A stretch of 64,000 nt of DNA. It comes from Balneola sp. GTDB taxonomy: Bacteria > Bacteroidota > Rhodothermia > Balneolales > Balneolaceae. How positions within the stretch are numbered: position 1 is the stretch's first letter; each line of letters begins with the position of its first letter. The notes under the pieces are model-generated. The model ran no database searches. It saw only the letters and a list, made by a program, of their open reading frames with translations, and had not been told where the DNA came from. This document shows positions 1 to 64,000 of the stretch, piece after piece. A program made the position numbers and the translations under genes. The stretch covers positions 1 to 64,000 of the forward strand of contig JANQSE010000007.1 in NCBI GenBank assembly GCA_028284195.1. Reading direction: 5' to 3'.

Positions 1-47
1 CTGCAGCGCCGATGGTACTGCAAACGTGGTAGAGTAGGTCGCCGCCT
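1..47 (+). rRNA. rrf: 5S ribosomal RNA, 3' end only
   Basis: The first 47 bases match the conserved 3' part of bacterial 5S rRNA: the CCGATGGTACTGC segment, then GAGAGTAGGTCGCCGCC-like bases (here TAGAGTAGGTCGCCGCC). The gene continues to the left of the window, so an rRNA operon on the + strand probably ends here. A strong terminator follows within 20 bases. Confidence 0.88.
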
Positions 48-61
48 TCCCTTTTTTTGCT

Positions 62-98
62 AAAGCCCAGCTTGAATAAACCAAGTTGGGCTTTTTTG
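62..98 (+). terminator. Rho-independent terminator of the rRNA operon
   Basis: A 13-bp stem (62-74 with 82-94, one G-U pair, AAAGCCC against GGGCTTT at its base) is followed by a run of T. It lies directly behind the 5S end and ahead of the next gene, so it most likely ends rRNA transcription. Confidence 0.85.
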
Positions 99-145
99 TT
101 TATATATTATATATGTAAGTTTTCCGTTCAATTCTATAAAATTTG

Positions 146-2467
146 ATGAAGAAGATTATTTCTTTATTTGCCTTATTAATTATTTCACATGCTGTTCTGG
201 CTCAGGGTATATCGGAGTGGAAGGCGTATACATCTTTTAGAAGCGTTTTAGCTATAGCAGAAGATAAAGATGGCCGGTTATGGACAGTAACTGACGGAGG
301 GGTAGCTATTTATGAGGATATATCTTTGGTAAAGTCTTTAACCACCATAGATGGATTAAGCCGACTTGATGGCACGACAATAGCTTACGATGAAGAAAGA
401 GATAGAATATTTGTAGGGTATGTTACAGGCAGGATAGATGTAATAGATGCCGTATCTTTTGAGGTAAGAACACTTACAGATATTGAACGAAATGTTTCTT
501 TTTCAGCAAAAGCAATTACTAAAATTCTTGTAATTCAAAATTCGTTATTGGTAGCAACAAACTTTGGGATTGTAGATTTCGATATACAGACATTATTTGT
601 GCGAGATAACTATACGAGGTTAGGATCTTTTGCAGAGGCAATACCAATTTATGATCTTTTTGTATCTGATAACCAACTTTATGCTGGAACAGAAGAAGGT
701 ATTGCTTTTAGTACAGTAAATGGTAATTACTCAACTGGTGAATGGAGTAACTTTGATCAGTCCAATGGGTATGTATCAGAAGCAACTGTGGCTTTGGGTA
801 GATTTGAAGATACCCTTTACGCATCTACAAGAAATGCGAACTATTTGTTTGATGGAGCAAACTGGAACACTAATACAAGGTTTACAAACAACCTTATTTT
901 GGATTATGAGATTCAAAACCAATCATTCATAGCGTTGGCTTTAAAAAACATTTATATCAAAAGTTCTGATGCTGATTTTGAAGTACGCTTTTTGAGTAGT
1001 TATTTTTCAACATCTTTGGCGAGGTTATTAAATAGTGATAGCAAATTTGTATTTGGCACATTAAATAATGGTCTTGGTATTGTGTCAAGCTCAAACCTTA
1101 GGATTTCAAATAGTATACCTGAAGGTCCTTTTCAGAATTTTTTTGATGGATTGAACTTTGATGGAAATATATTGATTGCCGCATCAACACAAAAATCTTC
1201 ACCAGATGGAAATATAAATAAAGGGAAAGGTTATTATATTTTTGAAAACAATCGATGGCAAAACTTTAATGAGTTTACCAATTCGATTATCGATGATGCC
1301 GATTTTAGACAAACTCTAAGAAGCACCATTACTGAGGATTATTACTACTTTGGAGCCTGGGGAAGAGGGGTTGCCAGACATACAAAAGAAACCGGAGAAG
1401 TTGTAATTTTTGATGAGACTAATTCTATATTGAGGGGCTGGCCACAGGATAATCCTAATTTTCCCGTAATTTCTGGTTTAGAAACAGACAGCTTTGGAGA
1501 TGTTTGGGCCATAAGCAGGTTTGGTGGTACTCCTCTTTATCGGCAAACTCCGGGTGATACTAATTGGCAGGCATTTGATGAAGATGATGCCATTTCACCC
1601 TCTGACTTATATGAAGGTTTATTTATCGATTCTTTCGATCAAAAATGGATACCTCTACAAAATCAACAAGCAAGTGGAAGAGGGCTTTTGGTTCTTAGGA
1701 CTAATAATCCCAGTGATGATACAGATGATGACGGAGTTAAACTTGAGTTTGGATCAGGCAACGGCAATCTTCCAAATAACAAAGTACAAGCCATTGCTGA
1801 GGATTTGAACGGAGAAGTATGGATTGGTACTGAGCGAGGGATAGCAAGATTTATTTTTCCGGAACTTATAATTGACGGAGGGGCACAAGAAAGAGACGCG
1901 CAATGGCTGATTAATGAAGATACTTCTGCAGTTTCACGCTTTTTACTAAGGGATGTGAACGCTTCTGCAATAGCTGTAAATGCTGCAAACGAAAAATGGA
2001 TTGGGAGTGCAAATCAAGGAATATGGGTTTTGAACCCGGAAGGTAGCCGAATTATAAAACGCTTTACAAAGGAGAACAGCCCGCTTTTTTCTGATAATAT
2101 TAAATCAATAAAAGTTAATGACCTTACGGGAGAAGTTTTTATAGCCACTGATTTGGGTTTGATTGGTTATCAGGATGTACCTAAACAAGCGGTTAGGGAA
2201 ATGGATAAACTTAAGGTATTTCCTAACCCATTTAACTATTCTAAAAACTCTGAGATTTTAATAGAAGGCCTAAGTAATAAAGCCAACATCAAGATTTTAG
2301 GAGTAGATGGTACCGTTGTAAACACTTTCGAAACTAATGGAGGAAGAGCTTCCTGGAATGGAAAAGATTTTAATGGGAGGGAGCTGGGGACGGGTATTTA
2401 TTATGTTATTGCTGTTGATGCCGAAGGCTCATCAAAGGGAGTAGGCAAGGTAGTTATTGTGAAATAG
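146..2467 (+). CDS. porZ: PorZ-like beta-propeller protein with T9SS C-terminal domain
   Basis: A secreted protein of 773 residues. An N-terminal signal peptide (MKKIISLF... ending near AQG) is followed by repeats typical of two-component-regulator propellers (ISEWKAYTSF, GRLWTVTDGGVAIYED, GEVWIGTERGIARF). The last ~85 residues form a sorting-type CTD beta-sandwich (KVFPNPF, GTGIYYV, KVVIVK at the end). Length and architecture (propellers plus CTD) match Porphyromonas PorZ, a surface protein of the type IX secretion attachment complex that handles anionic LPS. The ATG at 146 is preferred over a TTG at 143. The next gene starts 1 base after the stop. It could instead be another CTD-bearing propeller cargo protein; PorZ is favoured by the length and the propeller-CTD order. 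Confidence 0.65.
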   Translation: MKKIISLFALLIISHAVLAQGISEWKAYTSFRSVLAIAEDKDGRLWTVTDGGVAIYEDISLVKSLTTIDGLSRLDGTTIAYDEERDRIFVGYVTGRIDVIDAVSFEVRTLTDIERNVSFSAKAITKILVIQNSLLVATNFGIVDFDIQTLFVRDNYTRLGSFAEAIPIYDLFVSDNQLYAGTEEGIAFSTVNGNYSTGEWSNFDQSNGYVSEATVALGRFEDTLYASTRNANYLFDGANWNTNTRFTNNLILDYEIQNQSFIALALKNIYIKSSDADFEVRFLSSYFSTSLARLLNSDSKFVFGTLNNGLGIVSSSNLRISNSIPEGPFQNFFDGLNFDGNILIAASTQKSSPDGNINKGKGYYIFENNRWQNFNEFTNSIIDDADFRQTLRSTITEDYYYFGAWGRGVARHTKETGEVVIFDETNSILRGWPQDNPNFPVISGLETDSFGDVWAISRFGGTPLYRQTPGDTNWQAFDEDDAISPSDLYEGLFIDSFDQKWIPLQNQQASGRGLLVLRTNNPSDDTDDDGVKLEFGSGNGNLPNNKVQAIAEDLNGEVWIGTERGIARFIFPELIIDGGAQERDAQWLINEDTSAVSRFLLRDVNASAIAVNAANEKWIGSANQGIWVLNPEGSRIIKRFTKENSPLFSDNIKSIKVNDLTGEVFIATDLGLIGYQDVPKQAVREMDKLKVFPNPFNYSKNSEILIEGLSNKANIKILGVDGTVVNTFETNGGRASWNGKDFNGRELGTGIYYVIAVDAEGSSKGVGKVVIVK

Positions 2468-2468
2468 C

Positions 2469-3116
2469 ATGGATATAACTACAGTAATTGTGAACTACCA
2501 AACTCCGGACCTTTTAAAAGCGGCAGTACAATCTTTCAAAACATTTTATGCAGATGCAGAAGTGCTGATCATTGATAATGGCTCGAAAGATCAAAATGAA
2601 TCAAAAGATGCTATAAACGATTTACGTCAGCAGTTCCAAAATATACAAGCTGTTTTTTTAAAGGAGAATATTTTTCATGGGCCGGCTATGGATATAGCTA
2701 TGCGTTCTTATATTAGTTCTGACTATGTTTTTTTTCTCGATAGTGATACTAAATGTAAAAAAGAGGGCTTTTTGGAGGAGATGGTCTCGCTCTTTAACTC
2801 AGAACAGGTTTATGGGGTTGGTGAAATTATTAAGGCCAATAAAAGAGGGTATAAATCAGAAAATGGTTATAAAGTCTTGCTGACTCCTTATATGCTTTTA
2901 GATGTTAAGAAGTACCTAACGCTGAGGCCATTTATTCACCACGGGCAGCCTACCATAAACAATTTTATAAATGCCAGTGAACTTGGATATGAATTAAGAA
3001 ATTTCAAAATATCTGAATACATAGATCATCTATGGAGAGGAACTGCGAGCAGATATGGGTATGGATTAGGATGGAAAGGTAAAGTTGATTTTATTTTAAA
3101 TAAGCTAGGCTTTTGA
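2469..3116 (+). CDS. Glycosyltransferase family 2 protein
   Basis: A short GT2 enzyme of 215 residues. The start TTVIVNYQTPDLL and the LIIDNGSKD turn form the nucleotide-binding half of a GT-A fold, and FFLDSDTKC supplies the DxD-type metal/sugar-nucleotide site. No membrane segment is visible, so it is probably a cytoplasmic or peripheral enzyme of surface-polysaccharide assembly. It sits 1 base after the PorZ-like gene and 1 base before the next glycosyltransferase, so it is probably cotranscribed. At 215 residues it is short for the family, with only a small C-terminal acceptor region. The sugar substrate cannot be read from the sequence. Confidence 0.8.
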   Translation: MDITTVIVNYQTPDLLKAAVQSFKTFYADAEVLIIDNGSKDQNESKDAINDLRQQFQNIQAVFLKENIFHGPAMDIAMRSYISSDYVFFLDSDTKCKKEGFLEEMVSLFNSEQVYGVGEIIKANKRGYKSENGYKVLLTPYMLLDVKKYLTLRPFIHHGQPTINNFINASELGYELRNFKISEYIDHLWRGTASRYGYGLGWKGKVDFILNKLGF

Positions 3117-3117
3117 T

Positions 3118-5199
3118 ATGAGTAAAAGGCCTGATATTTCGATTATAATTGTTAACTATAATGTGAAGGAGTACTTATCGAATCTTCTTCATTCTATTGA
3201 AAAGGCAAAAGACAGGCTGAATATTGAGATATTTGTTGTAGATAATGCGTCGTTAGATGGATCAAAAGAGCTAATCCCTTCAAAATTTCCTTACATCAAA
3301 TACATTTACAATCAGGAGAATCTTGGATTTGGTAAAGCCAATAATCAAGCCATAAAATTAGCAAACGGGAAATATACACTCTTAATAAATCCTGATACTC
3401 TTGTCAGCGAAGATACATTAATTAAGATGTATGAACATATGGAAGCAAAAAGTGAAGTAGCAGCATCGGGGTGTAAAATTTTAAATTCAGATGGGTCTTT
3501 TGCGCCGGAATCCAGAAGATCAATTCCCACTATCAGATCAGCTGCATCAAAAGTACTTGGGTTATCTTCAATTTTCCCAAAAAGTAAAGTATTTGCGGGG
3601 TATTATCTGGGATGGCTAGATGAAAATGAACAAGCATATATTCCGGTTTTATCAGGCTCTTTTATGTTTTTTAGAACAGGTGTTCTTAAAGAATTAAATG
3701 GGTTCGATGAACGCTTTTTTATGTATGGAGAAGACATAGACCTTTGTTACAGAGTTACAAATTTCGGCTACAAAATCAGCTATTATCCAGAAACATCAAT
3801 TATTCATTATAAAGGAGAGAGTACTAAAAAGGGAGACCTGAAATATGTTAAGCTTTTTAATAAAGCCAACTACCAGTTTTTTCAAAAACACTTTACTTCA
3901 CGTTATAGTTGGTTGTTTAAAAGCCTGATATATCTTGCGATTTCATTTAGGGGTTTAACTTCGTTTATACTCACAAAGTCTAAAAAAGCCAGGCTCGCTT
4001 TTTTTGATATCTTGATCCTGAATATTTCACTGATTGCGGCTTATGTAATTCGGTTTTCGTTTACCCAGGAGCTTGATGAAAAGCTAAACAGTTTACAGAG
4101 CCTGGAGTTTTTATGGGTCAATGTTTTGCTTAGCGGGCTCTATGTCATTTTTGCAATTGGGTTTGTTTCTGACCGAAGAGAAGAATCTATATCCGAAAGC
4201 TTAAGAAATAATTTTTTGAGTTTTGTAGGAGTTGTGTCTCTTACTTTTTTTATAAGAGAATTAGCCTTTTCAAGGATAGTTTTAGCGATATCATTTTTAT
4301 TTTCGAGTATACTATTGTCGGCACTTCGTCTGTACAGGATAAACCAAACTAAACAACTGAAAGGCGGTAGCGGAAAATTTAAAAAAACACGGCTTGTTAT
4401 TGTTGGTGGAGAAAAAGCTACACAAAACCTAATGAGTAAGATCAATGTAAGAACTGATTGGCATTACGAAGTAGTTGGAGTAGTTTCCAGTTCAGCAACC
4501 GAGCCAACGGGTAAAACTCTGGGAAGTATTAATCAATTAAATGAAATAGTAAAAAGTTATTCCATAGATCAGGTTTTTTTCATTCAAACCGAAGTGAGTT
4601 ATAAAGCTATGCTCGAACAAATATCAAATTTGAGAAAAGAAGAATTGATATTTAAAATTGTGCCCGAATCAATGAATTATATTTTAGGGAAGTCAAATAT
4701 TGAATATATCGATTCAGTGCCCGTTGTTTTGTTCAATTTGCCTTACCAACAAACCATCAACAAGATTATAAAGCGGTTTTTTGATATTGCTCTGGCTTTA
4801 CCGTTAACCATACTTTTTTGGATTATTTCTATTCCAAACAGAGCTTTTCAAAGGAATGAAAAAAATGAGGAAGGCGATCTTATTTACTACACACCATTAA
4901 AAAATGCTAAAATAGCGAATTGTTTCCAGCTATTTAAAAGCATTTTAGTTGGTTCGTTTAGTTTTGTTGGCTCACCAATTTTCTCGGAATTTGATCCCGT
5001 TTACAGATACAAAAAAGGGGTAATGGGCTTAGCACAGCTAAACGATCAAAGAATAAATTCAGCTGAAGATCAGGAAAGATTTGAACTCAACTATCTTCAA
5101 AACTATTCCATTTGGATGGATATTGATATTCTTATGAAAAGCTTTTTTTCGGATTTCTCTATACTCAAAAACCTTGAAAAAAAAGAAACTAAAAAATAA
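3118..5199 (+). CDS. GT2 glycosyltransferase fused to a degenerate phosphoglycosyltransferase domain
   Basis: Residues 1-280 form a rhamnosyltransferase-like GT2 (SIIIVNYNVKEYL, VVDNASLDGS, LLINPDTLV, GFDERFFMYGEDIDLCYR). Residues ~285-405 hold about four membrane helices. Next comes a Rossmann CoA-binding_3-type domain (TRLVIVGGEKATQNL). Last is a C-terminal region starting KRFFDIALALPLTILFW, as in bacterial sugar transferases of the WbaP/WcaJ type. That last domain lacks the diagnostic K-F-R-T/S-M and L-R-x-D-E-x-P-Q catalytic motifs. Only echoes remain, such as SFSFVGSPIF where active enzymes have SLVGPRP. The C-terminal half is therefore probably not a working phosphoglycosyltransferase. 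It may anchor the GT2 to the membrane or regulate the intact paralogue at 6417-7826. It meets tgt with no spacer. Confidence 0.8.
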   Translation: MSKRPDISIIIVNYNVKEYLSNLLHSIEKAKDRLNIEIFVVDNASLDGSKELIPSKFPYIKYIYNQENLGFGKANNQAIKLANGKYTLLINPDTLVSEDTLIKMYEHMEAKSEVAASGCKILNSDGSFAPESRRSIPTIRSAASKVLGLSSIFPKSKVFAGYYLGWLDENEQAYIPVLSGSFMFFRTGVLKELNGFDERFFMYGEDIDLCYRVTNFGYKISYYPETSIIHYKGESTKKGDLKYVKLFNKANYQFFQKHFTSRYSWLFKSLIYLAISFRGLTSFILTKSKKARLAFFDILILNISLIAAYVIRFSFTQELDEKLNSLQSLEFLWVNVLLSGLYVIFAIGFVSDRREESISESLRNNFLSFVGVVSLTFFIRELAFSRIVLAISFLFSSILLSALRLYRINQTKQLKGGSGKFKKTRLVIVGGEKATQNLMSKINVRTDWHYEVVGVVSSSATEPTGKTLGSINQLNEIVKSYSIDQVFFIQTEVSYKAMLEQISNLRKEELIFKIVPESMNYILGKSNIEYIDSVPVVLFNLPYQQTINKIIKRFFDIALALPLTILFWIISIPNRAFQRNEKNEEGDLIYYTPLKNAKIANCFQLFKSILVGSFSFVGSPIFSEFDPVYRYKKGVMGLAQLNDQRINSAEDQERFELNYLQNYSIWMDIDILMKSFFSDFSILKNLEKKETKK

Positions 5200-6327
5200 T
5201 CAAAGCTTAGATTCTATTTCCTTAACCATTTCAGGATACCAATCAGAAAAAGTATCACTCGCTATATGGGAGCGGGCCTTCTCCATTAACCAAAGATAAA
5301 AAGTAAGATTGTGTACTGAAGCTAAAGTAAGCCCGAAGATTTCATCATTTTTAATTAAATGGTGGATGTATGCCATTGTATATTTTGTGCAAAGTTCTGA
5401 TGGAAAGTTTTCATCTAAAGGTTTATGATGGTTTTTCCACTTAGCATTTCTGAGATTGACCTTTCCATTTTTAGTAAAAATCATGCCATTTCTTGCGTTG
5501 CGGGTTGGCATCACACAGTCAAACATGTCTATGCCCCTTGCTACACACTCCAATAAATTAGCCGGGGTTCCTACTCCCATTAAATAACGCGCTTTATCTT
5601 TTGGCAGGTAATCTGTATTCAAGTCAGTCATTTCATACATCAATGGGATAGGTTCTCCTACACTTAAGCCGCCAATGGCAATTCCTTCAAAATTCATATC
5701 TGCCATAAATTTTGAAGACTCAATTCTCAAATCTTTATAAGTGCCGCCTTGTATGATACCGAATTGATGTTGTCTGTGATTATAAAATGGTTCTGTTTCA
5801 AGAAAGTGCTTTCGACCTCGTTTTGCCCACCGGTGAGTTAACTCCATAGAGTTTTTGGCGTAATCATATGAACTTGGATATGGCGGGCATTCATCGAGAA
5901 TCATCATTATATCTGAGCCAAGTATCCGTTGGGTATCTACCACATTTTCGGGAGTAAAAAGATGCTTAGAGCCATCAATATGGCTTTTGAATGTAGCTCC
6001 TTCTTCTTCTAGTTTGCGGTTTTCAGATAGTGAAAAGATTTGATATCCGCCTGAATCCGTTAAGATAGGCCGCTCCCAATCCATAAATTGATGCAGTCCG
6101 CCCGCTTCTTTTATGGTCTTGTTACCCGGGCGTAAATACAAGTGGTAGGTATTTCCAAGAATTATCTGAGCTTTTACTTTTTGGACGAGATCAGATTGAG
6201 AAACTCCTTTTACTGTCCCTAAAGTACCTACAGGCATAAAAATGGGGGTTTCTATAACACCGTGATCTGTTTTTAAAACTCCTAACCGGGCTTTTGAGGA
6301 AGACGCTTCTTTTTGTAGAGTAAACAA
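5200..6327 (-). CDS. tgt: Queuine/preQ1 tRNA-guanine transglycosylase
   Basis: Tgt (375 residues) exchanges guanine-34 of GUN-anticodon tRNAs for the queuosine precursor. Family motifs are clear: FMPVGTLGTVKG, TDSGGYQIFSL with the general-acid/base Asp, IAIGGLSVGEP, and FDCVMPTRNARNG with the nucleophile Asp. In the C-terminal zinc region only one Cys of the usual C-x-C-x2-C remains (SELCTKYTMAYIHHL), although the later SVHNL histidine is kept. I recall similar zinc-site loss in other Bacteroidota Tgt proteins, so this is probably lineage-typical. The gene sits alone on the minus strand inside the glycan block. It converges with no gap on the GT2 fusion and diverges over 89 bp from the next phosphoglycosyltransferase. 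Confidence 0.95.
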   Translation of the reverse strand: MFTLQKEASSSKARLGVLKTDHGVIETPIFMPVGTLGTVKGVSQSDLVQKVKAQIILGNTYHLYLRPGNKTIKEAGGLHQFMDWERPILTDSGGYQIFSLSENRKLEEEGATFKSHIDGSKHLFTPENVVDTQRILGSDIMMILDECPPYPSSYDYAKNSMELTHRWAKRGRKHFLETEPFYNHRQHQFGIIQGGTYKDLRIESSKFMADMNFEGIAIGGLSVGEPIPLMYEMTDLNTDYLPKDKARYLMGVGTPANLLECVARGIDMFDCVMPTRNARNGMIFTKNGKVNLRNAKWKNHHKPLDENFPSELCTKYTMAYIHHLIKNDEIFGLTLASVHNLTFYLWLMEKARSHIASDTFSDWYPEMVKEIESKL

Positions 6328-6416
6328 TGTTTAATATTAGTTCTATTATTGTGAAGGGCGTTTTTAAATGCGTATTTTAGAAAACTTTTTCACCCAATAA
6401 TCTGATCTGCTATCAG

Positions 6417-7826
6417 GTGAGTAATTTAAGAAGATATAGAGAAGTTATTTTTACAAGTTTGATGGATTTTTTGATCCTGTTGGCAAGTTGGTTTGTATTC
6501 CATTCTTATTTTTTTGAAGAGCTCGACATGATTCTGAAAAACACAGGCTTAAACTTCGTGAATGCCGGTGTTTTGATGAGTGTGTACTGGATGGCGATTT
6601 TTGTACTCACCGGATTTTATAAAAAATTATATCTGGTTTCCAGGCTTGACGAATTTATACAGGCGATTAAAGCCACTATTACGGGAGCTTTGGTACTATT
6701 TTTTATTGGTATTATTGGTGATGCATTGTCTATCGAGCAGCAAAGAAACCTGGCTGTATTTTACTGGGTATCTGTGTTTTCAATGGTAGCATTCAACAGG
6801 TTTATGATTAGAACGGTACAGCGGTTTTATGCCCGACGCGGCAAGGGCCTCCATAAGACCTTGATTATTGGCACAGGCGAATCAGCTAAAACAGCACACG
6901 ATGATTTGCTCAGAAATAAAACCCTGGGTATGCAGGTACTGGGTTTTGTTCAGGTAAATGGGCAATTTCCTGCTGAACATATTGGTATCAAAAAAGAAGA
7001 GGTAATCGGGCATTTAGATGGGATTCGGGCAATAATAGATGAACATAATGTTCAGGATATTTTGGTAGCATTAGAACCGGACAGAAAAAAGGACCTGGTT
7101 GATGTAATCTCGAAAGTAGATTTTCCTGATATAACGTTAAAGCTGCTTCCTGATTTTTACCAAATGGTTAGTGGATTGAGTAAAACCAATCAAATTTTCG
7201 GAATGCCGCTTGTTGAAATATCACCAGAGCCAATGCCCCTTTGGGAGAAAACTGCGAAAAGAGTTTTTGATATTCTGGTATCGATTTTAGCTTTAATATT
7301 CATATCTCTGTTCGTACCATTTATAATTCTGGCGATCAGAATTACATCTCCAGGCCCGGCTATTTTTAAACAAACCCGTGTTGGAAAAAATGGGAAGCCA
7401 TTTACTATTCTAAAATTCAGAACAATGTACATTGGTGCTGAAGAAAAAACAGGACCTACATTAGCAAAAGAAAACGACCCAAGAATTACAAAGATCGGGT
7501 ATTGGTTAAGAAAACTTAGAATAGATGAAATTCCTCAATTTATAAATGTACTTAAAGGTGATATGAGTCTGGTTGGTCCACGCCCCGAGCGCCCCCATTT
7601 TGTTGAACAATTTTCTGTTCAAATTCCACTTTATACTCGCAGGTTGAGAGTGCGGCCCGGCATAACAGGGTGGGCTCAGGTAAAATGGAAGTATGGAGGG
7701 TCGTTAGATACTGTAAGAGAAAAAACAAAATATGACCTGTTTTATATTGAGAATATTTCTCTGAAAATGGACGCAAAGATTCTTATTAACACCATTCTTA
7801 CAATACTAAAAGGAAAGGGGCAATGA
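6417..7826 (+). CDS. Undecaprenyl-phosphate sugar phosphotransferase (WcaJ/WbaP type)
   Basis: A polyprenyl-phosphate hexose-1-phosphate transferase of 469 residues that starts a lipid-linked surface glycan. There are about four N-terminal membrane helices, then a CoA-binding_3 Rossmann domain (HKTLIIGTGESAKTAHDDL). The C-terminal catalytic domain is intact: AKRVFDILVSILAL, TILKFRTMYIGAEE, LRKLRIDEIPQF with the catalytic Asp-Glu pair, DMSLVGPRPERP, and VRPGITGWAQV. The start is GTG at 6417; no better ATG lies nearby. The stop overlaps the next ATG by 4 bases (ATGA), which indicates translational coupling. The sugar (glucose, galactose or another) is unknown. Confidence 0.88.
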   Translation: MSNLRRYREVIFTSLMDFLILLASWFVFHSYFFEELDMILKNTGLNFVNAGVLMSVYWMAIFVLTGFYKKLYLVSRLDEFIQAIKATITGALVLFFIGIIGDALSIEQQRNLAVFYWVSVFSMVAFNRFMIRTVQRFYARRGKGLHKTLIIGTGESAKTAHDDLLRNKTLGMQVLGFVQVNGQFPAEHIGIKKEEVIGHLDGIRAIIDEHNVQDILVALEPDRKKDLVDVISKVDFPDITLKLLPDFYQMVSGLSKTNQIFGMPLVEISPEPMPLWEKTAKRVFDILVSILALIFISLFVPFIILAIRITSPGPAIFKQTRVGKNGKPFTILKFRTMYIGAEEKTGPTLAKENDPRITKIGYWLRKLRIDEIPQFINVLKGDMSLVGPRPERPHFVEQFSVQIPLYTRRLRVRPGITGWAQVKWKYGGSLDTVREKTKYDLFYIENISLKMDAKILINTILTILKGKGQ

Positions 7827-8554
7827 GCAATAAAAAAGCACTTATCATTATTCCTACCTATAACGAAGCAGCGAACATAACCCGCATGATCGATCGTTTA
7901 ATGGCATTGGATTTTCCTGTTGATGTGCTGGTTGTTGATGATGGCTCTCCTGATGGTACTGCCCAAAATGTTACGGCAAAGCAAAAAGAATACCCGGAAC
8001 GAATTCATTTAATCGAAAGAGAATCTAAACAAGGGTTAGGTACCGCTTATGTAAGAGGGTTTGAATTTGCTTTACAGCATAACTATGAATACATCCTCGA
8101 AATGGATGCTGATTTTTCTCACAGACCCGAAGATGCACAAAAATTGATACAAGCAGTGCATGATGGTACATGTGACGTTGCCATTGGCTCCAGGTACTGT
8201 AAAGGTATAAGTATTATAAACTGGCCCCTTAGCAGGTTAATTCTTTCATACGGAGCTAATATTTATGCGAGAACAATAACAGGGCTACCCATTTTTGATA
8301 CTACGGCAGGCTTTAAGTGCATAAGAAGAAACGTGATTGAAACTATCCCTTTAAAGAGGATAAAATCGAACGGGTATGCTTTCCAGATTGAGCTTCATTT
8401 CAGGGCATGGAAAGCGGGTTTTAAACTAAAAGAAGTCTCTATTGTTTTCAAAGAAAGAGAAGAAGGAGTTTCAAAAATGTCTAAGGCTATTGTAAGAGAA
8501 GCGATCTGGCGCGTTTGGGCGCTCAAATTCAGAAGCGTTTTTGGAACGCTCTGA
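7823..8554 (+). CDS. Polyprenol monophosphomannose synthase (DPM1-like GT2)
   Basis: A glycosyltransferase of 243 residues resembling dolichyl-phosphate mannose synthase. Visible motifs are IIPTYNEAANI, VVDDGSPDGTA, LEMDADFSHRPED with the DxD site, IGSRYCKGI, and FDTTAGFKCIRR. No C-terminal membrane anchor is seen, so this is the soluble bacterial form. It should transfer mannose or another hexose from a nucleotide sugar to a polyprenyl phosphate for use outside the cytoplasm. It overlaps the phosphoglycosyltransferase gene by 4 bases and closes the glycan block. Confidence 0.88.
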   Translation: MSNKKALIIIPTYNEAANITRMIDRLMALDFPVDVLVVDDGSPDGTAQNVTAKQKEYPERIHLIERESKQGLGTAYVRGFEFALQHNYEYILEMDADFSHRPEDAQKLIQAVHDGTCDVAIGSRYCKGISIINWPLSRLILSYGANIYARTITGLPIFDTTAGFKCIRRNVIETIPLKRIKSNGYAFQIELHFRAWKAGFKLKEVSIVFKEREEGVSKMSKAIVREAIWRVWALKFRSVFGTL

Positions 8555-8620
8555 GCTCATTTAGCCTGACCTTCTATAATCTATTGTTTATATTTAGGCC
8601 GAATTTAAAAACCATTACCC

Positions 8621-9577
8621 ATGCAATATCTTGATTTCGAACAACCCATTGCCGATCTGGAAAAAAAGATCGAAGAGCTAAAAAGCCTGTCCACAGTTAG
8701 CGATGGTATTCTCAAAAAAGAAATTGACAGCCTTAACAAGCGTGTCGATGAACTTAGAAAATCGATATTTACAGATTTAACCAGATGGCAGCGTGTACAA
8801 TTAGCACGTCATCCCGAGCGGCCATATACAATGGATTATATCGATCACTTTGTTGAAGATTTTGTAGAGTTGCATGGCGATCGATACCTTGCTGACGATA
8901 AAGCAATGGTAGCAGGGCTAGGCAAAATTGACGGTGAATCGGTAATGGTGATAGGCCATCAAAAAGGAAGAGATACAGCGGGTAGAACTTACCGTAATTT
9001 TGGCATGGCCAACCCGGAAGGCTACCGGAAAGCATATCGGTTAATGAAGCTTGCAGAAAAATTTAAAGTACCTATCATAACTTTTCTGGATACTCCGGGG
9101 GCATTTCCTGGTTTAGAAGCGGAAGAAAGAGGGCAGGCAGAAGCTATTGCCAAAAATCTTAAGCTAATGGCAACACTTAAAGTTCCTTTAATTTCTATAG
9201 TAATTGGTGAAGGAGCCAGTGGAGGAGCCATTGGAATCGGAATGGGTAATGAGGTTTTTATGATGGAGAACACATGGTATTCTGTGATTTCACCGGAATC
9301 ATGTTCGTCTATTCTTTGGAAAACCTGGGATTATAAAGAACAAGCGGCGGCAAACTTAAAACTCACTGCTAAAGATTTAGAAGAACTGAAAGTAATTGAC
9401 GGCGTAATCCCCGAACCATTAGGCGGAGCACACAGAAAACCGAAAGAAGCGGCAGAAGCTGTAAAAGCTCAAATTGTTAAGAGCATGAAAAAACTTAAAA
9501 AGCTTAGTGCTTCCAAATTGATCGATCAACGCATTAAAAAGTATTCAGCTATTGGAGCTTTCGAAACAGTAACATAG
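8621..9577 (+). CDS. accA: Acetyl-CoA carboxylase carboxyltransferase subunit alpha
   Basis: AccA (318 residues) forms the carboxyltransferase with AccD and makes malonyl-CoA for fatty-acid synthesis. The N-terminal helical part ([17 protein letters not shown]), [67 protein letters not shown] and [15 protein letters not shown] are all characteristic, and the length is normal. accD is not in the window. The stop overlaps the GTG of the following thioesterase by one base. Confidence 0.96.
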
Positions 9578-10014
9578 TGGCTATTACTTTTCCTGATAAA
9601 ACCCCCATTATCGAATACACGCATACCCTGCGCAGCAGGTATGGAGAAACGGACAAAATGGGGTATGTATATTACGGGCGGTATCTGGAATATTTTGAAG
9701 TAGCCAGAACCGAAATGATTCGCTCTTATGGGCTTTCGTACAAAGAATTAGAAGATGAAGGGATAATGCTTCCGGTAATCCATTCTGAGTTGGAGTACAA
9801 GATGCCGGTTTATTATGATGTAGAAATGCAGATCAAAGTTATGGTATTTGAAACCCCGGGTGTCCGGCTCCAAACATTTTATCAGGTATATACAAAAGAA
9901 GAAAAGACCCCCCATGTATTTGGTGAAGTTACCCTGTGCTTTATGGATTCAGAAACAAGGCGCCCTTGCCGTGCACCCAAAGAATTTTTAGACAGAATTG
10001 AACAAAATTCTTAA
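9577..10014 (+). CDS. Acyl-CoA thioesterase, YbgC/4HBT family
   Basis: A single hotdog-fold domain of 145 residues. RYGETDKMGYVYYGRYLEYFEVAR carries the catalytic Asp and the following substrate-binding helix of the 4-hydroxybenzoyl-CoA thioesterase family; the rest is the beta-sheet (FYQVYTKEEK, EVTLCFMD). It should hydrolyse short acyl-CoA or acyl-ACP thioesters. The start is GTG at 9577, inside the accA stop codon. That coupling to fatty-acid synthesis fits the predicted role. It is unlike E. coli ybgC, which sits beside tol-pal. Confidence 0.87.
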   Translation: MAITFPDKTPIIEYTHTLRSRYGETDKMGYVYYGRYLEYFEVARTEMIRSYGLSYKELEDEGIMLPVIHSELEYKMPVYYDVEMQIKVMVFETPGVRLQTFYQVYTKEEKTPHVFGEVTLCFMDSETRRPCRAPKEFLDRIEQNS

Positions 10015-10016
10015 TT

Positions 10017-10487
10017 GTGGCAGCTGAATTACATTTTCAGAATAAAGGGCTTTATATGTGTACACTGTTGGGAAGCCTAAGTATTTTCGTCATTGCTTTA
10101 GGGCCCGGTCTGTTCAATAATTCACCGGTTATTTATAAAAGCTGGCAGTTCCATGCTTTTCATTTGTTATGCCACCAGGATGCAGATCGATCTTTTCTTA
10201 TAGATGGAACCCAAATGGCTGTGTGCGCAAGATGTATTGGTATTTATAGTTCTTTTTTTACGGGTGTAATTTTAATGCCGGTTTTAATACTAATAAAAAA
10301 AGTTAAGTCCCGATTTTATTTCAGATTGTTAGTTGGTACTATTATTTTAAACTTTGTTGATGTATTGAGTAACCAATTCGAATTTTGGACGAATACAAAC
10401 TGGTCGCGGTTTTTTCTTGGAGCTTTATTCGGACTAAGTGCCGCTTTTTTACTTGCTAACGAATTTTTCAAAAAACTAAACAACTAA
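10017..10487 (+). CDS. DUF2085 membrane protein
   Basis: A membrane protein of 156 residues with about four hydrophobic segments. The DUF2085 signatures are present: FHLLCHQDADRSF, followed by VCARCIGIYSSFFTG. The conserved Cys-His-Gln and Cys-x2-Cys suggest a metal or redox site, but no function is established for the family. The start is GTG, two bases after the thioesterase stop. It probably belongs to the same transcript as accA. Confidence 0.8.
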   Translation: MAAELHFQNKGLYMCTLLGSLSIFVIALGPGLFNNSPVIYKSWQFHAFHLLCHQDADRSFLIDGTQMAVCARCIGIYSSFFTGVILMPVLILIKKVKSRFYFRLLVGTIILNFVDVLSNQFEFWTNTNWSRFFLGALFGLSAAFLLANEFFKKLNN

Positions 10488-10502
10488 ACAAAGAGGTATA
10501 AC

Positions 10503-11054
10503 ATGGAAAACGAAGAAATGAAACCAAGCTATTGGCCATCTGTTTTGTATGGAGCAATAATTATTGGTGTGATTATGGTATTAATGAGTATTGGCAGCCA
10601 GTACATGACAATTGGTAGTGAACCAACAGGAGCTCAATTTACACTCCCACAACTTATAGGTACTCTGGTATGTTTTATTGCTGCAATAGGTGGGGTATTA
10701 GCAGCTCGCCATTATGCAAAAACTCATGACATTACATTTCCTATCGGGACGGGAGCATTAATTGGTTTCTTGACCGGAGTTGTTGGAGTTGCTATTAGTG
10801 CTGTGGTTTCTTTAATCTGGACTAAAGTTGTAGATCCTGGTTTAAATCAAGCAGTTTATGACTGGCAGGTAGCTAACCTAGAAGCCCAAAACTTGCCAGA
10901 AGCACAAATGGAAATGTCCCTATCTTTCATCCCTGATCCTACGTCAATGTCAGCTTTTTTTATAGCCACAGGAATTTCACTTGTTGTAATTGGAATTCTG
11001 AATGCGCTCACAGGTATGATTGGTGCCAAAATTTTTGCATCAGAAGAGGGTTAA
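10503..11054 (+). CDS. DUF4199 membrane protein
   Basis: A membrane protein of 183 residues with four predicted helices (VLYGAIIIGVIMVLM, LIGTLVCFIAAIGGVLAA, ALIGFLTGVVGVAISAV, FFIATGISLVVIGILNAL). The YWPSVLYGAI opening and overall pattern match DUF4199, common and uncharacterised in Bacteroidota. A good ribosome binding site (AGAGG) precedes the ATG. It lies between DUF2085 and a CPBP protease in a same-strand run, so a shared envelope role is possible but unproven. Confidence 0.7.
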   Translation: MENEEMKPSYWPSVLYGAIIIGVIMVLMSIGSQYMTIGSEPTGAQFTLPQLIGTLVCFIAAIGGVLAARHYAKTHDITFPIGTGALIGFLTGVVGVAISAVVSLIWTKVVDPGLNQAVYDWQVANLEAQNLPEAQMEMSLSFIPDPTSMSAFFIATGISLVVIGILNALTGMIGAKIFASEEG

Positions 11055-11063
11055 GATTCTTCA

Positions 11064-12023
11064 ATGACGGAAAACGAAACTCCATCTGCACACACTTCCA
11101 CATTTTACGAACAAACCATTGAACCCTGGGTAGAGCGTAATGGCTTTGCCCATTGGGCAATGGCTTTAGGCTGGGTATTTGTTGCAGCAATTAGCTTCCA
11201 GTTATTTGGGGCAATACTTCAGGTAATATTGATTTTCGCTACGTCAGATAATTTGACTGATGTAAATGAGATCATGAGCGTATTAGCAGAGAAAGTTGAG
11301 CTTTTGATGCTGGCAAATACAATCGCCCAATTTACTATGCTGGCAGGGGGCACTTTTATCGGGATCAAGCTTCACCGAAAAGTGAAGGAAAACAGGAAAT
11401 TTCTTCGTCTGCAAAAAGGAGAGAATTTCGCACAGCAGCTGGCACTTACAGTACTGCTTTTTTTAGTAGGTTTTCCCATTGTTCTTTTTTTGGGATGGGT
11501 AAATTCTTTTTTGCCGGCCAGCGATTTTATGAAGCAAATAGCTGATCAATCAGCAGAAATAATTGCTTCTCTTCTTCGGTCAGAAAATGGGATTTTACTT
11601 GGGTTTCTTTTTATAGGGATAACTCCTGCAATCTGCGAGGAATTACTATTTCGTGGATATATGTTTCGAGCCTTCGAGAAATCTACCCGGCTTATCACAA
11701 CCATATTGGTTACAAGTATCGTGTTTTCCATGTTTCATCTTGATGTGATGGGATTTTTACCCAGAATGTTTTTAGGTGTACTATTGGCATATGTTACATG
11801 GACTTCGAACAGCTTATACCCTGCTATGTTAGGCCATTTGGTTAACAATGGCGGTATTGTAATAGCTGCAGGCTTTAACCCGGAATTATTAAACGAAGCC
11901 CCAACTCCCGATTCGGAAATGCCGTGGCTTTTAATTGCAATTAGTTTCGTTCTTACGCCTTGCGTTTTATATCTTCTGAAAAAATTCAGATCAGAAATAA
12001 AACCACTTCCAAAAGATGTTTAG
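11064..12023 (+). CDS. CPBP family intramembrane glutamic endopeptidase
   Basis: A multi-helix membrane protein of 319 residues with the Abi/CAAX-protease motifs in order: EELLFRGYMFRAFEK (motif 1 with Glu-Glu and Arg), FSMFHLD (motif 2, Phe-x3-His), and LYPAMLGHLVNN (motif 3, His and Asn). These residues form the glutamic-protease active site in the membrane. The family cleaves prenylated or other small membrane proteins; some members protect against bacteriocins. The gene is 9 bp downstream of DUF4199 and overlaps the next gene by 8 bases. Confidence 0.9.
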   Translation: MTENETPSAHTSTFYEQTIEPWVERNGFAHWAMALGWVFVAAISFQLFGAILQVILIFATSDNLTDVNEIMSVLAEKVELLMLANTIAQFTMLAGGTFIGIKLHRKVKENRKFLRLQKGENFAQQLALTVLLFLVGFPIVLFLGWVNSFLPASDFMKQIADQSAEIIASLLRSENGILLGFLFIGITPAICEELLFRGYMFRAFEKSTRLITTILVTSIVFSMFHLDVMGFLPRMFLGVLLAYVTWTSNSLYPAMLGHLVNNGGIVIAAGFNPELLNEAPTPDSEMPWLLIAISFVLTPCVLYLLKKFRSEIKPLPKDV

Positions 12024-12294
12024 CGATCCTAAGCCCAATGATATTGAGAACTGGGTATGCATACTTGAGCGTAGTACAAAACTAGAAGTAGAGCTCGCAA
12101 AAAGCTATTTGTCGAGTTTAAGAATTCCGTCCAATATTCTATCCAAACAAGATTCTTCTTACAGCCTTAGTGTGGGCGATATGTCTTTTGCCTATTTATA
12201 CGTGCCCAATGAGTTTGAAAAAGAAGCTCGCAAAGCCCTTGAGGAAATGGAAAAAGCGGAAGGCTTAACAGATGAAGAAGAGGACGATTCTTGA
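12016..12294 (+). CDS. DUF2007-like small protein
   Basis: A small soluble protein of 92 residues. The ENWVCILERSTKLEVELAKSYL start and the IPSNILSKQDSSY...LYVPNEFEKEARKAL pattern resemble DUF2007, a small ferredoxin-like beta-alpha-beta fold often annotated as a putative signal-transducing protein. The tail is very acidic (EEEDDS). It overlaps the protease gene by 8 bases and the cdsA TTG start by 4, so it is embedded in the operon. Confidence 0.65.
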   Translation: MFSDPKPNDIENWVCILERSTKLEVELAKSYLSSLRIPSNILSKQDSSYSLSVGDMSFAYLYVPNEFEKEARKALEEMEKAEGLTDEEEDDS

Positions 12295-13112
12295 ATGAAC
12301 TTCTGAAAAGAGTACTCTTCGCAGTTCCTGCAGCTGTTTTTTTTATCGCAGTTATGTGGTACAAAAGCTGGGCTTTCAACATTTTAATTATATCAATTGG
12401 CTTATTTACACAATTTGAGATAGTAAAGCTCCTTAAAAAAGCCGGTTCTCAAACCAATATTATTTTCCCTTATCTAATTGGCTTATGGGTGATGTTGTAT
12501 CCATATCTTCCATTTGCATTTGAAATTGGATTAACGCTCTTTCTAATATTTAGTGTGATCCAAACATTTTATTCAAATCAGGAAAAATTCAGCCATCTTG
12601 CCAATACTTTTTTTGCCGGGATCTACGCGCCTTTAGGTTTATTATGTTTGATGTTGATCAGATCGTTAGGAACTAACGAGCAGGGTTTTGCACTGGCACT
12701 TACATTAGTGCTAATGATTTGGGGTGGCGATGTGTTCGCTTATTTTGGCGGTAAGCAGTTCGGTAAACATAAACTGGCTCCTTCAATTAGCCCCAACAAA
12801 ACCGTAGAAGGGTTTTTGTTTGGGTTTGGAGGATGTGCAGCAGGCTTGGCCATTTCAATCTATGCTCTTCCGTTTCAATCGCCCATTTCATTAATAAATG
12901 GTTTTCCTCTTATTATTTTGATCGGAATTTTCGGACCTGTGGGAGATTTACTTGAAAGCAGGGTCAAAAGAAAAGCCGGAGAAAAAGACTCATCCAATCT
13001 GTTGCCAGGTCATGGCGGCTTTTTCGATCGTTTTGATGCACTAATCACTGCTTCATGTGCTATGTACATTTATCTTAGTTTTGCACTGGAGATGGGTTAT
13101 GTGTCACTTTAA
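12291..13112 (+). CDS. cdsA: Phosphatidate cytidylyltransferase
   Basis: CdsA (273 residues) makes CDP-diacylglycerol from phosphatidate and CTP, the branch point of phospholipid synthesis. It is a polytopic membrane protein with about seven hydrophobic segments. The C-terminal signature is intact: SRVKRKAGEKDSSNLLPGHGG followed by FFDRFDAL. The start is TTG at 12291; the nearby ATG at 12295 is out of frame and stops after three codons. The gene overlaps the DUF2007-like gene by 4 bases. Confidence 0.94.
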   Translation: MNELLKRVLFAVPAAVFFIAVMWYKSWAFNILIISIGLFTQFEIVKLLKKAGSQTNIIFPYLIGLWVMLYPYLPFAFEIGLTLFLIFSVIQTFYSNQEKFSHLANTFFAGIYAPLGLLCLMLIRSLGTNEQGFALALTLVLMIWGGDVFAYFGGKQFGKHKLAPSISPNKTVEGFLFGFGGCAAGLAISIYALPFQSPISLINGFPLIILIGIFGPVGDLLESRVKRKAGEKDSSNLLPGHGGFFDRFDALITASCAMYIYLSFALEMGYVSL

Positions 13113-14154
13113 AGCAAAGTGGTTCACTAAAAATTTAGTTTTAAGCAATGTATTTACTATTGCAAGAGGTTCAAGATCCACAGTCAATAATGTTTTTTTA
13201 TCCATTGAAAAAGATGGTGTGGAAGGATTGGGAGAGGCGGGGCCCAACACCCGATATAACGAAACCTCAAAAACAGTAGCCCGGTTTTTTGAGCGGTTTC
13301 CATTTCAGGAATTGCCGGATGTACATAGCCCTGAAGAACTTGAACAATTCATTCAGGAAAAATCTTTTTTTATTGAACAAAAGGCTGGAATTCCATCTCC
13401 TCAATCAGCAAAAGTAGCTATCGAAATGGTTTGGCTCGATTGGTGGGGGAAATCTCAAAAACAGCCGCTTTGGAAATTATGGGGAGCAAGATCTTCTGTT
13501 GGCCCAATTACCTCCTATACAATCGGGATTGATGAAATTGAAGTGATGCAGCAAAAAATAAAAGAAGCCAAAAACTATCCGGTTTATAAAATTAAGCTGG
13601 GTACCGATCACGACAGAGAGATTATACAGGGCGTCCGGGAAGTAACAGATAAACCGCTGCGGGTAGATGCCAACGAAGGCTGGCAAACAATAGATCAGGC
13701 GATAAGGGAAATTGATTTTTTGAAAGAGCAAAATGTGGAAATGGTGGAGCAGCCTATGCATGCTTCCATGCAATCCGATTTGCGGGAACTTAAAAAGAGA
13801 TCCCCGTTGTCGTTGTGTGCTGATGAAAGTTTTACAGGTTCAGAAAACCTGGAAGACATTGCAGAAGCTTTTGATGTCATCAATATCAAGCTGATGAAAA
13901 TTGGCAGCATGGTTAAAGCAAAGCGAACCATTGAGCGGGCCCATGAGTTGGGATTGGAAGTAATGATCGGGTGTATGATCGAAAGTTCACTTGCAATTAC
14001 AGCCGGGGGTGTGTTAGCTTTGTTCAGCGAATATGCTGATCTCGATGGCAACCTGTTGATATCTAACGACCCTTATTCGGGATTGAAAGTGCAAAAAGAT
14101 GGTAGAATCTTACTGAATGAAGAAAGTGGAATTGGGGTTTTAAAAGCAGATTAA
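13099..14154 (+). CDS. Dipeptide epimerase (L-Ala-D/L-Glu epimerase-like), enolase superfamily
   Basis: An enolase-superfamily enzyme of 351 residues. Active-site features are visible: YKIKLG with the KxK base, LRVDANEGW, MVEQPM and LCADESF as the three metal ligands (Asp, Glu, Asp), INIKLMKIGS with the second Lys base, and IGCMIESS as in dipeptide epimerases. The likely substrate is L-Ala-D-Glu from murein turnover, which it would epimerise for recycling; other dipeptides are possible. I chose the ATG at 13099, 14 bases inside cdsA, because an upstream start at 13057 adds 14 atypical residues. Confidence 0.85.
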   Translation: MCHFKAKWFTKNLVLSNVFTIARGSRSTVNNVFLSIEKDGVEGLGEAGPNTRYNETSKTVARFFERFPFQELPDVHSPEELEQFIQEKSFFIEQKAGIPSPQSAKVAIEMVWLDWWGKSQKQPLWKLWGARSSVGPITSYTIGIDEIEVMQQKIKEAKNYPVYKIKLGTDHDREIIQGVREVTDKPLRVDANEGWQTIDQAIREIDFLKEQNVEMVEQPMHASMQSDLRELKKRSPLSLCADESFTGSENLEDIAEAFDVINIKLMKIGSMVKAKRTIERAHELGLEVMIGCMIESSLAITAGGVLALFSEYADLDGNLLISNDPYSGLKVQKDGRILLNEESGIGVLKAD

Positions 14155-14169
14155 ATTAATTTTCCAACT

Positions 14170-15069
14170 ATGAATATTTTAATCACAGGCGGAACAGGGT
14201 TTATAGGGCGAGAACTTCGGGAGGCTCTGTTGAAGGAAGGCCATAACCTGGTGATTATTACCAGAAGCCCCGGAAAGCATGAAGGTGAAGGAGCATCTAA
14301 TCAACGGTTTATTAGTTGGGAAGACGATCTTGTTGTCGAAATGGAGAGCTGTGATGCAGTAATTAACTTGGCCGGGGAAAATATTTTCGGCCAGCGATGG
14401 AATGATGAGGTTAAGAAAAAAATTTATGACAGCCGCATAGATTCAACCCGAATGTTGGTAAAGGCAATGCAAAAAGCCGGGGATAAACCGGAATTGTTCA
14501 TTTCGGCATCAGCATCAGGAATATATGGGAACAGAGGGGATGAAATTATAGATGAAGAAAGTGAGGCTGCCGATGATTTTCTGGCCAGAGTATGTATCGA
14601 CTGGGAAGCTGAATCGCAAAAAGCTGCTGAGTTTGGAGTCCGGGTTGTAAACCCCAGAATTGGGATTGTATTCGAAGAAGGCGGTGGTGCTTTGGAAAAA
14701 ATGATCCCTGCTTTTCAATTTTTTGTTGGCGGCCCGATTGGAGATGGCAAACAATATATGAGCTGGGTTCATAGAACGGACCTGGTGAAAGCATTATTAT
14801 TTCCTATCGAACAAAAAGGTTTTATCGGGCATTACAATGTGTGTTCACCAAATCCTGCTACAATGAATGAGGTTGCTGATACTCTTGGGAGCGTAATGAA
14901 TCGCCCATCTTTTTTTAGAGTGCCCAGGTTTGCCTTAGATATTGTTTTTGGGGAAGCGGCCCAGCCCATTACCGGCAGCACAAGAATGCAGCCCAAAAAG
15001 TTGCAGGTTGCCGGCTTCAAATTTCGATTCGAAGAACTGGAAGAAGCTCTGGCGGATATAATTTCCTGA
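14170..15069 (+). CDS. TIGR01777 family NAD-dependent epimerase (SDR39U1/YfcH-like)
   Basis: An extended short-chain dehydrogenase-like protein of 299 residues. It has the N-terminal dinucleotide motif ITGGTGFIGREL, VINLAGENIFGQRWN, SASASGIYGNRGD, and a C-terminal DUF1731-like tail (QPITGSTRMQPKKL...AGFKFRFEELEEAL). The family is called a putative sugar-nucleotide epimerase, but no substrate is established. It begins 15 bases after the dipeptide epimerase and ends the run that started at accA. Confidence 0.87.
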   Translation: MNILITGGTGFIGRELREALLKEGHNLVIITRSPGKHEGEGASNQRFISWEDDLVVEMESCDAVINLAGENIFGQRWNDEVKKKIYDSRIDSTRMLVKAMQKAGDKPELFISASASGIYGNRGDEIIDEESEAADDFLARVCIDWEAESQKAAEFGVRVVNPRIGIVFEEGGGALEKMIPAFQFFVGGPIGDGKQYMSWVHRTDLVKALLFPIEQKGFIGHYNVCSPNPATMNEVADTLGSVMNRPSFFRVPRFALDIVFGEAAQPITGSTRMQPKKLQVAGFKFRFEELEEALADIIS

Positions 15070-15350
15070 AGGAAGGATTAAGGAATTAGAAAATTCAAAG
15101 TTAAGAATGGTGAGGAATACCCTTTGCGAGGATTGGACACAACAAAGCTCGATCCCGACAGCTGTTGGGGTAGTTGATGTATCTGCATAATAATCCTGCT
15201 AATCTCGAAAATCGAGACAGAATCTTGGTAAAACGGGAGCAGGGAATAGAATGAAGAACAAAAACTGGCGTTATTTTTGGGACTTCGGGACGAAGAAGCT
15301 CAAATTAAATTTGAGGCAAGTAAAGGTTAGGCCAAGTAATTCTTAATTTT
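15070..15350. other. Convergent intergenic region with small palindromes
   Basis: No credible reading frame here. It contains short inverted repeats: CTCGA around an AAA loop near 15216, and CTCAAAT/ATTTGAG around TAA near 15299. Neither has a T-run, so neither is a convincing terminator. It separates the + strand SDR gene from the minus-strand lipoprotein gene. Confidence 0.4.
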
Positions 15351-17990
15351 TCATTCTTCATCCCGAAGAATAGTCCAGCAGCGTAAGCCTTCACGGGTTT
15401 GGGCGATTAATTCTTTTTCTCCGTCGCCATCTAAATCAGTAATAATCGGATATTTCATTCCGGACGTGGGCAGGCCGTAAAAGCGCTCACCTGTTAACAC
15501 ATCCCAGGAAAAAAGCCTGCCAAATTCTGCTAAAGCAATCAGGTTTTGGTTTCTATCCGAGTCAATATCAACAAACCTGGGATGTAGGGTAGTGGAAGCT
15601 GGTTGTCCAAGGTTTTCGGTTAACCGGAGCTCTCCCCGCAAATTAATCCCAAAAATGGAGCCATTACGGCTTTGTGTTACTAGAAGATCTTCTCTGAAAA
15701 ACCCTTCTTCATTTTTTAAAAGAATTCTCTCTTCCACATCAACCGAAAGCAACTCGTTGTTAGTTACATAAAGAGATTTTATTGAAACAGAATCCATTCG
15801 GATAAATGTACCCAGGGAATCTATGATGCTCGGATTTTTACCAATCGAATAAAGATTACCATCAGATGCAGCTCCATATATAGAATTTTTGAAAACCAAT
15901 GGAGAGCCGTTAAATCCTGCATTTATAAACTGCGGATAACCAGGGCGCGTTGCGCCGCTTCTTAACCAGCCATGCAGGATATTTTGGGAGAAAACCCATA
16001 TTGACCATGTATCATCTACCTGAGCAAATAACGGCTTTGAGGTAACCACCGCATTAACTGTTTGTGGCCACCCAGATACATTTTGGCCACGCCGGTCTAT
16101 TACATGCACCAAACGGTCTTCGGTGGCAGCTATAATTTCCGGAATTCCATTCCTTCGAACATCTGTTACTACAATTGGTGCAGTTATAGGTTGGTTTAAC
16201 TCAATGGGGAATTGCGGTAGCAAATCTCCGTTTTGGTTCCAGGCAAATATTTTGGTACCTGCACCTATCATAATTACAGGTTGGTTATTTGCATACCAGT
16301 CGTAAAGTACCGGGCTGCCTATTGGCATGCTTCCACCGGTTGAAGCTGTCATAACAATTGTTCCATCCGCGGCCACAGCTGTTATATCTCCATTAGTGGT
16401 GGAGTAGATGATCTCGTTACTGCTGCTTCCAACAATATCCCCAAGAATTGGGGTACCCGTAAGGTTACTGTTAAACAAAGGAGAAACCCAGAGCTCCTGG
16501 TAAGGTTGCGTGGAGCCTTCTTTGTTTGCAGTTTTAAAAGTGAAATCTATGGAAGACTGATTTAGCCTTTGCATTGTGATGTAAGAAATATCGAACTGAT
16601 TCAGTAAACTTGTTACTGAGTTTTTAGGAAGTAGAAATGGAGTAATAAACTCCTTAAAATCTTCAGAGTTCGACCAGACAAAACCGCTTATTTCATCCGG
16701 AAGGTCTCTTCTTGCATCAGTGTAGTCGTTATTATAATATATCACCCTTCGTCTGGCACGATCTGCTTCCACACTTTCAGAAAGTCCTTTCCGGTTAGAA
16801 ATCACTACAACACTTCGTGAAAAGGAAATGTAGAAATCTGTATAAGGGCTTAATTCGGATCCCAGTAAATTGCTTAGAACAGCACTACTTGCATAGTAAG
16901 AATTTCCCGTTCTGGTAATAAAACCGTTTGAGGCCAGCCGGTTTAGTTTATTTCGAAGCCCGCGCACATTATTCAGTTTCCTCATGAATAAATATTCCCC
17001 GCTCGAAAGCAGTCCTGATTTTGGGAATGCTTCGAATGCAAGCTCATCGTCAAGGGTGCGGGCAATATCCATATAATCAGAATCAGAATTAAGCAGGAGG
17101 GAATCTAGTTTACTAATTTTGCCGGCTTGCGTTACAGGGGTTAGTTTTGGAGGAAGCCGGAACAAAGCGAATGCTGCGGCATTGCTAGAAATATACCGGT
17201 CTAAAACTATTGGAGTATTTTTTGAAGAAACAGCATCTACCAGTACAGAACGCGCTGTATCAGAAAGCGTTACTTTACCTTGCAGTGTAAATGTGGTATT
17301 GGTGGAATCTCCTTCTTCAGTAAAATTTAATGATGAAGGTTTGCTCCCGCTAAAAGCATCCACAATAGATGGCCGGTACGTAACATTTGCAAATTGCTCA
17401 ACCCAGCCATCAAGTTCAGGAGTATTCATAACTAATTGCCCGGGGGTATCTCCGACAGGTAATTGCATTGAATTGGTAGAACCGGTATAAGAACGCAGCG
17501 AGAATTCGATGGCAATACTTGAAGTAGAAAAAATTAACCACTCATGTATTTGAGCAGCGTACAAAACACTGTTATTTTCTGTTGTTATTTTATGAATCGT
17601 ATTTCCATTCAGGGTATAGTAGTTTTGAGCAAATGCTTGATAGAAGTCGGTAACCCAGCTGTTAATGGATTTGGAAGACTCTGTAATCCAGATAAGCTCT
17701 GATTCGGTAGCGGAAGAAGGAAACAGAATCAATCCTTTAAGTGAAATATTTGCAAGTAAGGCTGGGTCAAAGCTGGAAATCTGTTGTATAGAATTCGGAG
17801 TGATGTCTTCCAACAAAGAAGCATATCCGGTTTCTGGAAGATTCGAAATGGTTATTCCATTATTGGGAATTATGAGGAAACTGGATTTTGATGGTACTAA
17901 TGCTGTCCAGGGTTGCTTTTCTACAGGCCTGCATGCAAAAAAAAGTAGAACGAAAAAGGTTGTAATTAGTAGCGTAAGTACACGTTGCAT
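15351..17990 (-). CDS. Large lipoprotein with C-terminal beta-propeller
   Basis: A lipoprotein of 879 residues. MQRVLTLLITTFFVLLFFAC gives a signal peptide with a lipobox ending at Cys-20. The N-terminal ~480 residues are an unrecognised domain (LVPSKSSFLIIPNN, LILFPSSATESELIWI). From about residue 515 onward, repeats of about 45 residues (GTPILGDIVGSSSNEIIYST, APIVVTDVRRNGIPEIIAAT, PIITDLDGDGEKELIAQT) look like an FG-GAP/PQQ-type propeller, with DLDGDGEKE near the end resembling a calcium-binding loop. I chose this start over one 33 residues upstream because it gives a clean lipoprotein signal. It diverges from the BatA-like gene over 112 bp. Function unknown, probably outer-membrane associated. 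Confidence 0.75.
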   Translation of the reverse strand: MQRVLTLLITTFFVLLFFACRPVEKQPWTALVPSKSSFLIIPNNGITISNLPETGYASLLEDITPNSIQQISSFDPALLANISLKGLILFPSSATESELIWITESSKSINSWVTDFYQAFAQNYYTLNGNTIHKITTENNSVLYAAQIHEWLIFSTSSIAIEFSLRSYTGSTNSMQLPVGDTPGQLVMNTPELDGWVEQFANVTYRPSIVDAFSGSKPSSLNFTEEGDSTNTTFTLQGKVTLSDTARSVLVDAVSSKNTPIVLDRYISSNAAAFALFRLPPKLTPVTQAGKISKLDSLLLNSDSDYMDIARTLDDELAFEAFPKSGLLSSGEYLFMRKLNNVRGLRNKLNRLASNGFITRTGNSYYASSAVLSNLLGSELSPYTDFYISFSRSVVVISNRKGLSESVEADRARRRVIYYNNDYTDARRDLPDEISGFVWSNSEDFKEFITPFLLPKNSVTSLLNQFDISYITMQRLNQSSIDFTFKTANKEGSTQPYQELWVSPLFNSNLTGTPILGDIVGSSSNEIIYSTTNGDITAVAADGTIVMTASTGGSMPIGSPVLYDWYANNQPVIMIGAGTKIFAWNQNGDLLPQFPIELNQPITAPIVVTDVRRNGIPEIIAATEDRLVHVIDRRGQNVSGWPQTVNAVVTSKPLFAQVDDTWSIWVFSQNILHGWLRSGATRPGYPQFINAGFNGSPLVFKNSIYGAASDGNLYSIGKNPSIIDSLGTFIRMDSVSIKSLYVTNNELLSVDVEERILLKNEEGFFREDLLVTQSRNGSIFGINLRGELRLTENLGQPASTTLHPRFVDIDSDRNQNLIALAEFGRLFSWDVLTGERFYGLPTSGMKYPIITDLDGDGEKELIAQTREGLRCWTILRDEE

Positions 17991-18102
17991 AAATGGATTT
18001 AAACCATCTTTTTTTGAATATTGAACATTGTATTGGCTAAGTCGTTTTCTTACAAAAAGTTCCAATCCAATCAGTGACAAAAGTAACATTTTTTTGAGCT
18101 AA

Positions 18103-20196
18103 ATGAGTTTTTTAACCCCTATTTTTTTATTTGCACTTACAGCAGTTGCTCTGCCATTGGTTATTCATTTATTAAACCTCAGGAAGCCTAAGCGTATTCA
18201 GTTTTCCACGCTTGCCTTTTTTAAAGAACTACAGAAAACCACTATTCGAAAAATCAGGATTAAGCGTTTGCTGCTTTTAGCATTGCGTTTGCTGGCAATA
18301 GCCTGCCTGGCAATGGTGTTGGCACGGCCATTTCTTCCACCAATTTTTGGAACATCGGCATCAAGTAACCTACCAACTATTTATGCAATATTAATTGATA
18401 ACAGTATAAGTATGAGCAGAATTGGATCGAAAGGTCCGCTTATAAATCAGGCAAAAGAAATAGTACAGGCAATTGCTGTTGCTTCAAAAGAGGACGATCG
18501 TTTCATCATTCAAACAACAAATGGAGAACAAATTAATGCATCTACATTAACAGCTGCCCAACTGGAGCGAAGAATAGGTGCTCTGAATGTAACTAACAGT
18601 GGAGCGTTTTTGGCTGAACGGATGAATACGCTTCTGTTAGCGTTAGAAGAATCTCCTTACCAGAACAAAAAACTTTATATCATTGAAGATGGAAATCAGG
18701 ACCTTGAAACGGTGTTAACCGGAGATTTGGAGCAGCAAATTTCCAATTATGCGGTTTCAGTTTTAAGTGTAGAGGATGTATCTGTTCAAAATACGTTCGT
18801 TACAGGCATTAGTACATCATCTTCTATAATTGGGGAGGGTATTCCACTTTTAGTTGATGTGAGTGTACAGAATGCCGGAGATGTAATTGCTGCGAATCAG
18901 TTCCTCACAGTTCTTTTAGAAGGAGAAACTATAGGCCAGTATTCGCTGCAAATTGACCCCCAGGAAACCCAAACTTTTTCTTTTGAGATCAATCCATCAC
19001 AAAGTGGCGCAATTACAGGGTTAGCTACAATAGAAGGTGATGGGTTTTTACTGGATAACAATTACTTTTTCTCTGTTCAAATCCCGGATCAACGAAATGT
19101 TTTGTGGGTTCAAAAGCAGGGAGCAAACCCCAACGAGATTTCCTATACCTCAGCAATATTGGATGCACATGGCGCGGAAAATACCCAGATAAAGTATTCA
19201 AAAATTACGCAAGGTGAATTTATATCTACCAGTATTGATGAATTTGATGCCTTGATATTAGACGGTTTGAATAAAGTGCCGGAGTTTATGTTTTCGGATC
19301 TTCAGGAATTTGTTCAACAAGGCAAGGGTATCGTATTTTTTCCGTCACAAATAGCAGATATTGAGAATTATAATAGATTTCTGAATCTGTTTAATGCAGG
19401 AAATTTTACGGGCGTTAGCGGAGATTATGCCTCATTTAATTCCATTGCAAAAGGCTCTGTATTACTTGAAGATCATCCTGTTTTCAGCGGTTTATTTGAA
19501 TTGAATGAAAATGAGCAGCTAAGCTTTGCTATGCCGGATGTTTACTACTACCTGAAATTACAGACAAATAATTCCGGCTTTGGGTTAAACGTAATTGAAA
19601 TGAACAATGGCGATCCATTACTTAGGGAAAAGAAATTCGGAGAAGGAAGATTGATTGTATCAACAATTGGAAATGATCCTGCGTGGTCGAGCTTTCCGGT
19701 AAAAGCATTGTTTGCTCCAACCTATTATCGAACCATTCTTTATGCAGCTTCGCTGGAAGAAGGTGGTTTAAGCAATCACCTATTGGGCGAAACATTCAGG
19801 TGGCGTGGAGAAGCCGATCCTAAAACAACAGAACTGGTTTGGAACGAGGAAACAATCCAGGTTAACCCTCAAAATCTTGGGGGCACAATTTCGCTGGATT
19901 ATAAAGGCTATGAGTGGGAACCTGGTTGGGTAACCATAACTGATGGGGAAAAGATATACAAAACAGCGCTAAATCTACCTGGTTCAGAATCGGTTTTTGA
20001 ACGCTCGGAAAACACTATTGCAGAAAATATCAATCTAGTTGATACAGGCTCTTTATCTTCCGAAGAAATTGCAGGCAAAATCCAAACCAGTGGATTTGGC
20101 AAGGAAGTTTGGCATTGGTTTATGCTGGCAGGATTTTTGTTACTTGTAACAGAGTCATTGGTATCCATTTTTTATAAAGCAGAAACAATAAACTAG
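18103..20196 (+). CDS. BatA-domain membrane protein with von Willebrand-like region
   Basis: A membrane protein of 697 residues. The N-terminus is a classic BatA/aerotolerance domain: FALTAVALPLVIHLLNLRKP, two hydrophobic helices, and LLLLALRLLAIACLAMVLARPFLPP. Next comes a VWA-like stretch with ILIDNSISMSR (D-x-S-x-S MIDAS-type), then a CARDB-like adhesion domain (LLVDVSVQNAGDVIAAN) and a glutamine-amidotransferase-like region. A final helix is near the C-terminus (WFMLAGFLLLVTESL). Such proteins are common in Bacteroidota beside MoxR and DUF58 genes, but neither partner is here. The next gene starts immediately after the stop. Confidence 0.8.
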   Translation: MSFLTPIFLFALTAVALPLVIHLLNLRKPKRIQFSTLAFFKELQKTTIRKIRIKRLLLLALRLLAIACLAMVLARPFLPPIFGTSASSNLPTIYAILIDNSISMSRIGSKGPLINQAKEIVQAIAVASKEDDRFIIQTTNGEQINASTLTAAQLERRIGALNVTNSGAFLAERMNTLLLALEESPYQNKKLYIIEDGNQDLETVLTGDLEQQISNYAVSVLSVEDVSVQNTFVTGISTSSSIIGEGIPLLVDVSVQNAGDVIAANQFLTVLLEGETIGQYSLQIDPQETQTFSFEINPSQSGAITGLATIEGDGFLLDNNYFFSVQIPDQRNVLWVQKQGANPNEISYTSAILDAHGAENTQIKYSKITQGEFISTSIDEFDALILDGLNKVPEFMFSDLQEFVQQGKGIVFFPSQIADIENYNRFLNLFNAGNFTGVSGDYASFNSIAKGSVLLEDHPVFSGLFELNENEQLSFAMPDVYYYLKLQTNNSGFGLNVIEMNNGDPLLREKKFGEGRLIVSTIGNDPAWSSFPVKALFAPTYYRTILYAASLEEGGLSNHLLGETFRWRGEADPKTTELVWNEETIQVNPQNLGGTISLDYKGYEWEPGWVTITDGEKIYKTALNLPGSESVFERSENTIAENINLVDTGSLSSEEIAGKIQTSGFGKEVWHWFMLAGFLLLVTESLVSIFYKAETIN

Positions 20197-20787
20197 TTGA
20201 AAGAAATACTATCCATATTTTTCCAGGGAGTGATTGTGCTATTCACGATTGCATCTACTTTGTTGGCAGGATATTCTGTAATGAATAAGTTCCGGCTCCG
20301 AAAAGTACGAATGAGCTGGCGGGCCGGTAAGATGAGCGGGTATCCGTTATTCGCAACAGCTTTTTTGGCTTTGATAGGTGCGTTGGCAGTAGCAGCTTTT
20401 GTGATGGAAGATGTATCCCGATATTCGACATTTGTATGCTACATGTGGATTGGATGTATGTGGTTTATCTCAAGCTATCTTGCTTCCAAGCATTACATTA
20501 CCGACTACGGAATTGTGAAGAATATTAATGAACCGTCCCAGACTATTCCCTGGTTTCAGATTCTGGATCAGGTAGAAAAAGAGGAAAAAGGAGGGGCTGA
20601 GTACACTTTTTCTTACTCAGAACTGGATAAAAGTTTAACTGATGGATTCAGGCATCTTAGAATATATGTGCCCGACAGCAAAAGAAAGGCGTTTGAAAAA
20701 ATTGTATCTTTAAAACTGCAAAATCGGTTTAAAGACGAAGAGCTTCCCGATATTGATTTGAAAAGTATTCAAAACGATCAAGATTAA
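20197..20787 (+). CDS. Hypothetical membrane protein with PH-like tail
   Basis: A protein of 196 residues with three or four membrane segments (GVIVLFTIASTLLAGYSV, LFATAFLALIGALAVAAFV, YMWIGCMWFISSYLA), then a soluble tail that may be a small bacterial PH-like domain (YITDYGIVKNINE...TIPWFQILDQVEKEEK). I do not recognise the family. The start is TTG directly after the BatA-like stop, so translation is probably coupled. It ends 14 bases before hflX. Confidence 0.6.
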   Translation: MKEILSIFFQGVIVLFTIASTLLAGYSVMNKFRLRKVRMSWRAGKMSGYPLFATAFLALIGALAVAAFVMEDVSRYSTFVCYMWIGCMWFISSYLASKHYITDYGIVKNINEPSQTIPWFQILDQVEKEEKGGAEYTFSYSELDKSLTDGFRHLRIYVPDSKRKAFEKIVSLKLQNRFKDEELPDIDLKSIQNDQD

Positions 20788-20801
20788 AAGAGAAGAAGTT
20801 T

Positions 20802-22091
20802 TTGTTAGACGACATCAAAAATTCTGACATAGAAAAAGAAAGAGTAATGCTCGTTGGGCTGTACGGCCCCGAGATTACCAAATTTCAGGCAGAAGAATAC
20901 TTAGAAGAATTGGCTCTGTTGACCGATACAGCCGGTGGAGTTGTCGTTGAAAGAGTACTTCAAAACAAAACCAATCCGGATGTTTCTACCTACGTGGGCA
21001 AGGGAAAACTGCAGGAGCTAAAGTCTCTGAAAGGTGAACACCGCATAGATACGATCATTTTTGATGACGAGCTTTCCTCAACACAGGTACGAAATATTGA
21101 AGCCGGCACCGAAGCTAAGATTCTGGACAGGAGTGCATTAATACTCGATATTTTTGCAGGAAGGGCAAAAACTTCTGCAGCAAAAACACAAGTTGAACTT
21201 GCCCAATTGCAGTATTTGCTGCCCAGGTTAACACGCTATTGGACCCACCTTTCCCGCCAAAAAGGGGGAATCGGAACTAAAGGCCCCGGTGAAACCCAAA
21301 TTGAAACAGACCGGAGAATTATTGGGCAGCGCATCGCCACACTTAAAGACAAGCTGAAGAAACTTGACCAGCAGCGCACTACACAACGAAAAGGAAGAGA
21401 AGGTATGCATCGGGTATCGCTTGTTGGGTACACAAATGCGGGCAAATCAACCCTGATGAATGCGTTTACCCAAACTAACGTGTTAGCTGAGGATCGTTTA
21501 TTTGCCACGCTGGATTCTACTGTAAGACGGCATGAGTTAGAAAACCACACCATTTTGCTTTCAGATACAGTAGGGTTTATCAGGAAACTTCCCCATAATC
21601 TCGTGGAAAGTTTTAAGTCAACGCTGGATGAAGTTCGTGAAGCCGATGTTCTGTTACATGTTATTGATGGCTCATCGAATATGGTTCATGAATACAAAGA
21701 AGTGGTGGATACAACGTTGGAAGAACTGGATGCAACAAATACAAAAACAATTCTTGTTCTTAACAAAACAGATATGATGGATGCGAACCAGATACGCGAA
21801 ATGCGATCAGAATATCCCGAAGCTGTTTTTGTATCTGCCGAGCAGAGTATTGGATTAGATGAACTTGAGGAAAAAATCGAAGAAATGATCGAAAGTGATT
21901 ACGAAACGCACACGCTACAGATTCCGGTTAGTAAGTACAAAGCAGTAGCATTTATTCACGAAAATGCGAATGTAGATAAAGAGGAATTTGAAGGAAACGA
22001 TGTGGAGCTTACCTTTAGCATGGCCGAAAAAGATTTTGAGCAACTTTCACACCTATTGAATACTATTGGAGTTGACGAGCAAGTTATATAG
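20802..22091 (+). CDS. hflX: GTPase HflX
   Basis: HflX (429 residues) is a ribosome-associated GTPase that splits stalled or hibernating 70S ribosomes, for example after heat shock. The N-terminal HflX domain includes YVGKGKLQELKSL and IFDDELSSTQVRNIE; the linker has RLTRYWTHLSRQKGGIGTKG. The G domain shows VGYTNAGKSTLMNAF (G1), LFATLDSTVRR (G2), LSDTVGFI (G3) and LNKTD (G4). The start is TTG at 20802 behind a GAGAAGAAG-type ribosome binding site. Confidence 0.95.
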   Translation: MLDDIKNSDIEKERVMLVGLYGPEITKFQAEEYLEELALLTDTAGGVVVERVLQNKTNPDVSTYVGKGKLQELKSLKGEHRIDTIIFDDELSSTQVRNIEAGTEAKILDRSALILDIFAGRAKTSAAKTQVELAQLQYLLPRLTRYWTHLSRQKGGIGTKGPGETQIETDRRIIGQRIATLKDKLKKLDQQRTTQRKGREGMHRVSLVGYTNAGKSTLMNAFTQTNVLAEDRLFATLDSTVRRHELENHTILLSDTVGFIRKLPHNLVESFKSTLDEVREADVLLHVIDGSSNMVHEYKEVVDTTLEELDATNTKTILVLNKTDMMDANQIREMRSEYPEAVFVSAEQSIGLDELEEKIEEMIESDYETHTLQIPVSKYKAVAFIHENANVDKEEFEGNDVELTFSMAEKDFEQLSHLLNTIGVDEQVI

Positions 22092-22093
22092 CC

Positions 22094-22759
22094 ATGTTAG
22101 TACACGAAATTGTAAATACCGAAATAGCCCCTCTTAGAATCAGCAATCCGGTTTCACTGGCCATTACAAAACTTGATTTGCTGCATATAAACAAGTTTGT
22201 AGTTGTTGATGAAGAAAACATGATCAAAGGGATGATAAGCATCGAAACACTGGCGGATGTTTTGGATGAAAGTACACCGCTTTCTGAGCTTCCACTGGAT
22301 GAAGCTATCTGGGTGCCCAAATCCCAGCATTTGTTTGAGACAACCCGCTTAATGTTTGCTCATGAACTATATGTACTACCGGTAGCAGATGCAGAATTGA
22401 ATTACGAAGGCCTGGTTAGAAAACGTGAAGTGTTAAATGCACTGGGTGATATTTTTAACCTGGCAACATATGGATCTGTAATTACCATAGAACTTGCTCA
22501 AATAGATTACACGTTGTCCGATCTTGTCAGGATTATTGAAACCGAAGGAGCTAAAATTCTTGGAGTAGCTGTTCAACAACCAAATAATGAGCTGGATACT
22601 CTTCGTGTGTCCATCAAGCTGAATCTCGAAGATTCATCGGTAGTAAGTGCCGCTCTTCGCAGGTTTGGATATCTCATTCTTTCGGAAGAGCGAAGCGAAC
22701 ACCTCGAAAATAATTTTTCTGATCGTGCTGACGAACTTATTCGTTATCTTGACATATAA
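22094..22759 (+). CDS. CBS domain protein with C-terminal ACT-like domain
   Basis: A protein of 221 residues. Residues 1-120 hold two CBS motifs (LDLLHINKFVVVDEENMIKGMIS and ELYVLPVADAELNYEGLVRK), which usually bind adenine nucleotides. Residues ~125-221 look ACT-like (VITIELAQIDYTLSDLVRIIETEGAKILGVAV). This pairing is typical of small AcuB-like sensor proteins. The start lies 2 bases after the hflX stop, so it is in the hflX operon. The ligand is unknown. Confidence 0.8.
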   Translation: MLVHEIVNTEIAPLRISNPVSLAITKLDLLHINKFVVVDEENMIKGMISIETLADVLDESTPLSELPLDEAIWVPKSQHLFETTRLMFAHELYVLPVADAELNYEGLVRKREVLNALGDIFNLATYGSVITIELAQIDYTLSDLVRIIETEGAKILGVAVQQPNNELDTLRVSIKLNLEDSSVVSAALRRFGYLILSEERSEHLENNFSDRADELIRYLDI

Positions 22760-22792
22760 GGAATAAACATAAAAATTACATTCTGGCAATAA

Positions 22793-25780
22793 ATGCGCTT
22801 TCTGGTTAAAAGCTGCTTATTTTTGATTTTTCTTTTACAGTTGTTTTCGCTCTCAGCGCAACAGATTCAATCGCCGGCATCTCAATCATACAAAAAGGGA
22901 GTTGATCTTTTTGAAAAAGGTTTTTTTGAAGAATCTCTCAAAGAACTCCATGCCTTCAAAAAAGAAAACAGGGAATCAGAGCTCAACCCATTTGCCGATT
23001 ATTATATAGCCCGGGCCAACACTGGAATTGATTCCTCCCGGATCGAGTATTTCTATCAGAATTTTATAAGGGCATACCCCAAACATAGTCTGGCAAAATC
23101 ATTATTAAAAGACCTGGGGCACAGGTTATCTGCTAATGGTTCGTACGATGACGCAATTCGGTTCTACCAACAATCTTTGCAAACACATAATACAGCAGTT
23201 ACCGCTGCAGAAACCGAATACTGGGTAGCAGAAGCCGCCGTTGAAAAAGGCGACCATGCTGCTGCAAGAAACTTTTTTCTTTCTTTGGCAGACAGCTACC
23301 CAAAAAGTGAATGGGCACCAAAAGCCCTGTACGCCCGGGGCAGGTTATATCTTAGTGATAATAAGTACGACTCCTCATCCATTGCATTCGAGGTTTTAAA
23401 GGAGCGTTACCCAAATCACCCTATTACCCAAAGAGTGGGTACAGCATTGGGAGAATCATACTACCAACAAGCGCGGTACGAAGAGGCTATTGATGCATTA
23501 CAAGCTGCTATGACTTATCTGGATGATGAATCTAAAGAAAAAGCGGTTTTCTTAATTGCGGAGAGCTACAACTTTTTGGGTGATTTTCAAAAATCTTCAA
23601 CAGCCTATCTGCAATATTTAAACCTCACAAAAGGCACTGACAGAGAGCGAAGTGCGCATTATGGATTAGGATGGTTATACCACAAGCAAAAAATTTATCA
23701 TTGGGCAGCCGATTCGTTTGGAAAGGCTGCATCCGGCAATGACGGCCTGGCCAGAAAAGCACTTTACTACCAGGCAATTAACCAAAAATTAGGCGGCCAG
23801 TACGAAAATTCACTGAATACTTTTACCGAATTCGGGAACCGTTATAAAACCGGATTTTGGGTGGAAGAGGCATTTTATGAGTGGGCAGTGTCATCGTTCG
23901 AAGCAGGCCAATATGGGGATGCGATTGAGACGTTACTCACGCTTGTTAGAAATGAGAAAAACCTGAGCGGCCCCGGGAAAGTATATACGTTACTGGGGGA
24001 AGCATACTTTGCTAATAATGAATTTACCCGTGCTACCCTGGCTTTCGAAGAAGCAGAAAAAGTAGCTGATATTGACCCGGTACTAAAAAGGCAGGCTCGT
24101 TTTCAGAAGGCATGGATTTTATACCGAAATCAGGCGTACGAGCAGGCACAACCTATTTTTGAATCGGTATATGCCGAAACTCCGCAAACAGAAATAGGTT
24201 CAGAAGCTTTATTCTGGAGTGCCGATAGTTATTACAAACTTCGGAACTACGGGGATGCAGCCCAGCGATTCAATATTTTCATCAACAACTACCCCGAAAG
24301 TGATTTAATTGGAGCCGCGCGTTATTCTCTGGGATGGAGTTACTTTGTTATGGGTGATTATGAGAAAGCCGTTGGCCCGCTTGAAGATTTTCTGAACAAT
24401 TATAATCCCCCTCCAATCGCACTATTTCCATATGATACAGATACACAATTGAGAATTGGAGATGCCTACTATGCGTTAGGAGAATACCAGAATGCCATAC
24501 GGTTTTATAACAAAGCGATTGGTGCAGAACCGGGCGGCGATTACGCGATGTTCCAAGTGGCAAACAGTTATTACCGTGCCGGAAATACCTTTCAGGCAGT
24601 AACCACTTTCCGTAGGGTTCTACGCATTTATCCGTTTAGCAGATTAAGAGAACAAGCTCAATATAACATCGCTTATATTTACTTAAATACAGACAACTAT
24701 TCTCAGGCAATTGAAGAATTTCAAACGGTGATTAATAAATATCCCGGAACAGAATGGGCAGCTCGTTCGCAATATAATATTGGTGATTCATATTACAATG
24801 CCGGAGAATACAAACGAGCGATTGAAGCATATAAGAACGTGCTTCAAAATTATCCAAGAAGCAGCTACATCATCGATGCCGTAAATGGGATTCAGTTTTC
24901 GCAGCTTTCATCAACAGGGGTTGACAGCAGTTCTGCAATTTTAGAAGATTTTCTGAGTAACAATCCAAGCAGCCGAACTGCTGATCGGTTAAGATATCGC
25001 CAGGCAGAAACAGTGTACCAGACCGGTGATTACGAAGCCGCAATTAAAGAATTCCGGCAATATTTAAGAATAACAAATTCTGATAATCTCACCCCGGATG
25101 CATACTCCAACCTTGGAGATTCTTACCGCCAAACCGGACAAACTGATCGGGCTATCAATGCATATCAAACTATTGTGGATGAATTCCCAAATGATGATCA
25201 GGCACCTTCTGCTTTAATTACGCTTGGGAATCTGTACTATGAGAAAGGAGATTTCCAGGTTTCGCATACATATTTTGAGCTTTTACTAGAAAAAGGCTCA
25301 AGGTTTAAACAGGAAGCGTATGTCGGGATGGGAACGGCAAGTTTAGCCGGAGGGAATACAAGCCAGGCAAAAAATGAATTCGAGGAAGCACTAAAAGTAA
25401 ATGCGAATAATCCAGCCGCTAATGTTGGGCTGGGAAAAGTTGCTGTTACAGAAAACAGATACGAAGATGCCAAAACATTATTAACACCTGTTGCTGAACA
25501 AAGCACTACCGTAAGCGGTGCTGAGGCTCAGTATTTGTTAGGGAAAATCGAACAGGATCAGGGTAATTATGAGGTGGCTATCGAAACGTATTCGAAAGTA
25601 CGGGTGCTTTTTGAGGCGTTTGAAGTTTGGGTTTCAAGAGCATTGTACCATACAGCAGAGTGCCATATTCATCTTGGAAATCGCGGGGAAGCCATAACTG
25701 TTTTGAATGGTATTATCGAAACATATCCCGATACTGAAGGCGCAAAGCAAGCGCAAGAGCTGTTGGATACGAATCAGTAA
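22793..25780 (+). CDS. Large exported tetratricopeptide repeat protein
   Basis: A protein of 995 residues with a signal peptide (MRFLVKSCLFLIFLLQLFSL...SAQQ) followed by at least 20 TPR units. Examples are YDDAIRFYQQSL, GDYEKAVGPLEDFLNNY, ALGEYQNAIRFYNKAIG and AAIKEFRQYLR. Many units are of the YbgF/BamD type (YPxSxxAxxARYxLGxxYY). It is probably a periplasmic or outer-membrane-associated scaffold; similar giant TPR proteins occur in Bacteroidota near gliding or envelope genes. It begins 33 bp after the CBS gene. Confidence 0.85.
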   Translation: MRFLVKSCLFLIFLLQLFSLSAQQIQSPASQSYKKGVDLFEKGFFEESLKELHAFKKENRESELNPFADYYIARANTGIDSSRIEYFYQNFIRAYPKHSLAKSLLKDLGHRLSANGSYDDAIRFYQQSLQTHNTAVTAAETEYWVAEAAVEKGDHAAARNFFLSLADSYPKSEWAPKALYARGRLYLSDNKYDSSSIAFEVLKERYPNHPITQRVGTALGESYYQQARYEEAIDALQAAMTYLDDESKEKAVFLIAESYNFLGDFQKSSTAYLQYLNLTKGTDRERSAHYGLGWLYHKQKIYHWAADSFGKAASGNDGLARKALYYQAINQKLGGQYENSLNTFTEFGNRYKTGFWVEEAFYEWAVSSFEAGQYGDAIETLLTLVRNEKNLSGPGKVYTLLGEAYFANNEFTRATLAFEEAEKVADIDPVLKRQARFQKAWILYRNQAYEQAQPIFESVYAETPQTEIGSEALFWSADSYYKLRNYGDAAQRFNIFINNYPESDLIGAARYSLGWSYFVMGDYEKAVGPLEDFLNNYNPPPIALFPYDTDTQLRIGDAYYALGEYQNAIRFYNKAIGAEPGGDYAMFQVANSYYRAGNTFQAVTTFRRVLRIYPFSRLREQAQYNIAYIYLNTDNYSQAIEEFQTVINKYPGTEWAARSQYNIGDSYYNAGEYKRAIEAYKNVLQNYPRSSYIIDAVNGIQFSQLSSTGVDSSSAILEDFLSNNPSSRTADRLRYRQAETVYQTGDYEAAIKEFRQYLRITNSDNLTPDAYSNLGDSYRQTGQTDRAINAYQTIVDEFPNDDQAPSALITLGNLYYEKGDFQVSHTYFELLLEKGSRFKQEAYVGMGTASLAGGNTSQAKNEFEEALKVNANNPAANVGLGKVAVTENRYEDAKTLLTPVAEQSTTVSGAEAQYLLGKIEQDQGNYEVAIETYSKVRVLFEAFEVWVSRALYHTAECHIHLGNRGEAITVLNGIIETYPDTEGAKQAQELLDTNQ

Positions 25781-25935
25781 TTAATATTATAGAAAGGCAA
25801 AAGTTCGACGCATAGTAATGCACCCGTGCTGGCTGGTAATTTGATGTTTATAATCTCACCGATCCTAAAAACCATGGTAAAATGGATTGAGTAATTAGCT
25901 AACTTCTCCGAAAGTAATACTCTATTTAATTAGTA

Positions 25936-27222
25936 ATGATCAAAACCATTCTTCCTGCAACTTCCTTAAAAGGCGTAATAAGCCTGCCACCCGATAAGTC
26001 CATTTCACAGCGGGCAGCTATTTTTTCGTTACTGCATGAAGGGATTTCTGAGATCAGAAATTATTCACAGGCAGAAGACCCACAGAGCGCACTTTCTTGT
26101 GTAGAGCAACTGGGAGCAGAAGTAGAGCAGGATGGAAATACAATTCGAATTAAAGGAACCGGAAGAAACGGAATAAAAAACCCGGTTAAAGATCTGGATT
26201 GTGGAAACTCAGGAACTGCAATGCGATTGCTTTCGGGGGTAGTTGTCGGGGTTGGAATACAGGCGAGATTGTGCGGAGACGAATCCCTTTCCTCCCGGAC
26301 TATGACGCGTATCATTGAGCCGCTGGAAGCAATGGGAGCACATGTTTCAGCCCGAAACAGCAAAACAGCTCCTTTATTGATCTCCAGAAGTGAGGCTTTA
26401 AAACCAATGGATTTTGAACTTCCGATTCCAAGTGCCCAGCTAAAGTCTTGTATCCTATTGGCGGGATTGTTTGGTGAAGAAGAAACAAAAGTGGTAGAGA
26501 AGATTCCCAGCCGTGATCATACCGAACGGTTATTAGGTTTAAGTATTGAAGAAGAAAATGGCGCAAAAATTATTTCTTCATCTCTGCAAGATACAATCCC
26601 AAACCAGAGTTACACCATTCCCGGCGATTTCTCGGCTGCGGCTTTTTGGTTGGTGGCGGGGTGCATTGTGCCAAACTCAGAAATTCGATTACAGGGGATG
26701 GGATTGAATCCTACCCGAAATGCATTGCTTGGAATTCTGCAGGAAATGGGTGCTGATATTACTATCGAAAATGAACGAATGGAGGGCACAGAGCCTGTGG
26801 GAGATGTGGTAGTAAGAACCTCTGATTTGAAAGCGACTGAAATCCCAAAACATAAAATCCCGAATTGCATTGACGAACTCCCCATTCTTGCAGTAGCTAT
26901 GTTATTTGCTGAAGGAACTTCGGAAATATCCGGCGCAGAAGAGCTTCGCCATAAAGAGACCGACCGTATTATGGCCATTGCAGAAATGCTGAAAGTAGTA
27001 GGGGCAAACTTTAAGGAAAAAGAGGATGGTTTAATCATTCAGGGAGATCCTGAGTTCACTTTTAATTCAGCCACTTTCAAAAGCTTTCACGATCACCGTA
27101 TCGCCATGGCATCCGCTATTCTTGCTTTAAAGGGGAATTCCGGATCCCAAACCCTGGATGCAGAATGCGCAGCGGTTTCTTATCCTGGTTTTTGGGATGA
27201 TCTCAAAGCACTTCAGTATTAA
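25936..27222 (+). CDS. aroA: 3-phosphoshikimate 1-carboxyvinyltransferase (EPSP synthase)
   Basis: AroA (428 residues) joins shikimate-3-phosphate and PEP, the sixth step of aromatic amino-acid synthesis. Family motifs are present: LPPDKSISQRAAIFSLL, LDCGNSGTAMRLLSG, DESLSSRTMTRIIEPLEAMG, SRDHTERLL, IDELPILAVAMLFAEG, ELRHKETDRI and FHDHRIAMA. The length is normal. It stands alone, with 155 bp before it and 324 bp after it. Confidence 0.96.
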   Translation: MIKTILPATSLKGVISLPPDKSISQRAAIFSLLHEGISEIRNYSQAEDPQSALSCVEQLGAEVEQDGNTIRIKGTGRNGIKNPVKDLDCGNSGTAMRLLSGVVVGVGIQARLCGDESLSSRTMTRIIEPLEAMGAHVSARNSKTAPLLISRSEALKPMDFELPIPSAQLKSCILLAGLFGEEETKVVEKIPSRDHTERLLGLSIEEENGAKIISSSLQDTIPNQSYTIPGDFSAAAFWLVAGCIVPNSEIRLQGMGLNPTRNALLGILQEMGADITIENERMEGTEPVGDVVVRTSDLKATEIPKHKIPNCIDELPILAVAMLFAEGTSEISGAEELRHKETDRIMAIAEMLKVVGANFKEKEDGLIIQGDPEFTFNSATFKSFHDHRIAMASAILALKGNSGSQTLDAECAAVSYPGFWDDLKALQY

Positions 27223-27546
27223 GGCGTTTTATTTTTATTGATGTACTTTTAATGCCGAAAACTAAGCATACATCAATTATCCTTGTTTTGAGAGGATTTG
27301 TATAATTGGTTAATAGTTAGTTGAGCCTGGATTGATTGGAAGAATGTTTTTTCGCTCACGAAATACAAAAGATTTTTAGGGCTATTATCACAAAAGAAAA
27401 GGTAACTTCTTTAGAGGTTTAGATTTATTTGTTACTGATTATACCTGCCAGCTCGTCCGCCAATACGTCATAATCAATAAGAGCACTCATTCTTGGCATT
27501 GTGCTTGCTTTACTCCCAACGAATTTAACCAACAGAGGTAAGCATC
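27223..27546. other. Intergenic region upstream of hsp20
   Basis: 324 bp with no confident gene. The minus strand has a protein-like open stretch from an ATG at 27510 down to about 27436 (MPRMSALIDYDVLADELAGI and on, 24 residues). It is open for about 14 further codons upstream and could be a gene remnant or chance. A CIRCE-like inverted repeat lies at 27482-27505. Promoter signals for the heat-shock gene should be here, but none matches a consensus clearly. Confidence 0.35.
27482..27505 (+). promoter_or_regulatory. Weak CIRCE-like inverted repeat upstream of hsp20
   Basis: AGCACTC at 27482-27488 is identical to the core of the left half of the HrcA operator CIRCE. GTGCT at 27501-27505 matches the core of the right half. 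The spacing is one base longer than the standard site and the right half is poor. It sits 42 bp before the hsp20 ATG, a plausible operator position. I treat it as a weak candidate only. Confidence 0.25.
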
Positions 27547-27981
27547 ATGGGAGATTTTACAGAATTCGGTATCGAAGTAGAAAAGCATCTTTCCAAGTTA
27601 GGGAAAGACATTCAGCAGTTTGTGGAGAAAGTGGTTCCGTTAACCAACGATGAAAAAGATTTTGCACCAGACTGTGATATCGTGGAGAGTGATGAAGAGT
27701 TCAAAATTCTGATCGATCTTCCGGGACTTTCAAAAAAAGAAATTGGTATATCTCTGAAAGACAATGTGCTTACCATAAAAGGCGAACGTGAAATCACCAT
27801 TGATGAAGGTGAAGAATTTAAGCGACAGGAAAGAACGCGTGGTGCTTTTGCCCGTTCGTTTGCATTACCTGATGCGGTAAACAAAGCAGAGGTAAACGCA
27901 AGTTTCAGGAATGGAGTATTGACAGTGAGTATGCCGAAATCAGAAAACCTGAAGGATACTCAATCCATTCCGGTAAAGTAA
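27547..27981 (+). CDS. Small heat-shock protein, Hsp20/alpha-crystallin family
   Basis: An Hsp20 chaperone of 144 residues that holds unfolding proteins for DnaK/ClpB refolding. The alpha-crystallin domain spans about residues 45-135: PDCDIVESDEEFKILIDLPGL, NVLTIKGERE and the family signature FRNGVLTVSMPK. A good ribosome binding site (AGAGG) precedes the ATG. It lies 165 bp upstream of dnaK on the same strand, which fits a heat-shock cluster. Confidence 0.93.
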   Translation: MGDFTEFGIEVEKHLSKLGKDIQQFVEKVVPLTNDEKDFAPDCDIVESDEEFKILIDLPGLSKKEIGISLKDNVLTIKGEREITIDEGEEFKRQERTRGAFARSFALPDAVNKAEVNASFRNGVLTVSMPKSENLKDTQSIPVK

Positions 27982-27990
27982 CATTATAAA

Positions 27991-28123
27991 TGCCACTAAA
28001 TCACAAATCCACAAAACAAAAAATTACAACTTTGTGTTTCCGTGTTTCCGTGGCCTCAAAAAAGAAATTAAACAACAACAATAAATAACTTTTGTGTTTC
28101 CGTGTTTTAGTGGCCGCACAAAA
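27991..28123. repeat. Three copies of a dispersed intergenic repeat, one inverted
   Basis: Two direct copies, 28028-28060 and 28088-28123, share the core CTTTGTGTTTCCGTGTTT and end in GTGGCC. A third copy at 27991-28017 is inverted (GCCACTAAA ... CACAAAA). The inverted copy can pair with the second direct copy: GCCACTAAA with TTTAGTGGC, and CACAAAA with TTTTGTG. These resemble the CTTTGTG-x-CTTTGTGG-type intergenic repeats I recall from many Bacteroidota and other genomes. They fill most of the hsp20-dnaK gap. Confidence 0.7.
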
Positions 28124-28146
28124 TCAAAAAAATAGATTTTAGACCA

Positions 28147-30075
28147 ATGGGAAAAATCATAGGAATTGACTTAGGAACAACCAACTCATGCGTTTCTGTA
28201 ATGGAAGGAAACGAACCGGTTGTAATTCAAAATGCTGAAGGTGGACGTACAACCCCATCGGTAGTAGCATTTTCGAAGGATGGCGAACGACTTGTAGGAG
28301 CACCTGCTAAGCGCCAGGCTATTACCAATCCGGATAAGACGGTGGCTTCAGTAAAGCGCTTTATGGGACGTATGTTTGATGAAGTAAAAGGCGAAACCAA
28401 GCAGGTAGCGTACAAAGTAGTGAAAGGAGAAGACGGAACTGCCCGTGTTGAGATTGATGATCGCAAGTACGCGCCCCAGGAAATTTCTGCCATGGTTCTG
28501 CAAAAAATGAAGCAGACTGCTGAAGAATATATCGGTGAAAAAGTAACGGAAGCAGTAGTTACTGTACCGGCTTACTTTAATGATGCACAACGTAAAGCAA
28601 CACAGGAAGCAGGTAAAATTGCCGGCCTCGAAGTTAAAAGAATTATTAATGAGCCAACCGCTGCAGCTCTTGCTTACGGTTTGGATAAAAAAGAAACAGA
28701 TCAAACGATTGTAGTGTATGATCTTGGAGGTGGTACATTTGATGTTTCTATCCTTGATCTTGGCGACGGTGTATTTGAAGTGAAGTCAACTAATGGGGAT
28801 ACACATCTTGGTGGGGATGACTTTGATGCCAGAATCATCGATTTCTTAGCAGATGAATTCAAGAAAGACGAAGGTATTGATCTTCGTAACGATCCGATGG
28901 CAATGCAACGGTTGAAAGATGCAGCAGAAAAAGCAAAGATCGAACTTTCAAGTTCTGCGAAGACAAATGTAAACCTTCCTTTTGTTACAGCTACTAACGA
29001 TGGCCCAAAGCACTTAAATGTGGATTTGAGTCGCGCTAAGTTCGAGCAATTGGTTGATGATCTTGTGAAAAGATCAATCACTCCGTGTGAGAAAGCATTA
29101 AAAGATGCGGGAATGACCAAGAATGATATTGACCAGGTAATTCTGGTCGGCGGCTCTACGCGTATTCCAAAAATCCAGGAAGCCGTAAAAGAATTCTTTG
29201 GCAAAGAGCCAAGCAAAGGCGTAAACCCTGACGAAGTAGTAGCGGTTGGTGCTGCTATTCAAGGTGGTGTACTTTCTGGTGATGTGGAAGATGTAGTTCT
29301 TCTGGATGTAACCCCGCTTACGTTGGGTATTGAAACCTTAGGTGGTGTAATGACTCCGTTAATCGAAGCAAACAGCACTATTCCAACCAGTAAATCTCAG
29401 GTATTTTCTACTGCTGCTGATAATCAAAGCAGTGTTGAGATTCACGTACTTCAGGGAGAAAGAGCCCAGGCGGCTGCAAACCGTACGCTTGGAAGATTTC
29501 ACCTGGACGGAATTCCATCGGCACCACGCGGTATGCCACAAATTGAAGTAACTTTTGATCTGGATGCCAATGGTGTGATCAATATTATGGCAAAAGATAA
29601 AGGAACCGGAAAAGAGCAAACCATCCGAATTGAATCTTCGTCTGGATTGTCTGATGAGGAAATCGAAAAGATGAAGCAGGCTGCCAAAGAGCACGAAGAA
29701 GAAGACAAACAGATTCGTGAAAAAGTGGAGAAAATGAACCAGGCGGATGCTTTGGTATTCTCAACCAAAAAGCAGCTTGACGAGTATGGTGATAAAATTT
29801 CTGAAGGTAACAAAACCACCATTGAAGAAGCAGTTGCCAAACTGGAAGAAGCGCATAAAGCAGAAAACCTCGAAGAGATTGACGCGGCAATGGAAGCTGT
29901 AAATACAGCCTGGACGGCAGCGTCTCAGGAAATATATGCAGCATCACAAGCTGACGCAGCAGCAGGTGCTGAAGGTTCCGGTGAGCAGGCATCTGGTGAG
30001 GCGGATTCTTCAGAAAAAGAAGAAGCGGTTGACGCAGATTTCGAAGTTGTTGACGACGAAGACGACAAGAAATAG
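28147..30075 (+). CDS. dnaK: Molecular chaperone DnaK (Hsp70)
   Basis: DnaK (642 residues) is the ATP-dependent Hsp70 that works with DnaJ and GrpE. Motifs include [11 protein letters not shown] (phosphate 1), [50 protein letters not shown] (phosphate 2) and [13 protein letters not shown]. The substrate-binding domain includes [16 protein letters not shown]. The tail is acidic, ending [14 protein letters not shown]. Its 5' region carries the repeat cluster. grpE and dnaJ are not adjacent, since the next gene is DUF4412. Confidence 0.98.
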
Positions 30076-30137
30076 TATTTAGATGTGAGATTTAAGATGT
30101 TTTCTCTTGAATTTTGCTAAATACCTTTGAACAGAGT

Positions 30138-30172
30138 AAGCTCTGGTGTGAAAGCATCGGAGCTTTTATTTT
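30138..30172 (+). terminator. Probable terminator after dnaK
   Basis: AAGCTC at 30138-30143 pairs with GAGCTT at 30160-30165, followed by a T-rich stretch. The 6-bp stem has a long loop, so it is moderately convincing. It lies 63 bp downstream of the dnaK stop. Confidence 0.55.
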
Positions 30173-30223
30173 ATGCCCATAATCCTATACCTTTCTGTGA
30201 ACTAACAATAAAAAATACTTTGA

Positions 30224-31135
30224 ATGAAAAAAGGGATACAGGTACTACTTACACTTTTAATTATTTCTGCTATCAGTATTGATGCAGATGCACAATTACT
30301 AAAGCGGTTAAAGAACAAAGCGAAAGATCGGATTAAAGAAAAAATCGATCGCAAAATTGATAAAAAGCTGGAAGAAACCGCCAACAAAATGGTGGATAAA
30401 ACCTGGGTTTCTGTTTTTGGTGAAGAACCCGAATCTAACGCTAAAGGCTCATCTCCCCGCACCTTGCCATTCACACTAAACTCTAATGTAAAAACAGAAA
30501 GTGAATACTCATTCAACCGTTATTCTGAGATGGAGATCATATCTACCGGTGAAAACGGAGAAGAACCAGGGCCAACAATTATGAAGATGTACTTCAACAG
30601 TGATGGTGAGTATTCCGGTACATCATTTGAAAATGAGGAATCTCAGGAAAAGCAGGAAGAAGTGTTTTTGGTGTACGATTACAAGAACGAGGCTATGGTA
30701 ATGTTGATGAACAGCGAAGATGGGAAAGCATCTTTTGCATACGATTGGGCACAATCTGATATGAGTGCTTATGAAACCGAAGGTGAGGATAATGACCATG
30801 ATGGCTATTCAGGCTATGAGGAAATTGGTACAAAAACCATTCTTGGCTATGAGTGCAAGGGCTATAAAAGCGAAGATGATTATTCTTCCACAGAGTTTTG
30901 GATAACCAAAGAAACAGACTCAAGTTATCAAAAGATGATGAATGCAAATGCAAGTACGAAGTATTTTCAGGGAAGAACTATGATGCTGAATTCAACAGCT
31001 ACCGTAATGGAAATGGTTTCTGTAAACAAAGAAACCAATGAAAAAATAGTCATGAAAATGATGAAGCTTGATGAGAAGGCCAGATTACATTTCTCAATGA
31101 ATGATTACCCAACCATTGGATCTGGCAAAAAGTAA
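30224..31135 (+). CDS. DUF4412 domain exported protein
   Basis: A protein of 303 residues with a signal peptide (MKKGIQVLLTLLIISAISIDADAQ). Next is a strongly basic/charged helix (LKRLKNKAKDRIKEKIDRKI), then a DUF4412-type beta-rich domain (GEEPGPTIMKMYFNSDGEYSG, GTKTILGYECKGYKSEDDY, TEFWITKE). Such proteins are probably periplasmic; no function is known. The last ~25 codons, the stop and the following ~45 bp are duplicated at 33327-33450 just before tsaD. See the island entry. Confidence 0.75.
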   Translation: MKKGIQVLLTLLIISAISIDADAQLLKRLKNKAKDRIKEKIDRKIDKKLEETANKMVDKTWVSVFGEEPESNAKGSSPRTLPFTLNSNVKTESEYSFNRYSEMEIISTGENGEEPGPTIMKMYFNSDGEYSGTSFENEESQEKQEEVFLVYDYKNEAMVMLMNSEDGKASFAYDWAQSDMSAYETEGEDNDHDGYSGYEEIGTKTILGYECKGYKSEDDYSSTEFWITKETDSSYQKMMNANASTKYFQGRTMMLNSTATVMEMVSVNKETNEKIVMKMMKLDEKARLHFSMNDYPTIGSGKK

Positions 31136-31184
31136 AAATCATTGATCAGGAATATCGCCGTCAATTTCTTTATTTTTGGAATTG
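31059..31184 (+). repeat. Left copy of ~115-bp direct repeat flanking the island
   Basis: This copy covers the last ~25 codons of the DUF4412 gene plus about 45 bp of downstream sequence. Core blocks such as TTCTCAATGAATGATTACCC and TATCGCCGTCAATTTCTTTA are identical in the right copy at 33327-33450. Over ~115 bp I count a few substitutions and two single-base indels. In this copy the sequence that becomes the tsaD start (GGAATG) reads GGAATTG. Confidence 0.9.
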
Positions 31185-31217
31185 TTTATTTAATTACTAA
31201 AATAATTGAATGTCATT

Positions 31218-31376
31218 ATGAATAGTTTTTTTGTTTATCAGGCGTTTGGAATTGTAGTTTCTGGTATAGTTATCGCTGGGGTAATATATTTTTTAGTAAG
31301 ATTTGTCCGAACCCAAGAAAGGATTGCAAAAAGCCTTGAAGGAATTGAGCGGTTGCTAAAAAAAGATGAGCGATGA
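31218..31376 (+). CDS. Small single-helix membrane protein (52 aa)
   Basis: A short reading frame of 52 codons: MNSFFVYQAFGIVVSGIVIA starts one transmembrane helix, continuing to FLVRFVRTQ, followed by a charged amphipathic tail (ERIAKSLEGIERLLKKDER). This arrangement is convincing for a real small membrane protein, although no clear ribosome binding site is seen. It opens the island cargo, about 125 bp upstream of the first Cys-rich peptide. I do not recognise a family. Confidence 0.5.
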   Translation: MNSFFVYQAFGIVVSGIVIAGVIYFLVRFVRTQERIAKSLEGIERLLKKDER

Positions 31377-31501
31377 TGAAACAGAGAGTTCACTTATGTC
31401 TTTTGAGATGGTTTTCCAGTAAGTAAAAATGAAAAAAATTGCTTCTTCTTTTTTTTTTTACATTTATTGGAAACTATACTTTAAATCTAAAAAATAACGA
31501 A

Positions 31502-31822
31502 ATGAAAATACTGGCAATAAGTTTTTTTGTGCTGCTAAGTTTATTTGGATTTGATAACAAAACCAAAATTGAGGGTGATGTTCCTCCAATTGTTATGGCA
31601 GTAGATCAAGGAAATACAATTTTTAGCACAAATACTCCATCTATTGCAGGTGGAAGTTGTGAAACGGGCGGTTTGCCCAATGCATGCTGCTCTTATTGGA
31701 GCGTAGAAACTGAAACAGAGACCTTTTATCTATTTCATGTAATTCCTATACAATTTGTTGAAATTTCATGTTCCACAGGCGGTGATTTAAAATGCCCTTT
31801 GTGTGCAGAGGGGGGAGGTTGA
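31502..31822 (+). CDS. Cys-rich exported small protein 1
   Basis: A protein of 106 residues. The signal peptide (MKILAISFFVLLSLFGF) precedes a mature part with six Cys (residues 53, 62, 63, 90, 98, 101). The C-terminal block ISCSTGGDLKCPLC closely matches ICNSGGEFICP in the next gene, so the two are paralogues. A longer start at 31439 is rejected because this ATG gives a clean signal peptide. Small Cys-bearing exported peptides beside six-bladed propeller proteins recall the NVEALA peptides of Bacteroides, but the NVEALA motif itself is absent. Function unknown. Confidence 0.65.
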   Translation: MKILAISFFVLLSLFGFDNKTKIEGDVPPIVMAVDQGNTIFSTNTPSIAGGSCETGGLPNACCSYWSVETETETFYLFHVIPIQFVEISCSTGGDLKCPLCAEGGG

Positions 31823-31823
31823 G

Positions 31824-32120
31824 ATGATTAAATTAATGCTTTATGTAATTGTTTTAACTTTTTTTTCTATTGAGATAAATCCTAATCAAGATTTAGTTAA
31901 TACTTCAAATCCATCATTGGAGGAAGTTGAAATTCCTGTAATTTTTGAAAGTAACAACCAAATGGGGTGTTTGCCGGTTTGGAATGTAACTATCAAAAGA
32001 GAAATTGATTCAGATGGATGGTTGCTTGAATTTCTTGGTATCCCAGTAGAAGAGACAATAATAATATGTAACTCGGGAGGGGAATTTATTTGTCCAACCG
32101 AATCAGGATGTCCAAGATAG
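31824..32120 (+). CDS. Cys-rich exported small protein 2
   Basis: A protein of 98 residues: a hydrophobic N-terminus (MIKLMLYVIVLTFFSIEI), then a mature region with four Cys (residues 49, 82, 90, 96). The C-terminal C-N-S-G-G-E-x2-C-P block aligns with C-S-T-G-G-D-x2-C-P of the preceding protein. The ATG at 31824 is 1 base after the previous stop, behind a strong GGGGAGG ribosome binding site lying inside the upstream gene. The pair is therefore cotranscribed. It has no Cys-Cys doublet, unlike its neighbour. Confidence 0.65.
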   Translation: MIKLMLYVIVLTFFSIEINPNQDLVNTSNPSLEEVEIPVIFESNNQMGCLPVWNVTIKREIDSDGWLLEFLGIPVEETIIICNSGGEFICPTESGCPR

Positions 32121-32157
32121 AATACTATTTTCTAAACTATTGTAACCATTTTATTAA

Positions 32158-33297
32158 ATGAATTATTTGTGTATCAGCCGTTCTAAAAGCAGGCTAATGA
32201 GGGTATTTTTGTTCATTTTTTTTCTTTTGAGTACTCATAAATTAAGTGCACAAGCCCTTCTAAATAAAAACAAAAGCGACAATTCGAAATTGGAATTGTC
32301 GCTTTTCGATTCTTATAGTTTGAGTGAGGAGAAGTTTCTTGTTCCAAATATCAGTTTTGTAGAGTTTGATACTAGAGAAAAGTTGATTGTTTATGGAAGA
32401 GGTGGAACCGGAATTATCGCATATTCTAAGAGAGGAACCGCTCAAACTAAAATAGGAAATATAGGTCGTGGCCCTTTTGAATATACTGATGTAGGAGCGA
32501 TGAATTTAATTGGAGAAACCATTTTTGTTTGGGATTCTGACCAGCTTAAGTTGGTTAAATATAGTACTAAGGGTAAAAAAATTCTTGAACTAAATAGGTT
32601 TAAATGGGCAGTTAAAGACTTCTCAGTAATAGGTAATGATATTTATTTTTATAATAGCGGTAATATTCGTGACTTGAACTATATAGAACGCTACGATATA
32701 GGTAATAATAAGTATAAAGAGAAATATGGAGAAAGATCTCAGGAAGATATTTTTTTAGGAATGGAACAAGAATCGGGTGGGTTGGTTTCAGAAAACGAAT
32801 TTGTTTATTACATCGGGCCCGGTGAGTTATCTATAACAAGGTTGAACCGAAAATCACAAGAAGAGGAAATTTTTAAAATAGAAGATAAAGAATTTAAAGT
32901 TCCAGAGATTAAAGATGCACGAGCAATAGTAGGGAAAGGTGTTAATGAGATTAATAAGACGTTAATGCGTTCAAGCTATGTAAGAAATCTCTTTCTCCTA
33001 GAAAATTATGTAATAATTATGGGGCAAATAGGAGAAGCAAAGTATAATAGTAAGTATAAGGTATATACAGCTGAGGAAAAAAAAATACGATTTTATATTC
33101 TGGATAAAACCTCTATGTCTTTATTAGATACTTTTACATTTTCAAATGCATCAAATCGAAAAATACAAGACTTTTTATGGACTGCAACCAAACGAGAACT
33201 GGTTTTAATTTCGCCTTATGACTTTGAAAGTGATTCTTCTTTGCCCCCAGGAGATTCAGCTTACAAAGTTCATTTTTTCCAAATAATAAAAAAGTAG
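32158..33297 (+). CDS. Six-bladed beta-propeller exported protein
   Basis: A protein of 379 residues from the first ATG, or 366 from the ATG at 32197, which gives a cleaner signal peptide (MRVFLFIFFLLSTHKLSAQ). The body has propeller repeats. GNIGRGPFEYTDVGAMNLIG matches the GxGPGEY hallmark of the Bacteroidota 6-bladed beta-propeller family (BF2992/PF17170-like). VWDSDQLKLVKYSTKGK matches the paired D-x3-KV strand. It begins 37 bp after the second Cys-rich protein and closes the island cargo. In Bacteroides such genes sit beside NVEALA peptides. Confidence 0.72.
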   Translation: MNYLCISRSKSRLMRVFLFIFFLLSTHKLSAQALLNKNKSDNSKLELSLFDSYSLSEEKFLVPNISFVEFDTREKLIVYGRGGTGIIAYSKRGTAQTKIGNIGRGPFEYTDVGAMNLIGETIFVWDSDQLKLVKYSTKGKKILELNRFKWAVKDFSVIGNDIYFYNSGNIRDLNYIERYDIGNNKYKEKYGERSQEDIFLGMEQESGGLVSENEFVYYIGPGELSITRLNRKSQEEEIFKIEDKEFKVPEIKDARAIVGKGVNEINKTLMRSSYVRNLFLLENYVIIMGQIGEAKYNSKYKVYTAEEKKIRFYILDKTSMSLLDTFTFSNASNRKIQDFLWTATKRELVLISPYDFESDSSLPPGDSAYKVHFFQIIKK

Positions 33298-33326
33298 TTA
33301 TATACACTAAAATAATAGCGTTAAGC

Positions 33327-33450
33327 TGATAAAACTTGATGAGAAGACCAGATTACATTTCTCAATGAATGATTACCCAACCATTGGATCTGGCAAAAAG
33401 TAAAATCATTGATCGGGATATCGCCGTCAATTTCTTTATTTTAAGGAATG
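33327..33450 (+). pseudogene. Right copy of direct repeat: remnant 3' end of a DUF4412 gene
   Basis: This segment still encodes LIKLDEKTRLHFSMNDYPTI and the terminal GSGKK stop in frame, nearly identical to the C-terminus of the intact DUF4412 protein (one Ala to Thr change). It then runs into the tsaD start codon. There is no upstream coding part, so it is a fragment. It marks the right edge of the island and preserves the ancestral DUF4412-tsaD spacing. Confidence 0.88.
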
Positions 33451-34434
33451 AATATTCTTGCCATAGAATCATCCTGTGACGATACCTCTGCAGCCGTATT
33501 TAGTGAAGATGGAATTCAATCAAACATAATCGCTTCACAATCTATTCATGTAAAGTTTGGCGGGGTTGTGCCGGAATTAGCTTCCCGCGCCCATCAAACA
33601 ACGATATCACAAACTGTTGAACAAGCACTTACAGAAGCGAGTATCTCACTTGAAGAAATTGATGCGATTGCAGTTACTCAAGGCCCCGGATTAATGGGTT
33701 CTTTACTTGTGGGGCTATGTTTTGCGAAAGGCCTGGCTTTGTCAAGAGATATTCCTTTGATTGGTGTAAACCATATGGATGCCCACATCTATGCAAATTT
33801 CATCGACTCTAAGCCTGATTTTCCGTTTGTATCGCTCACCGTCTCTGGCGGACATACTCAGTTAGAATATGTAAAAGCTCCATTTGAGCATGAGATTTTA
33901 GGCAAAACTCGCGATGACGCTGCCGGTGAGGCTTTTGATAAGATCGGGAAGATTTTTGGCTTGGATTATCCTGCAGGCCCTATGATAGATAATCTGTCAC
34001 AATCGGGAAATCCTCAGTTTCATAAATTTCCACAAGCACTTTTGAATGAAGGACTTGATTTCAGCTTCTCAGGGTTAAAAACAAGTGCCTTATATTTTGT
34101 TCAGAACAAAGAAGAAGAATGGATATCTAACCATCTGAATAATCTTTGTGCAAGTGTTTCAGAAGCGATAACAGAAGTGTTGGTCAAAAAGCTGAGAAAA
34201 GCTGTTGAGAAAACACAGGTAAAAACTATTGTACTTGCAGGTGGTGTTTCTGCCAATAGCCTGTTACGAACTAAAGCAAAAAAGCTTGCCTCAGATATGG
34301 GATTGCAGCTTCATATACCTAGGCTAAGTTATTGTACTGATAATGCAGCAATGATTGCTATCACCGGAAAAATGAAAGCTGAATTAGGGGAATATAATTC
34401 TATGGATTTAAAGCCATTTGCTTCAGTTCCCTGA
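33448..34434 (+). CDS. tsaD: tRNA N6-adenosine threonylcarbamoyltransferase
   Basis: TsaD (328 residues) transfers threonylcarbamoyl to A37 of ANN-decoding tRNAs, with TsaB and TsaE. Motifs are clear: ILAIESSCDDTSAAVF, ELASRAHQ, GVNHMDAHIYANF with the metal-binding His pair, TVSGGHTQL, GEAFDKIGKIFGL, and LAGGVSANSLLR, YCTDNAAMIA. The start is the ATG at 33448, preceded by AAGG, at the edge of the duplicated segment. Its promoter may therefore now lie in island or duplicated DNA. Confidence 0.96.
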   Translation: MNILAIESSCDDTSAAVFSEDGIQSNIIASQSIHVKFGGVVPELASRAHQTTISQTVEQALTEASISLEEIDAIAVTQGPGLMGSLLVGLCFAKGLALSRDIPLIGVNHMDAHIYANFIDSKPDFPFVSLTVSGGHTQLEYVKAPFEHEILGKTRDDAAGEAFDKIGKIFGLDYPAGPMIDNLSQSGNPQFHKFPQALLNEGLDFSFSGLKTSALYFVQNKEEEWISNHLNNLCASVSEAITEVLVKKLRKAVEKTQVKTIVLAGGVSANSLLRTKAKKLASDMGLQLHIPRLSYCTDNAAMIAITGKMKAELGEYNSMDLKPFASVP

Positions 34435-34515
34435 TACAAAATTCCATCTCTGTTTTTTGTTTATCAAATAATATGTTTTCTTTGAATGTTCTATCTCAAA
34501 ACAACTTAAAATATA

Positions 34516-36066
34516 TTGAGTATCCAGAAAAAATTTGCTGACCCTTTTATCCGGAAAAAAATTTTCCAGGGATTCATTCTAACATTTATCATAGCAGTAA
34601 TAGCTGTTTACTTCTCAGATGGATTTGTGATGGCCAATGGGCACTTTGGTTTTTGGTCTATTACACCTCCGTTGTTAGCAATTTTCTTAGCTTTTTATAC
34701 TGGAGAAGTTGCTAGCTCGCTCTTTATGGGAATTTGTCTTGGAGCCGTAATTTCAGGAAAACTTAATGTCGTTCAGGATTTCCTTATCCCTTCGATTGGA
34801 ACTGAAAGTTTTGCATTGATTTTATTAGTGTATTTGTGGGCATTGGGTGGTTTGATAGGAATTTGGACCCGTACAGGCGGGGCTGAGAAGTTCGCCAAAT
34901 GGGCAAGCCAAAAAATGGTGAAAGGGCCGGTTTCAGCGAAATTATTTACTTGGTTTATGGGAATCATTTTTCATCAGGGTGGAACCATCAGTACTATATT
35001 AACCGGAGCTACTGTTCGTCCAATAGCAGACAAGCACAAAGTGTCTCACGAAGAGCTTTCATATGTGGTAGATTCCACGGCATCACCAATAGCTACACTT
35101 ATTCCATTTAATGTATGGCCAATTTATGTGGCAGGATTGATTATTGGTACCAATGCTATTTTCCAGAACACGCAGGATGGAATCAGCTTTTTTGTTTCTG
35201 CATTGCCATTTAACTTTTATGCGATTTTTTCCATCATTTTAACTCTTTTTTTCGCATGGGAGAAGCTTCCGTGGATTCCAGGCAAACAAATGAGGGAGGC
35301 AATCCGAAGGTCCCGGGAACAAGGAAAACTTGACAGAGACGATGCAACACCGATGGCAGCCGACGAGCTTATCGAACAAAAAGTGCCCGAAGGTTACAAT
35401 CCGGGATTGATTGATTTCTTTGGCCCAATAGGTACTTTGCTTGGGGTAGCCATCATCCCATTTTTCTACACCTTTTTTATTCTGGATTTAGGAAATGATG
35501 CATCTTTATTAATAGCAGAAGCTTTTGTACTGGCAGTATTGGCGGGAATAGGAATTGCAGTAGCTAAAGGAATGAAGTTACAGGATGCGATTGAGGGGTT
35601 TATAGATGGTTGTAAAGGAGTTACTATTGGTGCCATTATCCTTGCATTTGCGGTAACGCTGAAAGAAGTAGCTGATACGGTAGGCACTGCGGCCTATGTA
35701 GTTGAAATTGTCGGAGGGGCGATAAATCCGATCATTCTTCCGGGATTACTAATGGCATTTTGTATGTTGATTGCGTTTTCAACCGGAACATCTTGGGGGA
35801 CTTATGCAGTAGTATTTCCGGTAGCAATTCCTCTGGCATGGGCTATTATTCCCGATCCTTTCTTTTTGACGCTCTGTTTTTCTGCTGTAATTGGAGGATC
35901 TGTGTTTGGAGATCAATGTTCACCTATTTCTGACACTACGATTTTATCTTCATTAGCTACGGGCTGTGACTTAATGGATCATGTGAAAACACAATTTCCT
36001 TTAGCAATTACGGCTGGCAGCCTTGCCATTGTGATGTATTCGGTTTTGGTGTTCTTTTTTGTTTAG
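34516..36066 (+). CDS. Na+/H+ antiporter, NhaC family
   Basis: An integral membrane protein of 516 residues with about 11-12 helices. NhaC-family features include FHQGGTISTILTGATVRPI, DSTASPIATLIPFNVWPIY, FSTGTSWGTYAVVFP and GSVFGDQCSPISDTTILSS. It should expel sodium in exchange for protons, useful to a marine or halophilic bacterium. The start is TTG at 34516 (LSIQKKFADPF), with no nearby ATG in frame. It ends 23 bp from the convergent Roadblock operon. Close relatives include some organic-acid/Na+ exchangers. Confidence 0.85.
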   Translation: MSIQKKFADPFIRKKIFQGFILTFIIAVIAVYFSDGFVMANGHFGFWSITPPLLAIFLAFYTGEVASSLFMGICLGAVISGKLNVVQDFLIPSIGTESFALILLVYLWALGGLIGIWTRTGGAEKFAKWASQKMVKGPVSAKLFTWFMGIIFHQGGTISTILTGATVRPIADKHKVSHEELSYVVDSTASPIATLIPFNVWPIYVAGLIIGTNAIFQNTQDGISFFVSALPFNFYAIFSIILTLFFAWEKLPWIPGKQMREAIRRSREQGKLDRDDATPMAADELIEQKVPEGYNPGLIDFFGPIGTLLGVAIIPFFYTFFILDLGNDASLLIAEAFVLAVLAGIGIAVAKGMKLQDAIEGFIDGCKGVTIGAIILAFAVTLKEVADTVGTAAYVVEIVGGAINPIILPGLLMAFCMLIAFSTGTSWGTYAVVFPVAIPLAWAIIPDPFFLTLCFSAVIGGSVFGDQCSPISDTTILSSLATGCDLMDHVKTQFPLAITAGSLAIVMYSVLVFFFV

Positions 36067-36089
36067 ATAAGCTTTTGTTCGATAAAGAA

Positions 36090-36542
36090 CTAATTCGATT
36101 CGTCGTTATCATTAATGCTGTCAAAAACTGTTTTAGCTTTATCAAGAACAAGGACTAATCTTTCTCTAAAATTTTGTAGTTCTTCTTCATCAATTTCTCT
36201 GGGTTCTTCTTCAACACTCTCAGCTTGATCATTATTGTCAATCTCAACTTCCTTAATTTTTTTAATGGTACTAGAGTTAGTTACGCTTTCTTTTGTTTTG
36301 AAAGACTCGTTTTTTAAATCATAGTATTCATACGAATCTATATTATTATTTGCCGCATCCTCTCTTAACTCACTAATTTGTTTTGCATAATCTTTTGCAA
36401 GGCCATGGATATTAAAAATGCGTTCGTTTATTATAGTAAAATATAAAAATGAATCATCGCTGAAGTTTAATGTTAGATTCTGCAAATCTTTTTCAATAAA
36501 AAAATCAATGTATTTTATTAAAACCTCTTGGTGCTCTAACAT
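36090..36542 (-). CDS. Hypothetical protein, third gene of Roadblock operon
   Basis: A soluble protein of 150 residues that I do not recognise. The first ~75 residues form a compact alpha/beta segment (EVLIKYIDFFIEKDLQNLTL, FLYFTIINERIFNI). A Lys/Ser-rich linker and a very acidic stretch (AESVEEEPREIDEEEL) follow, then a helix (NFRERLVLVLDKAKTVFDSI). It lies 7 bp after the middle gene, on the same transcript. The acidic tail suggests protein-protein interaction; the rest is open. Confidence 0.6.
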   Translation of the reverse strand: MLEHQEVLIKYIDFFIEKDLQNLTLNFSDDSFLYFTIINERIFNIHGLAKDYAKQISELREDAANNNIDSYEYYDLKNESFKTKESVTNSSTIKKIKEVEIDNNDQAESVEEEPREIDEEELQNFRERLVLVLDKAKTVFDSINDNDESN

Positions 36543-36549
36543 AAAACAG

Positions 36550-36855
36550 CTAGTTTTTTATCAAGGCAAAAAGCTCTTTAACCACTTTTTTTGATATCGA
36601 TTTTAAAATGCCAGCATTGTAAGTTCTTTTTTCAGCTGAAATTTGCAAAAAAGACTTATCTGAAATTTTGCGAAAAAGATAGTGTTTATCTTTTGTTTCC
36701 ATTTCAACTGTTTCACAATTCAATTCTGTTGGTACCCCGTAAAACATGTGTTCTTTTGTAATTTTTTGAGGGTCAAACAACTCAATATATCCTCCAGGGA
36801 TATATTGAGTTGCGAATTCTTTAAAAAAAGCATTGATTTGCTTCTTTTCTTTCAT
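36550..36855 (-). CDS. Hypothetical small protein, second gene of Roadblock operon
   Basis: A soluble protein of 101 residues with no signal or membrane segment. The pattern of an N-terminal helix (INAFFKEFATQYI), several beta strands (YIELFDP, DKHYLFRKI, SFLQISAE) and a C-terminal helix (ILKSISKKVVKELFALI) resembles a small profilin/Roadblock-like fold, but no motif proves it. The start codon overlaps the stop of the upstream Roadblock gene by 4 bases, a sign of translational coupling. Confidence 0.6.
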   Translation of the reverse strand: MKEKKQINAFFKEFATQYIPGGYIELFDPQKITKEHMFYGVPTELNCETVEMETKDKHYLFRKISDKSFLQISAEKRTYNAGILKSISKKVVKELFALIKN

Positions 36856-37229
36856 TTTATAGTTTCCTCAACCATTGAACCTATCTTGATCATTACATTT
36901 CTAATAATCCCAAGATTAGATGATTTATCAGCAGCTGCATAAATCAGATAACGATTGTCTTTTATTGGCCGAATAACATGAGTTTGATTAGAGAGCTCAA
37001 TAATAATAATAGAGATGGTTTCATTTTTCATACCCATCGCTTCCTTTGCTCTTACTTTTGCCTGAAGAACAGCTGCGTTGTAAGCGCTTGCAGCTTCTAT
37101 ATCAAATCTTTCATCGAGGTTAAGCGATCCATGAGAAAACCCTGCCTCTGTTTCAACTATTGATATAGCTTTGAGTCCACTAATTTCTGCTTCTGCATAT
37201 TTAAGTATGTCTTCTATCTTTTTTGCCAT
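36852..37229 (-). CDS. Roadblock/LC7-like protein, first gene of the operon
   Basis: A soluble protein of 125 residues. The layout is helix-strand (IEDILKYAEAEISGLKAISIVE), a central helix (FDIEAASAYNAAVLQAKVRA), then strands VIRPIKDNRYLIYAA and a last helix (NLGIIRNVMIKIGSMVEE). This is the Roadblock/LC7 pattern seen in MglB and related regulators of small GTPases. No MglA-type GTPase is encoded nearby. The gene heads a three-gene minus-strand operon with long AT-rich DNA in front of it. Confidence 0.65.
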   Translation of the reverse strand: MAKKIEDILKYAEAEISGLKAISIVETEAGFSHGSLNLDERFDIEAASAYNAAVLQAKVRAKEAMGMKNETISIIIIELSNQTHVIRPIKDNRYLIYAAADKSSNLGIIRNVMIKIGSMVEETIK

Positions 37230-37532
37230 TTTTTTATTTAAATTATGTGTTTTGTAAATAAATATATTAAACTAATAATAAAGATTCTCTAGGATAATTA
37301 TTTTCTAATTAAATTTGAGCGGCCATTTTAATGGTTTTTATTCTGTTGATATCTTTTAAGATTTACGAATTAGTAAAATTAAATCTCACTAATTAGGCAC
37401 AGATTTAATTTTTAAATGAATAGTTTTCGCATGATCCATTAAGTTGCTTCAACGTGGATATTACTCACCTTAACATAATGAATAGTTTCTCTTTTTTTGA
37501 GCATTGTTGGTGTTAGTAATTCCGTATTAAAT
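37230..37532. other. AT-rich leader region of the Roadblock operon
   Basis: No gene is seen. It should hold the minus-strand promoter of the Roadblock operon. Two perfect 7-bp inverted repeats are interleaved at 37359-37394: AGATTTA/TAAATCT and AATTAGT/ACTAATT. The 12-mer AATGAATAGTTT occurs twice, near 37417 and 37477. None of these matches a known operator. Confidence 0.4.
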
Positions 37533-37566
37533 AAAAAAGCCACCCTTCAACAAGAAGAATGGCTTA
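37533..37566 (-). terminator. Terminator of the Spy-like gene
   Basis: Read on the minus strand, AAGCCA (as TGGCTT) pairs across an imperfect stem including GAAG/CTTC and is followed by a T-run (37533-37538 complement). It lies 24 bp after the stop of the Spy-like gene. Confidence 0.7.
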
Positions 37567-37589
37567 TCTCTCTTTATCACGGTTACTTT

Positions 37590-38084
37590 TTATCTGCGTT
37601 TTTTAGCTTTTCGTTTTGCTTTAGCCCTTTTTTTCATATCCGGCATGGAATCAAATTTTATACGCTGTTCTTCGGTAAGTAGAGCTCGTATTTTCCCCTT
37701 TTTTGCGATATGTATCTTTTGGATCTCAGCCCGGATTTCACTCATTTCATCTACTACTTTATTTAATGCATTAACATCGTAAGTATCACCGGATGAAAGT
37801 GTACGTAACCGAGCACGTTTCTCTCTAAGCTGGTTTTCAAAGGGGAGTGTTTCCTTTTTGCTTTCCAACATTATATTTTTGACTTGCTCTTTCTGCTCAT
37901 CAGAAAGGTTCAATTTTTTGAATTGAGCTTGTGGCTCTCTTTGACCTTTTGTCCGGAAAGCCATTCTTTTTTCCGTGCGATCTTTTACCGTTGTCTTTTG
38001 CTCACTTCTTTCATTTGATTGTGCCTGAAGCGAAAACGTTGCTGTTAAAAATAAAATCATTGTTGTTGTTAATAAACGTCTCAT
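37590..38084 (-). CDS. Spy/CpxP-like periplasmic protein
   Basis: A protein of 164 residues with a signal peptide (MRRLLTTTMILFLTATFSLQAQ). The mature part is helical and charged, with two LTxxQ-type motifs (LNLSDEQKEQVKNIM and ALLTEEQRIKFDSM) typical of Spy/CpxP chaperones or periplasmic metal sensors. The C-terminus is very basic (KKRAKAKRKAKKRR). I chose the ATG at 38084 because it has a GGAGAA ribosome binding site and gives a clean signal peptide. It may buffer envelope stress; no two-component partner is near. Confidence 0.78.
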   Translation of the reverse strand: MRRLLTTTMILFLTATFSLQAQSNERSEQKTTVKDRTEKRMAFRTKGQREPQAQFKKLNLSDEQKEQVKNIMLESKKETLPFENQLREKRARLRTLSSGDTYDVNALNKVVDEMSEIRAEIQKIHIAKKGKIRALLTEEQRIKFDSMPDMKKRAKAKRKAKKRR

Positions 38085-38171
38085 GACTTTCTCCTTGTTT
38101 GTGATTTGTTTTAAATACACACGGTTAGGAGACAACCCCTAAAAAAACTTGCGGAGATTTTTGGCGGCAAT

Positions 38172-38204
38172 AAAAAAGGCTGGTTAATGACCAGCCTTTT
38201 GCAA
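38172..38204 (-). terminator. Terminator of the propeller-amidohydrolase gene
   Basis: A perfect 9-bp stem, AAGGCTGGT at 38176-38184 with ACCAGCCTT at 38190-38198 and a 5-base loop. The minus strand continues into a T-run (complement of 38172-38177). It lies 28 bp beyond the stop of the minus-strand gene at 38226. A shorter T-run on the other side may give some + strand activity. Confidence 0.88.
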
Positions 38205-38225
38205 ATGAAATTACCTTTAAGAATA

Positions 38226-41200
38226 CTATTTTCTAATGCCCGGTACATTCTCCGGCCCAGTATTCTGCCACCAGAAGATACCCAGCTCTTTCTTAACCGG
38301 AAAAACCTGATCTAATGTATGGGCACTGTATAATCTTCCGTTCTTCATGATGTAGCTTACAGAATTTGTATTCCGGATATTCTGTAAAGGATCTTTATCC
38401 ATAATTACAAAATCTGCCAGTTTTCCCGGCTCGATAGTTCCAAGATCTCGTTCCAAACCAATGGCTTTTGCACCATGAATAGTGGCTACCATTAAAGCAT
38501 CATGCTCGCTTAAACCGCCGCTTTGAACTGCCCACAATTCCCAGTGAAACCCAAGCCCTTGTAATTGTCCGTGACTTCCTACTCCGGCAATGCCTCCATT
38601 TTCAACCAGGTCTTTCAGGAATTTTGATTGTTCTTCATGCACATACTCTTCTTCCATAAACCAACCAGCATTTCTTCGTCTTGAACGGGAATCCAGATTT
38701 TCATGGGGCATAAAACGATTTAGCTTTGGATCGTCATGCGGCCGTTCTGTTGCATAGAAATAGTTTTCTGTCCAGGGGCCGCCATATGCAACCAATAATG
38801 TTGGTGTATATGCTGTATTCGAAAAAGCTACCATATCAATCACATCTTCATACAACGGAAATACAGGGAAAGAATGCTCGTGACCGGGATACCCATCAAT
38901 TACCTGAGTAAGGTTTTCCTTGAAATCGAGAGAACCCTCTGTAGTAGGCATCAGTTTTTGTTCACGGGCAGCTTCAATGATCCATTGTCGCTGCTCACGG
39001 TTTCCTGCACCATACATCTTAATTGTTTTGGTATTGTAGTATTCACTATACCTTTTCAGTACATCTTTTGCGTGGTCAAGATTCTTAATATTCTCGCTGC
39101 TGAATACACCCGGGCCTGTTGAATACACTCTTGGCCCAAGGAGTTTGCCAGCATCCACCAGATCTCCATAGGTTAACACATCTGTTGTTGCGGTTTGAGG
39201 ATCGCGTGTTGTAATTACTCCAAATGCCAGATTTGTGAGGTAGGACCAAAACTGGCCTCTGTGCAGATTCACAGGATGACGGAAATGAGCATGTGTATCA
39301 ACAAAGCCCGGAATAATAGTTTTTCCACTCATATCCATTATCTCGGCTCCATCAGGAATCGAAACAGAACCTCGTGCACCTACTTCTTTAATACGGTTGT
39401 TTTCGACTACAACATCTGCGTTGCGTATGATCTCTTTCCCGTTCATTGTAATTGCGGTTGCACCCCTCAAAACAATAACGCCTTCCGGTATGTCACGCTT
39501 GGCATTTACTTCGATTCTTAATTCAAGAGGTTTATAACCTTCCTCTTTCTTTTTTTCTTTTTTGTCTTTTGGTTCTTCTTTCTCTTCTTCACCTTCTTCC
39601 TGGTCAGAATCTTTGGCTTCCTCTTTCTTTTCCATTTCTTTAGCTGCTTCTACGCTATCCTTATATGCCTCAGCGTCATTAAGGTTATACCGGATATGGG
39701 CATTACCAATTGACCAATGTATGTTATTAGCCTCCCATCCCCATGCAGGAAATTGAGCTCCAATATCAGTCAACTTTTGAGATGGAAAAGAACTTGACCC
39801 ACCTACCCGAATTACCGGAGCGTTTCCACCAACCTGCGGAACAGTAACAACATACAAATCATAGCCAAGTTGAGCCAGTGCCTGATCTCCTTCTGGAGCC
39901 ATCCGGATCCAGGAAGCTCGCGGGCTAAATGTTGACCCTGGTGCCGGGCTGCCCTGAACCTGTACGTGTGCTTTTTCGTCGGTTCCATCCCAACGAATGG
40001 AAGTAAGCCCGTTAAAGCTTGATAAGAATATCCGATCATTACCTTTCACAAAATGAGGATTTGATCTGCCATTACTGAATGCAATAAAATTATCCTCGCT
40101 TCCATTAGCGTCTATCCAAACGATATTGCTGGTACCGCGGAAAGCAAATCTCCGGGTAGCATTTCTGAAACCTTCAGAGTCACCATTGATCAGCACGATT
40201 CTTGTTCCATCATTATTCCATGCAGGGTGCTGGTAAACGCCATTATCTTTATTGAGTTGCTTGAGCCCTCTCCCGTTTGGGCGAACTTTATACACTTTTC
40301 CCCCTTCAGGTTCCCATGTTACAAAAGCGATCCATTTGCCATCAGGAGACCAAACTGGCTGCGCCTGAGTTTCATCAATATTCACCAGTTTTTTAGGGGT
40401 TCCGCCTGGAAATTCCATTGTATAGACTTCATTTAAAGCCGTAAACGCTATTTTTTTTCCATCTGGAGAAGGCACGGCATCACGGATCTGAGTAACAGCA
40501 AACTCTTCGCTATCAGAGATCGGATATTCGAAATCCAGCTCAGGGCCGAGATCAATACTACCACTTACACGAAACGGGATCTCTATCGCATCACCACCTT
40601 CTGTTGGTATTTTCCATATTTTTCCGCCATATGATGTTACAAGAAATTTATCGTCTGGTGTAAAAGACATTCCGGGAAGAACATCTCTTGAAGCACGAGA
40701 TTCCTGATCATCATGTTGAACAGGATATGCAAGCCATCGTTCGTCACCCGTATCAAGATCGCGAATCACCAGGCCTGTATGTTCATCATATCGCGACCCG
40801 TATACTAACCACTTTCCATTATTTGATGGGGTAGCCCTGAATGAGGATCCATATCTTGATGCTTGTGTGGTCATGTCGCCAGTCTCACGATCAAAGGTGG
40901 AAATTTGGTATTGAGGCATTGGCGCATTATAAGTCCATGTTCCGGTTCTTCTCGAAAACCAGATGTATCTTCCGTCAGGGCTGAATGCTCCTTCTGTCAT
41001 TCTGAGATTTCCCGGAGCTCTAACCAAGGCAGTTCCCGAGCCGCCATCTACATGGTACATCCAGATCTTATGATTTCCCGGTGAGTTTTTGGAAGCAATA
41101 ATGTATTTACCATCCGGAGACCATTCCGGAGATTGGTATTCATTGGTTTTTCCTTTAGTAATCTGCTTCTTTTCCATGTCTTCAGATTCCAGATCTATTG

Positions 41201-41597
41201 TCCAAACTCCTTCACCACCTGAAGCATCAGAAATAAAAACTACTTTTTTGCCGTCAGGACTGAATCTAGGCTGGCTATCGAACTGCATGCCACTTGTAAG
41301 CTGAGTTGCTTCGCCTCCTGTCATGGGGATGGTGTACAGATCACCCAGAAAATCAAAAACAATGGTATTCCCATCCGGGCTTACATCCAAAGCAATCCAT
41401 GAGCCTTCTTCAAGATCAAAAGAAAACTCCCGACCGGCTTTAAGGGGAAGATCTCCATTATCTTTTTTGTTTTCTGTTGAACCTTCGGCAGCATCATCTT
41501 GTGCCATCAGATTTTGAGTTAATCCTGTTGATATAAAACCCAGCAGGATAAAGATAAAACTATATGATAAGCCTCGAATTAGTTTAGATAAACTCAT
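38226..41597 (-). CDS. TolB-type propeller fused to amidohydrolase
   Basis: An exported protein of 1123 residues (signal near SFIFILLGFISTGLTQNLMAQ). Residues ~50-620 are PD40/TolB-like WD repeats (SPDGNTIVFDFLGDLYTIPM, WSPDGKYIIASKN, PVWSPDGKWIAFVTWEPEGG). Then comes a Lys/Glu-rich linker (~650-690). Residues ~705-1110 are an amidohydrolase of the imidazolonepropionase/prolidase type: VDTHAHFRH keeps the H-x-H, TIKMYG the Lys, GHEHSF a His. The usual metal-binding Asp (GTDxG) is replaced by GSHGQ. Such fusions are common in Bacteroidota and may be peptidases or hydrolases; the substrate is unknown. Confidence 0.85.
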   Translation of the reverse strand: MSLSKLIRGLSYSFIFILLGFISTGLTQNLMAQDDAAEGSTENKKDNGDLPLKAGREFSFDLEEGSWIALDVSPDGNTIVFDFLGDLYTIPMTGGEATQLTSGMQFDSQPRFSPDGKKVVFISDASGGEGVWTIDLESEDMEKKQITKGKTNEYQSPEWSPDGKYIIASKNSPGNHKIWMYHVDGGSGTALVRAPGNLRMTEGAFSPDGRYIWFSRRTGTWTYNAPMPQYQISTFDRETGDMTTQASRYGSSFRATPSNNGKWLVYGSRYDEHTGLVIRDLDTGDERWLAYPVQHDDQESRASRDVLPGMSFTPDDKFLVTSYGGKIWKIPTEGGDAIEIPFRVSGSIDLGPELDFEYPISDSEEFAVTQIRDAVPSPDGKKIAFTALNEVYTMEFPGGTPKKLVNIDETQAQPVWSPDGKWIAFVTWEPEGGKVYKVRPNGRGLKQLNKDNGVYQHPAWNNDGTRIVLINGDSEGFRNATRRFAFRGTSNIVWIDANGSEDNFIAFSNGRSNPHFVKGNDRIFLSSFNGLTSIRWDGTDEKAHVQVQGSPAPGSTFSPRASWIRMAPEGDQALAQLGYDLYVVTVPQVGGNAPVIRVGGSSSFPSQKLTDIGAQFPAWGWEANNIHWSIGNAHIRYNLNDAEAYKDSVEAAKEMEKKEEAKDSDQEEGEEEKEEPKDKKEKKKEEGYKPLELRIEVNAKRDIPEGVIVLRGATAITMNGKEIIRNADVVVENNRIKEVGARGSVSIPDGAEIMDMSGKTIIPGFVDTHAHFRHPVNLHRGQFWSYLTNLAFGVITTRDPQTATTDVLTYGDLVDAGKLLGPRVYSTGPGVFSSENIKNLDHAKDVLKRYSEYYNTKTIKMYGAGNREQRQWIIEAAREQKLMPTTEGSLDFKENLTQVIDGYPGHEHSFPVFPLYEDVIDMVAFSNTAYTPTLLVAYGGPWTENYFYATERPHDDPKLNRFMPHENLDSRSRRRNAGWFMEEEYVHEEQSKFLKDLVENGGIAGVGSHGQLQGLGFHWELWAVQSGGLSEHDALMVATIHGAKAIGLERDLGTIEPGKLADFVIMDKDPLQNIRNTNSVSYIMKNGRLYSAHTLDQVFPVKKELGIFWWQNTGPENVPGIRK

Positions 41598-41764
41598 GAG
41601 TAAGCGTAGTTAATTTCTGTTAATTAAGAGAATCTACTTATTTCAATGAGTTTTTAACATTGCTTTTACAAAGTTTGAGTAATTCTTGCCAATAGTTACA
41701 GATACGATTCAAAAAATTTAAATCATGGATCTATAAACTTATATTGTTAAAAAATTTCATCTGC

Positions 41765-42604
41765 ATGACATTCATTCAAAAACTGCAACATGCAGTTTCG
41801 GCTTCTTCATCTACTTTATGTGTGGGGCTTGATCCGAACCTGAGTCTTTTGCCAAAATCAGTAAAAGCTGATTTCAGTGGCCCTGAAGAGCAGGTTATTG
41901 GCTTCTGCAAAAAAGTTATTGATCACACGAAAGACTTTTCTGCCGCTTACAAGCCAAACCTTGCTTTTTTTGAGGCACTTGGATCGCAAGGGTTATCTGT
42001 TTTTCAACAAGTGGTTGATCACATTCCTGAAGAAAAGATCATAATTGCAGACGCTAAGCGCGGGGATATAAGTTCCACGGCAGAGCATTATAAAAAAACG
42101 TTTTTCGATCAGTTTAACGTAGATGCCATTACCCTTAATCCATTAATGGGATTTGAAACACTAGATGCTTTTACCGCTGACGAACAAAAAGGAGTGTATG
42201 CGTTGGCTTTAACTTCAAACCCCGGAGCCGATGATTTCTTGAAAAAGCCCTTCGAAGGATTTGATATGATGGGGCAGTTTATTGCATCGGAACTCTCAAA
42301 AAAATCTGTTTTCTTGGCAGCTCATCTGGGTATGGTTATCGGAGCCACACAAGCTGAACTTTCAAAATCTGTTACTGAATTACATCCCACTGCTTCGCTG
42401 CTAATTCCAGGAGTTGGAGCACAAGGCGGTTCTATTGAAGAACTTGCAAAAGCATTAGAAAATCATACCGGAATTCCACTCATTAATTCGAGCCGCGGAA
42501 TCATATATGCCGGCAGCGATCATGAAAATTGGGCGGAGCATGTGGCTCATAAAGCAGAAGAAACCAAAGAAAAATTATCAATTATTACGGAACGCTATGT
42601 CTGA
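41765..42604 (+). CDS. pyrF: Orotidine 5'-phosphate decarboxylase, type 2
   Basis: PyrF (279 residues) makes UMP from OMP, the last step of de novo pyrimidine synthesis. The motif [22 protein letters not shown] carries the catalytic Lys-Asp array, [12 protein letters not shown] opens the barrel, and [11 protein letters not shown] (here [11 protein letters not shown]) and [10 protein letters not shown] bind phosphate. The length fits the type 2 family. I chose the ATG at 41765 over a TTG seven codons upstream. It overlaps rnhA by 8 bases. Confidence 0.93.
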
Positions 42605-43040
42605 TCTGCCCGAAGTTATTGTGTACACAGATGGTGCTTGTAGTGGAAACCCCGGCCCGGGAGGTTGGGGAGCAATACTGATTTGGAATGGCAAGGAGAA
42701 AGAACTTTCAGGTGGAGAAGCTCATACTACCAATAACCGGATGGAGATGCAGGCTGTAATTGAAGCACTAAAAGTTTTAAAAAAGCCTTGCCATGTTAAA
42801 ATTCATAGTGATAGCGCACTTATCATAAACGCCATGACTAAAGGTTGGATAGAAAACTGGAAGACAAAGGGGTGGAAAAAAGCCGACAAAAAACCCGTGG
42901 AAAACCAAGAACTCTGGGAAGAAATGCTACAAGCTATGAAACCTCATAAAATAACCTGGATAAAAGTTAAAGGGCATTCAGGATTGGAATTAAATGAAAG
43001 GGTAGATCGGCTTGCAGTAGTAGAGAGTAAGAAGTTTTAG
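42597..43040 (+). CDS. rnhA: Ribonuclease HI
   Basis: RNase HI (147 residues) removes RNA from RNA-DNA hybrids. The catalytic residues are in place: Asp in [18 protein letters not shown], Glu in [13 protein letters not shown], Asp in [12 protein letters not shown], and Asp in NERVDRLAV after the GHSGLELNE loop. The length is typical. Its ATG is inside the end of pyrF (8-base overlap), so the two are cotranslated. Confidence 0.95.
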
Positions 43041-43298
43041 CAATAATTCTCCAAATTCTTTATTGAAAAGCGTTTAAGTCTCCTTAAATTCATTGCTCAT
43101 TTTTTTGTTTATTCTGAGGCCTGTTCGCCGTACAAGCTTGTGTGTTGAAAAGCACTTCTGCTTGCAGGCAGGTACTTTGGAAGGCGGGATATTTCCTCCC
43201 CAAGGTATCTCTTTGGGAGAAGAATTGTGGTGGATTTCCTGTTAGATCCCTCGTTTTCATTCAGGATGACATTTTAACTTAAGTCAAAGCAAAAGACC
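43041..43298. other. Intergenic region with a possible degenerate dispersed repeat
   Basis: 258 bp, no gene. The stretch ending TAGATCCCTCGTTTTCATTC then AGGATGAC (about 43243-43270) resembles the CTTCG-rich GATCC...CAGGATGAC intergenic repeats I recall from many genomes. CTTGCAGGCAGGTA nearby is similar junk-like sequence. I see no terminator or promoter with confidence. Confidence 0.35.
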
Positions 43299-44969
43299 TT
43301 GAGCGATCAGAAGATAATTTTTTCGATGGTGGGAGTGAGTAAAGTTCACAAACCTAACAAAACGGTGTTAAAGGACATCTACCTTTCCTTTTTCTATGGA
43401 GCAAAAATTGGAGTACTTGGTTTAAACGGTGCGGGTAAATCAACACTTCTCAGAATTATTGCCGGAGAGGATAAAAACTATCTAGGCGATATCAGTGTGC
43501 AAAAGGGAATTACTTTTGGTTATCTACCACAGGAGCCGCATCTTGATGAAAATAAAACGGTAAAAGAAGTTGTTGAGGAAGGGGTTCAAGAAACTGTTGA
43601 CCTGCTCAAAGAATACGAAGATGTAAATGCTGCCTTTGGTAATCCAGATGCCGATTTTGATGCGCTTATTGAAAAGCAGGCTAAGCTCCAGGAGAAAATC
43701 GATCAGATTGAAGCATGGGACTTAGATGCAAAACTGAACCAGGCAATGGATGCACTGCGCTGCCCTCCAGGAGATACTCCGATAAAAGTACTTTCGGGTG
43801 GTGAAGCTCGCCGGGTTGCGCTTTGCAGGTTACTCCTCAAAAAACCGGATGTTTTACTTTTGGATGAGCCAACAAACCATTTAGATGCAGAATCGGTAGG
43901 CTGGTTAGAACAGCATTTGGCTCGCTATGAAGGAACCGTTATTGCCGTTACTCACGATCGGTACTTTCTGGACAACGTTGCCGGTTGGATTTTAGAACTG
44001 GATAGAGGAGAAGGTATTCCGTTTAAAGGGAATTATACATCCTGGCTGGAGCAGAAGTCTGAGCGGTTGAAACAAGAGGAAAAGCAAGAATCGAACCGCC
44101 AAAAAACGCTGCAACAAGAATTAGAATGGATTCGCCAAAACCCGAAGGGACGTAGAGCAAAGAGTAAAGCTCGTATTAATGCATATGAAGAACTATTGGC
44201 CAAAGATCGGGAAAAACGAAATGATGATATGCAGATTGTTATTCCGGCGGGGTCGAGATTGGGTAACAAAGTAATTGTGGCAGAAAACTTGTCTAAAGGT
44301 TTTGGTGACAAACTGCTTGTAGAAAGCTTGGATTTTCAGCTTCCTCCCGGTGGGATTGTTGGGGTAATAGGTGCGAATGGTACGGGTAAGTCAACCTTAT
44401 TCAAAATGATTATTGGCGAGGAGAAACCTGATTCCGGTAAACTTGAAATTGGAGACACCGTTGAACTAGGGTATGTAGATCAAAAACGCCCGCTCGATCC
44501 AAATAAAACCATATGGGAAGAGATTTCTGGAGGGCATGAAGTTCTTAAACTTGGAAACAGAGAGGTCAATTCCAGAGCGTATGTAGCACGATTTAATTTT
44601 GCGGGAAGCGATCAGCAAAAGAAAACAGGTCAGATCTCCGGTGGGGAGCGAAACCGTGTACATCTTGCAAAAATGCTTAAAGAAGGGGCAAATGTAATCT
44701 TGTTGGATGAGCCTACTAACGATCTGGATGTGAATACTCTTCGGGCATTAGAAGAAGCTTTACTAGAGTTTGCAGGTTGCGCTGTTGTTATTTCTCACGA
44801 CCGATGGTTTCTAGATCGAATAGCTACTCACATTCTTGCCTTTGAAGGAAACAGTCAGGTGTATTGGTACGAAGGTAATTACCAAGAATATGAAGAACAC
44901 AGAAAAGAACGGTTAGGAATTACAGAAGATCAACCTCATCGAATCCACTATAAGAAATTGGCTAGGTAA
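43299..44969 (+). CDS. ettA: Energy-dependent translational throttle protein EttA
   Basis: An ABC-F ATPase of 556 residues that binds the ribosomal E site and gates early translation by cellular ATP/ADP. Two ABC cassettes are present. The first has GLNGAGKSTLLRIIAG (Walker A), VLSGGEARRVALCR (signature) and VLLLDEPTNHLDAES (Walker B). The second has GANGTGKSTLFKMIIG, ISGGERNRVHLAKM and VILLDEPTNDLDVNT. The opening IFSMVGVSKVHKPNKTVLKDIYLSF is EttA-specific, as is the inter-domain linker. The start is TTG at 43299. Confidence 0.94.
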   Translation: MSDQKIIFSMVGVSKVHKPNKTVLKDIYLSFFYGAKIGVLGLNGAGKSTLLRIIAGEDKNYLGDISVQKGITFGYLPQEPHLDENKTVKEVVEEGVQETVDLLKEYEDVNAAFGNPDADFDALIEKQAKLQEKIDQIEAWDLDAKLNQAMDALRCPPGDTPIKVLSGGEARRVALCRLLLKKPDVLLLDEPTNHLDAESVGWLEQHLARYEGTVIAVTHDRYFLDNVAGWILELDRGEGIPFKGNYTSWLEQKSERLKQEEKQESNRQKTLQQELEWIRQNPKGRRAKSKARINAYEELLAKDREKRNDDMQIVIPAGSRLGNKVIVAENLSKGFGDKLLVESLDFQLPPGGIVGVIGANGTGKSTLFKMIIGEEKPDSGKLEIGDTVELGYVDQKRPLDPNKTIWEEISGGHEVLKLGNREVNSRAYVARFNFAGSDQQKKTGQISGGERNRVHLAKMLKEGANVILLDEPTNDLDVNTLRALEEALLEFAGCAVVISHDRWFLDRIATHILAFEGNSQVYWYEGNYQEYEEHRKERLGITEDQPHRIHYKKLAR

Positions 44970-45066
44970 TAAATGACACATTTTTACTTTTTCTTTAGAA
45001 ATAAGTTAGATGCATTGTTTGTAAACTGTTTATATTAAATGCTGTTTAACTTATTTAAGAGGAAAA

Positions 45067-45711
45067 ATGAATAAAATTATTAGTGGTGTATTTTTACTTT
45101 TTATAGCAGTTGCTGCTTGCTCAACTTCAAGAAGTTTTTATTTGGATGAAGAATACGATAAAAATGTTTTGTCGAGCCCATTTGTAGTTTTACCATTTAA
45201 ACAGAATTGGACACCAACTGCTACATTGACTGGGATTTATGGTAAAGAGAGTAATTACTTTTATCTTGGGTTAGATCCTTCTTTTACGTCAAACACTCCT
45301 AATGATGTCAAAATCATTAACTCAGATTTGGAGTCAGATAAAATATCTTTTACTCCTACAATACTTGAGACCGAAAATATGTCGATGAATGTAAGTTTAC
45401 CTTCAGATGAATTGCTAAATTCATTTTCTGAAAGATATGTTTACTTTTTTGAAAACTATGGATTTCGAATTATGGAGAAAAAAAGTGGAGATATAAGTTA
45501 TGCTGGTCTTGAAGCTAATGTGTACAAAGTTTTATACTTTAAAACGAAATTTTTTCTTTTGGATAAGAGCAATAAGAAAATTGTTTCTTGGGGAGAAGTT
45601 GCGGATCAAGTTCGAATCGCAGATAAACCTGAGTTTCCTGACTATTTAGAATTGCTAACAAAAATTAGTAACACCATTCTTCAAGATGGGCCATTTAAGG
45701 TATATCGATAG
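45067..45711 (+). CDS. Hypothetical lipoprotein
   Basis: A protein of 214 residues with a lipoprotein signal (MNKIISGVFLLFIAVAAC, Cys-18). The mature part is AT-rich in code and unrecognised. SPFVVLPFKQNWTPTATLTG and the later DKSNKKIVSWGEVADQVRIA hint at an alpha/beta domain such as those of curli or FlgO-like lipoproteins, but this is speculation. GAGG precedes the ATG. It is isolated between ettA and the candidate RNA region. Confidence 0.65.
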   Translation: MNKIISGVFLLFIAVAACSTSRSFYLDEEYDKNVLSSPFVVLPFKQNWTPTATLTGIYGKESNYFYLGLDPSFTSNTPNDVKIINSDLESDKISFTPTILETENMSMNVSLPSDELLNSFSERYVYFFENYGFRIMEKKSGDISYAGLEANVYKVLYFKTKFFLLDKSNKKIVSWGEVADQVRIADKPEFPDYLELLTKISNTILQDGPFKVYR

Positions 45712-45859
45712 TATATTGCTTGGATGGATTTGTTAGTTTTCTTTTCCTAAGTGTTTTTACTTTTCAAATTCATCTTTGAGTGACAAAATAAGTGAAGTAT
45801 AAAAAGTGTTTTCAAAAAACATTACACTATTTTGTCTACCTTAATTATCTCAAACACTA

Positions 45860-46014
45860 TAGTACAATAGCCGCTCGGAAAGATAGTGCTGAAGCTCATT
45901 AAGAAGTAACAGACCGATTTCAAATAGCATCGCAGTAATTGGTATTCATCAAGCTGTCTAGGCTTTAGCACTCAATGATCAACAACTAGTTATTATTATG
46001 TATGGCTGGTACTA
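45860..46014 (+). ncRNA. Candidate structured RNA with 6S-like architecture
   Basis: A 155-base region folds as one long rod. The closing stem is TAGTAC at 45860-45865 with GTACTA at 46009-46014, then AGCC (45869-45872) with GGCT (46004-46007). A large asymmetric internal bubble follows (12 and 31 bases). The upper stem pairs 45885-45896 with 45961-45972 (12 consecutive pairs, two of them G-U), then ACAG/CTGT and ACCGATT (45913-45919) with AATTGGT (45937-45943). A terminator starts at the end of the closing stem. Closing stem, bubble and hairpin match 6S RNA, the RNA polymerase decoy. The bubble is more asymmetric than usual. No coding frame is visible. Confidence 0.45.
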
Positions 46015-46046
46015 AAAAAGCCTCGCATTAAAACGAGGCTTTTTTA
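46014..46046 (+). terminator. Rho-independent terminator of the candidate RNA
   Basis: AAAAAGCCTCG (46015-46025) pairs with CGAGGCTTTTT (46034-46044), an 11-bp stem with an 8-base loop and a T-run. It is 300 bp from the lipoprotein gene but directly abuts the predicted RNA, so it most likely ends that transcript. Confidence 0.88.
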
Positions 46047-46142
46047 GTTTTATATTCTGATTATTCTAAATATTTAGAATTATATTCTTAGATAAAGAGT
46101 TAATTCAGTTTTATTTTTAATAATTGAATGATAGTGAGGAAT

Positions 46143-46604
46143 ATGAAGCTAGACACCACTGATCGAAAAATCTTACACCTTCTGCAACAAGAAGGAAGGA
46201 TGGCGAACAACGAGCTTGCCTCAAGGGTAGGGCTTACTACAACTCCAACGTTGGAGCGGGTTCGCAGGCTCGAACGGGATGGGATCATAGAAAGCTATGT
46301 CGCAAAAGTAAATCGTGAAGCAGTAGAAAAAGGCTTGACAGTTTTTGTGAATGTAACCCTCAGTGCACATCAACTAAATAAGTTAGAAGAGTTTACCTCT
46401 GCTGTAAAAGCAATCCCTGAAATCCTGGCTTGTTATAATACCACAGGCGATGGCGATTTTTTACTTCATGTGGTAGCGAAAGACACTCAGGATTACGAGC
46501 AGTTGATGAGAACAAAGCTTACCACACTTCCCGATATTCAGCGGCTTCATACAAGTATTGTACTCAACACCATTAAAGAAGAATCAGCAATACCAGTATT
46601 ATGA
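46143..46604 (+). CDS. Lrp/AsnC family transcriptional regulator
   Basis: A regulator of 153 residues. The N-terminal winged helix-turn-helix (LDTTDRKILHLLQQEGRMANNELASRVGL, then TTTPTLERVRRLERDGII) and C-terminal RAM/ligand domain (VTLSAHQLNKLEEF...CYNTTGDGDFLLHVV) are typical of Lrp. The ATG at 46143 has a GAGG ribosome binding site and is preferred over 46128. Its stop overlaps the start of the methionine gamma-lyase gene by 4 bases. It therefore probably controls sulfur-amino-acid breakdown, as MdeR does in Pseudomonas (established there, inferred here). Confidence 0.92.
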   Translation: MKLDTTDRKILHLLQQEGRMANNELASRVGLTTTPTLERVRRLERDGIIESYVAKVNREAVEKGLTVFVNVTLSAHQLNKLEEFTSAVKAIPEILACYNTTGDGDFLLHVVAKDTQDYEQLMRTKLTTLPDIQRLHTSIVLNTIKEESAIPVL

Positions 46605-47833
46605 TGAATACAGAAGCTATAGTAAAGGAACTTTCATTTGAGTCAAAAGCAGTTCATGCTGGAGCCGGTAAAAAAGATCAGTATGGATCTCATGCCACTC
46701 CTATCTATCAAACTTCTACCTTTGTTTTTAATAATGTAGATGAAGGTGCAAAGGCATTTGCTCATGAGGAAGGAGGGGCATCACATATTTATTCGAGATT
46801 GGGAAATCCGACGGTAGAGCATCTCGAAAGAGCCATTCGTGAGTTGGAGACCTTTGGACTCGCTGATGCTGAGGAATACACCGGTATGGCTTTTGGGAGC
46901 GGAATGGCCGCCATCACAACTGGAATCATAGCCCTCGCAAAAGAAAAACATGTGATTGCTCAGGATGCGTTATATGGATGTACAAGCCAGTTTTTGAAAG
47001 AGGAAACATTTCAGCTTGGTATGTCTGCTTCCTTTATTGATATGACAGATCTTTTCCTTCTGGAAGTGGAGCTTAAAAAGCATCCGAATAAAGCATTGGT
47101 GTATTTGGAAAGTATTGCTAACCCAACGATGAAGGTGAGTGATATCCAGGCTATTTCTGATCTGGCTCACGAATATGGTGTGTTGGTTATGGTAGATAAT
47201 ACCTTTGCTACACCATATCACCTACAGCCGCTTAAACTTGGTGCAGATGTAGTTGTACATTCAACCACAAAATACATGGGCGGCCATGGAACCATAATTG
47301 GCGGGGCGATGGTAACGCGGAAAGAAATTATAACTGACAATGATGTATTCATTTTCCGAAAGAATTTGGGTGGGATTTCGAGCCCAATGGATGCATGGAT
47401 TACCTTAAATGGAGTTAAAACCCTCGCTCTGAGAATGGAAAAACATTCCGCAAATGCAATGAAAGTGGCAGAGTTTTTAGAAACACATCCAGCAGTGGAT
47501 ATAGTTTGGTATCCGGGACTAACATCCCATCCCCAACATCATCTCGCAGACTCAATGATGGAAAAAGGTTTTGGTGGAGTACTTGCTTTTGAATTGAGAG
47601 GAGGATTTGAAGCTGGAAAATCTCTCATGAATAATGTAAAGCTATGTACTTTGGCTGTTAGTTTAGGAACCGTTGATACATTAATCCAGCATCCGGCATC
47701 TATGACGCATTCTGTTGTTGATGAGCAGCTACGTTGCGGTGCAGGAATTACAGACGGATTAGTTCGTTTGGCAGTTGGGATTGAAAGTGCTGATGATATT
47801 ATTGCTGATTTAGAACAAGCTTTAGAGAATTAA
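46601..47833 (+). CDS. Methionine gamma-lyase (Cys/Met metabolism PLP enzyme)
   Basis: A PLP-dependent enzyme of 410 residues in the cystathionine gamma-synthase superfamily. TPIYQTSTFVF, YSRLGNPTVEHLE, FGSGMAAITTGI and VVHSTTKYMGGHG with the PLP-Lys are canonical. LYGCTSQFLKEE carries the Cys equivalent to Cys116 of Pseudomonas methionine gamma-lyase, where most homologues have another residue, and QHPASMTHSVV is also MGL-like. It should cleave methionine (and related thiols) to methanethiol, ammonia and 2-oxobutyrate. It is coupled to the Lrp regulator. Cystathionine gamma-lyase is the alternative. Confidence 0.82.
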   Translation: MMNTEAIVKELSFESKAVHAGAGKKDQYGSHATPIYQTSTFVFNNVDEGAKAFAHEEGGASHIYSRLGNPTVEHLERAIRELETFGLADAEEYTGMAFGSGMAAITTGIIALAKEKHVIAQDALYGCTSQFLKEETFQLGMSASFIDMTDLFLLEVELKKHPNKALVYLESIANPTMKVSDIQAISDLAHEYGVLVMVDNTFATPYHLQPLKLGADVVVHSTTKYMGGHGTIIGGAMVTRKEIITDNDVFIFRKNLGGISSPMDAWITLNGVKTLALRMEKHSANAMKVAEFLETHPAVDIVWYPGLTSHPQHHLADSMMEKGFGGVLAFELRGGFEAGKSLMNNVKLCTLAVSLGTVDTLIQHPASMTHSVVDEQLRCGAGITDGLVRLAVGIESADDIIADLEQALEN

Positions 47834-47888
47834 GAATTATTCGATCAAGAACGTAGAATTCAAAATTGAAGTTCTGTATTCTTAATTC
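47827..47888. repeat. Nested inverted repeat between convergent genes
   Basis: A perfect 11-bp stem, GAATTAAGAAT at 47827-47837 with ATTCTTAATTC at 47878-47888, encloses AGAAC/GTTCT and then TTCAA/TTGAA. The left arm overlaps the stop codon of the methionine gamma-lyase gene. The right arm lies just before the end of the convergent TPM gene. It may act as a bidirectional 3'-end hairpin. Confidence 0.55.
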
Positions 47889-47901
47889 CGTGAAGTGGTT
47901 A

Positions 47902-48696
47902 TCACCATCCCCCGCTGGCACCTCCGCCGCCGGATCCAAAACCTCCACCGCCTCCAAAGCCGCCAAATCCACCACCAAAGCTATTGCCTCCTCCGAAGGA
48001 AGAACTTCCACCACGTCTCGGTCCACCCCCTAACACACTTCCCCAAAACAAAACGTCTGTGGCACTTAATGTTCGTTTTCCTCCACCGTGTTTACCGCCA
48101 CGGCCTCGGGAAATAAGCACGAATATTACAACTATAATGAAAATGATCACATCAATGGGGATGTTTCCACTTTCATCAGAAGTACTTCTTCGTTCAGGAA
48201 AACCTTCAAATTCTCCGGCAGCTAACTGCATCATAGCATCTGTAGCCCTGTCAATTCCTGCATAAAAATTTCCTTCTCTGAAATTTGGTGTAAGTATGTC
48301 GTTCAAAATTCTATTTGCGATGGCATCCGGTATAGCACCTTCCAGCCCGTAACCTACCTCAATTCGGAACGAACGGTCACCTTCAGAAATCAGCAAAAGA
48401 ACGCCATTATCACGTTCGCCAACTTGTCCTTCCCAGAGTTTCCATTTTGAGAATGTCAGAATAGCTACTTCTTCAATTGAATTTCCCTGAAGTGATTCAA
48501 CGGTAGCTATTGCAATTACATTAGTAGTTGTGTCTCTGTAATTGGATAGTTTATATTCAAGCCGTGCTACCTCAGAAGTAGAGAGCATACCGGCATAATC
48601 GTTCACAAAACCACCAGGATTGTCGGGCAGAATATCCTGGCCAAGTACAGAAAGTGTTACAAAAAGAGTGAAAATTAAGAGACTTAGTTTACGCAT
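47902..48696 (-). CDS. YgcG/TPM domain exported protein with Gly-rich tail
   Basis: A protein of 264 residues. A signal peptide (MRKLSLLIFTLFVTLSVLG) is followed by a TPM_phosphatase domain (PGGFVNDYAGMLSTSEVARLEYKL, NGVLLLISEGDRSFRIEVGYGLEGAI). Next are a membrane helix (IPIDVIIFIIVVIFVLI) and a Gly/Ser/Phe-rich tail ending GGGASGGW. The domain folds like Psb32/YgcG; family members are phosphatase-like or scaffold proteins of the membrane. The ATG at 48696 follows GGGGAG. It is the last gene of the lemA-TPM-TPM operon and overlaps the previous gene by 8 bases. Confidence 0.88.
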   Translation of the reverse strand: MRKLSLLIFTLFVTLSVLGQDILPDNPGGFVNDYAGMLSTSEVARLEYKLSNYRDTTTNVIAIATVESLQGNSIEEVAILTFSKWKLWEGQVGERDNGVLLLISEGDRSFRIEVGYGLEGAIPDAIANRILNDILTPNFREGNFYAGIDRATDAMMQLAAGEFEGFPERRSTSDESGNIPIDVIIFIIVVIFVLISRGRGGKHGGGKRTLSATDVLFWGSVLGGGPRRGGSSSFGGGNSFGGGFGGFGGGGGFGSGGGGASGGW

Positions 48697-49135
48697 CTTT
48701 ATTCTCCCCATAGCTTATATCATCAGGAAGTTCGTTAATATCGTCATCCTGATAAGGGAAAAATTCTTTAAGTTTTTCTCCGATTTTAAGGACAGCCTCT
48801 TTCAGTCCCATTTCATAGTCCTCTGCCATAAAGTACCTGGTGATTAGCTCGATCTCCTCTTCCCAGAAATTTTGCCCCACTTTTTCATGGATTCCTTCAT
48901 CTCCCCAAATGGCAATTTTGTGATCTGCCGTGGCTACATAAATAATGGTCCCATTCCTTAGTTCAGTTTTGTGCATTTTAAGTTCAGCAAAAACTTCTTT
49001 GGCTCGTTCAATGGGATCATCAGATTTACATTTTGCTTCTATATGAACCCGTATTTCACCTGAAGTGGAACTTTCTGCTTCACGAATTGCCCGAATGATC
49101 GTTTTCTCTTGTTCTTCGTTTAGGAAGTCTTTCAT
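48689..49135 (-). CDS. TPM domain protein
   Basis: A protein of 148 residues without a signal peptide: FLNEEQEKTIIRAIREAESST, SGEIRVHIEAKCKSDDPIERAKEVFAELKMHKT, and NGTIIYVATADHKIAIWGDEGIHEKV are typical of the cytoplasmic TPM partner in these operons. I chose the ATG at 49135; the longer start adds an unlikely Ser/Cys-rich leader. It lies between lemA and the YgcG-like gene. Function unknown; probably works with LemA. Confidence 0.85.
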   Translation of the reverse strand: MKDFLNEEQEKTIIRAIREAESSTSGEIRVHIEAKCKSDDPIERAKEVFAELKMHKTELRNGTIIYVATADHKIAIWGDEGIHEKVGQNFWEEEIELITRYFMAEDYEMGLKEAVLKIGEKLKEFFPYQDDDINELPDDISYGENKDA

Positions 49136-49154
49136 AACATAGTATTGAGATGTT

Positions 49155-49190
49155 AGATTTGAGACGTGAGACTCGCTACATCTCAAATCT
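49155..49190. repeat. 10-bp perfect inverted repeat inside the lemA operon
   Basis: AGATTTGAGA (49155-49164) and TCTCAAATCT (49181-49190) are separated by 16 bases, in the 77-bp gap between lemA and the TPM gene. There is no T-run on the minus strand, so it is not a standard terminator. It could attenuate or stabilise the lemA part of the message. Confidence 0.6.
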
Positions 49191-49212
49191 TTAATCTTAT
49201 GTCCTTAGTCTC

Positions 49213-49806
49213 TTAGGAATTACCAAAATCCACAGTTGGAGCATTCTGAGCTCCTTGCTCAGCTTCGAAGTATGCTTTTCGCTCAAATCCACCAATGGAT
49301 GCAAAAATACTGGCCGGAAATTTCCGGATGGCGGTATTATAGCTTTGAGCAGTATTATTGAATCGCTTGCGTTCGGTAGCAATTCTATTCTCCGTTCCTT
49401 CTAATTGTGCTTGTAAGTCCCGAAAATTGGCGTTGGCCTTTAGCTCGGGGTAACGTTCAACAGATACTAATAACCGTGATAATGCACCGCTTAGTTTGCC
49501 TTGTACTTGCTGGAATTGTTGAAACTTAGCAGGGTCGTTCAAATCACTTGCATTTATAGTTATAGATGTTGCCTTACTTCTGGCTTCAATTACTGATGTT
49601 AACGTTTCCTGTTCAAAGTCAGCGGCACCTTTTACTGTATTTACCAGATTAGGTATTAAATCAGCCCGGCGCTGATATTGATTTTCAACCTGTGCCCATG
49701 CACTCTCTACCTTTTCTTCTTTTTCCACTAATCCGTTGTTTACGCTAATTCCAAAGAAAACGATTAAGCCTACAACAACAAGCCCTATAATTAATTTGCC
49801 TTTCAT
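49213..49806 (-). CDS. lemA: LemA family protein
   Basis: LemA-like, 197 residues. One N-terminal transmembrane helix (MKGKLIIGLVVVGLIVFFGI) is followed by a helical domain starting VEKEEKVESAWAQVENQYQRRADLIPNLVNTVKG, the LemA signature. The rest is coiled helices (RLLVSVERYPELKANANF, YNTAIRKFPASIFASIGGF). The family is membrane-anchored and widespread with no settled role. First gene of the three-gene minus-strand operon. Confidence 0.93.
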   Translation of the reverse strand: MKGKLIIGLVVVGLIVFFGISVNNGLVEKEEKVESAWAQVENQYQRRADLIPNLVNTVKGAADFEQETLTSVIEARSKATSITINASDLNDPAKFQQFQQVQGKLSGALSRLLVSVERYPELKANANFRDLQAQLEGTENRIATERKRFNNTAQSYNTAIRKFPASIFASIGGFERKAYFEAEQGAQNAPTVDFGNS

Positions 49807-49897
49807 GATTTTATATTTAGTTGGTTAACTTGAGCCCGCTTACGAGCTCAAATTTATTTTGGTTCATGTAATTCAACTATAATCAAAAACTATTCCA

Positions 49898-50602
49898 TTG
49901 TTAAACACCAATCCCAAATTCATCTATTTTGACTTAGATGACACATTACTTAATCACAAAAAGGCAGAAGAAAATGGGCTAAAAGATGTCCATAGCTATT
50001 TTGAAGAACTTCATGAAGTCCCGTCCGAACAATTAATCAATACCTATCATCACATCAATAAAGGTTTGTGGGAGGAGTATGGCAGAGGAGAGATAGATCG
50101 CCACATCCTTCACAGAAGGCGTTTTGAGGAAACTTTTATAGAGCTGGGAATTAGGGGTGAATTATATTCGGAGGCCGGAAAGGTTTATATGAGCTACTAC
50201 CGCACGCATTGGGAATGGGTTGAAGGTGCCAAAGAAGCTTTTGATGTTATCCGTTCGAATTATAATGTAGGAATTATAACCAATGGCTTTGCGGAGACAC
50301 AATGGATGAAAATCGATCAGTTTGGATTTCGCGACATGGTAAGTCAAATTGTCATTTCGGAAGAAGTGGGAGTAATGAAACCCCATTCCAAAATTTTTGA
50401 TTACAGCACAGATTGTGTAGGCTGTGACCGCTCAGAGATTCTTTATGTAGGGGATTCTTTTGCATCGGATGTAAAAGGAGGGAAAGCTGCGGGCTGGAAG
50501 GTGGCCTGGTTTACATCAAGCCCGACAAAAGAAGGCGAAGAACTTGCCGATTTGGTTTTTGATGATTGGAGGCTACTTTTAAAAATGTTGGGGATTATCT
50601 GA
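49898..50602 (+). CDS. YjjG-like HAD nucleotidase
   Basis: A HAD-superfamily phosphatase of 234 residues. Motif I is FIYFDLDDTLLNHK with the nucleophile Asp, motif II is IITNGFAETQ, motif III has the Lys in GVMKPHSKIFDY, and motif IV is ILYVGDSFASDVKGGKAAGW. The helical cap follows motif I. YjjG relatives dephosphorylate noncanonical pyrimidine nucleotides (house-cleaning). The start is TTG at 49898, as no ATG is suitable. Other HAD hydrolases cannot be excluded. Confidence 0.82.
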   Translation: MLNTNPKFIYFDLDDTLLNHKKAEENGLKDVHSYFEELHEVPSEQLINTYHHINKGLWEEYGRGEIDRHILHRRRFEETFIELGIRGELYSEAGKVYMSYYRTHWEWVEGAKEAFDVIRSNYNVGIITNGFAETQWMKIDQFGFRDMVSQIVISEEVGVMKPHSKIFDYSTDCVGCDRSEILYVGDSFASDVKGGKAAGWKVAWFTSSPTKEGEELADLVFDDWRLLLKMLGII

Positions 50603-50776
50603 TAAATATGCCAGGGAATAATGCACTTTTGTATGGATAGAAATACCAAGCACCATCGGGAAACAGATAGGGTTCATAATTAATAATTCTTCACCTCTTT
50701 TCCTCATTTTTTACAAAAACCTCGTACCTTATTCTGACATTAAATCTAATTTCAATCTCCCAATCTAACTACATTC

Positions 50777-53014
50777 ATGGCTAACGCTGTTGCTGTTAAA
50801 GAACCGGAAGTAACCCTTGAACTTGCTCTCGAACACGGATTAAATGAAGAAGAATTTGAAATGATCAAAACCCGATTAGGCCGGGTTCCTACATTTACCG
50901 AGTTAGGTGTGTATTCAGTAATGTGGAGTGAGCATTGCTCTTACAAGAATTCCATTGTTGAACTTAAAAAACTACCTCGTGAAGGTGAGCATATGTTGGT
51001 TGGGGCAGGGGAGGAAAATGCAGGCCTTGTTGATATTGGAGACGGGCTGGGATGCGCCTTTAAAATAGAAAGTCATAATCATCCATCAGCGATCGAGCCT
51101 TATCAAGGAGCGGCAACAGGAGTAGGCGGCATTCACCGGGATATTTTTACAATGGGGGCCCGTCCTGTGGCCAGTTTAAATTCACTTCGGTTTGGCAGCC
51201 TTGATAATCCACGAGTCCGGTATTTGTTAGATGGCGTAGTTCGTGGAATCGGGGATTATGGCAATTCATTCGGGATACCGGTTATTGGTGGTGAAGTGTA
51301 TTTCGATGAGAGCTATGAAGGAAATCCGCTTGTAAATGCAATGAGCATTGGCTTGGTAGAAGCAGGAAAAACTGTTTCAGCAATTTCAGAAGGAATTGGA
51401 AATCCTGTGATAATAGTGGGAGCAAGTACAGGCAGGGATGGAATTCATGGTGCTACATTTGCTTCTGAGGAAATCAGCGAAGAAAGTGAAGCAAAACGGC
51501 CAAGCGTTCAGGTAGGCGATCCGTTCACAGAAAAATTGTTGCTCGAAGCCAGCCTCGAAGTATTAAAAACAGGAGCCGTAGTGGGTATGCAGGATATGGG
51601 CGCAGCTGGTATTGCGTGTTCAACCTCTGAGATGACTGCTAAGGGCGGACAGGGTATGTTGATTGATTTAGATAAAGTGCCTGCTCGTGAAGAAGGAATG
51701 ACAGCCTATGAATTACTTCTTTCCGAAAGCCAGGAACGCATGCTCATTGTGGCAAAAAAAGGCCAGGAGCAGGAAGTAATTGATGTGTATGAAAAGTGGG
51801 ATTTGCACGGAGTTGTAATCGGAGAGGTAGTAGATACCGATTGTGTAACGTATAAAAAAGAGGGCGAGGTTAAAGGAGATATTCCTGCCGAACATTTAGT
51901 GTTGGGAGGAGGAGCTCCTCAATATATCCGCGAAACAAAAAAGCCCGGGTACCTGGATGAAGTTCAAAACTTTGATATAGACAGCCTGGACCATCCAATC
52001 GATCATGAAGAAACTATCAAAACACTACTTAGCTCAGTGAATATAGCTTCTAAGCGATGGGTGCATGAGCAGTATGACACGACTGTTCGAACAAATACAG
52101 TTACTCCTCCCGGCGCATCAGATTCAGGCGTGATCCGGGTAAAAGGAACAAATCGCGGGTTAGTAGCAAAAACAGATTGCAACGGCCGTTATGTATATTT
52201 GAATCCTCGCCGTGGTGGACAGATTGCCGTGATTGAGTCTGCACGAAACGTTATATGTTCCGGAGGCAAGCCACTCGCTATTACAAACTGCCTGAACTTT
52301 GGAAATCCATATAAACCCGAAGTGTATTGGACATTCAAAGAAGCGTTAGGAGGAATGGGGGATGCTTGTCGGGCATTGAATACTCCCGTAACCGGGGGAA
52401 ATGTTTCTTTTTATAATGAAAATCCGGACAGTGCAATTTTCCCATCTCCAATAATCGGAATGCTTGGGCTTATTGAAGATGTAGAAAACCACACCACAAC
52501 TCCTTCATTCAAAAATGATGGTGATGTAGTTCTTTATATCGGCGCTGAAAGAAAAGGCTTGGGTGGAACCGAGTACCTGAAAAAGATTCACGGCCTTACA
52601 ACTGGTGATGCTCCCGAACTGAATATTGAGTTTGAAGTAAATCTTCAGAATGCTCTTTTAAATGCCATAAAAGCGGGTTTAATTACCGCTGCTCATGATA
52701 TTTCGGATGGTGGGCTTGCCGTAACGCTTGCTGAAATGGCCATTTATGGCAAAAAAGGAGCTGCCATAAACGTAAGCTCACTGGATGGAAGCAGGCATGA
52801 AGTATTATTCAGTGAGGCACAATCAGGTGTTGTTATAACCGCTAAAAAAGATGATCTGAAAGCAGTTATTTCACACTTCAACAATGCAAAAGTACCAGTT
52901 ATTGATCTTGGCCAAGTTGTAGGGACTAAGCTACATATCGAAGGTGTTGCTGAGTTACCTGTAGAGGAAATATCTGAGATTTACGAGGGAGTATTGCCAG
53001 GAATAATGGAGTGA
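50777..53014 (+). CDS. purL: Phosphoribosylformylglycinamidine synthase subunit PurL
   Basis: PurL (745 residues), the small three-subunit-type enzyme (with PurS and PurQ elsewhere), converts FGAR to FGAM in purine synthesis. Motifs include [87 protein letters not shown] and [20 protein letters not shown]. The length is correct for this type. It converges on the lysine aminotransferase gene with 23 bp between stops. Confidence 0.97.
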
Positions 53015-53037
53015 GTTTTAAGCTAAATCCTAATTGG

Positions 53038-54381
53038 CTAAAGAGGGAGGTTTTTGGAAGCAATTATGCACGCTTTCTCCACAATTTCTAACCCTTCATC
53101 AATTTGTTCACTAGTGATTGTAAGTGGTGGGCGAAAACGAACCGTGTTTGGCCCGCAAGCTAGTATCATTAATCCATTTTCGATACAGTTTTTTATTACG
53201 GTGTCTCTTGAGTAAGGATCGGGTAAATCAATGGCACAGAATAAACCTTTTCCTCTCGGGTTTGAAAGGTGCTCATAGTTATTGGATAAATCTTGTAATT
53301 TGGAAACCAGATGTGCGCCGACTTTAGCAGCATTTTCGACCAGGTTATCCTCTTCAATAACATCGAGGATCCGCCCAAAACGGACCATGTCCACCAAGTT
53401 ACCGCCCCAGGTTGAATTAATTCTGGAAGATACTTTAAAACAGTTTGTTTCTACTTCATCGACTCTTGGCCCGGCCAAAATACCACAAACCTGAGCTTTC
53501 TTACCAAAAGAAAGAATATCCGGTTTAACATAATGCTCATGAGCCCAAAATTTACCGGTCATGCCGATACCAGTCTGAACTTCATCGTAAATCAGTAGTG
53601 CTTCGTGTTTGTCTGCAAGATCACGAAGTGCTTGATGAAATTCGATGCGAAAATGGCGATCGCCGCCTTCTCCCTGGATGGGTTCGATCAAAATGCAGGC
53701 AATGTCATCTTTATAAACCTCGAAGTAACGTTCAGCTTGGGCAATAGCTAATTCTTCTTGTTTCTTTACTGATTCAATAGATTCTGATGTTTCAGGATAA
53801 ACATTTGCCGGGCTAATTATCCGCGGCCAGTCAAATTTAGGGAAGTATTTTACTTTGTCTTCAATGGTGTTTGTAACGGATAATGTATAACCTGAACGCC
53901 CATGAAAAGCCTTTTCAAAGTGAAGAACTTTATGACCTACTTCATGCCGGTACCCCTTTTCAAAGTTTTTTTGAACTTTCCAGTCAAAAGCTACTTTCAT
54001 GGCATTTTCGACAGCTAAAGCACCACCGGAAATAAAAAAGGAGTGTGGAAGATATTTTGGAACCGCAACCCGGCTAAAAGAACTCATAAATTCAGCAAGC
54101 TCTTCAGTATATACATCAGAATTGGACGGTTTGTTAATGGCTACCTTACCTAACTTTGCTACAAATTCATGATCGCCTGCAATTTTAGGATGATTCATCC
54201 CAAGTGGGTTTGAAGCAAAAAAAGTAAAGAAGTCTAAGTAGTCTTTCCCGGTTTTTGCATCATGAAGGTAAGCTCCCTGGCTCTTTTCTAAATCCAGAAC
54301 CATTTCAAAGCCATCAATCAGTAGATGTTTTCCTAAAATTTTTCTCACCTCATCGGGGTGTAAAACAGTCTCAGTCGTCAT
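53038..54381 (-). CDS. lat: L-lysine 6-transaminase
   Basis: A class-III PLP aminotransferase of 447 residues. It is distinguished by [72 protein letters not shown] and LSFGKKAQVCGILAG with the PLP-Lys, as in lysine epsilon-aminotransferase (LAT). It should form alpha-aminoadipate semialdehyde/piperideine-6-carboxylate. The start is the ATG at 54381, next to a TTG at 54384. It lies 89 bp downstream of the ornithine aminotransferase gene on the same strand, so they may share a transcript. Confidence 0.88.
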   Translation of the reverse strand: MTTETVLHPDEVRKILGKHLLIDGFEMVLDLEKSQGAYLHDAKTGKDYLDFFTFFASNPLGMNHPKIAGDHEFVAKLGKVAINKPSNSDVYTEELAEFMSSFSRVAVPKYLPHSFFISGGALAVENAMKVAFDWKVQKNFEKGYRHEVGHKVLHFEKAFHGRSGYTLSVTNTIEDKVKYFPKFDWPRIISPANVYPETSESIESVKKQEELAIAQAERYFEVYKDDIACILIEPIQGEGGDRHFRIEFHQALRDLADKHEALLIYDEVQTGIGMTGKFWAHEHYVKPDILSFGKKAQVCGILAGPRVDEVETNCFKVSSRINSTWGGNLVDMVRFGRILDVIEEDNLVENAAKVGAHLVSKLQDLSNNYEHLSNPRGKGLFCAIDLPDPYSRDTVIKNCIENGLMILACGPNTVRFRPPLTITSEQIDEGLEIVEKACIIASKNLPL

Positions 54382-54470
54382 CAAGTTAAATTAAAAATGT
54401 TCAAAACTTATTTGGTGCCAAACTAGCGAATCAGCAAAAAATCCCCAATAGGTTTAAAACGTTTAAACCT

Positions 54471-55697
54471 TTATTTGATGAAATTTTCGACTGTTTTGCG
54501 AATGATGCTTACACATTCCAAAAGTTCTTGCTTAGTTATGACTAGGGGAGGAGCGAACCGGATAATATTGCCGTGTGTTGGTTTTGCAAGAAGCCCATTT
54601 TCTTTAAGGTCCAGGCAAAATCTCCATGCAGTATCACTTTCGGGTGTATCATTGATAACAACAGCATTTAATAATCCCCGGCCTCTTATTTTAACAAGCA
54701 GATCGTATTTATCAACTAGTTTTTGCATTTCAGTACGAAAAAGGTCGCCTAGTACTTTGGCATTTTGTGCCAGCTGTTCTTCTTTTACAACCTCAAGAGC
54801 AGTTATTGCAACTTTACATCCCAAAGGGTTTCCTCCATAAGTTGATCCATGTTGCCCAGGCTTGATTACGCTCATTATGTTGTCATCTGCAAGAATAGCG
54901 GAAACCGGGTAAGCCCCTCCTGAAAGGGCTTTTCCCAGGATGAGAATATCGGGTTTTACTTGCTCATGATTACAAGCTAATAAATCGCCTGTTCTTGCTA
55001 TTCCTGTTTGTACTTCATCAGCAATGAATAAAACATTGTGATTATGACAAGCATTATAAGCTCTTTTTAAATATCCGTCATCGGGAACAACTACCCCGGC
55101 TTCGCCCTGTATAGGTTCAATAAGAAAGCCAGCTACATTAGGTTGTTTAAGAGCTTCTTTCAATGCTTCAATATCATTGTATGGTATTTTGATAAATCCT
55201 GGTGTATAAGGGCCAAAGTTCTTTTTGGCATCAGAATCATCAGAAAAAGAAATGATGGTTGTTGTTCTGCCATGAAAATTGTTTTCACAAATAATAATTT
55301 GTGCTTCATTTTCGGGGATACCTTTTTTTTCATAAGCCCATTTTCGGCATATTTTTATAGCAGTTTCAACACCTTCAGCACCAGTATTCATAGGCAGGAT
55401 TTTATTAAAACCAAAATAGTCACTCAGGTATTTTTCAAACTGACCTAGTACATTGCTATAAAAAGCTCGTGATGTTAGTGTGAGTGTTTGTGCTTGTTCA
55501 ACAAGAGCTTGGGTGATTTTTGGGTGGCAATGCCCTTGATTAACTGCAGAGTAAGCAGATAAAAAATCAAAATATCTATTTCCTTCAGGATCCCATACAT
55601 AAACTCCTTTTCCTTTTTCTAATACTACCGGAAGAGGGTGGTAGTTGTGTGCCCCATATGTATTCTCTAAATCAATTGCTTGCGTTGATGATATCAT
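54471..55697 (-). CDS. rocD: Ornithine aminotransferase
   Basis: A class-III PLP aminotransferase of 408 residues. [96 protein letters not shown] with the PLP-Lys, and [13 protein letters not shown] all match ornithine-oxoacid transaminase. It should convert ornithine to glutamate semialdehyde/P5C. I chose the ATG at 55697 over 55727, which adds an atypical leader. It faces the tRNA gene across 120 bp. Confidence 0.93.
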
Positions 55698-55817
55698 CTC
55701 GATTCGTAAATTAAATTTGAGTACCAAAATAAGGAAAGAGAAAGAAAGACTTGGTAAGATTTATCAAATTAAGTTTGATAGTAAGCGCAAATAAGCTGTA
55801 TATTTGTTACCCCAAAT

Positions 55818-55890
<73 letters not shown>

Positions 55891-55896
55891 CTACTT

Positions 55897-55924
55897 AAAG
55901 CCCTCTTATCGAGGGCTTTTTAAT
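55897..55924 (+). terminator. Terminator after tRNA-fMet
   Basis: AAAGCCCTC (55897-55905) pairs perfectly with GAGGGCTTT (55911-55919), with a 5-base loop and T-run. It begins 6 bases after the tRNA, so the tRNA is a single-gene transcript. Confidence 0.9.
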
Positions 55925-56020
55925 GTAACAATCCTTTCTTTTTGACGTTTTCGGTTTAATAATTTAGATTATTAGTGTAGATTTTATTTCTGCCTGATTA
56001 CTTTTCTTAAATTTTCCGAT

Positions 56021-58102
56021 ATGAAGGTTTTAATTTCCTTAATATTTGTTTGTAGCACCATTTTATTTCCTTTCAAAAACAGCGAGATAGGTATTTACGA
56101 AAATGGATATGAGGCAAAAAAAAGAGGAGAGTTTGAAAAAGCTTTAGATATTTGGTATTCAGCAAAGGATCAAACAAATCTTGAAAAGGATCCTAGAATT
56201 AGTTTCTCTTTTATTGATCTAGTATTCAGAAATGAAATGGAGAAGTATTATGAAAAAGCTAATGAGATTTATTTTTGGGGTTTAGATACTACGATAAATT
56301 GGGGAAAATACGAATACTTATTAACCTCAGAAGTCGAGTACTTAGAATATATAATGTCAAGAAAGGAGATCAAAAAATTAAAAAGCATACTAAAAAAAGA
56401 GGAATATGATAAACTTATTATTGCGTTTGAAAAACATTGGAATAAGTTAGACCCAACCCCTCGTACTTTATATAATGAAAAGTTAATAGAGTCAAAATAT
56501 CGATTTTATCAATTTGATGATTTGTATAAGACTTCGAAAAAGCAAGGTAAAGACCCAAGAAAGGAGATTTTCATGAGGTTTGGAGAGCCCACTCGAATAC
56601 ATAATGGAAATCTTAGCTTTGATTCAGGACTTGCAAGATCTTTAATTCAAGAAAGACTGTCAGCAAGTTCTATGGGAAATATGTCAAGTACAGAACAAAC
56701 TGTACTAACAATGATGCAATTCAATATTGAAACCAAAGCCAGGCAATTTCATTCTCAGCCATACTATGAAATATGGTTATATAAAGTTCCTAATTCTAGT
56801 GATGAATCAGTTTACTTATTCGGGAATACAAATGGAGTTAATAGCGTAAAAAGGCTTAACTCAATAGAAGATTTAGTGCCTCGTATGGCATACTCTAGTT
56901 CAAATGATAGCAGAAGTAATTTGAGGTCTACATTAACTGCTGGGGCAACGAATAATACATCAACTGGAGAAACTTCTAATAATTTAGGAAGAGTTGTTGA
57001 TCAGTCGGATCTTTCAGGAGTAGGTGCTTTAGGTAGCAGTTTAACACCCGGCATAATATTACAAATGATATATTATCGCCAATTATCAGCCGTACACCCA
57101 ATTTTTGGAACAGCATATAGTCAAATGGAGAGAAAGTTTTCGGATACTACTCTTGGTTTAGATGCTACTTTTGCTCAACAGAACCGTCATGAAAGTAGTA
57201 ATAATGTTTTAGAAGCACAGGCAAGAATGCCTGAATCGCAATCAGTATTAGATACAGAATTAAATAGTTTCGAGACCCAAATTTATACGTATAAATTTAT
57301 CGATGCTAATAATACTCCTTACTTAAGAGTTTACGCTATTACTGATTTTTATAATAGTTTAGTTTACGACGTTATAAGGAATAATGAAACAGAAGCAAAT
57401 CTTTCAGATTATGTATTTAAAAATACCGCATTTTCTTATGACTATGATTGGAATATGCTTACTTATTCAGAAGATAATGCTGATATAGAAATTGATTATA
57501 GTGAGAAAACAGCAGTAGCAACTTCAGATTTTTTATTATCTATCCCGGGTAGTAAAAATGTAGTTCTTTCTTCAGAATTATTAAATCTAAATGTAGAAAC
57601 TAGCTCATCAAATAAAATTGTACATCAATCTTTAAGAGGGTTTTCGAGAAAGCAATGGGAAATTTCTGATAAAGAAGATATGAGTAATGGTTTTAATGTT
57701 AGCGATATCATTGTTGGGCATAGCAAAACTGATTCACTCACAAGAATAAGTAGGATTCCATTTGAAATAAGTCATGATAGAGTTATTCCAAAAGGACGAG
57801 ATATAGTTATTTATTTTGAGGCTTATGGATTGAATGAAGAAGAAGGAGGAAGTAACGAGTTTGATGTTACTTATAGTTTACAGGCAAAGAAGAAAGGATT
57901 GCTTTCTTCTTTGAAAAGAAATAGGAACTCTTTTAGTGCAACTTTAAATTTTTCTTCACCAATTGATAGGTACTCTGAAAGTCTCGAAATAGATGGAGAG
58001 AATCTAAGAGAAGGCGAGTACATTTTGATTTTGAAGTTTATGAACCAATCTAAGTCAAAAGAAATTACCCGCAAAGCAAATGTAAGTATTATCGGTGGAT
58101 AA
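56021..58102 (+). CDS. GWxTD-like exported protein, degenerate
   Basis: A protein of 693 residues with a hydrophobic leader (MKVLISLIFVCSTILFPF). An N-terminal TPR-like part (YENGYEAKKRGEFEKALDIWYSA) precedes a region matching the GWxTD family: YIMSRKEIKKLKSILKKEEYDKLIIAFEKHWNKLDPTP, NEKLIESKYRF, and IFMRFGEPTRI. The eponymous Gly-Trp-x-Thr-Asp is missing (KQGKDPRKE instead). A long linker and C-terminal beta domains follow. It is AT-rich and faces the SusCD operon across a shared 3' region. The GWxTD family has no established function. Confidence 0.65.
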   Translation: MKVLISLIFVCSTILFPFKNSEIGIYENGYEAKKRGEFEKALDIWYSAKDQTNLEKDPRISFSFIDLVFRNEMEKYYEKANEIYFWGLDTTINWGKYEYLLTSEVEYLEYIMSRKEIKKLKSILKKEEYDKLIIAFEKHWNKLDPTPRTLYNEKLIESKYRFYQFDDLYKTSKKQGKDPRKEIFMRFGEPTRIHNGNLSFDSGLARSLIQERLSASSMGNMSSTEQTVLTMMQFNIETKARQFHSQPYYEIWLYKVPNSSDESVYLFGNTNGVNSVKRLNSIEDLVPRMAYSSSNDSRSNLRSTLTAGATNNTSTGETSNNLGRVVDQSDLSGVGALGSSLTPGIILQMIYYRQLSAVHPIFGTAYSQMERKFSDTTLGLDATFAQQNRHESSNNVLEAQARMPESQSVLDTELNSFETQIYTYKFIDANNTPYLRVYAITDFYNSLVYDVIRNNETEANLSDYVFKNTAFSYDYDWNMLTYSEDNADIEIDYSEKTAVATSDFLLSIPGSKNVVLSSELLNLNVETSSSNKIVHQSLRGFSRKQWEISDKEDMSNGFNVSDIIVGHSKTDSLTRISRIPFEISHDRVIPKGRDIVIYFEAYGLNEEEGGSNEFDVTYSLQAKKKGLLSSLKRNRNSFSATLNFSSPIDRYSESLEIDGENLREGEYILILKFMNQSKSKEITRKANVSIIGG

Positions 58103-58352
58103 GGGGTAATTTCCTCTATATAATTTTTTTTGATCATTAGATCTTTCGAAGTAGAAGATATTACTACTTTTAATTTGCTTTGAGTGCGAAGTATATCTTT
58201 AGCACCTTTTAGATTCGTAAAGCTGATTTGAAAAACGGGTTAGGTTTTTGATTCTGATCACGGAAAGTCCATAAGAATGATATTTAAGGATTATCTTAAT
58301 TGTGCTTTACTTTCCATTTTCAATATTGATGGATTTTGAAATGAACTTTTAC
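58103..58352. other. Intergenic region between GWxTD-like gene and SusCD operon
   Basis: About 250 bp of AT-rich sequence with no reading frame I can support and no clear regulatory motif. The remainder of the gap (to 58522) holds two terminator-like hairpins listed separately. Confidence 0.4.
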
Positions 58353-58380
58353 AAGCTCGAATTTTGCTTATCGAGTTTTA
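58353..58380 (+). terminator. Possible terminator of the GWxTD-like gene
   Basis: AAGCTCGA (58353-58360) pairs with TCGAGTTT (58371-58378), including one G-U pair, over a 10-base loop, then T-rich sequence. The stem is weak and it lies 250 bp after the stop, so this is a tentative call. Confidence 0.4.
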
Positions 58381-58450
58381 ACTTTTCGCAAGTAGAAGAG
58401 AAAAAGATAAAGTGAAGTACCAAGATAAGTTAGCGTAGTATGTTTTACGC

Positions 58451-58484
58451 TAAAAAAAAGCCACGCTAAACTAGCGTGGCTTTT
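58451..58484 (-). terminator. Terminator of the SusCD operon
   Basis: A perfect 10-bp stem, AGCCACGCTA (58459-58468) with TAGCGTGGCT (58472-58481) and a 3-base loop. On the minus strand it continues into at least eight T. It sits about 40 bp beyond the last SusCD gene. The T-run on the other side also allows some + strand termination. Confidence 0.9.
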
Positions 58485-58522
58485 AAGTTAAGAGGGTCAG
58501 TTTATAAACTGACTACTTAAGT

Positions 58523-58987
58523 TTAGTTAGTACTATCTCCATCAATGGTGATAGTAAGAGTACGTAAGTTTGGTGCAGGTCTTACTGCTCCACCTTCATC
58601 TATAGTTAAAACCAGTACTCTTTGTTGACCATCATCTAAGCCAGTACCATTAAAATTAACAGTGACTGTAGCACTACTACTGTTAGCAGCGATTGTTGCT
58701 GTGGTAGCTGGTAAGCTATAATGAGTACCAGATACTGCATCAGAGTTTGTTGCATCTACAGAAAAAGACACATCCAAAGCTGAGCTTCTCTGTGGCCCAA
58801 TTAACTGGATCAGAAAATCAACAGCACCTTCATCTTCATCTACGTTAGCAGATAATGGTCTGAATTCGAGCTGTGGATCTTCATTAAATGTAAGATCTTT
58901 TTCCTCGAATAGGTCATTTAAACAACCTGTCATCGATACAGAAAGTAATACAAGCATTACTAACTTAATATGAATTCTATTTTTCAT
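58523..58987 (-). CDS. SusCD-associated lipoprotein with Calx-beta-like domain
   Basis: A lipoprotein of 154 residues (MLVLLSVSMTGC, lipobox Cys-22). The mature part PQLEFRPLSANVDEDEGAVDFLIQLIGPQ, followed by VSFSVDATNSDAVSGTHYSLP and TVTVNFNGTGLDDGQQRVLVLTI, resembles a single Calx-beta/DUF4843-type immunoglobulin-like domain. It is the third gene of the SusC-SusD operon, 40 bp after susD. It probably sits on the cell surface and helps glycan or protein capture. Confidence 0.72.
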   Translation of the reverse strand: MKNRIHIKLVMLVLLSVSMTGCLNDLFEEKDLTFNEDPQLEFRPLSANVDEDEGAVDFLIQLIGPQRSSALDVSFSVDATNSDAVSGTHYSLPATTATIAANSSSATVTVNFNGTGLDDGQQRVLVLTIDEGGAVRPAPNLRTLTITIDGDSTN

Positions 58988-59027
58988 GATTCTAAATATT
59001 TTCTTTTAAGTTTTAGTTTAATGCTAT

Positions 59028-60506
59028 CTAGTTATAACCAGGATTCTGCACAAGCATGGGGTTTAACGCCACCTCAGCATTAGGAAGGTCATCCAATATC
59101 CTGAAATCATTAAATGGTATTGAGCTTACTGTAGTTACGTCAGTTGCATTATCGAAAGCTACTTTACGTATGTCTCTTCCCAGACGTTTAAGATCAAAGA
59201 ATCTGTGGCCTTCACCTACTAATTCCCTTCTTCTTTCATCCAGGATTTCATTTAAGACTTCGGGGTCTGTCGTTCCACCAGCATAAGCTCCAACTCCACG
59301 TTGAGCTCGGAGAAAATCTAGTCTTTCTATTGCAGCAGCAGCATCGATTTCATTTAAACGTGCTTCGGCTTGAATTAGAACTAGTTCAGCGATACGAAGA
59401 TGAGTGTAATCATCTGCAAATAAACTTTGCTCAGCCGCATATTTTTGGAATTCTTCTCCAGCGATGTTCACATCATCACATCCGCCAGGGTTTGATCCAT
59501 TAATATCGTCAAGGCAAGGCCCATACCAAGCAGCTCTACGAGCATCTCCTGCTTCATAAAGATCAAGAAGATCTTGAGTAGGAATTTGAGCAAGCCATTG
59601 TTGACCGGTATAAGCTGCTAAACTACTGTTAGCACCAGCACTTTCAGTAGCAGGAGCTACATCAATAGTGAAAAGTGCTTCAGGGTTGTTACCAGCTGTT
59701 TCGTCCCACATAGTTGCAACTTGTGCTGGAGTAGCTAAACTTAGACCCGATCCAGATATTGCTGCTGTAGCCATTGCATCGGCTTGAGCATAGTTACGCT
59801 GGTATAGATGAACTCTTGCCATTAGTGCTTGAGCTGCAGCTCTTGAAGCAAAAAATGGAGCATTTGAGTTATCAAGATCGGCAATAGCGTCATTAAGGTC
59901 ATTTACAATTTGAGTATAAACTTCAGTAACAGTAGCACGAGCTCTGAAAGAAGCTTCGGTAAGCCCTAAAACTGGAGTTGTTCTCAAGATCACACCTGCT
60001 GTAAATCCTTGCCCGTCACCTGATGCTGGGGTTACGCCTGGTTCATATCCAAAAATACGAACAGCATGATGATAAACTAAAGCACGGATAAATTTAGCCT
60101 CTGCTGCATATTGAGTAGCTAAAGCATCAGAAATAACACCATCAGGAATACCACTTATTAATATGTTGGCATCATTGATAGTATCATAGAAGTTATCCCA
60201 TGCACCGTCTGCAAGACCAGCGCGAATCTCATTGAGGTTTAAATCTTCAAATCGATCACGCCCTGGTCTGATAAATGTATTATCAGCAAGCGCATCTGGT
60301 CCTAATAACCAGCGAGTATTCATGGCTGTTCCAACGTGGAATCTTGAATACATCCGAGCTCGAACTTGATTTACAGCACCAGCATTGTTAAGAGCTGCAT
60401 CAAAAGAAATTGATGTACTAGGTTCTGGCCTATTTAAAAGATCGTTACAAGCTTGCGTCGAAATAAGCACGCAAACCAGTAGTATGTATTTTATAAAATG
60501 TTTCAT
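59028..60506 (-). CDS. SusD/RagB family nutrient-binding lipoprotein
   Basis: SusD-like, 492 residues. The lipoprotein signal is MKHFIKYILLVCVLISTQAC. Early helices carry NDLLNRPEPSTSISFDAAL and YDTINDANILISGIPD; TPR-like helices include AKFIRALVYHHAVRIFG and AARAAAQALMARVHLYQRNYAQA-like text (here SRAAAQALMARVHLYQRNYA). The C-terminal EILDERRRELVGEGHRFFDLKRLGRD is the SusD hallmark. It forms the lid of the SusC transporter. It starts 19 bp after susC. The substrate is not evident, since no hydrolase gene is in the window. Confidence 0.94.
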   Translation of the reverse strand: MKHFIKYILLVCVLISTQACNDLLNRPEPSTSISFDAALNNAGAVNQVRARMYSRFHVGTAMNTRWLLGPDALADNTFIRPGRDRFEDLNLNEIRAGLADGAWDNFYDTINDANILISGIPDGVISDALATQYAAEAKFIRALVYHHAVRIFGYEPGVTPASGDGQGFTAGVILRTTPVLGLTEASFRARATVTEVYTQIVNDLNDAIADLDNSNAPFFASRAAAQALMARVHLYQRNYAQADAMATAAISGSGLSLATPAQVATMWDETAGNNPEALFTIDVAPATESAGANSSLAAYTGQQWLAQIPTQDLLDLYEAGDARRAAWYGPCLDDINGSNPGGCDDVNIAGEEFQKYAAEQSLFADDYTHLRIAELVLIQAEARLNEIDAAAAIERLDFLRAQRGVGAYAGGTTDPEVLNEILDERRRELVGEGHRFFDLKRLGRDIRKVAFDNATDVTTVSSIPFNDFRILDDLPNAEVALNPMLVQNPGYN

Positions 60507-60525
60507 AGCTAAAATATCTTTTCAA

Positions 60526-63513
60526 TTAAAATTTCAACTCGATACCAGCAGAGTACTGGATAGCAGTTGGGAATGAGGCAGTAGAAATAGTAGCTACTTC
60601 TGGGTCTCTACCAGGATATTGCGTCCAGGTATATAAGTTAAGTCCAGTTAGGTACACTCTTACTCCTCGCAGATTTACTTGATCTGTTATAGAAGTAGGA
60701 AGATTATAACTTAGGCTAACATTTTTTAAACGGATGTAGCTGGCATCAAATAAGAAGTTTGTACCTACGTGACTTAATGGAGAATCAGACTGGAAGAATC
60801 CACCACCATTTGGAGTTGCTCTTGGGTAAGACGCAATATCGCCCGGTTGTCTCCATCTGTCTGTATGTAATACAGCAAGAGAGTTCTCAAAGTCAGCCTG
60901 TAAGTAAGTACGCTCATCACTAGGCAGAGCAGTACCACCATAACTGAATTGGAAGAAAACATCTAGTGAAACACCTTTGTATGATACTCTGTTTCCAAAT
61001 CCACCAGTAAGATCTTGCTCACCACCATCATAGAATACGTTATCATCTAGTCCGGGAGTATAGGTAAGCTCTCCGTTTCCATCTAACCAAAGAGGACGAC
61101 CATCAGCAGGGTTTACGCCAGCCCATCTAGGAACCCACCAAGCATTGATTGAATGTCCAATAGCATTTGGAGTAGAGCCTTGGTCAAGTTGCTCAAGATC
61201 ACCAACCAAATCAACCACTTCATTAGTTTGTACAGCAAAGTTAAAGCTTGTTGACCAAAGGAAGTCATTACTGTTAACATTTACAGAACGAATTTCAAAT
61301 TCCAACCCTTTGTTTTCTACTTCACCAACATTAGATAAGATAGAACCAAAGCCGCTATCTCTAGGTAAAGGCTGGTTTAACAAAAGATCAGTATTGTTTC
61401 TTTGATAAACATCAATTGATCCTGAAATACGTCCATTAAGTGCAGAATAATCAACACCAATATTAATTTCAGTAGCTTCTTCCCAGGTAAGTACGTTGTT
61501 TTCTAATGCTGATGGAGAAAGCCCTGCAGTGCCACTATAAGACCCTGCTGAAGCAAAAGAACCTCTACCGGAAAAGTTACCAATTGCAGCATTACCAGTT
61601 ATACCATAACCAGCTCTAATTTTAAGATCATCAATAAAATCAACAGTGAAGAAATCTTCGTTAGAAACAGCCCAAGCAACAGATGCAGAAGGGAAGAATC
61701 CCCATCTTTCGTCAGCGCCGAAACGAGAAGATCCATCATAACGACCTGTAACTGTTAAGAAATACTTGTCATCATAAGTATATTTTGCTTGTCCAAAATA
61801 GCTAGCAATACGATATTCTGAGTTACTTCCAATAAAGGTAGTATTATCAGCAGCACCATTGATAACTTTGATAAATGGATTACCCAGTCCTGTACCGTTT
61901 ACACCGAATTGATCTGTAAATTCTCGTCGATACTCAGAACCGATTAACCCTGAAACATTATGAACTTCATCAAATGTTTTGCGGGCATTAATCACGCCAT
62001 TCACATTAAAGTTAGTAGTATTTCTTTGACGTCTGAAAACACTACCATCACGACCTGGATCAGCAATAGGAGATTCGTAATCAGTGTCAGTGATAGCTCG
62101 GTAATCAATACCTGCTAATCCATTAATGCTTAACCAGTCTGTAATTTTATAAGTAGGAGCTATGTTAGCAACAATTTGAGTTATTCTGGTTTCACGATCT
62201 TCTTCAAACAAAATAACAGCAGGGTTATTTTGACCGCCTTGCTCAGTGTTAGGATTGTAACTTCCATCTGGTAGGAATGGGAAAGATACGGGAGCCTCTT
62301 CAATTGACTGATAGAAAGGACAGTTTACAAAGAATCCATCCTGGCAAACACTAGGAGAATCAGTAGATGTTAAACCTAGGGTTACGCGAGCATCAAATTT
62401 ATCATTGAAGTCATGATCAATGTTTGCTCGAACATTATATCGGGTAAAGTCAACATCTTCTACCTGTGATTCTGTATACTCACGACCACCAGAGATAAAG
62501 AAACGAGTTTTCTCATCTCCACCTGTAGCATTAAAGTTTAAATTTTGGCTAACACCTCTTCTGTAAATGAAGTCCTGCCAATCAAAATCTTGTAAATCTG
62601 CAACTGCAACTGCAGGATCATAGCCATAACGACTAGAAAGTACACTACGAGTAGTCGCTTCGCCCCATGCATCAACGTGAAATTCAAACCATTCTTCGGA
62701 ATTTAAAAGATCATATTGTCTTTCAACTTCTCTGAATCCAGTTTCAAAATTAACATTAATTTGGGTAGCACCTGCACGCCCTCGCTTTGTAGTGATCAAA
62801 ACTACACCATTTGCAGCTTGGGCACCATAAATTGCTGCAGCTGAAGCATCTTTCAACACCTCAATCGACTCAATGTCTTGAGGAGCGATCGCGTTTAGAG
62901 GGGATAGGTCATTTACAGTACTCTGGTTTGCAAAACTTATTTGAACACCATCCACAATATATAGAGGAGCATTTCCTGCGGTGAGAGAGCCTTGTCCACG
63001 AACACGAACATTAAATCCACCACCAGGGTTACCACTAGTTGTTGTAATAGTTACACCAGCAGCACGACCTTGCAGTAAGGATTCTGTATTCTGAACTGTA
63101 ACATCTTCAAAATCTCTAGAGCTTACTCGAGCAATAGAGCCGGTAAGTTCTCTTTTTGATACTTGGCCATAACCAGTAACAATAAGTTCATCTAAGCCAA
63201 GGATGTCAGTTTCCAATTCAATATTTAAGGTAACAATACCGCTTCCTACTTGTACTGTAGTTTCAAATGTTTTGAAACCAACAGAACTTGCGCGAAGCGT
63301 ATAAGTTCCTGCAGGCACAGCAGTAAGTGTGTACTTACCTTCGGCATCGGAAGTAGTTCCTTTGCTTATCTGTACAAGAACAATATTAGCAGCTGGAACT
63401 GTAACCCCATTATCTGCTTCGGTAATAGTACCTGTTATGGTACCTGATTGTGCAAAAGCAGCTAGAGGTAGCAGTAGTGCTAAAAGAAGAGAAAAATGTA
63501 GCTTTTTATACAT
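60526..63513 (-). CDS. SusC/RagA family TonB-dependent outer-membrane transporter
   Basis: SusC-like, 995 residues. The signal peptide (MYKKLHFSLLLALLLPLAAFA) is followed by a carboxypeptidase-regulatory domain (GTITGTITEADNGVTVPAAN). The TonB box/plug is GLDELIVTGYGQVSKRELTG, then LLQGRAAGVTI, LYIVDGVQI and GAQAANGVVLITTKRG. The 22-strand barrel follows to the aromatic C-terminus (YSAGIELKF). It imports a large ligand through the TonB system with its SusD partner. The first gene of the operon; no sigma or anti-sigma gene is adjacent. Confidence 0.95.
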   Translation of the reverse strand: MYKKLHFSLLLALLLPLAAFAQSGTITGTITEADNGVTVPAANIVLVQISKGTTSDAEGKYTLTAVPAGTYTLRASSVGFKTFETTVQVGSGIVTLNIELETDILGLDELIVTGYGQVSKRELTGSIARVSSRDFEDVTVQNTESLLQGRAAGVTITTTSGNPGGGFNVRVRGQGSLTAGNAPLYIVDGVQISFANQSTVNDLSPLNAIAPQDIESIEVLKDASAAAIYGAQAANGVVLITTKRGRAGATQINVNFETGFREVERQYDLLNSEEWFEFHVDAWGEATTRSVLSSRYGYDPAVAVADLQDFDWQDFIYRRGVSQNLNFNATGGDEKTRFFISGGREYTESQVEDVDFTRYNVRANIDHDFNDKFDARVTLGLTSTDSPSVCQDGFFVNCPFYQSIEEAPVSFPFLPDGSYNPNTEQGGQNNPAVILFEEDRETRITQIVANIAPTYKITDWLSINGLAGIDYRAITDTDYESPIADPGRDGSVFRRQRNTTNFNVNGVINARKTFDEVHNVSGLIGSEYRREFTDQFGVNGTGLGNPFIKVINGAADNTTFIGSNSEYRIASYFGQAKYTYDDKYFLTVTGRYDGSSRFGADERWGFFPSASVAWAVSNEDFFTVDFIDDLKIRAGYGITGNAAIGNFSGRGSFASAGSYSGTAGLSPSALENNVLTWEEATEINIGVDYSALNGRISGSIDVYQRNNTDLLLNQPLPRDSGFGSILSNVGEVENKGLEFEIRSVNVNSNDFLWSTSFNFAVQTNEVVDLVGDLEQLDQGSTPNAIGHSINAWWVPRWAGVNPADGRPLWLDGNGELTYTPGLDDNVFYDGGEQDLTGGFGNRVSYKGVSLDVFFQFSYGGTALPSDERTYLQADFENSLAVLHTDRWRQPGDIASYPRATPNGGGFFQSDSPLSHVGTNFLFDASYIRLKNVSLSYNLPTSITDQVNLRGVRVYLTGLNLYTWTQYPGRDPEVATISTASFPTAIQYSAGIELKF

Positions 63514-63638
63514 ATTTAGCCTCTTAATTAATTAAAGGTTTTATTTTTTGTGCTAATTGTAAAATACAGTTAACAACACGTAATATTGCAAGATGAGCTA
63601 AGAATTACAAAGATTTTTTAAACTTTTTTAATATTAAA

Positions 63639-64000
63639 TCAAAGGTTGTCTCTCAAAATTGTACCATTAAGCCAAGATTCTCTTTGTTGGTATTCGATGT
63701 TAAAATATCTTTGATCTCTAACGAGTAAAAAATGGTTGAAGGAAAAGTTTTTTGTACTGTTTCTGGGTTTGGTAAAAAAGAAGTTTTCAAAAAAATCCTG
63801 ACTATTATAAGAATAAGACCATTTCATAGTATTAAGTGTACTATCTATATACCAAGGGGCGCCAAATAGTATATACATCATGCCAGGGTCAGTTTTCCAG
63901 CCTTCCTTAAAATTAGTGAATTGTTTGTTTGCCTCTTCAACCCGCTCGTAGTATAAAGAGATCACATCTTTGGCAATACGTGAATTCTTGATATTTGAAA
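63639..64000 (-). CDS. GWxTD domain protein, C-terminal part (5' end outside window)
   Basis: The frame stays open from the stop at 63639 through the right edge of the window, so the gene is incomplete. A GTG at 63965 is not the true start. The coding sequence reads SRIAKDVISLYYERVEEANK then FKEGWKTDPGMMYILFGAPW, which is a textbook GWxTD block followed by KWSYSYNSQDFFENFFF. It lies 125 bp upstream of susC on the same strand and could belong to the same expression unit. It is the intact counterpart of the degenerate GWxTD-like gene at 56021. Confidence 0.82.
   Translation of the reverse strand, partial: SNIKNSRIAKDVISLYYERVEEANKQFTNFKEGWKTDPGMMYILFGAPWYIDSTLNTMKWSYSYNSQDFFENFFFTKPRNSTKNFSFNHFLLVRDQRYFNIEYQQRESWLNGTILRDNL

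Follow-up and report, generated by a model that had tools for sequence, protein, structure and literature searches.

Among the small exported peptides described in Bacteroidota, two types are close enough to the locus reported here to warrant comparison. NVEALA proteins (PF14055) of Bacteroidales are small, Cys-rich, exported peptides encoded directly before propeller-like lipoproteins. GG-leader peptides of Bacteroidota (TIGR04149/NF047798 type) include Cys-rich forms that precede some PF17170 propellers in the family to which our organism belongs. On the propeller side, the closest counterparts are PF17170/DUF5128 proteins, by family match, and two solved structures, 3s9j (DUF4221, BVU_1028) and 4raa (BF0058), by fold. 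Our literature search found no function for the solved proteins, and open-literature searches on NVEALA, DUF5128, DUF4221, and BF2992 found nothing.

We analyzed a 64,000-nucleotide stretch of a Balneola sp. contig (the window) in which two small peptide genes, pepA and pepB, stand directly upstream of a propeller gene. The pepA-pepB-propeller arrangement is a conserved and specific genetic unit, and from sequence comparison its three products most likely work as one.

Organization of the locus

The module and the repeats around it comprise the following features.

31041..31182, + strand: left-hand member of a pair of imperfect direct repeats (~142 bp); covers the DUF4412 3' end and the intergenic stretch that follows
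31502..31822, + strand: pepA, ATG at 31502; 106-aa peptide precursor of exported type with a hydrophobic N-terminus, six Cys, acidic
31769..31804, + strand: shared core block of pepA, CSTGGDLKCPLC
31824..32120, + strand: pepB, ATG at 31824; 98-aa paralogue of pepA with four Cys
32067..32111, + strand: shared core block of pepB, CNSGGEFICPTESGC
32158..33297, + strand: six-bladed beta-propeller gene (PF17170/DUF5128), likely start at 32197
33310..33449, + strand: right copy of the ~142-bp repeat, extending to the start of tsaD

The three genes share a strand and are tightly spaced, with gaps of 1 nt between pepA and pepB and 37 nt between pepB and the propeller gene. A purine-rich stretch, GGGGGGAGG, lies within pepA just 5' of the pepB ATG, which begins 1 nt past the pepA stop. 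Translational coupling of the two peptides is thus likely, as a preliminary description of the window had proposed. Within the propeller reading frame, an in-frame ATG at 32197 (residue 14) is preceded by AGCAGG; translation more likely starts at this codon, given that the signal-like sequence MRVFLFIFFLLSTHKLSAQ also begins at this point. Just past this signal sequence, the propeller coding sequence contains a 14-bp near-perfect inverted repeat (AAAAGCGACAATTC...GAATTGTCGCTTTT, 32272-32306).

Two paralogous Cys-rich peptides

Both peptides carry a C-terminal core of the form C-x2-G-G-x3-C-P-x(1-4)-C, which reads C-S-T-G-G-D-L-K-C-P-L-C in pepA and C-N-S-G-G-E-F-I-C-P-T-E-S-G-C in pepB. The preliminary description had reported this shared block, along with six and four Cys in the respective peptides, and the sequences bear out both. 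The local alignment score between pepA and pepB (58) was reached by none of 2000 shuffles, the best of which scored 54. Across eight homologues from five genomes, five columns of the block are invariant (four Cys and one Gly). These columns, together with profile recovery of the wider family in three more groups of family rank, indicate that the block did not arise by chance. Neither peptide matched a family in Pfam or NCBIfam, and no homologue was found among solved structures (best E 0.6). Structure prediction was poor (pLDDT 60, pTM 0.36), giving no usable fold.

Read from sequence, both peptides open with a hydrophobic stretch of the kind seen in Sec substrates; an AxA cleavage site is not clearly recognizable. 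Members of the class are mostly acidic, with a net charge after residue 18 of 0 to -18. Several have 5 or 7 Cys, an odd count that simple pairing within one molecule cannot fully accommodate.

Relationship to NVEALA and GG-leader peptides

The preliminary description had drawn a parallel to NVEALA-propeller modules while remarking that the NVEALA motif was missing, and both observations hold. Among 247 genomes of the phylum, PF14055 matched only one (G301), where all six NVEALA loci have a propeller-like protein directly downstream. The window peptides occupy the same position relative to their propeller, and this layout is all that they have in common with NVEALA genes. PF14055 matched neither pepA nor pepB up to E 10, and none of the 92 genomes of the window's family contained a match over its cut-off. 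The NVEALA leader is absent from the window peptides by eye. A profile of the six G301 leaders placed pepB (E 0.48), a Cyclobacteriaceae homologue from contig L074 (E 7.6), and pepA (E 15) among decoys. The L074 peptide contains a stretch, NLALLEVLAQ, that resembles NVEALA by eye; shuffled L074 leaders score equally high. Despite this resemblance and the common layout, we reject the reading of the window peptides as divergent NVEALA proteins, which is very improbable given the family profile, the leader profile, and the shuffles.

Since the leaders do not match, the window peptides appear to form a parallel class, distinguished by their own core (C-x2-GG-x3-C) and, in several genomes, by two paralogous peptides. 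Their propellers also differ from those of NVEALA modules, belonging to a different clade and mostly bearing a signal-peptidase-I-type N-terminus rather than that of a lipoprotein. The window peptides likewise differ from GG-leader peptides: their hydrophobic, Sec-like N-termini contain no double-glycine leader, and the peptides match no NCBIfam family. Nor is there a C39-type transporter or maturase beside them, as the neighboring genes are DUF4412 (upstream) and tsaD (downstream).

Two further possibilities were discarded. No relatives of the propeller were found in plasmid, phage, or viral collections, and PADLOC returned no match to a known defense system.

Distribution of the peptide class

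Searches with the propeller and pepB across the 92 family genomes recovered the whole triple in G058 and G062, and a single peptide with a propeller in G012 and G044. In G091 a closely related propeller (37% identity) stands without an adjacent peptide. A single peptide and propeller also occur on the Cyclobacteriaceae contig. In both G058 and G062, pepA and pepB each carry extra N-terminal Cys that are absent from both window peptides. Such paired gain or loss is what an inter-peptide disulfide predicts, and this one evolutionary contrast is compatible with a constitutive envelope complex, structural or adhesive, built from two peptides and a propeller and having no part in conflict or signaling. 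However, the patchy distribution of the peptide class (5 of 92 family genomes) and fast sequence change are unlike a structural part, and we judge this explanation improbable.

To search by peptide alone, we used a core profile of 11 sequences that held no propeller information, some of whose rows had originally been gathered via the propeller, and ran it over 244 genomes of the class. At E ≤ 1e-4 it identified 18 places, corresponding to 15 loci in 12 genomes. A propeller gene lay directly downstream of the peptide in all 14 loci with enough sequence; the fifteenth (G492:C225) stops at a contig edge and was left out of this count. Loci in the groups f5 (other than G144), f57, and f11 were first seen through this search. 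Five weaker matches were also returned. Four were chance matches with no propeller, while the fifth (G504, E 0.0019) has the peptide layout and a propeller. The two-peptide version, with its propeller, also occurs in another family (G482). Extending the search to 394 genomes sampled from the phylum added no convincing peptide member; nine weak matches (E 0.001-0.02) were dismissed as likely chance, lying antisense or in broken frames with no propeller. No confident peptide locus was found without a propeller gene, while propellers without a peptide, such as the G091 orphan, do occur. A profile search with the shared block, as suggested in the preliminary description, thus finds homologues that adjoin PF17170-type propellers almost without exception.

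Two loci contain a damaged gene. In G012 (C2:218512-219264) the peptide gene is undamaged and the propeller frame is disrupted at an A7 run, which may reflect a sequencing slip, a pseudogene, or slippage. In G137 (C3:206053-206202) the peptide gene has an in-frame TGA with loss of a conserved Trp, and the downstream propeller is intact.

The propeller and its clade

The window propeller matched PF17170 at E 7.6e-11 (42.2 bits; cut-off 22.9) and contains GRGPFEY, an instance of the GRGPxEY hallmark named in the preliminary description. Its AlphaFold2 model is a confident propeller (pLDDT 80, pTM 0.82). The nearest solved folds were the Bacteroides exported propellers 3s9j (Z 23.3) and 4raa (Z 22.4), followed by six-bladed NHL domains (Z ~20), placing the window protein among six-bladed propellers. 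No solved chain, including 3s9j and 4raa, matched it in sequence. The N-terminus is of signal-peptidase-I type, ending in LSAQ, with no lipobox.

One alternative is a role in maturation, with the propeller acting in the periplasm as a chaperone or enzyme for the folding, trimming, or modification of the peptides, whose target would be elsewhere. Peptidyl-alpha-hydroxyglycine lyase (3fvz) was also among the structural matches (Z 18.3), and the strict peptides-then-propeller order, the tight spacing, and the mostly soluble periplasmic type of propeller in the clade would suit such a helper. Yet NHL and many other propellers match equally well or better, and propellers are retained at loci whose peptide is absent or damaged. 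We therefore consider a maturation role quite unlikely.

A quickly built tree of 105 propellers, with long branches, placed the 14 peptide-linked members without exception in a single 15-row group together with the orphan L071 (SH-aLRT 99). Peptide labels changed twice on this tree, compared to a shuffled mean of 13.3, and none of 500 shuffles gave as few changes. Because part of the set had been gathered by propeller similarity, the weight of this result is carried by the members found via the peptide only (f5, f57, and f11), which fall within the 15-row group. The CW and CSG peptide types behave alike, each grouping on a propeller branch of its own. Across several bacterial families, the peptide class of the window stays with a single propeller clade.

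Such tracking would also result from plain co-inheritance. It is compatible, too, with a signal and sensor pair, in which the peptides would be secreted cues and the propeller an extracytoplasmic receptor reporting through another envelope protein; propellers without a peptide could then be listeners. Against this, the propeller has no membrane-spanning segment apart from its signal peptide, and no gene for a sensor kinase, anti-sigma factor, or transporter was conserved in the flanks read. We regard signaling as unlikely.

Peptides upstream of other PF17170 propellers

The association was also counted in reverse, applying one mechanical rule (the ORF had to be small and Cys-rich, with an N-terminus of Sec-like or GG type) to the genes upstream of propellers and of other genes. 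In a sample from the window's family, 23 of 86 PF17170 propellers were preceded by such an ORF, compared to 2 of 88 control genes (p 2e-6, Fisher test). Of the 23 positives, L165 and L222 appear doubtful, and the rule misses others, L139 and L141. The upstream peptides are of many types, unrelated to one another. In other parts of the phylum, some relatives of the propeller clade likewise follow a Cys-rich peptide (e.g. L235, L238, L243, L248, and L257), and others do not. PF17170-type propellers are heavily duplicated, with up to 27 matches in one genome.

Conceivably, though on balance doubtfully, PF17170-class propellers of Bacteroidota and Balneolota make up a large unrecognized family whose members serve as cognate partners to small, Cys-rich, exported peptides, with each clade having its own peptide class (NVEALA, CW, CSG, GG-leader, and two-peptide). 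If true, peptide-propeller recognition would be a diversified system of which a single genome carries many variants. A rule that pairs every propeller clade with an exported peptide of its own would provide uncharacterized exported propellers with a first concrete, testable partner.

Several of these loci merit description in their own right. A separate class of peptides with the core C-W-x-[TN]-G-x(4-5)-C precedes high-scoring PF17170 propellers at L145, L146, L148, L170, and L172 (and L141), whose propellers occupy their own branch. Within the window's own genome, a Cys-rich exported-type peptide of a different type (MKKFNILLFVMAFF..., six Cys) lies directly upstream of another propeller (L009/L011, G000:C12:518k). 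Elsewhere in that genome (L007, G000:C17:62000-80000), three tandem PF17170 propellers follow ORFs that are AraC-like and C39/VKOR-like, as named by eye, and a short GG-leader-like ORF (MEFLNVLTRNEMRNIKAG...) lies between the tandem propellers.

A candidate role for the module

The N-termini, Cys content, and co-inheritance of these proteins lead us to infer export, disulfide formation, and binding. The peptides would leave the cytoplasm by Sec and form disulfides in the periplasm. There the propeller, predicted from its signal peptide to be a soluble periplasmic or secreted protein, probably binds them. As a specific cognate binder, it would hold, mask, or neutralize the peptide. The peptides themselves could then be intercellular effectors, acting in antagonism or kin recognition, with each producer carrying its own partner; we advance this conflict or recognition role tentatively. 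Taken as a whole, a system of exported, probably disulfide-bonded peptides with an intercellular effector role, and a propeller as their cognate partner, strikes us as plausible, if somewhat short of probable.

The preliminary description had also raised a peptide-export system. Genes for exporters, transporters, proteases, maturases, sensor kinases, or anti-sigma factors were not conserved beside the modules in the flanks read, leaving that suggestion without its expected transporter or protease. The lack of transporter, maturase, or sensor genes, together with propellers that survive without a peptide, leads us to favor a cognate binder over a dedicated export system.

Some observations sit less easily with the cognate-binder and effector reading. 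The acidic peptides are unlike pore-forming bacteriocins of the cationic type, which counts against it, and no charge complementarity was seen between peptide and propeller. The G012 locus, with its intact peptide and broken propeller frame, is awkward for a toxin-immunity relationship unless the break is a sequencing slip. Regardless of role, two unnamed peptide genes gain a family, a core motif, and a candidate binding partner.

Flanking repeats and probable acquisition of the module

The module (32.8% G+C, compared to 40-41% in its flanks) sits between the two imperfect copies of the DUF4412 gene 3' end and the stretch behind it. The right copy, which is also found as a second DUF4412 fragment (82% identical), leads straight into tsaD. 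The corresponding site in the congeneric genome G007 lacks the module and has a small membrane-protein gene between DUF4412 and tsaD. No integrase or transposase gene was seen within the module. The site is most simply read as an insertion accompanied by partial duplication. The module is probably a self-contained, horizontally acquired operon, since transfer fits its patchy presence, its low G+C, and the repeats that flank it.
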